This document shows positions 1-31,263 of a stretch of 31,263 nt of DNA, piece by piece (positions within the stretch are counted from its first letter, which is position 1; each line of letters opens with the position of its first letter). Source of the DNA: a virus; IMG/VR virus record IMGVR_UViG_3300032282_001083, positions 1-31,263 of that record; one strand, given 5' to 3'. The notes below the pieces were generated by a model. That model was given only the letters and a program-made list of their open reading frames with translations. It made no database searches and had not been told where the DNA came from. Both the position numbers and the translations under genes were made by a program.

Positions 1-29
1 AACGGTACGTCTTGCTTTCTGGGCAACAA

Positions 30-64
30 AAAGCCCCAAGGTGGAATCAGCACCAAGGGGCTTT
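30..64 (-). terminator. Rho-independent terminator, probably for leftward transcripts
   Basis: An 8-bp perfect stem (30-37 with 57-64, AAAGCCCC/GGGGCTTT) encloses a second 4-bp stem (40-43 with 51-54) and a 7-nt loop. On the minus strand the stem is followed by a run of five or more T. On the plus strand it is followed by only three T, so leftward termination is favoured. It would end the leftward left-arm transcripts or a short RNA starting near 130-160. Confidence 0.7.
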
Positions 65-135
65 CTATGGATGACCCAATCATCAACTGATCGGAAAATA
101 GACTGCCTTTAGCTCTGATTCAGCTACCTGACCAA
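30..135 (-). ncRNA. Possible small structured RNA (weak candidate)
   Basis: Positions 1-196 contain no convincing gene. Read leftward, a TTGACA hexamer (157-162) is followed by a poor -10 (TATTCT at 136-141, only 15 bp away). Then come a 5-bp hairpin (110-114 with 122-126, 7-nt loop), a second 5-bp hairpin (70-74 with 80-84, 5-nt loop) and the terminator at 30-64. This arrangement fits a short RNA of about 100 nt, but the promoter is weak and no known RNA family is recognised. It could equally be the untranslated tail of the 45-residue gene upstream. Confidence 0.2.
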
Positions 136-196
136 AGAATACTATCACACTTTCTTTGTCAAGCATTCCGGCAAACTATTTTATGGGGACAATTAC

Positions 197-334
197 TTAC
201 TCCCTGTCCGCATCATTGTCATCCTCCCATGATTTCCAGAAGCTATTGAAACTGCAATAGAAAATGATTGGCAAGATGATGCCAACGGCTATTGCGATGG
301 AGAACACTATCGCTATTGTTTTTATGTGTTGCAT
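197..334 (-). CDS. Small single-span membrane protein, 45 aa
   Basis: A short leftward reading frame encodes 45 residues. Residues 5-27 form one hydrophobic segment (KTIAIVFSIAIAVGIILPII and following), and the tail is short and acidic (WEDDNDADRE). This is the layout of a single-span inner-membrane peptide with a charged end. The start at 334 is preceded by two TATAAT hexamers within 20 bp, which suggests its own promoter. It lies downstream of the left-arm genes and upstream of the terminator at 30-64. No family is recognised. Small phage membrane peptides often serve in lysis or superinfection control, but nothing here proves that. Confidence 0.5.
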   Translation of the reverse strand: MQHIKTIAIVFSIAIAVGIILPIIFYCSFNSFWKSWEDDNDADRE

Positions 335-352
335 ATTATATTTGATATTATA
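335..352 (-). promoter_or_regulatory. Candidate promoter, -10 elements for the 45-aa gene
   Basis: Reading leftward, two exact TATAAT hexamers lie at 347-352 and 335-340, in an AT-rich stretch directly upstream of the start codon at 334. No good -35 is present at the usual distance. If the 347-352 copy is used, the transcript would have a very short leader. Confidence 0.35.
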
Positions 353-414
353 TCTCGTTTTTGGGCTTTAAGCTATCATAAATTAGTGGTTAGCTGTGCC
401 ATTAAACCGCCATT

Positions 415-439
415 CCTTGCGTTTTAAGGCGATTTGACG
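415..439 (+). repeat. 25-bp dispersed direct repeat, copy 1
   Basis: CCTTGCG, one variable base, TTTAAG, three variable bases, then ATTTGACG. The same pattern recurs in the same orientation at 18879-18903, with 21 of 25 positions identical. This copy lies in the non-coding gap between two leftward genes. It may be a promoter or protein-binding site. Confidence 0.5.
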
Positions 440-469
440 GCTTGTAAGGGTAAAGACTGCCACTTGCTG

Positions 470-493
470 AAAAAAGCACGGTTAAACCTGCTT
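470..493 (-). terminator. Probable terminator at the end of the amidotransferase operon
   Basis: On the minus strand AAGCAGG, a TTTAA loop, then CC-G-TGCTT forms a 7-bp stem with one bulged base, followed by T residues (470-473). It overlaps the stop codon of the small gene that ends at 482, a compact arrangement common in phages. Confidence 0.45.
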
Positions 494-715
494 GCTGAAG
501 GGTTGAAGGCTCAAAGCGAGGCTCCGCCTACGCCCAGCGAGAGGCAGCATAAACTTGTAGTCGCCCTCGACGTGCGCCAGCATGGCATCCACAATGCGGC
601 CATGAGGTACGCCGAATTGAATACGCCAGGCATCCATCTTCTTCTTAGTCGTGGCAGAGATGACAATGGGAGGAATCCTCACTCGCTTGCCATCTGGTTG
701 TAGTGTGCGTGCCAT
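482..715 (-). CDS. Small basic protein, possibly ribbon-helix-helix, 77 aa
   Basis: A 77-residue basic protein. Near the N-terminus the segment RIPPIVISATTKKKMDAWR resembles a beta strand followed by a helix, and GRIVDAMLAHVEGD follows as a second helix. This is the general plan of ribbon-helix-helix DNA-binding proteins, but the match is by eye and weak. The start at 715 lies only 2 bp beyond the stop of the amidotransferase gene, so the two are almost certainly co-transcribed. The protein could be an autoregulator of the amidoligase/amidotransferase group or an accessory factor. A rightward frame on the opposite strand (434-703, TTG start) was judged a shadow. Confidence 0.6.
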   Translation of the reverse strand: MARTLQPDGKRVRIPPIVISATTKKKMDAWRIQFGVPHGRIVDAMLAHVEGDYKFMLPLAGRRRSLALSLQPFSKQV

Positions 716-717
716 AA

Positions 718-1530
718 TTATTCATGCCAGCCAAGCTCCATCGCATCTTGTTGGCTCTGTGCAGCTTCACGCACTCGCCAGTTGGTGCTGTTGGCATACT
801 TGGTGAAGATGTCGCCGCCAATAGCCTTGGCTGCGGCCTTCTCTAAACGCTTGTCTGCCTCTGCTGGGATGAAGTTCTCTACGGAGTAAACCTCACCATC
901 CACGAATGACGTATGCGTGTTGGCCTTGTAGTCTGATAGGTAGTTGGAGCCAAGCGCATTGAGTAGCTGTGGAGTTGTAGCAAATGCCCAGCCATCTGCA
1001 ATCCTGCCCACCTTGAGCTGTGCCTTGTCGTCTCGCACAACATCGAGCACAGTCTTGCCCCTAATGCGCTGGATGATGGCAAACGCATAGTAGCCTGAGA
1101 TGTCACGGGCCACAGCATCAATGCCATCTGCCTTCCATGCGTGCAGCAACAGCTCGGAGTCGCAAGTCGATTCCGTATTATGGAAACGCTTAGACGACAC
1201 GATGCCGTTGTGCACCAGCGCAGAGTTGTTGCCCAGCATAGGATGGGTGTTGGCCACATTGACGCCACACGTTGCCGTGCGGCCATGAATGATGAGCGCG
1301 CCACCATCGCTCTTGAGCCCATTACCCTCTGAGAATGCAGCACAGAATGCTGGCAAGTCAGGAAGCAATGATGCCTGTGAACTCTTGACGTATCCAATCT
1401 TTCCATTCGGGCTAACCCACGCTGCACCGAATCCGTCTCTCTCTGTCTTGGACATTTCTGTCCAAGCATTGACAATGATAGTACCAAGTTTGGTGCTGTC
1501 ATGCTTAGTAACGATTGCTAATTTACACAT
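718..1530 (-). CDS. Class II glutamine amidotransferase, 270 aa
   Basis: An Ntn-hydrolase glutaminase of the GATase II family. The start places Cys at residue 2 (MCKLAIV), the catalytic nucleophile freed when Met is removed. Family motifs follow in order: HGRTATCG (82-89), NTHPM (94-98), HNG (107-109) and DSE (124-126), then GYYAFAI (146-152) and RDD (166-168). These bind glutamine and release ammonia from it. No sugar-isomerase, asparagine-synthetase or other synthetase domain is attached, so ammonia must be passed to a separate partner. The amidoligase gene immediately upstream is the obvious candidate. The start has an A/C-rich leader without a clear Shine-Dalgarno sequence. The family assignment is secure; the substrate and product are unknown. 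Confidence 0.9.
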   Translation of the reverse strand: MCKLAIVTKHDSTKLGTIIVNAWTEMSKTERDGFGAAWVSPNGKIGYVKSSQASLLPDLPAFCAAFSEGNGLKSDGGALIIHGRTATCGVNVANTHPMLGNNSALVHNGIVSSKRFHNTESTCDSELLLHAWKADGIDAVARDISGYYAFAIIQRIRGKTVLDVVRDDKAQLKVGRIADGWAFATTPQLLNALGSNYLSDYKANTHTSFVDGEVYSVENFIPAEADKRLEKAAAKAIGGDIFTKYANSTNWRVREAAQSQQDAMELGWHE

Positions 1531-1570
1531 ATGTTTGTTTGTTTTGTACTTCCAACCGAGGAAGACATGA

Positions 1571-1594
1571 CAGCCCCCAATTGCTTAGGGGCTG
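1571..1594 (-). promoter_or_regulatory. Hairpin between amidoligase and amidotransferase genes
   Basis: CAGCCCC (1571-1577) and GGGGCTG (1588-1594) form a perfect 7-bp stem with a 10-nt loop in the 70-bp gap between the two genes. No T-run follows on the minus strand, so it is not a typical terminator. It may be an RNA processing or stability element that sets the ratio of the two enzymes. Confidence 0.45.
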
Positions 1595-1600
1595 GATGAC

Positions 1601-2608
1601 TCACTCGTTCTCTGCGTTTGGCGTAGTGCTGTTATACTGAGCAGGATTGAGTTGAGCATGGCGTTTAAGCCAATAGCTCCGCTCATACTCAGTCAACGGC
1701 AACTGCGACAATGCAGCAACTCCTTGTGCTCCCGCCTTGGGCTTGGTATTGAGCACAAACAGTAGCTCCACTAGACGAATCCACGCAATGATTTTCGTAT
1801 AATCCACGGTGCCGCTGTGCAAGCGTATTTCCAGCGTCTTATACTTGCGGAACGCTGTGAAGTTGACGGCTCGATAGCGATTGGTCTCAGAGAAACTAAG
1901 CGCAGCGTAGTCATTGTTGTTGCGCCGACTCTCTGGCACGAACTCCTTGAGTGCAATGAGCCATGCAGTCATACGCTTGGCAATAGCGCGAACATCGGCC
2001 TCCACACGCCCACGACAATCGAGATGGACATGAAGCCCACACGATGTGTTCACCTTGTGGTCTGATATGAGCGAACAGAAACGATGGAGTCGCATTTCTA
2101 ACTCGCTGCGCTTGAGAAGTATTTTATACTCCACAGGCTGCGTGTTGGGAAAAGAGCGTATGCTTCCATCACCAGTTTCGCGGCTCCATACTGGCAGCTC
2201 TATTTTCCTACCATCTGGACGGCAACACTCAATCTCCACGCCAATCGCTCTGTCATAGCGAAAGGTTTGGGGAATGAGCGGTTGGTTTTTGATGCGCTCA
2301 AGGAGTCCATTTTTGACTAGCCTATCGCCGTTAGCACGTTGGCAACGACGGCGAAGCTCCAGCATATCAATGCGTTTTTGATTGGAACGATAGCGCATTG
2401 TGTCCAGAAGACACGTTTTTATGCTGTCTTCGCATTCGCCGTTTTGTCTGGCGCGTATTGCGAAGTGTTTTGCCCACTGTCTCTGGGTATACTCGTCGAT
2501 GAAGCTAAACCTCGGCAACGAGTAACGCTTTCCATTCATGAAACCACGGGTGCCTATGCTTTGACAGGCTCCCTCGGCATACTCTGGCATTTCTATATTA
2601 CTTCTCAT
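1601..2608 (-). CDS. Amidoligase-family enzyme (COOH-NH2 ligase), 335 aa
   Basis: This matches the putative amidoligase family, distant relatives of glutamine synthetase and gamma-glutamylcysteine synthetase. Visible motifs in order are GVEIE (123-127, metal/ATP-binding glutamates), GDGSI (146-150), VEYK (159-162), CGLHVHLD (190-197), YRAVNF (245-250) and TLEIRLHSGT (258-267). The first 115 residues are basic and helical and are not part of the recognised core. Family members are predicted to join an amine to a carboxylate using ATP. The class II amidotransferase that follows could supply ammonia or a glutamyl group. The leader carries three tandem hairpins (2630-2686). The true substrate, such as a cell-wall peptide, a protein or a small molecule, cannot be read from sequence. 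Confidence 0.88.
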   Translation of the reverse strand: MRSNIEMPEYAEGACQSIGTRGFMNGKRYSLPRFSFIDEYTQRQWAKHFAIRARQNGECEDSIKTCLLDTMRYRSNQKRIDMLELRRRCQRANGDRLVKNGLLERIKNQPLIPQTFRYDRAIGVEIECCRPDGRKIELPVWSRETGDGSIRSFPNTQPVEYKILLKRSELEMRLHRFCSLISDHKVNTSCGLHVHLDCRGRVEADVRAIAKRMTAWLIALKEFVPESRRNNNDYAALSFSETNRYRAVNFTAFRKYKTLEIRLHSGTVDYTKIIAWIRLVELLFVLNTKPKAGAQGVAALSQLPLTEYERSYWLKRHAQLNPAQYNSTTPNAENE

Positions 2609-2629
2609 TTTTATTTGTATCTATGTTGA

Positions 2630-2686
2630 GACGACTGGCCTCGTCAGTTGTGGAAACTACCACAAGACAACGCTTTAGTGCGTTGT
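2630..2686 (-). promoter_or_regulatory. Three tandem hairpins in the amidoligase leader
   Basis: Three perfect stem-loops stand side by side between the stop at 2698 and the amidoligase start at 2608. They are 7 bp (2667-2673 with 2680-2686), 6 bp (2648-2653 with 2660-2665) and 5 bp (2630-2634 with 2641-2645). All three loops are exactly 6 nt, and only 1 and 2 bases separate the stems. No T-run follows on the minus strand, so a simple terminator is unlikely. The start codon lies about 20 nt downstream. The array may be an RNA processing site, a protein-binding leader or a structured switch. Confidence 0.6.
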
Positions 2687-2697
2687 TTCGGCCTTAC

Positions 2698-3054
2698 TTA
2701 ATTGCTCGATGCTTTGAATGGATTTTTTGCAATTGCAACGATTAAATCATCTACATATTCTTCGTCATTTGAATTACTATCTATGCTGTCCCGCACTTCG
2801 TCGAAATAAATGCATTCAGGCGAGTCATCAAAATTATCAGGATGGTCTGTATCCCATTGGTAACCGCCCCAAGAAAAGTTTGGCTCCCAATGGAAATTTA
2901 TGGTAAATCGGCCTATTGTTATTACTTTGCATTCTTCATCAATTTCTGCTTTAATTTTTTCTAATGTTTCAACGACTTTACGCGCCGAGACAAGTGCTTG
3001 TAGGATTTCCGCATAGTCTGCATACATTTTTTGTTTTTGTTCATAACTATTCAT
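2698..3054 (-). CDS. Hypothetical protein, 118 aa, acidic
   Basis: No family is recognised. The N-terminal 45 residues are predicted helical and possibly coiled coil (YADYAEILQALVSARKVVET and onward). A short strand segment with aromatic residues follows (INFHWEPNFSWGGYQWD), and the end is strongly acidic (DDSPECIYFDEVRDSIDSNS region). Its ATG overlaps the TGA of the transglycosylase-like gene (ATGA at 3051-3054), so translation of the two is probably coupled. This suggests related timing, not necessarily related function. Confidence 0.7.
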   Translation of the reverse strand: MNSYEQKQKMYADYAEILQALVSARKVVETLEKIKAEIDEECKVITIGRFTINFHWEPNFSWGGYQWDTDHPDNFDDSPECIYFDEVRDSIDSNSNDEEYVDDLIVAIAKNPFKASSN

Positions 3055-3392
3055 AATTTTGCCTTAATTTTATTCCAATATTTTTGCGTTGTTTGTTTAT
3101 TTGGGCCAGTTGGCCCACCATTCCAGACCTTTGCTCTCACTTCGTCGGTTATGGGCATTCCATAGCGTTTGCCGTAGTGCGTTGTGTAAACGTCGAACAT
3201 TTGTTTAGACTTGTCAAAAGAAAACCTGTCGTCCATGCGGAAGACAGGCTTGCCGAGAATGCGATTGCAGTCTCGCACTGTGATGGCCCACGTTTGCGCT
3301 GGCCCAACTGCTTTGCCATTGTCACCAATTGCAAGACAGTTGCCGCCGCTTTCGACCGCTACAATCGCAGCGAACAATATTGTTGAGAGCAT
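3051..3392 (-). CDS. Small lytic transglycosylase/lysozyme-like protein, 113 aa
   Basis: This resembles short phage transglycosylase-like proteins. A first helix ends in the catalytic-type glutamate (FAAIVAVESGGN, Glu14), followed by AIGDNGKAVGPAQ and DCNRILG. The C-terminus reads RAKVWNGGPTGPNKQTTQKY, as expected for the lysozyme fold around the substrate cleft. It would cut the glycan strands of peptidoglycan. The start at 3392 is chosen because it lies one base after the stop of the upstream gene and right before the catalytic helix. A start 10 codons upstream (3422) would add unrelated residues. No clear secretion signal precedes the helix. It is far from the holin (17995), so it may be an entry or virion enzyme rather than the endolysin, or the lysis genes may be split. 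Confidence 0.75.
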   Translation of the reverse strand: MLSTILFAAIVAVESGGNCLAIGDNGKAVGPAQTWAITVRDCNRILGKPVFRMDDRFSFDKSKQMFDVYTTHYGKRYGMPITDEVRAKVWNGGPTGPNKQTTQKYWNKIKAKL

Positions 3393-3393
3393 T

Positions 3394-3714
3394 TTAGTTG
3401 AGCTTGGCGAGCATGGCCTCAATCTTAGCCTTCTCTTTCAACAGCTTGGCGCGTTCGTCTTGTGTTCCACGAAGAGTGAGCGTAACAACGGGAACGCCAT
3501 TTTTCAGCGTGCGACGTTTCTCGCCCACTAGGGTGAGTCCTTCATGCTCGATGAGCGTGCCAATTTGCGACGGAGTCAGTTGCATGAGCCGTGCTTTCTT
3601 TTCAGCGCGGAACTGTTTAATTTCAGCGCGGTGAGTTTCCATCATCTCTTTGGAGAAAGAGTTAGTGGTGTTTACAATCTGTTCGATTTCGTTGTTGTAG
3701 GTTGCGAGTTGCAT
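3394..3714 (-). CDS. Hypothetical helical protein, 106 aa
   Basis: No family is recognised. The protein is charged and mostly helical. A Lys/Glu-rich segment (ETHRAEIKQFRAEKKARLMQ) leads into LTPSQIGTLIEHEGLTL, then a strand pair around GVPVVTLTLRGTQ, and a C-terminal amphipathic helix (KLLKEKAKIEAMLAKL). The start at 3714 is preferred to one at 3801 because it follows an A-rich leader with AGAAAG, and the upstream extension looks non-coding. It is the first gene of the leftward arm, directly next to the large control region, so it may be expressed early. Confidence 0.65.
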   Translation of the reverse strand: MQLATYNNEIEQIVNTTNSFSKEMMETHRAEIKQFRAEKKARLMQLTPSQIGTLIEHEGLTLVGEKRRTLKNGVPVVTLTLRGTQDERAKLLKEKAKIEAMLAKLN

Positions 3715-4212
3715 TTTGTTTGTCTTTCTATTTTGTGGATTTTGGCCGTCGCGACGTGCGACGTTACACCCTTGCGCTGCGATGAAGCAATCCACTTGCA
3801 AGGGAATACAAGGCGAGCCTTACGGTCTTTGACGGAACCACCCATGCTCGCCTCGCTTTGTGTCTTTGCGCTTGTCACGTTCACTCGACACAAGTGAACC
3901 GCGCGCCCCTCGGCTTTCCTGAGTTGCAATCCACCTTGCAATGGCTCCCTAGACAGGATGGGCTCATGCTCGTCATCCTGCTTGCTCGCGGCCACCTCTC
4001 GGCACCGCGCTAGCTCTTCGCCTTGCTACTTCGTGTGATTGCTTTGCGGGTCTTCGCGCCTTTGCGCTCGCCGCTTTCCTCGTGTGCTGAACTGTCAAAG
4101 AACTACCGACGCCACCCATCATGTGTATACCTCTTTAGATTTCAATCACCATTTTTTCAAATCGGGATTCGCGCCATATCAATCAACACTTTACGACATA
4201 AAACAGTTTTAC

Positions 4213-4294
4213 CGGACTGTCAGATTTACTAGGGGAAACGCTAAGGGAAACGCACGGGGAAAGGAAACAGACGGACGCAATCGGACTGTCAGAT
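4213..4294. repeat. Direct repeats next to the parS-like site
   Basis: The 13-mer CGGACTGTCAGAT occurs at 4213-4225 and 4282-4294. Between the copies GGGAAACGC occurs at 4233-4241 and 4245-4253, with a related GGGGAAAGG from 4257. Short spaced direct repeats like these are typical of binding sites for a replication initiator or regulator (iteron-like), but no initiator gene is in the window. Confidence 0.5.
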
Positions 4295-4309
4295 GTTCCA
4301 CGTGGAACA
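4294..4309. other. parS-like centromere site (ParB-binding palindrome)
   Basis: TGTTCCACGTGGAACA is a perfect 16-bp palindrome. It matches the conserved bacterial chromosomal parS form, TGTTnCACGTGnAACA, with the CACGTG core. Host ParB (Spo0J) proteins bind such sites, load SMC and drive chromosome segregation. No parA or parB gene is seen in the window, so either the phage genes lie outside or the host proteins are used. The family of sites is established; occupancy here is inferred. Confidence 0.7.
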
Positions 4310-4314
4310 ATGCA

Positions 4315-4340
4315 TTTTCCCTTTTCGCGAAAACGGAAAA
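4315..4340. repeat. Near-perfect 26-bp palindrome centred on TCGCGA
   Basis: TTTTCC-C-TTTTCGCGAAAA-C-GGAAAA has 12 of 13 base pairs symmetrical, the only mismatch being C/C at 4321/4334. It begins 5 bp after the parS-like site. The octamer AATGCATT brackets it (from 4309 and from 4352). It could be a binding site for a dimeric protein or a cruciform. Confidence 0.6.
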
Positions 4341-4409
4341 CAGGCACGTCGAATGCATTTGCCTCTCCCCTTGAAAATGCCTTCACGCGATGCCCACCAA
4401 TACCCAGAC

Positions 4410-4544
4410 ACGCCCGCACGCCCGTATTAACGCCCGTATTGACGTACCCGCGCGTAGATAGGCACGCACGCCCGCGCTAATGCGCCCGCGCCCGCCCGCA
4501 TACGCACGTCCGCACGCCCGCGCGCGTACCTAGGGGGGGAGGGG
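4410..4544. repeat. GC-rich ACGCCCG repeat tract ending in a G-run
   Basis: ACGCCCG occurs exactly at 4410, 4418, 4430, 4468 and 4514, with GCGCCCG and CCGCCCG variants between, so C and G are unusually concentrated. ACGCCCGTATT is repeated at 4418 and 4430. The tract ends in seven G, A, four G (4533-4544). Its composition is unlike anything else in the window. The function is unknown. It could be a packaging recognition site, part of an origin or a foreign insertion. Confidence 0.6.
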
Positions 4545-4840
4545 ATTCGTTTGCGTGGGGTGTGGCTGACTGTTAATTGGTTAGAATCGACCGTTTAAAA
4601 ATTATTCTAAATGGGGGCTCCAGTCTCATTTCAATTTGCTTCTGGTTGGAACTGTTACCAAAGCGTGCCACTTGTTAGGAAGTGTAAAGGAAACGCCACT
4701 TTTCCATCTATGTTTAAGAAACATGTACAACTATGTTATTGGCTTCATTACCAGAAATAGCTTGACAAGTGTTTGTTTTCCCCCTCACACTCCCCCTTTC
4801 TTTTACAAGTTTCTTTTAATTTTTAGTTAAACAATAGCAA

Positions 4841-5335
4841 ATGTCTGAAGAGCAAGAGAGCACGATTTTTCTTACTTCCATAGTGGAAGCGGATAGTCGT
4901 ACCTTGGAAGCGCGAGAGCCAACTAAGGCTATGCTGTGTTTAGAGCTTCTGGCGGATGGGAGTACATGGCAGGAAGTGGCGGATAGCACGGGTTGGAGCT
5001 TCAATCAAATAAGCTCGGTGAAGTCTAGGCATGAGCTTGCCATTGACATTAGGAAGAAGCAACTTGCAGCTGATGGCTTTGAGATGGCTGAGGGCATTAG
5101 GCTTCTGATGAAACAGAAAATGGCTATGCTGGCAGACAATCCAGATGCCTTGGCTAAGGTGAACGTCAAAGACTTGGCCCTGTCCTACGGTATAGCCGTG
5201 GATAAAGGTATGCAAGCCTTAGGGGAGAACAAGATGGTCATTGAGCATAAAGCGGGTAAGCCCAGCCTAGAGGATGCTATGAAAGCCATTGAGGATGCTA
5301 GAGCCGCGCTTCAGAAGGAAGCCATAGAAGTATGA
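4841..5335 (+). CDS. terS: Probable terminase small subunit, 164 aa
   Basis: This protein would recognise phage DNA and hand it to the large terminase. A helix-turn-helix is visible at the N-terminal third (STWQEVADSTGWSFNQISSV), followed by long helices suited to ring assembly and a charged C-terminus that could contact the large subunit. Its place directly before the large terminase gene is the classic arrangement, and the length suits the family. The primary sequence alone is not diagnostic. The start has an A-rich leader and no Shine-Dalgarno sequence. The adjoining repeat region may contain its recognition site. It overlaps the next gene by ATGA. Confidence 0.7.
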   Translation: MSEEQESTIFLTSIVEADSRTLEAREPTKAMLCLELLADGSTWQEVADSTGWSFNQISSVKSRHELAIDIRKKQLAADGFEMAEGIRLLMKQKMAMLADNPDALAKVNVKDLALSYGIAVDKGMQALGENKMVIEHKAGKPSLEDAMKAIEDARAALQKEAIEV

Positions 5336-5541
5336 AAATTAAGTTAACATCGTTCATTAAAAGCCCAATTGTTATTGATGATGAGTTTGTTGTTGTTGCG
5401 CTAACTCCCCGTGGTTGCATAAACACATTAAGAAATTTCATCATCAAAGATGGCCGCAAAGTAAAAAACGCTTGGTACAATCGTTATACCGATGGCAATA
5501 ACTATCGCGCCAATCTTTTAATTAAATGGGAAAGCGTATGA
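5332..5541 (+). CDS. Hypothetical protein between terminase genes, 69 aa
   Basis: A small basic, strand-rich protein (IKLTSFIKSPIVIDDEFVVV, then LTPRGCINTLRNFIIKDGRK). Its ATG overlaps the TGA of the small terminase gene, and its TGA overlaps the preferred ATG of the large terminase gene, so all three are translationally coupled. An AAGGAAG sequence lies upstream of the start. No family is recognised. It might be a packaging accessory or a small inserted gene. Confidence 0.6.
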   Translation: MKIKLTSFIKSPIVIDDEFVVVALTPRGCINTLRNFIIKDGRKVKNAWYNRYTDGNNYRANLLIKWESV

Positions 5542-7136
5542 TTTGGAAGAAGCATCCCATATTAGTCCCTCCCACGAACGAGGAGATGGCACGGATGAAG
5601 CCTGAGGCTTTAGCCAATCTGTTCGACATCTACCATCAGGCCATTGAGAATAGTCAGCGTGATCCTTACAGGTATGGCTTTAAGCTGCCTCATTGGAAGA
5701 AGGCAGAGGAATTGCTAGGGGAGTTCAACGAATTACTTGTAAGCGGCGGCAATCGGTCTTCTAAGACAACATGGGCGGCTACGGCTGTGGTGAAGGCTGC
5801 GATGGAGAATCCGGGTAGTGTCATCATGTGCTTTGCCCAGAATGCGGATGTGTCCATACGTCAGCAGCAGAGTGCCATCTATGATGCCTTGCCAGAAGAA
5901 CTGCGTAAGAAAACTCTAAGCGCAGAAGAGAACATCAGCTACACTCGTAAGAACGGATTCTCTAAAAGTAGTTTAATATTACCAGTCACTCGTAGCCACA
6001 TCATATTCAAAACTTATGCACAGTTCCTCAACAACGACACCATCTTGGAAGGCGCAGAGCTGGGCAGCCGTGAACCTGTTTGGCTTAACATCGGCGCTTG
6101 GTGTGATGAGTATCTTATTGGCCCTGAGCTCCTCACTACTCTTAGGTTTCGTCTTGCTACAAGAAACGCTAAAATTATTGTTACGTTTACTCCCATTGAC
6201 GGTTATACGGAAGTTGTACGAGACTATCTTGAGAAAGCACGAACAGTTGAAACTAAAGTTGCAGAACTTCTGAATGACAGGCCCGTTCCGTTTGTTCAGC
6301 ACTCGGCAAATAGGAATAGCGGCATCATCTATTTCCATTCTAAGGACAATCCGTTTGGTGGATATGAGCGCATTGCTCAAGACTTGAAGGGAAGAGCCGA
6401 AGAGGAAATCCTTACACGCGCCTACGGTATTCCTACCAAGAGTGCGTCCACTCGGTTCCCTTTGTTCTCCCGTGAGGTGAATGTCATCCCGCATGACAAG
6501 ATTCCTGCCGATCTAACACGCTACATGATTCTCGACCCCGCTGGGCGCAAGAACTGGTTTATGTGCTGGATTGGGGTGGATGCTGATGAAACCTACTACG
6601 TCTATCGTGAATGGCCTGACGTTAATGTGGGAGATTGGGCCAAGTGGCATGGCGGTAAGTGGATTGGAGGCGAAGGTAGCAAGGGACTTGGCTATGGCAT
6701 TAAGGACTACGTTGATTTGATTGTCGGCCTAGAGGAAGACAACAGTGAGGAAATCTTGGACAGGCTCATTGACCCACGTTTGGGTGCAGCCAAGTATCAG
6801 TCGCAGAATGGGGCGAGCTCCATTATCGAAGACTTGGCAGACAATGGGCTTACGTTCAATCCAGCTCCCGGCCTAGACATCGAGGATGGCATACAAGCCA
6901 TTCAAACCAAGATGGCTTACAATCGTAAGACCAAGATTGATGGCATCAACCATCCACGGTTCTATGTCTCGGATAGGTGCGAGAACATCATCACAGCTTT
7001 ACAGGAATACACAGGCGATGGCGGAAGCGACGAAGCGTGGAAAGACCCTGTGGACGTAATACGTTATGCCTGCATTGACGGCATACGTTGGGTAGACAAG
7101 ACGATACAACAATCAAAACGAAAGGGCGGATACTAA
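5538..7136 (+). CDS. terL: Terminase large subunit (packaging ATPase and nuclease), 532 aa
   Basis: The motor that pumps DNA into the prohead and cuts it. The ATPase domain has a Walker A variant in VSGGNRSSKTTW (about 68-79) and a Walker B with catalytic Glu in IGAWCDE. The RNase H-like nuclease domain has its first acidic residue in MILDPAG, a second region around DRLIDPRLGAAK and the last in DPVDVIRYACIDG. Length and order are those of a full large terminase. The start at 5538 is preferred because it overlaps the previous TGA (ATGA) and has GGGAAAG just upstream. An ATG at 5526 would add four residues. The stop overlaps the next ATG as TAATG. Confidence 0.95.
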   Translation: MIWKKHPILVPPTNEEMARMKPEALANLFDIYHQAIENSQRDPYRYGFKLPHWKKAEELLGEFNELLVSGGNRSSKTTWAATAVVKAAMENPGSVIMCFAQNADVSIRQQQSAIYDALPEELRKKTLSAEENISYTRKNGFSKSSLILPVTRSHIIFKTYAQFLNNDTILEGAELGSREPVWLNIGAWCDEYLIGPELLTTLRFRLATRNAKIIVTFTPIDGYTEVVRDYLEKARTVETKVAELLNDRPVPFVQHSANRNSGIIYFHSKDNPFGGYERIAQDLKGRAEEEILTRAYGIPTKSASTRFPLFSREVNVIPHDKIPADLTRYMILDPAGRKNWFMCWIGVDADETYYVYREWPDVNVGDWAKWHGGKWIGGEGSKGLGYGIKDYVDLIVGLEEDNSEEILDRLIDPRLGAAKYQSQNGASSIIEDLADNGLTFNPAPGLDIEDGIQAIQTKMAYNRKTKIDGINHPRFYVSDRCENIITALQEYTGDGGSDEAWKDPVDVIRYACIDGIRWVDKTIQQSKRKGGY

Positions 7137-7522
7137 TGTCTAAAGTAAAAATCATCGCGCTGGCTGATGAGCTGGGCAAGACAGTCAACGAGTTGCTTAA
7201 AATCAAGTCGTCTAAACTAACGGAGGGCTTGCACTACTCTGGTTATGGCAAGAACACCTATCTCACCGAGGAAGGAGTGGAGATCATCAAGCTGTCGTTT
7301 GACGTTCCCCTTGCTGTTCCAGACAAGATTAGGGCGTTAGTTCTTATGGAAGCTCGTAACCCGCGCTGGGTTTACGCCAAGCTGGAAGGACATGACGGCA
7401 AGGTGCCCGTTGCAATCCCTCGCAAGCTCCGTGGTAAACTGTTGGGCAAACGCATCAATGTTGACGCAATTACAGACGCATCCGGTGGAACTACCTATCG
7501 CCATGAAATGCTTGGAGTCTGA
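7136..7522 (+). CDS. Hypothetical protein with IF2-N/HTH-like N-terminus, 128 aa
   Basis: The first 25 residues (KIIALADELGKTVNELLKIK) look like the small helical domain found at the start of translation factor IF2 or like a helix-turn-helix. A second part (KNTYLTEEGVEIIKLSF) resembles the wing of DNA-binding proteins. The C-terminal half is basic (IPRKLRGKLLGKRINVDAI). Together these suggest a small nucleic-acid-binding protein. The start at 7136 overlaps the TAA of the terminase gene and has AAGGGCGGA upstream, a good ribosome site. A role in packaging or late regulation is an inference from location. Confidence 0.65.
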   Translation: MSKVKIIALADELGKTVNELLKIKSSKLTEGLHYSGYGKNTYLTEEGVEIIKLSFDVPLAVPDKIRALVLMEARNPRWVYAKLEGHDGKVPVAIPRKLRGKLLGKRINVDAITDASGGTTYRHEMLGV

Positions 7523-7712
7523 TATTACATTAGACCCCAAGTGGCAGGACGAACAGGTAGATCGTCTATTGGGTTTTGAAATTCTGCAACGAATGCTTCA
7601 TGCTGAGTACCAACCAATTGAAGCGGCTGTCCTAGCCGACAAAGTTGCCATTGATAAAGGCGCAGCCTATCGCATCATTCGCTCTATCGAGCAAAATCTA
7701 AATGGAAACTGA
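7503..7712 (+). CDS. Small HTH-like hypothetical protein, 69 aa
   Basis: The C-terminal half AAVLADKVAIDKGAAYRIIR reads like a helix-turn-helix, in which a helix, a turn and a recognition helix can be placed. The N-terminus is acidic (ESDITLDPKWQDEQVDRLLG). The start at 7503 overlaps the previous gene by 20 bp, and the end overlaps the portal gene by 11 bp, so the protein is embedded in the packaging operon. Earlier in-frame starts would lie deep inside the previous gene. No family is recognised. Confidence 0.55.
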   Translation: MKCLESDITLDPKWQDEQVDRLLGFEILQRMLHAEYQPIEAAVLADKVAIDKGAAYRIIRSIEQNLNGN

Positions 7713-9813
7713 TAATCAAGAAGCACTTATTTACGTTCAGGATTCGCCAAATGTATTGGCGCTTCGTGATGCGTATGAACGGACAACCACCGACCTCAAC
7801 TTCTACTTCAATCAATGCGCTGATGCGTATGATAATCGTCGTAATTTGTGGTCTGGAAAGTCTGACGACTTACGCAAGAATGGCAGTGATGCCTTCCCGT
7901 GGAAAGGTGCTTCCGATCAGGAGGCCCATGTAATTGATGAGCGTATCAATCGCTATGTGGCGATGTTCATTTCTTCGCTCAATCGCGCTAACATCCGTGC
8001 CTACCCCGTAGAATCGGGCGACATTGGCCGGGCTCGCGTCACTAGCGCATTCCTCAAGTGGATGGTGGCTAGCTACATTCCTCAGTTTAAGCGTCAGATG
8101 GAGCTGGGGGCCAACTATCTCCTTGAGCGCGGCATAATGATTACCTATGTCGGCTGGCAGAAGGAAGACCGCATCTTCAAGCAGAAGCTCACCATCGAAC
8201 AGCTTCAGCAAGTTAGCCCTGATTTGGTGAAAGCCATTCTTGAAAAGCAATCTGACAGTCAACTCGTTGAACTCCTTAAGGGTCAGTTCAATGGCATGAC
8301 CGATCAGAAGGCCAAACGCGCCTTGAATGACCTACGCAAGACAGGAACCGCTGAGTTTCCTATCATCCGTCGTAGCGTTGATTGCCCACTGGTTCAATGC
8401 ATCGCTCCAGATGGCGATGTTCTGTTCCCTGCCTACACCACAGACCCACAGAAGGTGCCCTATTGCTTCTGGCGCGTGTTAATGAGCGCCCAACAGCTCA
8501 AGAACAAAGTTGCCACCGAAGGTTGGAATGAGAGCTGGGTTGATTATGTCATTGAGAATTGCGGCGAAGAAGGCGACCCAATTAACAACAACAGCAACAA
8601 CACCAACTTCACCTACAAATCCACGACGTATGACGCGAGTGAGCTCTTTGAAGTGATTTATGGCTACCAACGTCTTGTCGATGAGGACAACGCTGAAGGC
8701 ATCTACTGCACAGTTTTCCATAAAGATGTCATCAGCAAACCTGATGTTGAGGACTACGCCAAGCATGAGTTGCTTAACGGATACGAAGACTACCCATTTG
8801 TCGTAACCAAGATTAGTGAAGACAACAAACGTCTCTACGACCTCCAAAGTTTTGCTGATTTGCTCAAGGGCATTCAATGGCAGACCAAAGTGGAGCGCGA
8901 TAGCCGTACAGACCGCAACTCTCTCGCCACACTTCCTTGGATTGAGCATCCAATGGGCTTCCCGCCCAGCGATATTCGTCCCGGTGGTCTTTTGCCCTAT
9001 CGCCGCCAAGGGGAGATTCGTTATGGCCCAACGCCACAATACAATCCCGGCTCTGTGGAGATGGAAAACACTCTCCTCACGCAAGCCGACAAGCTCATTG
9101 GCTTGGACATTGGCAATCCTCTAGCCACAATCCAACAGCAATACTTCGTTGATAAGTTTTTGACGCACGTTAAGGACGTGCTTCGCTTGTCCTACAAGTG
9201 CTATCAGCGTTTTGGCCCAGACCAAGTGTTCTTCCGTGTTACAGGCGTGTCCGACCCACAGAAGTTCAGCAAAGGCGACCCTAACGAAAACTTCGACATC
9301 ATCATCAACTACGACGTTCTGCACAACGACCCAGACAATGTGGAAACACAGCTCGGACAGTTTGTTCAACTGATGCAGCTTGATCGTAATGGCCGTATTG
9401 ACGTTGATGCGTTGCTTGAAATTAGCGGCGCAGCCATCAATCCCGTCATTGCTGACGCCATCCTGCGTCCACGCGAGCAAGCCCAAGAGCAAATCGTCAA
9501 GATGGTCACAGATGACTTGTCCAAGATTTATGCTGGCATTGAAGTGGGCGCTCGTCCTAACGGTGCTCAAGTCGCTATGCAAGTCTTGCAGCAGTATTCA
9601 CAGCAGCCTGACGTTATGCAGCGTTTACAACAGGACAAGGCTTTTGCGGCTCGCTTCCAGAAGTATGCCCAGCAATATCAGTTCCAAATGCAGCAAGCTC
9701 AGAACGCGCAGATTGGTCGTATTGGTACGGCTCCTGCCGAAATGGGTGGTATGCAAACTCAGAGTATGCAACAAGCCCCTACGGGCATTGCTCCCGGTTC
9801 ACAACAACAGTAA
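7702..9813 (+). CDS. Portal protein, 703 aa
   Basis: The dodecameric ring at one capsid vertex through which DNA enters and leaves, and which docks the terminase and the tail. The length (703) and position after the terminase fit the large portal of podovirus-type phages. The N-terminal part has the conserved-looking GSDAFPWKGASDQEAHVIDE segment, followed by a long alpha/beta body. A helical stem is probable around 480-560. The last 120 residues are Gln-rich (QQYSQQPDVMQRLQQDKAFA) and likely form the barrel that projects into the head. It overlaps the previous gene by 11 bp and has no clear Shine-Dalgarno sequence, so coupling is likely. Confidence 0.85.
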   Translation: METDNQEALIYVQDSPNVLALRDAYERTTTDLNFYFNQCADAYDNRRNLWSGKSDDLRKNGSDAFPWKGASDQEAHVIDERINRYVAMFISSLNRANIRAYPVESGDIGRARVTSAFLKWMVASYIPQFKRQMELGANYLLERGIMITYVGWQKEDRIFKQKLTIEQLQQVSPDLVKAILEKQSDSQLVELLKGQFNGMTDQKAKRALNDLRKTGTAEFPIIRRSVDCPLVQCIAPDGDVLFPAYTTDPQKVPYCFWRVLMSAQQLKNKVATEGWNESWVDYVIENCGEEGDPINNNSNNTNFTYKSTTYDASELFEVIYGYQRLVDEDNAEGIYCTVFHKDVISKPDVEDYAKHELLNGYEDYPFVVTKISEDNKRLYDLQSFADLLKGIQWQTKVERDSRTDRNSLATLPWIEHPMGFPPSDIRPGGLLPYRRQGEIRYGPTPQYNPGSVEMENTLLTQADKLIGLDIGNPLATIQQQYFVDKFLTHVKDVLRLSYKCYQRFGPDQVFFRVTGVSDPQKFSKGDPNENFDIIINYDVLHNDPDNVETQLGQFVQLMQLDRNGRIDVDALLEISGAAINPVIADAILRPREQAQEQIVKMVTDDLSKIYAGIEVGARPNGAQVAMQVLQQYSQQPDVMQRLQQDKAFAARFQKYAQQYQFQMQQAQNAQIGRIGTAPAEMGGMQTQSMQQAPTGIAPGSQQQ

Positions 9814-9816
9814 TTC

Positions 9817-10029
9817 ATGGATACTAAGAAACTAGAACAGCTCTCACACAACGAAACTTTTGTTGATTTTCTTGAAGAGATTCACGGTACTCGTGAGTCT
9901 CTCATTCAGCAATTGCATGATGTGAGTGCTGATCGTATTCAGCAGATTAGTGGGCGCATTCTTCAATGCGACGAAATCCTCGTATCTGGTGGATTCAATC
10001 AAATCCAGCTTCGACGGATGGGACGATAG
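9817..10029 (+). CDS. Hypothetical helical protein after portal, 70 aa
   Basis: A small mostly helical protein (NETFVDFLEEIHGTRESLIQ, then SADRIQQISGRILQCDEILV) starting 3 bp after the portal stop. Such short genes between portal and scaffold are common in podovirus-type phages and have no assigned role. Its stop codon is separated by no base from the 3' end (CCA) of an antisense tRNA gene, so a transcript of either gene reaches the other. Confidence 0.65.
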   Translation: MDTKKLEQLSHNETFVDFLEEIHGTRESLIQQLHDVSADRIQQISGRILQCDEILVSGGFNQIQLRRMGR

Positions 10030-10104
10030 TGGAGCCCCCGATAGGGATTGAACCTACGACAGCCAGTTTACAAAACTGGTGCTCTACCACTGAGCTACAA
10101 GGGC
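10030..10104 (-). tRNA. tRNA-Thr (anticodon UGU)
   Basis: A complete 75-nt cloverleaf. The acceptor GCCCTTG pairs with CGGGGGC (two G-U pairs). The D arm is GCTC-AGTGGTA-GAGC and the anticodon arm CCAGT-TTTGTAA-ACTGG with anticodon TGT. The T arm is GTAGG-TTCAATC-CCTAT. The discriminator T is followed by an encoded CCA. It reads ACA codons, with wobble to others in the box. It lies on the minus strand inside the rightward virion operon, so the late mRNA carries its antisense. It may support translation of phage late genes or mark a past recombination at a host tRNA. Confidence 0.95.
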
Positions 10105-10150
10105 ACTAAGACATTTTTGCGTCTGGTCATAAAATAGCAAGGAAAATCTT

Positions 10151-10163
10151 TGCTATGATGGCC
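10151..10163 (+). promoter_or_regulatory. Candidate extended -10 promoter before scaffold and capsid
   Basis: TGCTATGAT is an extended -10 (TGn plus TATGAT at 10154-10159) followed directly by GGCC. A hairpin ATAGCAA/TTGCTAT (10134-10140 with 10150-10156) overlaps it. No -35 is evident. The position suits a promoter that raises scaffold and capsid expression. An identical GGCC follows other -10-like hexamers at 12801-12812, 19143-19155 and 19427-19437. Confidence 0.3.
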
Positions 10164-10205
10164 CTACGCAATCGCTGTGGCGTAAAGTCAGCGGAACACA
10201 ATAAT

Positions 10206-11309
10206 ATGTCTAATGTCGCACCGTCCGCCGCTGGGGACGCTAAACCCACAGTGAACAATGAACAGTCTAATATCACGACGAGTCAGTATGCTATTCGTCG
10301 TTTGGGCGAGCTTAAAGCCAAGCCTGTTGCTCCTGTAACACAGAAGCAAGAGATTGACGAAGAGCCCGTACCGAAGGCCGAGCCAGAGGACAAGGAAGAT
10401 TTTGAAACGCCAGACTCACAGGAAGGTGGCGAACCTCAGAATACGACCGATGCCAAAGGCAAGGAAGTTCTTTCACAATTTGACCTAACGGAACTGTCAG
10501 ATGATGACATTGCCGAGCTTGCTCAAAAAGGTAAATCTGGTCTGCTTAAACGCATTGCTGAACTCACAGCCAAACGAAAAATGGCTGAAGAACGCATGGC
10601 GCAAATGGAGTCCTATCTCCAACAGCAGAGCAACAAGACCGCCCTTGAGCCAAAGGTAGAGAACAATCCCTACGAACACATCAAGACCGCTGACGAACTT
10701 GGAAAACAATCCGAGCAAGTCAACGAGGTCATTGAGTGGGCTGAGGACGTTCTCGACAAAGCTGAGACTCTTGGATATGAGGACATTGCCGCCACAGTGG
10801 ATGGCAAGGAACTCACCAAGGCTGAGGTAAAAGATCATTTGCGTCGTGCTCGTAAAGCGCGAGACAAGTATCTTCCCGCCCAGCAAAAAGAGTTGAATGC
10901 TAAGGAACAGCGCAAGTCGCTACGTTCCGCCTTTGAGAACCAAGCTACAAAAGAGTTGGATTGGCTGTCTTCGCAAGAAGACAACGATGTTCGTCGCCAA
11001 TACCAAGCAATGATGAGCGACCCACGCCTCAAGAATATTGAGGATGTGATGCCAGAAATTGCTCCGCAACTCCCATACCTGTTGGCACACGCTGCTAACT
11101 CGCTGTATGGCCGCAAGCTCATCAATCTCGATAAGCCGAGTCACAAGGTCAATCCGCCCGGTAGTCCAGAGTCGTCTGCCGCTCTCAATGAGCGTCCTGC
11201 GGCAAAGGGCGAAAAGGCTGTGAAGGATGCCAGAACGCGCCTTATGGACTCAGGAAGCATTAGCGACTTTGTTGCCTTCCGCACCCTCCAAAAAACCAAA
11301 CGTAAGTAA
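10206..11309 (+). CDS. Probable scaffolding protein, 367 aa
   Basis: Scaffolds direct coat assembly and leave before maturation. This protein has the expected composition: an acidic, disordered N-terminus (DEEPVPKAEPEDKEDFETPD), long charged helices and coiled coil in the middle (RIAELTAKRKMAEERMAQME), and a basic C-terminus (FRTLQKTKRK) that would bind coat subunits. Its place directly before the major capsid gene is the strongest evidence. The start at 10206 is preferred to one at 10155, which overlaps the candidate promoter. No sequence motif is decisive, so the call rests on composition and context. Confidence 0.75.
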   Translation: MSNVAPSAAGDAKPTVNNEQSNITTSQYAIRRLGELKAKPVAPVTQKQEIDEEPVPKAEPEDKEDFETPDSQEGGEPQNTTDAKGKEVLSQFDLTELSDDDIAELAQKGKSGLLKRIAELTAKRKMAEERMAQMESYLQQQSNKTALEPKVENNPYEHIKTADELGKQSEQVNEVIEWAEDVLDKAETLGYEDIAATVDGKELTKAEVKDHLRRARKARDKYLPAQQKELNAKEQRKSLRSAFENQATKELDWLSSQEDNDVRRQYQAMMSDPRLKNIEDVMPEIAPQLPYLLAHAANSLYGRKLINLDKPSHKVNPPGSPESSAALNERPAAKGEKAVKDARTRLMDSGSISDFVAFRTLQKTKRK

Positions 11310-11321
11310 ACTTTTAATACC

Positions 11322-12308
11322 ATGTCTTTTTCAGGCACATTTGATACAACTAATCCGGGCTCCGCTGTTTCTAACCGCGAAGACCTCACAGACGTTCTGA
11401 CGATCCTCGCCCCTGAGGAAACGCCCGTCCTTTCGTCTGCCGCTAAATCCAAGGCGTCCGCCACCTACGTTGAGTGGACTGTGGACAGCCTTTCGAGCCC
11501 TGTCACAACGGGCGTCTCCGAAGGTGCTGACGTTACCTCGTTCACCGACAAGTTCTCTAACCGCGCTCGTCTCGGCAACTATATCCAAAAGTTCCGCCGC
11601 GACTACATGGTTAGCGATTTGCAAAACGCTGTTGACAGCGTTGGCCCAGCGAAAATTGCTCAAGCCGAAGCGAAAGCTGTCCGCGAAATCAAGCGCGACA
11701 TCGAAGCGACTCTCTGCTCGTCCAATGATCGTTCCGCCGAAGACGGCGCTGGTACGCCTTACGGCCTTCGTGGCCTTGGCAACTGGATTTCCTCGTCTGG
11801 CCCAGCCGACGTTCCTTCGAGCTATCGTACCCCTGCTGGTTCGATTCAAGGTTCCGGTACGACCTTCACTGAAACCGTGTTCAACAACCTCATCACCAGC
11901 ATCTTCCGCGTTACTGGCATGAGCAATGGTCTGACGCTTGTTGCCGACACCGCGCTCCGTCGCGTCATCAGCGACTTCGCTCGCACCTCCGGTAGCTCTG
12001 ACTACTCGGTTCGTAAAGTGATGTACAGCGGTGGCGAAGCCTCCATCAAGCTCTCCGTTGAGCTCTATGAGAGCGACCACGGCATCGTGTCCATCGTGAA
12101 CATGAATCCTGACTGCGCTCCAGACACAACGAACAAAGACACTGGCTACTTGGTTAACCCTGAGTACTACGGTGTTGCTGAACTCATTCCAACTGGCTCG
12201 ACCCGTCTGCCTAACCTCGGTGGTGGCGAACGCGGCTACGTTGACTGCGCTCTCACTCTTATCGTGAAACACCCCGGTGCTCACGGCAAGATTACCGCCC
12301 TCACATAA
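11322..12308 (+). CDS. Major capsid protein, SU10-like family, 328 aa
   Basis: The HK97-fold coat subunit. The sequence resembles the SU10 major capsid family: NREDLTDVLTILAPEETPVL near residue 18, then KASATYVEWTVDSL, the long spine-helix region (AKIAQAEAKAVREIKRDIEA), a loop with TPYGLRGLGNWI, and the C-terminal region ending VDCALTLIVKHP. Length fits the family. Codon use is more regular (C-ending codons) than in neighbours, as expected for the most abundant virion protein. It starts 12 bp after the scaffold stop with no obvious Shine-Dalgarno sequence. Confidence 0.88.
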   Translation: MSFSGTFDTTNPGSAVSNREDLTDVLTILAPEETPVLSSAAKSKASATYVEWTVDSLSSPVTTGVSEGADVTSFTDKFSNRARLGNYIQKFRRDYMVSDLQNAVDSVGPAKIAQAEAKAVREIKRDIEATLCSSNDRSAEDGAGTPYGLRGLGNWISSSGPADVPSSYRTPAGSIQGSGTTFTETVFNNLITSIFRVTGMSNGLTLVADTALRRVISDFARTSGSSDYSVRKVMYSGGEASIKLSVELYESDHGIVSIVNMNPDCAPDTTNKDTGYLVNPEYYGVAELIPTGSTRLPNLGGGERGYVDCALTLIVKHPGAHGKITALT

Positions 12309-12330
12309 TCTGAACTAAGGAACCAATAAT

Positions 12331-12783
12331 ATGCCACAAATCACTGTAAACGAAGCCGCTTATGGCTTCACAGACATCATCACCCTCGACTACAACGACC
12401 TCATCGCTCTTGGTACTGGCAATCAAAAAGCCATTGCTACCATTCCTGCTGGTGGTGCGGTTGAGCTCGTTGGCGTTCACAAAGCTGTTGCTGCCGTTGG
12501 TAGCACCAGCACGGTGTTCGACATCGGCACCACATCGGGTACCCCAACGGAGTTCATCTCGTCGCTTGATGCTGATGGCATGACTGCTCCTGTGTACAAC
12601 ACGGGCACGCAGTTTGTTCAATCGGCTGGCACGACCACCATCAAAGGTGGCGCGCTTCCGGTTAAAGCCGTTGCTGCTGCTACGACTGTTTACCTCAAGC
12701 TCACCGATGCCGCTGTTGCGAGCCTCACGGCTGGTAAATGGGTTATCGGTATGCGTATCATGAACCTCGCTAAGTTTGCTTAA
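12331..12783 (+). CDS. Probable capsid decoration protein, 150 aa
   Basis: A small beta-rich protein with few charges, immediately downstream of the capsid gene. AAGGAA upstream is one of the best ribosome sites in the window. The sequence alternates short strands and Gly/Thr loops (TGNQKAIATIPAGGAVELVG, TTTIKGGALPVKAVAAAT). Composition and position fit capsid decoration or head-stabilising proteins. A strong terminator follows, so it ends the head-gene transcript. Function is inferred. Confidence 0.65.
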   Translation: MPQITVNEAAYGFTDIITLDYNDLIALGTGNQKAIATIPAGGAVELVGVHKAVAAVGSTSTVFDIGTTSGTPTEFISSLDADGMTAPVYNTGTQFVQSAGTTTIKGGALPVKAVAAATTVYLKLTDAAVASLTAGKWVIGMRIMNLAKFA

Positions 12784-12808
12784 GCTAGGCTGAGTTCGTG
12801 TTAAAATT

Positions 12809-12837
12809 GGCCACCTCTTAATTGGGGTGGCCTTTTT
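12809..12837 (+). terminator. Strong Rho-independent terminator after the head genes
   Basis: A 9-bp stem (GGCCACC at 12809-12815 with GGTGGCC at 12826-12832, extended by a G-U and a C-G pair) with a 6-nt TTAATT loop, followed by TTTTT. It lies 25 bp after the decoration gene stop. It would separate high-level head expression from the tail genes. Confidence 0.9.
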
Positions 12838-12844
12838 GTTTTGC

Positions 12845-13153
12845 ATGAACATCATCCATAAACCACATACCTACTCCAAAGAAGAAATTGATAACGAGCT
12901 TCTCAATCTCGTTAAGGAAAGTCTTGTTGAGGAAAAGGCCACAGAGTTTGAGCGTACCAATGTAGCTCGCGCACAAGCCTCTGTGATGAAGAATCACAAG
13001 AGCATTCCCGGTTTAGGGAAGTGCATAGGCGTTATGCCCGGACGCGAGTATTTTCGATTGGTCAAGAAGTATGGTTATGAAACAGTTCATAGTAAAGACT
13101 TCATGCGATTCTTCAACCGGAAGATGCCAGAACTCTCTCCTAACAAGGTATAA
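12845..13153 (+). CDS. Hypothetical protein, 102 aa
   Basis: A basic protein with a charged helical first half (SKEEIDNELLNLVKESLVEE) and a compact second half containing SIPGLGKCIGVMPGREYFRL and KDFMRFFNRKMPEL. No family is recognised. The start at 12845 is chosen because an earlier ATG at 12827 lies inside the terminator hairpin. Its stop overlaps the next ATG as TAATG, which links it to the head-tail connector gene. It could be a head-completion or assembly factor. Confidence 0.65.
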   Translation: MNIIHKPHTYSKEEIDNELLNLVKESLVEEKATEFERTNVARAQASVMKNHKSIPGLGKCIGVMPGREYFRLVKKYGYETVHSKDFMRFFNRKMPELSPNKV

Positions 13154-14019
13154 TGCAAAACAAATCATATTCTGACCTGCTGACTCTTGTTCAAGCCCTA
13201 TCGGGCGTTGATGCGTTCACCACGCTTGAACAGTCCAAGGTGCTGTCGATGGCCAATCGTCGTTTGTACGAAGCCTATGATTTTAGCCCTACTTGGCCAC
13301 GTTACATCGTAGGGGCTCAGGTTAGGCCAGCCGTAAATAATCTCATTGCCCGTGAATACGACAATGTTGCTGGTATTCGCGCCTCTTCGTCTGCTAGTCG
13401 AATGGCAACAACGGTTACGATTGTCTGCACAGCCGCAGTGACATTTTCTTCCGGCATGAGTGTTACGATTAGCGGCCTTAGCGGTACAGTGACTCCGAAC
13501 GGTACCTTTACGGTTACTGGCATTGAGACAACGAACGTGGAGAATGATACGTTCACCTACAGCCTCAGCTCCGGCGCAGGTTCCGAGACTTACAGTGGCA
13601 CTGCTACCGTAGCTCCTGTTGCCATTGCTGACATTGCTGACTTCAACCGTATCTGGAACGCCAATCCGTTTAGCACTAACGGATTTTGCGAGTATGAGTT
13701 CTTTGTTGATAGCGATGGGGCAACCATCATCAACAATGCTACAAGCAATTTAGGCTTCTGGGTTGGTTACAAGAAGGAGTGGCCCGGCCCTTATACGGCT
13801 GCTTCCACGGATATTCCATTGGAGTTCTTCTATTACGCCGCCCATGCCACCTATGCCGACTTCTTGCGTATGGATGGTCAGGTTGACAAAGCCATTGCAG
13901 AAGAGCAAATTGCCATGAACTATCTCATGCTAGAGTTAAGCAAAGCTCAAAATCAGCGCAATAACAATGCTTTGTTTCGCCGCATTTCTACCTACGTTTC
14001 AACACAATCCCGTCAATGA
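13153..14019 (+). CDS. Probable head-tail connector with inserted beta domain, 288 aa
   Basis: The outer parts resemble the connector/adaptor proteins that bind beneath the portal: a helical N-terminus (SYSDLLTLVQALSGVDAFTT) and a C-terminal helical part with PLEFFYYAAHATYADFLRMD and QIAMNYLMLELSKAQNQ. Between them (about 75-155) sits a Thr/Ser-rich strand module with SGLSGTVTPNGTFTVTGIE and ENDTFTYSL. This is the pattern of small beta modules annotated as E1-FCCH-like in phage proteins. The nozzle-like protein at 19439 carries similar modules. The start overlaps the previous stop. Adaptor function is inferred from position and ends. Confidence 0.65.
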   Translation: MQNKSYSDLLTLVQALSGVDAFTTLEQSKVLSMANRRLYEAYDFSPTWPRYIVGAQVRPAVNNLIAREYDNVAGIRASSSASRMATTVTIVCTAAVTFSSGMSVTISGLSGTVTPNGTFTVTGIETTNVENDTFTYSLSSGAGSETYSGTATVAPVAIADIADFNRIWNANPFSTNGFCEYEFFVDSDGATIINNATSNLGFWVGYKKEWPGPYTAASTDIPLEFFYYAAHATYADFLRMDGQVDKAIAEEQIAMNYLMLELSKAQNQRNNNALFRRISTYVSTQSRQ

Positions 14020-14330
14020 ATAATTCCCTCGTTGTTAATCTTTATCCCTCGCCAACTGGTGAAACGGACGAACGCCTTGCGGTTAGCACGGCGGTAGTTA
14101 GTCTCACTAATGCTTGGTCGTCTGCCAAAACTAAGTATGTCCTCATTGATATTCAGGGCGACGATGTGATGGTGACGTTTGATGGTAGCAATCCCAGCTC
14201 CACGAATGGCCATCTCTTTAAGAAACTTTCTGCTCCGTTCTTCTGGAACAAGAACACGGCTATGGCTGCTAAGTTCATTCGCTCTGCTTCTACGGACGCT
14301 TCGGTTCAGGCAACCCCTTTCACCGTCTAA
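14016..14330 (+). CDS. Small beta-rich structural protein, 104 aa (paralogue 1)
   Basis: The central part (VLIDIQGDDVMVTFDGSNPS then GHLFKK) aligns with the next gene's VYWTLAGADIRLTIDGSTPT and GHIFKD, so the two are tandem paralogues. The shape (strand, TFDGS turn, GHLF, aromatic FFW) suggests a small virion component. It overlaps the connector gene by ATGA. No named family is recognised. It may form a minor head-tail or fibre-base ring. Confidence 0.65.
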   Translation: MNNSLVVNLYPSPTGETDERLAVSTAVVSLTNAWSSAKTKYVLIDIQGDDVMVTFDGSNPSSTNGHLFKKLSAPFFWNKNTAMAAKFIRSASTDASVQATPFTV

Positions 14331-14332
14331 TT

Positions 14333-14653
14333 ATGTCAAACTCACGCATAGTTAATGGCCCAATGCAGGTGCTTCCAGTTAGCGGAACATCCATGCGTAC
14401 CCTTTCGGTTAGCAGCACAGCTACCAATTTTATCGTCGCGGCTCTCAATGCCAACACAAGCCATGTCTATTGGACACTGGCTGGTGCTGATATTCGCCTT
14501 ACGATTGATGGTAGCACTCCAACCACTTCCGTTGGCCACATCTTCAAAGATGGTAATAGCGGCATCTGGAGTGCGGGCTGGGCTAAGAATGCCAAAGTTA
14601 TTTCGGTTAGTGGTACTGGTGTTTTCACGATCAGCGAACTCAACTACATTTAA
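14333..14653 (+). CDS. Small beta-rich structural protein, 106 aa (paralogue 2)
   Basis: A second copy of the preceding fold. It keeps the TIDGSTPT turn, GHIFKD, an aromatic patch (IWSAGWAKNAKVISVSG) and a final strand. N-terminal residues differ from its sister, as expected if the two bind different partners. It begins 2 bp after the first paralogue's stop and ends 2 bp before the fibre gene. Confidence 0.65.
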   Translation: MSNSRIVNGPMQVLPVSGTSMRTLSVSSTATNFIVAALNANTSHVYWTLAGADIRLTIDGSTPTTSVGHIFKDGNSGIWSAGWAKNAKVISVSGTGVFTISELNYI

Positions 14654-14655
14654 TC

Positions 14656-16638
14656 ATGTCCGGCATTTTTGACCAAATCATCAACTATTCTCCGCCTACT
14701 ACCATTTCTGGAGGTGTTGACTATAAAGGTACATGGAATGCTTCGACTAATAGCCCAACGCTGTTAAGTCCTCCAAATTCTTCAACTAAGGGTTTTTACT
14801 ACGTTGTTGATACGGCTGGAACACAGTTTTCAATTAACTTTGCTGTTGGCGACTGGATTATTAGCAATGGCACGGCTTGGGAGAAGGTGGACTTAACGGA
14901 CGCTGTTTCCAGCGTGTTTGGTCGTACAGGAGCTGTTGTTGGGGCGAGCACCGATTATTCGTCTGTTGGTCTTACAGGAACAGCTATTGGGGCTTCTAGT
15001 CCATCTACGGGTGCTTTTACCACTGTTACGGCAAGCAGCACTATTGCGGCTACTGGTGCAGTGACTGGTAGCAATCTTAGTGGTACTCATAGCGGAACGT
15101 CTAGCGGTACAAATACAGGCGATCAGACCATCACACTTACAGGTGGTGTCACTGGTAGCGGTACAGGCTCATTTGCGGCTACCGTAGTTACCAATGCCAA
15201 CCTCACTGGCGCGGTCACCTCAGTTGGCAACGCCACATCTCTCGGCTCTTTCTCCTCGGCCAATCTTGCGGCTGCGCTAACAGATGAAACAGGTAGCGGC
15301 GCGGCGGTATTTGCTACGAGTCCAACTCTAGTCACGCCAGCCCTTGGCACACCCTCAGCCATTGTGCTTACCAATGCCACCGGACTCCCGCTTACTACGG
15401 GTGTAACGGGTGTGCTCCCTATCGCTAACGGTGGCACTAATTCGTCGTCTGGCGTGCAAGCAACAGCTCGTTTAACGGGATATACGACTACGGCAACTGC
15501 TGCTGGAACTACTACGCTTACAAATACTAGCACTTGTTTTCAAACATTTACTGGCAGTTCCTCGCAAACTGTTGTTCTTCCAGTAACTAGTACACTAGAG
15601 GTGGGTTGGAAATTTGTTATAAATAATAGATCAACTGGTACATTAACAGTTAATTCTAGTGGAGCAAATATTGTTATTTCAATTGCATCAAATATAACGG
15701 CAACAATTGTTTGCATTGGAACTACGCTTACAACTGCTGCGGATTGGAATTATGAATTTTCTGGTTTTTTAACTAGATCGGGTACCGGAAATGTATTGCT
15801 TGGTACTGGCCCAAGCATGACCAGTCCAACTATAAGTGGAAGCACGACTTTAAGTGGAACTCCTATTTTTACTACGAGTAGTACAACCGATGCAATAGCT
15901 ATTGGTAATACTGCTGGAACCGGAACAATAACTCTAGGTCGTTCAACCGCCAGTCAAACACTAGCCCTCGGCGGTGGCGTAACAGCATCCGGTAATACCA
16001 ACACTATCCAGATCGGTACGGCTGGTGCGGCGGGTAGCACAACGGCTATCACCCTTGGCAGTGCGTCGGGTACGAGCAGCGTTGCGGTTAGCGGAACATT
16101 GAGCTCAAGTGGTCAAATTACTGCAAATGGTGGTGTTGCATTAGAGGGACAAACGCTGGCTTGGAATCAGGCCGGAGTTCGCTCATGGTCGATGACCACA
16201 GCCACAAGTTCTGGGAATATGTCCCTCAACTCTGGCGATACTTTAGGTACATTTCGGGTAAATATGCCTTTAGTGGTTTCTGGCAGTGTTTCCGATTCAA
16301 TTGGAACAATGCGACAGATTCCACAGAACTCACAATCTGCGGCATATACACTTGTTTTGGCTGACGCTGGAAAACACATCCTACATCCATCGGCAGACAC
16401 TACGGCTAGAATATTTACAATACCAGCAAACGGAAGCGTTGCTTATGCCATTGGAACAGCAATTACTTTTGTTAATCAAAATGCTGCTGGCGTTGTAACA
16501 ATCGCAATTACTACCGATACAATGCGCTTGGCTGGTGCTGGTACAACTGGTTCTCGTACACTTGCCGCAAACGGAGTTGCCACTGCAATTAAAATTACTT
16601 CTACTGAGTGGATTATTTCTGGAACGGGACTTACCTAA
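14656..16638 (+). CDS. Tail fibre or adhesin, 660 aa, repetitive
   Basis: A long Ser/Thr/Gly/Ala-rich protein of the type seen in phage side fibres. The N-terminus has the attachment-like segment DYKGTWNAST and a GDWIISNGTAWEKVDLTDAV stretch. The shaft contains fibre signatures such as FGRTGAVV, GTNTGDQT, SPTLVTPALGTP and LPIANGGTNSS. The C-terminal third changes to more varied strands ending in a likely head domain (ITSTEWIISGTGL). Base composition in 15540-15960 is more AT-rich than in flanking parts, which suggests exchange of shaft or tip modules. It determines host binding by analogy; the receptor is unknown. Confidence 0.8.
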   Translation: MSGIFDQIINYSPPTTISGGVDYKGTWNASTNSPTLLSPPNSSTKGFYYVVDTAGTQFSINFAVGDWIISNGTAWEKVDLTDAVSSVFGRTGAVVGASTDYSSVGLTGTAIGASSPSTGAFTTVTASSTIAATGAVTGSNLSGTHSGTSSGTNTGDQTITLTGGVTGSGTGSFAATVVTNANLTGAVTSVGNATSLGSFSSANLAAALTDETGSGAAVFATSPTLVTPALGTPSAIVLTNATGLPLTTGVTGVLPIANGGTNSSSGVQATARLTGYTTTATAAGTTTLTNTSTCFQTFTGSSSQTVVLPVTSTLEVGWKFVINNRSTGTLTVNSSGANIVISIASNITATIVCIGTTLTTAADWNYEFSGFLTRSGTGNVLLGTGPSMTSPTISGSTTLSGTPIFTTSSTTDAIAIGNTAGTGTITLGRSTASQTLALGGGVTASGNTNTIQIGTAGAAGSTTAITLGSASGTSSVAVSGTLSSSGQITANGGVALEGQTLAWNQAGVRSWSMTTATSSGNMSLNSGDTLGTFRVNMPLVVSGSVSDSIGTMRQIPQNSQSAAYTLVLADAGKHILHPSADTTARIFTIPANGSVAYAIGTAITFVNQNAAGVVTIAITTDTMRLAGAGTTGSRTLAANGVATAIKITSTEWIISGTGLT

Positions 16639-16639
16639 T

Positions 16640-17464
16640 ATGAGTGCGGTAATGCAGCAAATGCTTTTGGGTGGAGCTGGAATCCAGTCCATCGTAGCAA
16701 CTGGTGGAACAATCTCTACTTCTGGAGGTTTTCGGTATCATGAGTTCCTATCAAATGGAACATTTGCTGTTACATCGTGCCCTTCTGGAGCAGTAATAAA
16801 TTATTGGGTAATTGGTGGCGGTGGTTCAGGCGGTGGTGAATCCAACGCATCAGGTGGTGTTGGTGGAGCTGGTGGTGGTGCTGGTGGCACCGTGTTTGTT
16901 AGCGGAGTAGCCATAAGCAATTCTACAAGTTTGGCTACATCACTAGGTTCTGGTGGATCTGGGGTAAATATAAATACTCATGGTGCTGATGGCGGAAATA
17001 CGACTTTCAATGGAACCACTGCTTTTGGTGGTGGTGGCGGTGGCGCTCAATTCTCAAGCAGCACTGCTGGAAATAATGGTGGTTGCGGCGGTGGAAATTA
17101 TACTGGTGGTACTAGAAGCACTGGTTCTCAAGGAGGTAACGGTGGTGTTGGTGTTGGAGGAACTGATTCCGGTGGTGGCGGTGGTCAATCCAGTCAAGGT
17201 GGTGATGGTACTGGAAGCACATCGGGTAATGGTGGCTCTGGCATTACTATTAACAGCGTAAACTATGCTGCTGGCGGTGGTGGTGGTGGAAATGGTGGTG
17301 TAACTCCGGGAGCTGCTGGTGGTGCGTCTGGTGGAGCTGGAAGCACATCAAGTGGAGGCTCTGGTGTTCGTGGTGGTGGCGGTGGTGGTGCGGGATGGAC
17401 GGGTACATCAACAAGCGGTTCTGGAGGAACTGGAGCCGTTGTTGTACAATATGTTTATCCATGA
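16640..17464 (+). CDS. Glycine-rich adhesin, 274 aa
   Basis: The N-terminus (residues 1-50) is a normal strand region (GGFRYHEFLSNGTFAVTS). From about 55 to the end it is dominated by Gly runs broken by Ser, Thr and Asn, closing with GAVVVQYVYP. Phage adhesins with polyglycine-II-type glycine-rich domains bind host surface receptors, and the closing strand is common in glycine-rich tail proteins. The DNA is a low-complexity GGT/GGC/GGA tract. The start at 16640 follows the fibre stop by 1 bp; earlier frames lie inside the fibre gene. The stop overlaps the next ATG. Confidence 0.75.
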   Translation: MSAVMQQMLLGGAGIQSIVATGGTISTSGGFRYHEFLSNGTFAVTSCPSGAVINYWVIGGGGSGGGESNASGGVGGAGGGAGGTVFVSGVAISNSTSLATSLGSGGSGVNINTHGADGGNTTFNGTTAFGGGGGGAQFSSSTAGNNGGCGGGNYTGGTRSTGSQGGNGGVGVGGTDSGGGGGQSSQGGDGTGSTSGNGGSGITINSVNYAAGGGGGGNGGVTPGAAGGASGGAGSTSSGGSGVRGGGGGGAGWTGTSTSGSGGTGAVVVQYVYP

Positions 17465-17991
17465 GCGGCACCACAGACATTAATTGGCGTTCTTACGTTG
17501 GCCCACAGGACAACGGCAAGCTAGTTACGTCTGGGGACTGGCAAGCTCCAAGCGACCCAAAACAATGGGATGATCTTTTCAAGTGCAGCAATGTTACCAA
17601 CCTTACAGCTCGCGGGTTAACCATTCCTTCCAGTCGTGAGGACTCGATTGACTGTGTGCGTGGCAGCAACTATTGTTTTCAATCCTGCACGGTAGAAGGT
17701 TCAACAACAGTTAAAGGTAGCATTGATGGATTGAGGCTTTCCAATTGTGTCATTTCTGGAACGGTGGAGCTGGGTCAGTATGACAACTACTGGACTAAAG
17801 ACCGCGCTCCTACACGCAATGTATCTCTAGCCAACTGTTGTTCCCCTGATGGCAAGCCAATCCGTGTTAAGCTGTGGGATGCCGATATGCCCAATGTGAT
17901 TGGAACTGATGTTAAAATCATCAAGATTCCAAAGTGGGTCTGGTTGCCATATTTCATCTTCCGTCGTCTCACCAACCCTAAAGTCGCATAA
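17461..17991 (+). CDS. Hypothetical beta-helix-like tail protein, 176 aa
   Basis: The middle contains ladder-like short strands with Cys and Asn at turns (SNYCFQSCTVEGSTTVKGSI, then LRLSNCVISGTVELGQYDNY), typical of parallel beta-helices in tail proteins. Seven or more cysteines are unusual for a virion protein. The C-terminus is basic and aromatic (IPKWVWLPYFIFRRL) and may be an amphipathic or membrane-contacting helix. It overlaps the glycine-rich gene by ATGA. It could be a receptor-binding accessory or a fibre chaperone. No catalytic motif is seen. Confidence 0.6.
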   Translation: MSGTTDINWRSYVGPQDNGKLVTSGDWQAPSDPKQWDDLFKCSNVTNLTARGLTIPSSREDSIDCVRGSNYCFQSCTVEGSTTVKGSIDGLRLSNCVISGTVELGQYDNYWTKDRAPTRNVSLANCCSPDGKPIRVKLWDADMPNVIGTDVKIIKIPKWVWLPYFIFRRLTNPKVA

Positions 17992-17994
17992 GCC

Positions 17995-18405
17995 ATGTTT
18001 CCACTTGCTGAAATTCTAGGTATTGGTACAAAGCTCATTGATAAACTCATTCCTGACCCAGAGGCGAAGGCTAAGGCGCAGCTAGAACTTGCAACTCTCG
18101 CGCAGAATGGCGAGTTGGCGAAGATGAATGCTGACCTTGAAGCATATAAGACCGAACAGAACAATCTTACTGATCGGCTCAAGGCGGACATGTCTAGCGA
18201 CAGTTGGATGTCTAAGAACATCAGGCCAATGACTTTAGCCGCAATACTCACTGGCTATTTTATCTTTGCGGGCATGAGTGCTTTTGGCTATAATGCTAAC
18301 GAGTCGTATGTGTCTCTACTTGGTCAATGGGGTATGCTCATCATGTCGTTTTATTTTGGCGGCAGGACGTTGGAAAAGATCATGGAAATGAGGGCTAAGA
18401 AATGA
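17995..18405 (+). CDS. Holin, three-TM gene-transfer-agent type, 136 aa
   Basis: Holins make the timed membrane lesion that starts lysis. The N-terminus is amphipathic (IGTKLIDKLIPDPEAKAKAQ), a charged region follows, and then hydrophobic segments: MTLAAILTGYFIFAGMSAFG and YVSLLGQWGMLIMSFYFGG. The motif SWMSKNIRPMT before the first membrane segment is characteristic of the three-span holin family first named from gene-transfer agents. It overlaps the next gene by ATGA. No endolysin sits next to it. The nearest muralytic candidate is at 3051-3392 on the other arm. Confidence 0.8.
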   Translation: MFPLAEILGIGTKLIDKLIPDPEAKAKAQLELATLAQNGELAKMNADLEAYKTEQNNLTDRLKADMSSDSWMSKNIRPMTLAAILTGYFIFAGMSAFGYNANESYVSLLGQWGMLIMSFYFGGRTLEKIMEMRAKK

Positions 18406-18716
18406 GCGAAGAACCTGCTAAATCTGCGCTTATCGAAAAAGCAGCCTTTGCGGTGCTGCCCATTTTGTTCTCCTGCGTTGTCTATCTAATGTCGTCGCTG
18501 GCATCTATGTCGCATGATGTAACTATTTTGCGTCAACAAGTTAGTCTTGTGGTAACGAGCGACAACAAACAAGCGGTTAATACTGGAGCTGAACTAGCTC
18601 GTGAGAAGCTGCGTCAAGACCTTGAACGAGAAATTCAGCACAACCGCGACATGATTTCCGAGAATCGCACGAGCATTGCCATCCTTAACGAGCGTGTTGG
18701 AATACCCAAGAAATGA
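18402..18716 (+). CDS. Membrane protein with coiled coil, possible spanin-like, 104 aa
   Basis: One membrane segment (AAFAVLPILFSCVVYLMSSL, residues 14-33) is followed by a long charged coiled coil (GAELAREKLRQDLEREIQHN and beyond). An N-terminal anchor with a periplasmic coiled coil is the plan of inner-membrane spanins, which disrupt the outer membrane at lysis. No matching lipoprotein is recognised, so the call is tentative. Both ends overlap neighbours by ATGA (holin and a 51-aa gene), which places it in the lysis cluster. Confidence 0.6.
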   Translation: MSEEPAKSALIEKAAFAVLPILFSCVVYLMSSLASMSHDVTILRQQVSLVVTSDNKQAVNTGAELAREKLRQDLEREIQHNRDMISENRTSIAILNERVGIPKK

Positions 18717-18868
18717 ACTCGCATGAGAAAGATATTCTGGTAGCGGCCACCCCTACGGCAGCATCCCTCACTTTGAGCCAAATTAACAGCCTTGTCGGTA
18801 TTATCGGCGGGCTCATTGGTATTGCCTACCTAATTTGGAAGTGGCGCAAAGAAGCCAATAGGGTCTAG
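18713..18868 (+). CDS. Small membrane protein, 51 aa
   Basis: A short gene overlapping the previous stop by ATGA. A polar N-terminus (MNSHEKDILVAATPTAASLT) leads into one membrane segment (LVGIIGGLIGIAYLIWKW) and a short basic tail (RKEANRV). Its place after holin and spanin-like genes suggests an antiholin, a second holin or another lysis component. No lipobox is visible, so it is not an obvious outer-membrane spanin. No family is recognised. Confidence 0.65.
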   Translation: MNSHEKDILVAATPTAASLTLSQINSLVGIIGGLIGIAYLIWKWRKEANRV

Positions 18869-18878
18869 AACACTGTTT

Positions 18879-18903
18879 CCTTGCGATTTAAGACCATTTG
18901 ACG
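18879..18903 (+). repeat. 25-bp dispersed direct repeat, copy 2
   Basis: The second copy of the pattern at 415-439 (CCTTGCG-n-TTTAAG-nnn-ATTTGACG), same orientation. It lies in the only gap in the lysis and small-protein region and ends 1 bp before the ATG at 18905. It could be a phage promoter or regulator site for the small basic genes. Confidence 0.5.
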
Positions 18904-18904
18904 T

Positions 18905-19147
18905 ATGAACCCACGTAATCTACCCTGCAACAGTCCAAGACGCGAGATAAAGGGCGGAAAAAAGAGCGTTGTCCGTGCCTGTGCCAATGGTCAGTCTAGG
19001 GTGATACGTTTTGGTGACGCCAACATGACGATCAAGAAAAGCCAACCCGCACGCAAGAAGTCCTATTGCGCTCGATCTAGCGGCATCAAAGGCACAACAA
19101 ACAAGCTTTCAGCTAACTATTGGAGTCGCAAGGCTTGGTCGTGTTAA
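18905..19147 (+). CDS. Small basic protein, 80 aa
   Basis: A strongly basic protein with many Lys/Arg and four Cys (NLPCNSPRREIKGGKKSVVR, KKSQPARKKSYCARSSGIKG). Short stretches such as GQSRVIRFGDANM suggest a small folded core with basic tails. It is the first of three consecutive basic mini-proteins. DNA binding or a role in DNA packing within the head is an inference from charge only. No family function is known to me. Confidence 0.65.
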   Translation: MNPRNLPCNSPRREIKGGKKSVVRACANGQSRVIRFGDANMTIKKSQPARKKSYCARSSGIKGTTNKLSANYWSRKAWSC

Positions 19148-19155
19148 AATAGGCC
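19139..19155 (+). promoter_or_regulatory. Candidate extended -10 promoter, repeated motif
   Basis: TCGTGTTAAAATAGGCC matches 12796-12812 at 16 of 17 positions. TGT-TAAAAT reads as an extended -10, and GGCC follows. It overlaps the stop of the 80-aa gene and ends 1 bp before the next ATG, so any transcript would be nearly leaderless for that gene but would serve the tail genes beyond. The other copy abuts a terminator, so its role is uncertain. Confidence 0.3.
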
Positions 19156-19156
19156 C

Positions 19157-19288
19157 ATGAGCGTTAAAGGCGAAAAGTATAAATCGAAGAAGCAAATGAT
19201 GAAGCATGAGCGCGGCGAAAGCAAGCGGCAGCGCAAGATGGAATACGGCGACCCCAAGATGGGTTACGGTAAACGCAAGGCTTGCTAA
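19157..19288 (+). CDS. Small basic protein, 43 aa
   Basis: Forty-three residues, about 40 percent Lys/Arg (KYKSKKQMMKHERGESKRQR then GYGKRKAC). It lies between two other basic mini-genes, 9 bp after the previous stop and 2 bp before the next start. The composition suggests nucleic-acid binding, or a disordered basic peptide that travels in the head. No family is recognised. Confidence 0.6.
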   Translation: MSVKGEKYKSKKQMMKHERGESKRQRKMEYGDPKMGYGKRKAC

Positions 19289-19290
19289 TC

Positions 19291-19431
19291 ATGCCCCTTA
19301 CCAAAAAGGGTAAGAAGATAAAGAAGGCCATGCTTGAAGAGTATGGCAAGAAGCGCGGCGAAGCCGTGTTCTACGCATCCCGCAACAAGGGCACAATAAA
19401 GGGCGTGGACTACAAGCGGCGCAAGGTATAA
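19291..19431 (+). CDS. Small basic protein, 46 aa, conserved phage type
   Basis: Lys-rich (LTKKGKKIKKAMLEEYGKKR) with the phrase GEAVFYASRNKGTIKGV. Mini-proteins with this pattern recur in many podovirus-type phages near virion genes, usually without function. The gene ends in GTATAA, which also supplies a TATAAT hexamer (19427-19432). Possible roles are DNA condensation or ejection, inferred from charge and location. Confidence 0.65.
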   Translation: MPLTKKGKKIKKAMLEEYGKKRGEAVFYASRNKGTIKGVDYKRRKV

Positions 19432-19438
19432 TGGGCCA

Positions 19439-21619
19439 ATGGCTCGTTATAATAGCTTCGGCGAAAAAGATAGTCAATTTAATGATGAGGTAGATGTTGG
19501 GTTTTCCCGCATCAATGCTCGGCTACGTCCCGATCAGCTAAAGACTGGCGAGTTGGCTGTGTCCATCAATGGACGCATGGATATTGACGGAGCTTGGCAA
19601 CCACGCAAAGGAGCCAATGCTTTTGGGCCAGAGCTTGGTGATAGCAGCGAGGCGCTAATTGTTCCGTTCTACATCTGGACTAATCGCACCATTAGCAGTG
19701 CGACCCGTAGCACAACAACAATCACCATCACTACCTCGGTCAATCATGGATTTACGAGCAACACTTTGGTTGGCATTTACGGACTCACTGGTACGGTCAA
19801 TCCTAACGGCAATCGCACGATCACCGTAACTGGACTAAATACGTTTACATTCACAATTGCGGGTTCTACTGGCAGCGAAACTTATTCGATTGGCGGCACC
19901 AACTACGCTGGGGCTCCGTTCATCAGCAGCAACATTAACAACGCCTATGGCTCTTGCTTGTTCTCTGACCCATCGGATGACAATGACGAATACTTCATCA
20001 TTGCCCTGAACTCCAAGGCCATTGCCGTCAATTGCCTAACAGGAACATCAACCAACATTGCATACCCCAATGGCACGACCATTACGAGTGATGTTGAGCT
20101 AATTCAGGCTTTCAACAAGGTGTTCATCTTCCGCGATGGGCTTACCGCTCTTTCTTGGAATGGTACCTTTACCGGAACCCCAGCTTTTGCTAAAGTAGCC
20201 AATGGAACCTACGCAGCATCTACCTATTTTGATGCCGTAAACAACACATCCAGCACGGATGGCATCACAACGGTGAATGCTACGGCTCACGGGCTTTCTG
20301 TCGGCACTCAAATCTACGTCATTGATAACAAGAGCACGGACTTAATCGAGGGCGGGAATGGCTACACCATTGCTACGGTTCCAACCGCAAACAGCTTCAC
20401 GTTCTACTCTTCTGCAAAAGACCACGGTAGTGACTCTTGCGTATTATCTGTGGCTCAATCCAAGGGTGTTGGATTTGTGCATATGCCCGCGCCGCCTTGG
20501 GGCGTCTATCATCAACGCCGTATCATCTGCCCCTATTTCTACACAAGTACTGGAACGTCAGGCAGTGAAACAATCACTAGCCGAAATGTCCGGGATGAGC
20601 TAATCTTCTCTGATGTTTTTGATTCAAATACTTATGACCATATTCAAAATCAGTTCAAAGTTACAGCGGGAATTGCGGACTATTTACAGTATGTTCATCC
20701 GTTCACTGACGACAATGCTGTGGTTTTCAACCGTAATAGCATTCATCTACTTAGCGGACTGTCAGGTGCTCTAACGGACATCACCCTTAAAGAAATTACA
20801 CGCGAAGCCGGGCTGGTAGCCCGTCGTTCCGTCGTAACCATTGCCAATCAAATCTTCTTCCTTTCAGACAACGGTGTTTATGCAACAGCCTTCGGCGACC
20901 TTTATAACCTTCGCGGAGCGGGACTCCCATTGTCTGACCCAATTGACCCCATCATTCGCCAAATAAACAAGGCGTATGCTGACAAATCGGTAGCTATCTA
21001 CCACAACAATAGGTATTACATCGCGGTTCCATTAGGCGCGTCCACCTACAACAATGCCATCCTCGTTTACAACCTGCTCAATCAAGGCTGGGAAAGCGTT
21101 GATTTAATCGAGCAAGAAGGCTGGGACGTAGCCAACTTCATCACCTCTGGTGCTAATGGTGTCAATCGCCTGTTTGTCGTCAATCGCTTTGGCGGCATCA
21201 ATGAGCTGGAAGCTCGCGTGGATGATGTTGACAACATCTACACATTCCCGGGCCTACCCTCTGCTTTCTTCCACGTTGAATCGGAAGCCTTAACCCGCGA
21301 GTTCACCTTCCAAAGTCCAGAGCGCAAGAAGTTTAATAGCTTTGAAATCCATACGGAATCCAGCGAAAGCAATAACTCTGACGCTATGATTGATGCCGTG
21401 TCCGAAAACTTGGACAATGACTTTGAGCTTGGAACTATTTCTGGCATTCTAGGTGAAGTGCTTCCAGTGAGCGAAGACGCATCCTTGCGTGGTAGAATTG
21501 GCAACATTCGGGCCTACGGGATGCAACTTCGATATACTCCGACTGCTGGACGACCCAAGTTGCGTTTAGTAAAGCTCACAGCATCACCTACATTCAGAGC
21601 CTTAACACAAGCCTCATAA
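19439..21619 (+). CDS. Tail nozzle-like protein with beta modules, 726 aa
   Basis: A large tail component probably equivalent to tail-tube or nozzle proteins of podoviruses. Near the N-terminus FSRINARLRPDQLKTGELAV and WQPRKGANAFGP match the usual beginning of this class. Two inserted strand modules are seen at about 90-150 (VNHGFTSNTLVGIYGLTGTV) and 275-330 (ATAHGLSVGTQIYVIDN), of the FCCH-like type also present in the connector at 13153. The rest forms repeated blades (FFLSDNGVYATAFGDLYNLR, RYYIAVPLGASTYNNAILVY), consistent with a beta-propeller. Function by analogy only. Confidence 0.7.
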   Translation: MARYNSFGEKDSQFNDEVDVGFSRINARLRPDQLKTGELAVSINGRMDIDGAWQPRKGANAFGPELGDSSEALIVPFYIWTNRTISSATRSTTTITITTSVNHGFTSNTLVGIYGLTGTVNPNGNRTITVTGLNTFTFTIAGSTGSETYSIGGTNYAGAPFISSNINNAYGSCLFSDPSDDNDEYFIIALNSKAIAVNCLTGTSTNIAYPNGTTITSDVELIQAFNKVFIFRDGLTALSWNGTFTGTPAFAKVANGTYAASTYFDAVNNTSSTDGITTVNATAHGLSVGTQIYVIDNKSTDLIEGGNGYTIATVPTANSFTFYSSAKDHGSDSCVLSVAQSKGVGFVHMPAPPWGVYHQRRIICPYFYTSTGTSGSETITSRNVRDELIFSDVFDSNTYDHIQNQFKVTAGIADYLQYVHPFTDDNAVVFNRNSIHLLSGLSGALTDITLKEITREAGLVARRSVVTIANQIFFLSDNGVYATAFGDLYNLRGAGLPLSDPIDPIIRQINKAYADKSVAIYHNNRYYIAVPLGASTYNNAILVYNLLNQGWESVDLIEQEGWDVANFITSGANGVNRLFVVNRFGGINELEARVDDVDNIYTFPGLPSAFFHVESEALTREFTFQSPERKKFNSFEIHTESSESNNSDAMIDAVSENLDNDFELGTISGILGEVLPVSEDASLRGRIGNIRAYGMQLRYTPTAGRPKLRLVKLTASPTFRALTQAS

Positions 21620-21620
21620 C

Positions 21621-22211
21621 ATGGCCATTCTATCTAAAGGAGCGACAATCGTTGCTGACACACAGGTTAGCGCAACCAACCTCAATAACTTGGTTGACGC
21701 TGCTACGTTTGCATCTGGTGCTGTTGATGGCACAACCACACAGCTTTCTGGTGGGGCCATCATTGTCAAAGATGGAGGCATTACTCCAGCCAAACTTAGC
21801 ACAGGTGCTCCAAGCTGGACTACTGGTGGTGTTGTTTCTGCCACATCATTCTCCGGCCCTATTTCAGGCAACATTACAGCTAGCATTGCCGACATCACCC
21901 TTCTCGACTTGTCTCCAGAATTGGGCTATCCCACAAGCGGCACCATCACCCTCAACCTTGCGGCGGCTAGTAATGCCAAGATTGAGCTCGGTGGTAATAG
22001 CACTTTTGCCTTGTCCTCCATTGCTTCTGGCTACATCAACATTGTAGCGTTAAAGAACGCAACGGCTGGAACCATTACGACAACTTGGCCAGCTTGGACA
22101 TCTGCTGGTGGTAGTTTCCCTGCTTCCTTAACAGCGGGTCAAGCTATGGTTGTAACACTCTATTCCTACGGCACAACCACAGCAAGCGTTTACGCAGTAT
22201 CTTCCCTCTAA
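21621..22211 (+). CDS. Fibre-like or tail-tip protein, 196 aa
   Basis: Gly/Ser/Thr/Ala-rich strand protein. The first 70 residues resemble fibre adaptors (ILSKGATIVADTQVSATNLN, then GGITPAKLSTGAPSWTTGG). The remainder forms a jelly-roll-like strand series (SGTITLNLAAASNAKIELGG) and ends ASVYAVSSL. It starts 1 bp after the nozzle-like gene. A fibre tip, knob or nozzle cap would fit, without proof. Confidence 0.65.
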   Translation: MAILSKGATIVADTQVSATNLNNLVDAATFASGAVDGTTTQLSGGAIIVKDGGITPAKLSTGAPSWTTGGVVSATSFSGPISGNITASIADITLLDLSPELGYPTSGTITLNLAAASNAKIELGGNSTFALSSIASGYINIVALKNATAGTITTTWPAWTSAGGSFPASLTAGQAMVVTLYSYGTTTASVYAVSSL

Positions 22212-22215
22212 TTTT

Positions 22216-24126
22216 ATGGCTTTTAACCCACAGACAGGCGAGTATGAGCAGGATATGGTTGCCGATCCAACCAAAGCTCCTGCCGCCAACCCATTTGGTT
22301 TTGACCCCGGCCAAGCCACCCGTGACTATCTCGCTGGCGTAGCCAATCCTCAAACCCTTACAGCCCTGCTTGGTGCCGAGGCTGCGGCTCGTCCCCAGTT
22401 TGGTGCTCTTGGCCTTCAGGACATTGCTCAATATACAGGTGGTGCTGCTGCATTTGACCCGCAAGCATTTCTTGCTGCTCGTCCAGATATTCTGGCTAAC
22501 TACCGCAACAGTCCACAGGATTATGGTGCAATTTATGGTAGCCTAGAAAACTACGCTAAAGCTGCGGCTGATGCGGAAGGACTCACTTCTCAGTTCACAG
22601 CCAAAACAGGCGGTTCCCTTGACCTGCTTAAACAAGCTGGCGGTGTTACAAGCGGTCTTGAGACAACGGCAAATACTGCCCTTCGTACTGCTGGCGCGGC
22701 AGATCTTGCCGCTTTAGCTCCTCAACTTGCGGCCACCTACAACCAGATTAACCCAGAGGTTCTTGGCAGTTTGCAACGAGCCCAAGCCTTGCAGGGTGGA
22801 ACCGATCAGTATGCCGGGATGCGTAACGCCATCCAGAACGCTCAACAGTTTGGCAACCTTCAGTTCAATCCCGCTCAAGCCTCTTTGCTAGGTAATGCGC
22901 CACAAGTGGGTTTAGGTGGCTATAATGCCGCGCAAGCCGCTGCTCAAGGCTATCAGCCAACAATGGCGGCTGGTGGTATGCAGACAGAAGCCGAGCGTTT
23001 GGCCCGTGGTCAACTGGGTCAATCGCTTTACAATCAGGCTTTGCAAGCTGGCCCTAGCCAAGCTGCTCAACTTCTTGGTGGTCGTGCGGCAGAATTTGCC
23101 GCTAGCACAGGTCAGCTTTCTCCAGAAGAAATTCGTAACCTTCAGCAAGGAACCCGTGAAGCCTATGCTGCGCGTGGCATCGAGATGAGCAATCCAGCGA
23201 TTGCTGCTGAAGCTGCGGCTCGTTCTGGTGCAATGCGTCAACGTCAAGCTGAAGACTTGGCTCAAGCCACAGCTCTCAATCAGGCTTACACCCAAGACCT
23301 TACAGCCAATCGTCAATTTGGTACTGGCCTTTATGGTCAGGATATTGGTTTGCAACAGGCCAACCAACAGGCTGCGCTTCAAGCTTCCCTTGCCAATCAA
23401 CAGACGGGTCAACAATTCTCGTTGGCCAATCAAGCTGCGGCTAACCAAGCTGGTCAATTTGGAGCTACCGCTCAGAACCAAGCCAACCTTGCCAACCAAG
23501 CTGCTCTTAATCAGGCTCTTATGTTTGGGGCCGAGGCTGGCAATCAGGGTCAGCTTACGAATGCCCAGCTCCAAGCTCAGTATGCAATGACCAATCAAGG
23601 AGCCCAAAATCAATTTGCGCTCACCAATCAGGCTGCTGGGTTAGACCTTAATGCCCAGAACCGCTTGTTTGCCGCCAATCAGCAACAACAGAACATCTCC
23701 AACCTTGGCCTACTGGGTCAAGCTGGCACACAGGCTAGCGAGGCCAATCGTGCTTACGCCCTCAACCTAGCCCAAGGCTATCGTGGTGCTGCGTATGACC
23801 CAACGGCTATGCTGCTAGGCCAACAGAGCAATGCTCCTCAGGCCGCTGCTCAACAACAAGGCTACGCTCTGGACTTGGCTAAGACGTTTAACGCTCCCAC
23901 CACTTACAATCCTGATACTGGCATCAACTTGGCGATGGCCAATCAAGCCAACATCACCAATAGGGACATTGCTCAACAATCTGCTGCCGCTCAATTGCAA
24001 GCCGCAAATACGGCTGCTTCTGCTACAAAAACTGCTGGTATTGCGGGCGGAGTTGGTTCATTGTTGGGCGGCGCAGCCGGTGTAGCCTTGGCTACAAAAG
24101 CAATTCCGGCTCTCGTCGCCTTTTAA
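22216..24126 (+). CDS. Ejection (internal virion) protein, Gln/Ala/Asn-rich, 636 aa
   Basis: Probably an internal protein ejected with DNA to build a channel across the host envelope. The composition is dominated by Ala, Gln, Asn and Gly. About residues 380-500 hold loose repeats of SLANQAAANQAGQFG, NLANQAALNQALMFG and ALTNQAAG type, likely long helices. The C-terminus is hydrophobic and glycine-zipper-like (AGIAGGVGSLLGGAAGVALA), consistent with membrane insertion. Two equally large candidate ejection genes follow. The stop overlaps the next ATG as TAATG, which couples it to the PP-loop enzyme. Confidence 0.7.
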   Translation: MAFNPQTGEYEQDMVADPTKAPAANPFGFDPGQATRDYLAGVANPQTLTALLGAEAAARPQFGALGLQDIAQYTGGAAAFDPQAFLAARPDILANYRNSPQDYGAIYGSLENYAKAAADAEGLTSQFTAKTGGSLDLLKQAGGVTSGLETTANTALRTAGAADLAALAPQLAATYNQINPEVLGSLQRAQALQGGTDQYAGMRNAIQNAQQFGNLQFNPAQASLLGNAPQVGLGGYNAAQAAAQGYQPTMAAGGMQTEAERLARGQLGQSLYNQALQAGPSQAAQLLGGRAAEFAASTGQLSPEEIRNLQQGTREAYAARGIEMSNPAIAAEAAARSGAMRQRQAEDLAQATALNQAYTQDLTANRQFGTGLYGQDIGLQQANQQAALQASLANQQTGQQFSLANQAAANQAGQFGATAQNQANLANQAALNQALMFGAEAGNQGQLTNAQLQAQYAMTNQGAQNQFALTNQAAGLDLNAQNRLFAANQQQQNISNLGLLGQAGTQASEANRAYALNLAQGYRGAAYDPTAMLLGQQSNAPQAAAQQQGYALDLAKTFNAPTTYNPDTGINLAMANQANITNRDIAQQSAAAQLQAANTAASATKTAGIAGGVGSLLGGAAGVALATKAIPALVAF

Positions 24127-24929
24127 TGCAATATCAAAACAAGATAGATTATGCTCATGCCCTTATTGAGCAAACGCTAAAACGCGCCCAGAATCCAGCA
24201 ATTATGTGTTCCTTTGGAAAGGATAGCATGGTTGTACTTGATTTAGTTCTCAGACATACGCGCGATATTCCTGTGATTTTCCACAGAGAGTCATTTCAAC
24301 CGCATAGATATCGTTTTGCCAACAGCGTCATAGATAGCTTTAACCTAACTGTTTATGACTATCCGCCGTTAAATACTGAAATTCAAGAACATAACGGAGA
24401 AGTTGAGATAGTCAATTATTACTCAATAGGCAAACAAACCTGCATGGTTCCAACAGGGATTCGCGCACCACAGGTAGGAGAACAGTTTGTTTGTGGTCTA
24501 AAAGACATCTATCTCAAGCCAACTGGTTCATTCAAATACCCTTGGGACTTTGTTTTTCATGGGCATAAGAGCACGGATGTTGACCCAATTTACGGAAAGA
24601 TTCCATTGAACTCCGACTTTGCGGTTAATCTTGAGAGTGCAAGCGCAGCGTTTCCTATCAGGATGTTTACGGATGAAGACCTCTGGCGATATACTGAGGA
24701 AAATAATGTTCCCATCCATCACACTCGATATGTGAAGGAGAATGGCAAGTGGAAGGAGCGCGAGGACAAGAGCATGAATCCAGACTACTTCTCGGCTTGT
24801 ACTGCTTGCATGAACAAGTCTTCACCCAATTCCGTTCCGTGCCCAAAGATGGGCGGAGCCCTAGTAAGCAATGTTTCCGAGCAACTTCGGTGGGCTGCTA
24901 GAATAGACCCAGTTTACATGAGGCAGTAA
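24126..24929 (+). CDS. PP-loop enzyme, PAPS reductase/CysH-like, 267 aa
   Basis: An N-terminal PP-loop SFGKDS (29-34, after NPAIMC) and the following helix VVLDLVL identify the adenylate-binding superfamily that includes PAPS/APS reductases. HRESFQPHRYRFAN follows as the second conserved region. Five cysteines are seen, including CGLKD in the middle and CTAC plus VPCP near the C-terminus. The usual C-terminal ECG(I/L)H active site of PAPS reductases and their paired Cys-Cys...CxxC iron-sulphur ligands are not evident. It may therefore be a different sulphur or nucleotide-activation enzyme. CysH-like genes are known as phage auxiliary genes. Unusually, this one sits inside the ejection-protein genes, TAATG-coupled. 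Confidence 0.8.
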   Translation: MQYQNKIDYAHALIEQTLKRAQNPAIMCSFGKDSMVVLDLVLRHTRDIPVIFHRESFQPHRYRFANSVIDSFNLTVYDYPPLNTEIQEHNGEVEIVNYYSIGKQTCMVPTGIRAPQVGEQFVCGLKDIYLKPTGSFKYPWDFVFHGHKSTDVDPIYGKIPLNSDFAVNLESASAAFPIRMFTDEDLWRYTEENNVPIHHTRYVKENGKWKEREDKSMNPDYFSACTACMNKSSPNSVPCPKMGGALVSNVSEQLRWAARIDPVYMRQ

Positions 24930-24943
24930 CAACACTTATTTTT

Positions 24944-26545
24944 ATGATTGGAAGCACCGTAAATCCCGCACTAGGCCGCATTGATTACTCCCCTATCGTT
25001 CAGGGTGCCCAATCCGCTGCCCAAAGCATTCAAAATGCTGGTCAGGCAACTGGTCAAATGTATGCCAATTTAGGCAAACAAATCAACTCTGGTATTGAGC
25101 AATACCAGAAGAACAAGGAAGAGCGCGATTTTTTTGTTACAACCGTAACAAACAGAATTGGACAAATCGAAAAAGCCTATAATGATTTTAAGTTAAAACC
25201 CGATCTTTATGGCAAGGAATTTCCAGTTAAAGAAGATTTTTTTAAGAATCTTAAAATTGGAGATATTCCCAATATGACGATTGGTAAGCTCAAGTCTCTT
25301 GCTAATGAATATGACGGAATCTTGCAAGACACGCGCGGCGCTTTAGCTAAAGCCAATGCTATTCGTTCAGCCGAAAGGGACATTAAGGCAATTGCTGATA
25401 ATAAGTTTTTCACTCAAGCTTATGCTGATGCTCAGGGGATGCAGATTCCAACTGGAGTTAGCACAAGCATTAAAGCAACATACCAGCCTCCAACACTAGA
25501 AGAAAAGCTTTCTAATCTTTCTCGCCTTAGTTATGGTAAAGCGGCAAAGGAAGGTGCCGTTATTTCTGGGGGCACATTTGATAGGCCCAATTTCAACACA
25601 GTTCCAGAAAGCATCAAAGATTTTATATTTGTTAATGCTCGCACGGGTGCTGCTGAACTCAGGAATGATAAGATTAGCGAATTTTCTAAGATTGCAGATC
25701 AAGCTATCAAACAAAAATTTGATTATGGTTCTAGCCTTGAAACCGGAACACGTCCCGACTTTAAGATTGAGTCGTTTGCTGGTGGCGTAGGCGGAGGATT
25801 CCGTAGAACACCAATTGAAAGGCCGATGACTGAAGCAGAAAAAGAAGCTACCAATAATCTCTACAAGTCAGCAGAAACTCAAGTTGCTAGAGTTAAAGAA
25901 ACTCAAAAGGCTATTGATGAAGCAAGGGCATTTGTGCAGAAAGATGCTCAAGGCCCAACCCCTGCTGAGATTAAAATGTACGTCTCTAAAGACCCCAATC
26001 TCACTCCGCTTCAATCTGCATCGTTTGAATTGGTTACAAAGCCTGAGTTCCGTGATGCTACGGCTCAGGAAAAGACCGACAAGGTTCTTAGTAACTATAT
26101 TAAACAAGGTGGAGAATTGTCTCCTGAGTTCTTATCCAAGGTTAAGGCTGCGTTCAAAACCGATATTGAAAAAACCGACATTGGTGGCGGCAAGATAGCT
26201 GTTACCTATGGTAATAACATTGCAGTTGTTGATACCAACAAGAAGAATGAACGTATTCCTCTTGGAGAAATTAAGAAATTTGAGCAAGATAACTATCAAG
26301 CCCTTCTAAATAAAGCAGTTACTACATATCCATCTTGGGATAGTGTTCCAGATCAAACTAAAGCATTGCTTGCCAGTCTTACGGCTGTTTATGGCCCCAA
26401 AGATATTTCTAGTATGACGGTATCCCCGCTTGTTGCTTTCAACAGTCGGCGTGAAGCACTTCGTGGCACGCCAGCTCCTGCTGCTCCAAGTCCAATTCTC
26501 TCCAAACCTATTTCTGCCGCATCCGGCTGGAGTATCGCTCGGTAA
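24944..26545 (+). CDS. Internal virion/ejection protein, 533 aa
   Basis: Starts with a Gln/Gly/Ala helix (GAQSAAQSIQNAGQATGQMY) followed by long charged helices (NSGIEQYQKNKEERDFFVTT) and a Lys-rich middle (EAEKEATNNLYKSAETQVAR is typical). The C-terminal part has strands around GGGKIAVTYGNNIAVVD and a Pro/Ala tail. This is the make-up of podovirus internal core proteins. No enzyme motif is recognised. It lies between the PP-loop gene (14-bp gap) and the largest internal protein gene (3-bp gap). Confidence 0.6.
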   Translation: MIGSTVNPALGRIDYSPIVQGAQSAAQSIQNAGQATGQMYANLGKQINSGIEQYQKNKEERDFFVTTVTNRIGQIEKAYNDFKLKPDLYGKEFPVKEDFFKNLKIGDIPNMTIGKLKSLANEYDGILQDTRGALAKANAIRSAERDIKAIADNKFFTQAYADAQGMQIPTGVSTSIKATYQPPTLEEKLSNLSRLSYGKAAKEGAVISGGTFDRPNFNTVPESIKDFIFVNARTGAAELRNDKISEFSKIADQAIKQKFDYGSSLETGTRPDFKIESFAGGVGGGFRRTPIERPMTEAEKEATNNLYKSAETQVARVKETQKAIDEARAFVQKDAQGPTPAEIKMYVSKDPNLTPLQSASFELVTKPEFRDATAQEKTDKVLSNYIKQGGELSPEFLSKVKAAFKTDIEKTDIGGGKIAVTYGNNIAVVDTNKKNERIPLGEIKKFEQDNYQALLNKAVTTYPSWDSVPDQTKALLASLTAVYGPKDISSMTVSPLVAFNSRREALRGTPAPAAPSPILSKPISAASGWSIAR

Positions 26546-26548
26546 CCT

Positions 26549-29500
26549 ATGCAAATCACATCTCCTTCTGGTCGGGTCTATCAATGGAACAAGCCCACTG
26601 AACCAACCAAGGAAGATTGGGATGCTTTGCAGCAGTATGATGCTTCCTTAAGCAATGCAAAGCCTGAACAATCTAGCCTTGGCCAAACGGCTGCGGACAT
26701 TGGTATTGAAACAGGATTAGGCATTGGTGGCCAAATTGCGGGTGCTGCTTTAGCTCCGCTTACTGGCGGCGCATCTGTTCCCGTGCTTGGCGGCGTAGGG
26801 GCTGGTATTGGCAATGTCCTTGTTCAAAAAGGACAAATCCAACGGGGTGAACGTCCTGATTTTTCATTTGGAGAGCTTGCTTCTGCTATTGGATTGGGCG
26901 CGATTCCCGGCGGTAAGGCAGCTAAAGCTGGCGGCAGTGTGCTCAAGACTATGGGTATGCGTGCAGCACAGGGTGCTGGCGTTGCTGGTGCTGGCGAGAT
27001 TGCCAAGATTGCTATTGATGAACAAAGACTGCCAACAGCCGAAGAGTTTACAAAAGCATTAGCTGGTGGAGCGGTTACAGGTGGTGCGTTGGGTGCCCTA
27101 GAACAGTCCCTTACGACCCGTTTAACGAACAAGCCGCTGTTCCGCGAGCAACGGATAGGTAAAGACATAATTGATGCCTTAAAGGGCATTGACGGTGAAA
27201 AGAATGCCATTTCAGAAGAAGGCAGGGTTCTCATTGCTGAATTAGACAAGAAGCTTAGTGGTATTAAAGACCCCACTGTTCGTTCTGATTTAGACTTTAA
27301 GGTGAATCAAGTGCTTGGTGGTAAGCTCAATCAAACCAACATCCCTGAAGATTTTGCTAAGATAACTACTGCTTTACGCCAAACCATGGATGATGCAACT
27401 GGTCGCTTAAAAGACCTTGGAATCATTGAAAAGGACGGGGCTCTTTACAGCACATTAACTAATAACGAAGGTAGCTATCTTCGTCGTGCGTATAAAGTTT
27501 TTGCTGTTCCGGGATGGAAACCCAGCGAAACATCGTTTAATAAGTGGGTTACTCAGAATGTAGAGAACGATATGAGCAATTGGACTGGTCTTAAGACCAA
27601 CAAGCTCCTTAGCATCAAAGACGCAAATGACCAGATTGCTGCTCAACGCGCAAAGCTCACCCAGAAATACATCAATCAAGCTAACGAACTTTTAGATAGG
27701 GATAATGCTACGGCATATTTAACTCAGGGCACAGTTTCAACCAATACTGGCATCTTCAAGAAGCGCAAGAACATTGATGCGGCTACCCGTGAATTGCTTG
27801 GTGAAATTCAAGACCCCGTGTTTGTTGCCAGCGATACCCTTGGTCGCATGACTGGAACCGAAGCTACCTACAAAGGACTTAGCAAAGTGAGGGATTTGGG
27901 ATTGGCTTCTGGTATCTTTCGTAAAAACTCATCTATTCCCGGTGATGTAATGATTGCTCCTAAAGGCGATAAGTTCAATCCCCTAAGCGGATTGTGGACA
28001 AGTCCAGAGTTTAAGGATGAGTTTGATAAGTACACCACGAACGATCTTGGCCCCATTATGAGCAAGATGAGTGGACTTGCCTTGATATCTAGCGCAGCTA
28101 AAATTCCAAAAACTCTTTTCTCATTAAAGGGTTGGGCATCTAACGCATGGGGTGGCCCGCTGGATGTCATTGCACAAGGGCATGGATTGGAGTTACTGAA
28201 GAAAGACAACTACGTCCAAGCATTAAAAAATGCTGGTTATCAACTTGGGATGATTAAACCTGATGGTTCCGTCACTTCAAAAGAAGCAAACTACATTTAC
28301 AAGGGAATGCTTAGGAAGGGACTGATAGAGCCTAATGTTCAATTTTCAGATTTTCTGCATACTTTTAATATTGCAGAAGGACAGACTAAAAATCCGTTAC
28401 TTGCCAAGACTATGAGCAAGGCTAAGTCTGGGCTTAGTACACTAGGTAAGTTCTATTCCATGCCAGAAACATCTAGCAAAGTGTTTAACTTGGCTGGTGA
28501 TTTACAGGATATGCGTGCAGCATTTCCAAATGAGTCCGCTGATGTGCTATTTGATAAAGCTGCTGAACGTACTCGCATGACAACGAGTGGATATTCTAAT
28601 CTTCCAAAAGCCATTCGCGACCTATCTGGTGTTGGATTTCTTGACCCGTTTGTAGCCTATACTGCTGACCGTTTCCGTGTTGTTTACAACACCTACAAAC
28701 TAGCGTTGCAAGACATCAATAGCGGTAATGCCGTTTTGCGTAAGGCTGGTGCTAAACGCATGGCAGCTATGACAACAACCTTGGGTGCTGCTGGTGCATT
28801 GGGCATGAACATCCATCTATCAAAAGAAGAAGAATCGGCGGTTAGAAACCGTATGCCAGAGTGGGACAAAGACGGGTTCCTTTACATTGATAAGAAGGAT
28901 GATGGCTCCTACACCTATACCAACCTTAATTACAACATTCCGCACACTATTGTGATGGAGGCTGCATTTGCTGCTCTTAATCAAGAGAATCCGCAGGATG
29001 CCATGAAGAAGTTCATCTCTGTTGCAAGCAAACAAGCCTTTGGACAGAACTTGCTTCTTGCTCCATTGACGGAAGTTTACACGGGCAAGACAGCTCGCGG
29101 CATTCCAATTAGCAGCGAAAACGACCCTGACTACAAACAATTTGCTGACAAGTCCATCTACTTCTTGGACAGCGCATTTACACCGCTTGTTATTAAGGAA
29201 ATCAACAAGGGCTATCGCGCTCTTAAAACTGAAGAAGCTGGTGTTAAACCAACGAGCCCCAATGCTCCTAAGATTCAAGACATCCTGCTATCCAATCTTG
29301 GCGGTATCCGTATTCAACGTGTCAATCCTAAGGAGCAGATGAAGTTTCAGGCTGCTGGATTCTCCCGCGATTTGGTCAACGATCAGATTGCTTTCTCGTC
29401 TGAGAAGCGTCGAGCCATTGACCCAGCCGAGACAGCTAAGGCTTTTGAGCGATTCTCTGGTCGTTATCAATCTACCTACGACAAGGTTGCTGGCGTGGTT

Positions 29501-29962
29501 AATGACGCTCGCATCCTCGGACTGTCAGATGATGAGATTGCCAAGACGCTTAAGGATGGCCGTGTTCCAACTACCATTGCACTTGCTGCGATTAACGGAA
29601 CTTACGTTCCGCCTGAGCCCGACAACGAGAACTCTCCCAAGATGCTTTACGAGAAGATTCAGGCATTGCCCAAGGGTGAGCAGGAGCGGGCTCTACGTCA
29701 GCTCATTACACAAAAGCCTGACATTGGTAAGAGCCTAGTGTCTCGCTTCAGGCAGGACGTTAGAAACGAAGCACTCAACATTGGCGAAGTGGACAAGCTG
29801 CTGCTGTCTCAGTCGGCTGAGGATGGAGAACGGGCTACGTTCATCAATCGTAAGCTGGCTACAATTCAGGAAGACTACCAAAAGAAAATCTATCTGAATG
29901 ACTTGCGTAAGAAGAAGATTCTAACGCCGCAAGTTGAGGTTCAGATGATTGCTTACAAGTAG
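26549..29962 (+). CDS. Large internal virion/ejection protein, 1137 aa
   Basis: The largest gene. Residues 50-130 are Gly/Ala-rich and hydrophobic (LGIGGQIAGAALAPLTGGAS, VPVLGGVGAGIGNVLV), likely to insert in or cross a membrane. A second Gly/Ala segment lies near 160-190 (ALAGGAVTGGALGALEQ). The remaining 900 residues are mostly helical and charged with no catalytic motif that I recognise. The end is Lys-rich (NDLRKKKILTPQVEVQMIAY). Size, position after the tail genes and hydrophobic N-terminus fit the biggest ejection protein of podoviruses. The sequence CGGACTGTCAGAT from the control region recurs inside it (29518-29530). It converges on the leftward gene at 29965. Confidence 0.65.
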   Translation: MQITSPSGRVYQWNKPTEPTKEDWDALQQYDASLSNAKPEQSSLGQTAADIGIETGLGIGGQIAGAALAPLTGGASVPVLGGVGAGIGNVLVQKGQIQRGERPDFSFGELASAIGLGAIPGGKAAKAGGSVLKTMGMRAAQGAGVAGAGEIAKIAIDEQRLPTAEEFTKALAGGAVTGGALGALEQSLTTRLTNKPLFREQRIGKDIIDALKGIDGEKNAISEEGRVLIAELDKKLSGIKDPTVRSDLDFKVNQVLGGKLNQTNIPEDFAKITTALRQTMDDATGRLKDLGIIEKDGALYSTLTNNEGSYLRRAYKVFAVPGWKPSETSFNKWVTQNVENDMSNWTGLKTNKLLSIKDANDQIAAQRAKLTQKYINQANELLDRDNATAYLTQGTVSTNTGIFKKRKNIDAATRELLGEIQDPVFVASDTLGRMTGTEATYKGLSKVRDLGLASGIFRKNSSIPGDVMIAPKGDKFNPLSGLWTSPEFKDEFDKYTTNDLGPIMSKMSGLALISSAAKIPKTLFSLKGWASNAWGGPLDVIAQGHGLELLKKDNYVQALKNAGYQLGMIKPDGSVTSKEANYIYKGMLRKGLIEPNVQFSDFLHTFNIAEGQTKNPLLAKTMSKAKSGLSTLGKFYSMPETSSKVFNLAGDLQDMRAAFPNESADVLFDKAAERTRMTTSGYSNLPKAIRDLSGVGFLDPFVAYTADRFRVVYNTYKLALQDINSGNAVLRKAGAKRMAAMTTTLGAAGALGMNIHLSKEEESAVRNRMPEWDKDGFLYIDKKDDGSYTYTNLNYNIPHTIVMEAAFAALNQENPQDAMKKFISVASKQAFGQNLLLAPLTEVYTGKTARGIPISSENDPDYKQFADKSIYFLDSAFTPLVIKEINKGYRALKTEEAGVKPTSPNAPKIQDILLSNLGGIRIQRVNPKEQMKFQAAGFSRDLVNDQIAFSSEKRRAIDPAETAKAFERFSGRYQSTYDKVAGVVNDARILGLSDDEIAKTLKDGRVPTTIALAAINGTYVPPEPDNENSPKMLYEKIQALPKGEQERALRQLITQKPDIGKSLVSRFRQDVRNEALNIGEVDKLLLSQSAEDGERATFINRKLATIQEDYQKKIYLNDLRKKKILTPQVEVQMIAYK

Positions 29963-29964
29963 GC

Positions 29965-30210
29965 CTAGTCTTCTACCTTTTCTGCGCCAGACATTCCTTC
30001 TGGCAGGAAGAACCTAAGTCCGCAGTTGATTCCTCCCACAATCTCGCACAGATAAGCACCATCCTGTGCTTTTTGTGAAACGTAACGCCATTTGGACTTG
30101 TTGGAAATCCCAAATTGTGAACCACCTTCATCTATCGTAATGATGAAAACATTGGGTGGTTCATTTTTGAACCAGTAGAGCGGGTCAATGGGGGATGAGG
30201 CGGGAGTCAT
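29965..30210 (-). CDS. Hypothetical protein, 81 aa
   Basis: A short leftward gene facing the large ejection gene, with stops 2 bp apart. The protein has mixed strands (NVFIITIDEGGSQFGISNKS, LCEIVGGINCGLRFFLPEG) and an aromatic N-terminus (LYWFKNEPP). No family is recognised. Its start codon lies one base after a tRNA-like folded leader (30212-30304), so translation may be controlled by RNA structure. A minor possibility is that the frame is spurious, but its position in the leftward arm supports it. Confidence 0.55.
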   Translation of the reverse strand: MTPASSPIDPLYWFKNEPPNVFIITIDEGGSQFGISNKSKWRYVSQKAQDGAYLCEIVGGINCGLRFFLPEGMSGAEKVED

Positions 30211-30211
30211 A

Positions 30212-30304
30212 ATTGCGAGAGGGGCTCAAACCCTCATCCTCAGGATAGCCCCCGTTTCGTCAAGCAGGTAGCCCTGAAATGCTATTCTTTGCACCATCGC
30301 AAAA
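30212..30304 (-). promoter_or_regulatory. tRNA-like structured leader or degenerate tRNA
   Basis: On the minus strand TTGCGA and TCGCAA close a domain of about 90 nt. Inside are GTGC-AAAGAATA-GCAT (D-arm-like), CAGG-GCTA-CCTG, ATCC-TGA-GGAT (like a long variable arm) and GAGGG-TTTGAGC-CCCTC. The last is a 5-bp stem with a 7-nt loop close to the T-loop consensus TTCRANY. No proper anticodon arm can be drawn, the D loop lacks GG, and no CCA is encoded. It is therefore not a functional tRNA as read here. Confidence 0.35.
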
Positions 30305-31069
30305 TTATTTCTTACGCCATTCAACGTAATCATTGTAAGCTGTCTGGCTAATCTTGTAATAGCGGCCACATTCCTTGCACTTCATCATGTAGGACAGTGT
30401 TCCTGCCGCGCTAATGTTCTTCCTGTTAACCACTACGTTGCTACTACCATCCACAGGGCAAGTCCACTTATCGTTGCCAGAAGCTACGCCAGCATGGGTT
30501 TTGTGGGGCAGGTAGTATTCCATCTTCTTCCAGACCTCCTGAAGCAGCTCTACGTCCTTGGCGCAATAGACGCACATTTGATTCATGGCCTTAATATTCT
30601 TCTCAAGGACAATCTTCTTCCAAAGGCCAAACTCGGTCTTTATCTTGCCGCCTAAGCCTAGATACTTGGCAATGTAGTCGAGCTTGTTGGAGTTGAAGAG
30701 GAACTTGCTACGCGCCCATTTGAGGGTGTCAATGGTGCGGTATTGGGGCATGGGGTCTAGGCCGTGAAAGATGGCACGGGCGCGAATCCACGGCATATCA
30801 AACTTGTCTCCATTGTGGAAAACAATCTCGTCAGCTTGGTTAGCCACCTTGATGAACTCTTGCAGGAGCTTCTTGTCGCATTGGTTGCTGTCCCAACGTA
30901 GCACTTTGGCTTTCTTTTGGTGCTCCCATTTGTAACCAATACAAATGATGGCTCGCTCCTTGAGGATGTTGTCATTGTCGATGCGGATGTCATAGCCCAC
31001 GCGCCATGAAAGCACGACATTGGGAGACGTTTCAATGTCCGCGAACAGGCGGTTAATGCGAGGTTTCAT
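30305..31069 (-). CDS. DEDDy 3'-5' exonuclease with zinc-ribbon-like tail, 254 aa
   Basis: RNase H-fold exonuclease: motif I is FADIETSP (Asp11, Glu13), motif II IVFHNGDKFDMPW (Asn86, Asp91) and motif III YCAKD (Tyr168, Asp172), making it the DEDDy subtype. It would remove nucleotides from DNA or RNA 3' ends in replication, repair or decay. A C-terminal segment contains TCPVDGSS (Cys204) and KCKECG (Cys231, Cys234), a zinc ribbon in which one expected Cys is Asp. The start at 31069 is chosen over 31192 because it overlaps the stop of the 52-aa gene by ATGA and directly precedes the exonuclease fold. The polymerase is not in the window. Confidence 0.85.
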   Translation of the reverse strand: MKPRINRLFADIETSPNVVLSWRVGYDIRIDNDNILKERAIICIGYKWEHQKKAKVLRWDSNQCDKKLLQEFIKVANQADEIVFHNGDKFDMPWIRARAIFHGLDPMPQYRTIDTLKWARSKFLFNSNKLDYIAKYLGLGGKIKTEFGLWKKIVLEKNIKAMNQMCVYCAKDVELLQEVWKKMEYYLPHKTHAGVASGNDKWTCPVDGSSNVVVNRKNISAAGTLSYMMKCKECGRYYKISQTAYNDYVEWRKK

Positions 31070-31224
31070 TCTTGGCTTTCGATTGTGTGGGAAATTCCCA
31101 CCGCAGAAAATATAATGCAGCAAGATAGTAACATGAAGCCAGCTCCAACGATCATGTGAATATCCTGTTTGATAACACCTGCAACTGTGCAAGCGGCGAA
31201 TACGGGGACGAGTAGTGCGATCAT
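31066..31224 (-). CDS. Small membrane protein, 52 aa
   Basis: Two hydrophobic segments (MIALLVPVFAACTVAGVI and IVGAGFMLLSCCIIFSAVGI) separated by KQDIH, with a polar end (SHTIESQE). AAGGA lies about 10 nt upstream of its ATG. Its TGA overlaps the ATG of the exonuclease gene (ATGA), so the two are coupled. No family is recognised. Confidence 0.6.
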   Translation of the reverse strand: MIALLVPVFAACTVAGVIKQDIHMIVGAGFMLLSCCIIFSAVGISHTIESQE

Positions 31225-31237
31225 TTGTTTTTCTTCC

Positions 31238-31263
31238 TTATCTCTCGCTCTTCAGCGGTTTTG
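31238..31263 (-). CDS. Possible C-terminal end of a leftward gene running off the window
   Basis: A leftward frame ends in TAA at 31238-31240 and stays open to the window edge (final residues KPLKSER). Only eight codons are visible, so this is a bare possibility based on the tight packing of the arm. Confidence 0.2.

Follow-up and report, generated by a model that had tools for sequence, protein, structure and literature searches.

The 16-bp palindrome TGTTCCACGTGGAACA at positions 4294-4309 of the window (the whole stretch of DNA analysed here, a 31.3-kb linear record from a virus of freshwater bacteria) is probably a genuine host-type parS site, acquired and kept as an orphan, that would recruit host ParB to the junction of the packaging and late genes. 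The sequence of the site, its recurrent placement, the selective constraint acting on it and the absence of a phage ParB or ParA were all observed directly, and we regard it, with good confidence, as a target read by the ParB protein of the host. Viruses unrelated to this one carry the same site next to their own packaging genes, and therefore these viruses probably recruit a host chromosome-sorting protein.

Within the window TGTTCCACGTGGAACA was the single match when up to three mismatches were allowed, and it was also the sole perfect 16-bp palindrome in the 31 kb (no strand is assigned to it). It agrees with the chromosomal-type 16-bp parS palindrome TGTTNCACGTGNAACA, for which both variants at the N position were found in related contexts. 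From base composition, 7e-6 occurrences of the exact 16-mer and 1.2e-4 occurrences of the 14 fixed parS bases were expected, and 100 dinucleotide shuffles yielded no match to TGTTNCACGTGNAACA. These counts confirm the initial annotation, which had described a perfect chromosomal-type parS palindrome whose 14-position match should arise far less than once in 31 kb. Its further claim that the site lies among repeats where the genome arms diverge was also correct: parS occupies the space that separates the leftward genes (the last at approximately 3394-3717, minus strand) from the rightward genes (the first at 4841-5335, plus strand), together with copies of CGGACTGTCAGAT and CGCCCG-rich repeats.

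Of the two CGGACTGTCAGAT copies (4213-4308, plus strand), one lies at 4213 and the other at 4282; the latter runs up to parS and is common to the window and the related locus L007. Rightward of the site, CGCCCG-rich degenerate direct repeats (4406-4528, plus strand) precede a G-rich box, AGGGGGGGAGGGG (4532-4544, plus strand), which is conserved in the family, where most members carry it as AGGGGGGGAGGGGGT. The box lies approximately 240 bp from parS and is followed by a conserved AT-rich block holding the inverted repeat TTAGAAT-N16-ATTCTAA (4581-4610, plus strand, read from the sequence), so that positions 4532-4610 form a conserved block ahead of the terminase genes. A number of contigs from metagenomes begin directly downstream of the G-rich box, and the 38.9-kb record G002 starts just past it and ends in the intergenic region preceding it. 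These contig ends fit a role for the box as a candidate packaging terminus (cos or pac), although an assembly break at the G run would give the same picture.

The last leftward gene (3394-3717, minus strand) has an ATG at 3717, or extends to 3801 with a TTG start, and the first rightward gene (4841-5335, plus strand) is a candidate terminase small subunit by position and size only; Pfam and PHROG searches with either product returned no match. The terminase large subunit (TerL) follows at 5526-7136 on the plus strand (phrog_2, E 4e-19). The leftward arm encodes an amidoligase (1601-2608, minus strand, PF12224), adjoined by a glutamine amidotransferase-like gene (the pair spanning 718-2608, minus strand); the same pair occurs in the related genome C75C1, where it is annotated as gamma-glutamyl cyclotransferase and amidoligase. 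The rightward structural arm also contains a tRNA-Thr (anticodon TGT) on the minus strand at 10030-10104 and, between structural genes, a PAPS-reductase-like gene at 24126-24929 on the plus strand.

The nearest described genome, C75C1, is a circular record of 39.5 kb that is likewise laid out in two arms, and several relatives measure 38-39.5 kb. Because the window represents 31.3 kb of a phage of approximately 39 kb, part of the early arm is out of view within the missing 8 kb or so. Searches for isolate relatives using TerL, portal and capsid returned only C75C1, which lacks the site and has no recorded host; no TerL relative was present in 84,980 species genomes, and a genome-wide search with the tRNA-Thr pattern gave no match. 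Shine-Dalgarno motifs are missing at most gene starts, which, together with LexA-like elements in four relatives, may hint at a host such as Verrucomicrobia.

The initial annotation had found no ParAB gene near the site, and this holds for the window and its long relatives. A ParB_N domain (PF02195) was detected in none of 26 long family records, neither a ParA-type ATPase (PF13614) nor a tyrosine integrase (PF00589) was detected in 22 family records including the window, and C75C1 has no partition or integration gene. Among parS-bearing records more broadly, ParB_N was found in none of 50 (14 of them family members) and gave three matches in a further 50, a set overlapping the first in a few records; since these records may be fragments, absence is not proof for each individual one. 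Thus the site is present and parAB absent, as in an orphan parS, and the family records searched hold neither the parB nor the parA of a self-sufficient ParABS cassette of the P1 or N15 type, N15 being a phage-plasmid with its own partition system. Nor did the 22 records contain the tyrosine integrase or partition genes that would mark a temperate phage or phage-plasmid. The proposal that the phage might persist like a plasmid is therefore disfavoured, both because integrase and partition genes are lacking and because the place of the site is fixed; segregation alone would leave its position at the packaging locus unexplained.

Recurrence was assessed in a family set of 241 loci with related TerL, whose upstream regions total 463 kb. 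The perfect 16-mer was found in 28 of the 241 regions (the window counted), two more differ at the first base, and L022 carries TGTTCTACGTAGAACA. Overall, 31 of 131 assessable family loci have the site. It is invariably intergenic and on the upstream side of TerL, and wherever the G-rich box could be recognised, the site precedes it by 110-307 bp. The 16-mer is by far the commonest palindrome of at least 14 bp in the 463 kb, the runner-up being an AT repeat with 9 occurrences. One clade, of marine relatives, has TerLs approximately 45% identical to that of the window, and there no other 16-bp segment is as conserved as the site (0.994, versus 0.69 and 0.74 in its flanks). The flanks differ among the window, L007, L071, L077, L078, L132, L257, L285, L292, L300, L323 and others, and as they do not align between subgroups, the parS-bearing intergenic regions are not one cassette; whole intergenic regions have clearly been exchanged among family members.

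Presence of the site is scattered, with most family members lacking it. Mapping onto the TerL tree required 15 site changes, and at least 12 gains or losses are forced by well-supported branches. L027 has the site while L026, with an identical TerL, has none, and in L004 and L012, the closest relatives of the window (TerL 99%), both sides align and 28-36 bp around the site are missing. The check proposed at the outset, conservation of the 16-mer at the same locus in relatives, therefore gave a divided answer: the site recurs at that locus in 31 of 131, and it is absent from L004 and L012. Taken literally, such absence in close relatives would speak against function, but these same 16 bases have been gained more than once, and the combination of scattered presence with repeated gain favours a selected optional module over a lack of function. 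Recurrence, the changes on the TerL tree and conservation in the marine clade together establish that the site is maintained by selection.

The pattern TGTTC-N6-GAACA occurs 29 times in the 241 upstream regions, 28 times with CACGTG as the core and once with TACGTA, and TGTTC/GAACA pairs with other spacer lengths are practically nonexistent there; therefore the whole parS, and not a pair of half-sites, is the unit, and a regulator binding TGTTC...GAACA half-sites was rejected. The L022 site, at -1080 from TerL, reads TGTTCTACGTAGAACA, with a symmetric pair of changes at positions where parS allows no variation, and the L022 phage could have a different reader; L027, the sister of L022, carries CGTTCCACGTGGAACA. 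A further sequence, TGTTCAACGTTGAAAA in L003, L019, L023, L030 and L031, is positioned elsewhere and was judged unrelated.

The search was extended to 2.9 million viral contigs, with figures given among the matches listed and genes predicted by a simple ORF caller; these are metagenomic contigs, and some IMG/VR entries may be host fragments or redundant, the TerL-linked cases being clearly phage. At least 120 matches were obtained for TGTTCCACGTGGAACA and at least 120 for TGTTTCACGTGAAACA, compared with 10 for the control TCTTCCACGTGGAAGA, in which one base per arm was altered and the core and composition were kept. The controls TGTTCCAGCTGGAACA and TGTTCTACGTAGAACA gave 54 and at least 120 matches, the latter mostly one repeated coding word, and because raw counts for two of the controls were not comparable, the intergenic fraction and the closer control were used instead. 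Among the matches listed, 56/110 and 61/106 of the parS sites fell outside ORFs of at least 100 aa, versus 0/50 and 23/115 of the control sites, and 37 of 236 parS loci had the site within 2 kb upstream of TerL, versus 2 of 174 control loci (p = 8e-8). Likewise among the matches listed, the 137 large ORFs within 2 kb of sites included 23 TerLs of phrog_38 and 8 of phrog_2, compared with 5 and 4, respectively, among 150 large ORFs farther off at the same loci. In approximately 20 listed loci the site precedes the TerL start by 26-170 bp. Clustering the TerLs that have a site within 2 kb upstream gave 18 groups at an identity of 70% and 11-12 groups at 40-50%.

Both parS variants stand side by side, approximately 24 bp apart, in L130, L152, L180, L189 and L190, and clusters of 5 to 12 sites were found in L186, L428, L455, L498 and L526. 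That either C or T is used where the parS consensus leaves the base free points to ParB as the reader rather than a phage-specific factor. Within one 116-kb viral contig (L498:8907-13877), twelve sites, each GTTTCACGTGGAAC or GTTTCACGTGAAAC, occupy 5 kb, and no ParB match was found there. A second palindromic motif, TTAGAATNATTCTTA or TTAGAATCGTTCTAA, lies next to parS in L333 and L339-L349 and near it in L425 and L515, thus recurring beside parS in unrelated phages. Among isolates, Pelagibacter phage HTVC027P carries GTTTCACGTGAAAC at position 16413, in an intergenic gap approximately 630 bp from its small terminase gene; it is the only one of the named phages nearest the phrog_38 group with an intergenic core site, and none of them has the site beside TerL.

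ParB proteins recognise the parS sequence, close as a CTP clamp and spread along DNA (summarised in PMC12704722). By extension, once phage DNA had entered the cell, host ParB would recognise parS, load as a CTP-dependent clamp and spread across the early/late junction, the terminase genes and the putative DNA terminus. Since parS is linked to the packaging locus and not to arbitrary positions in the genome, the effect would most likely be local. ParB occupancy might then either organise or position the phage DNA end through the host ParA/SMC machinery, or keep the flanking late transcription in check until ParB is titrated by the growing number of sites that replication produces. We give these two possible effects about the same weight.

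Under the second of these possibilities, which we advance tentatively, parS-bound host ParB represses the flanking late (terminase) promoters, early promoters or both, and titration by phage copies lifts the block. Many phrog_38 phages have the site 26-150 bp upstream of TerL, in L130, L152, L189 and L190 it follows directly after a TATAAT hexamer, and P. aeruginosa ParB represses promoters beside parS3 and parS4 (PMC5521831). However, B. subtilis lacking its ParB shows no expression change (quoted in PMC5521831), and in the window approximately 470 bp separate the site from the closest TTGACA that precedes 4841, and approximately 570 bp separate it from the left gene, so that repression there would depend on spreading. 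An equally tentative proposal is that ParB at the DNA terminus recruits ParA, SMC or both, and that the phage genome is thereby placed, segregated or compacted. This corresponds to the established role of ParB-parS and agrees with the tight spacing between site and G-rich box; moreover, SGI1 secures its own stability with parS sites that it has stolen (PMC10954446). Positioning alone, however, does not predict proximity to TerL, and phages with neither integrase nor partition genes have no known need for stable inheritance.

It is unlikely that the palindrome is a packaging element, such as a terminase recognition sequence or a cos/pac arm, that merely resembles parS. The site does adjoin TerL and the candidate terminus, but an identical site occurs in phages with unrelated TerL types (phrog_2 and phrog_38), loci with identical TerL (L027 and L026) differ in having it, relatives with 99% TerL lack it, and two parS variants alternate. 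Less probable still is that the site is the operator of a repressor encoded by the phage or of a host regulator resembling LexA. A palindrome in a divergent control region would suit such a protein, as would the symmetric L022 variant and the LexA-box-like TGTAC-N4-GWACA (a form with N4 spacing) seen 20-30 bp upstream of parS in L285, L292, L300 and L323; the near-invariant CACGTG core, the failure of any other spacer length to recur and the sharing of the site by unrelated phages all argue against it. A chance match or a transcription terminator hairpin is hardly credible, since chance predicts approximately 1e-4 occurrences and is contradicted by recurrence in relatives, and the terminator scan that listed 4294-4309 gave no more matches than shuffles, with no consistent T run after the site in relatives and with conserved rather than co-varying sequence, unlike the conserved hairpin and T run of an intrinsic terminator.

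Recruitment of host ParB by an orphan parS accordingly remains the preferred reading. Its parts are already known; what would be new is the hijacking of a resident ParB by phages through an orphan parS at the terminase locus, and no report of a chromosomal parS as a phage orphan at this locus was found in the open-access literature. A broader claim, which we consider evenly balanced, is that several unrelated lytic phage lineages have repeatedly gained orphan parS sites at the terminase/packaging junction, where host ParB would act as a switch sensitive to copy number or as an organiser of the genome end; phage-host interactions of this class have not been described before. The known task of ParB-parS is to sort chromosomes and plasmids, and one mobile island is known to steal a plasmid system. 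Should phages recurrently place the chromosomal site next to the genes for packaging, host ParB would become a hub of infection, and the ParB imaging and ChIP tools already in use would allow direct tests of how phage DNA is placed, silenced and timed inside the cell.

Compared with known systems, the site shares the exact TGTTNCACGTGNAACA of chromosomal parS/ParB (Spo0J) (Livny et al. 2007), but here it resides on a phage genome, usually as a single copy, and not near oriC or parAB. The intergenic parS3 and parS4 of P. aeruginosa likewise affect neighbouring promoters, although those sites are chromosomal and act on cellular rather than phage genes (PMC5521831). Phage-plasmid partition systems (P1, N15 and mycobacteriophage parABS, PMC7157519) also place a centromere-like site on phage DNA, but they encode their own ParA and ParB and use a private parS, none of which was found in the window family. 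A parallel in mode of action is SGI1, a mobile element with parS and without parAB whose orphan sites hijack the IncC plasmid ParABS for SGI1 stability (PMC10954446), as use of another replicon's ParB is predicted here. There, however, the reader is the ParB of the IncC plasmid, the site is a different one of 22 bp and its carrier is an integrative mobilizable island, whereas in the phages described here, which have no integrase, the universal chromosomal parS is placed at the packaging locus.
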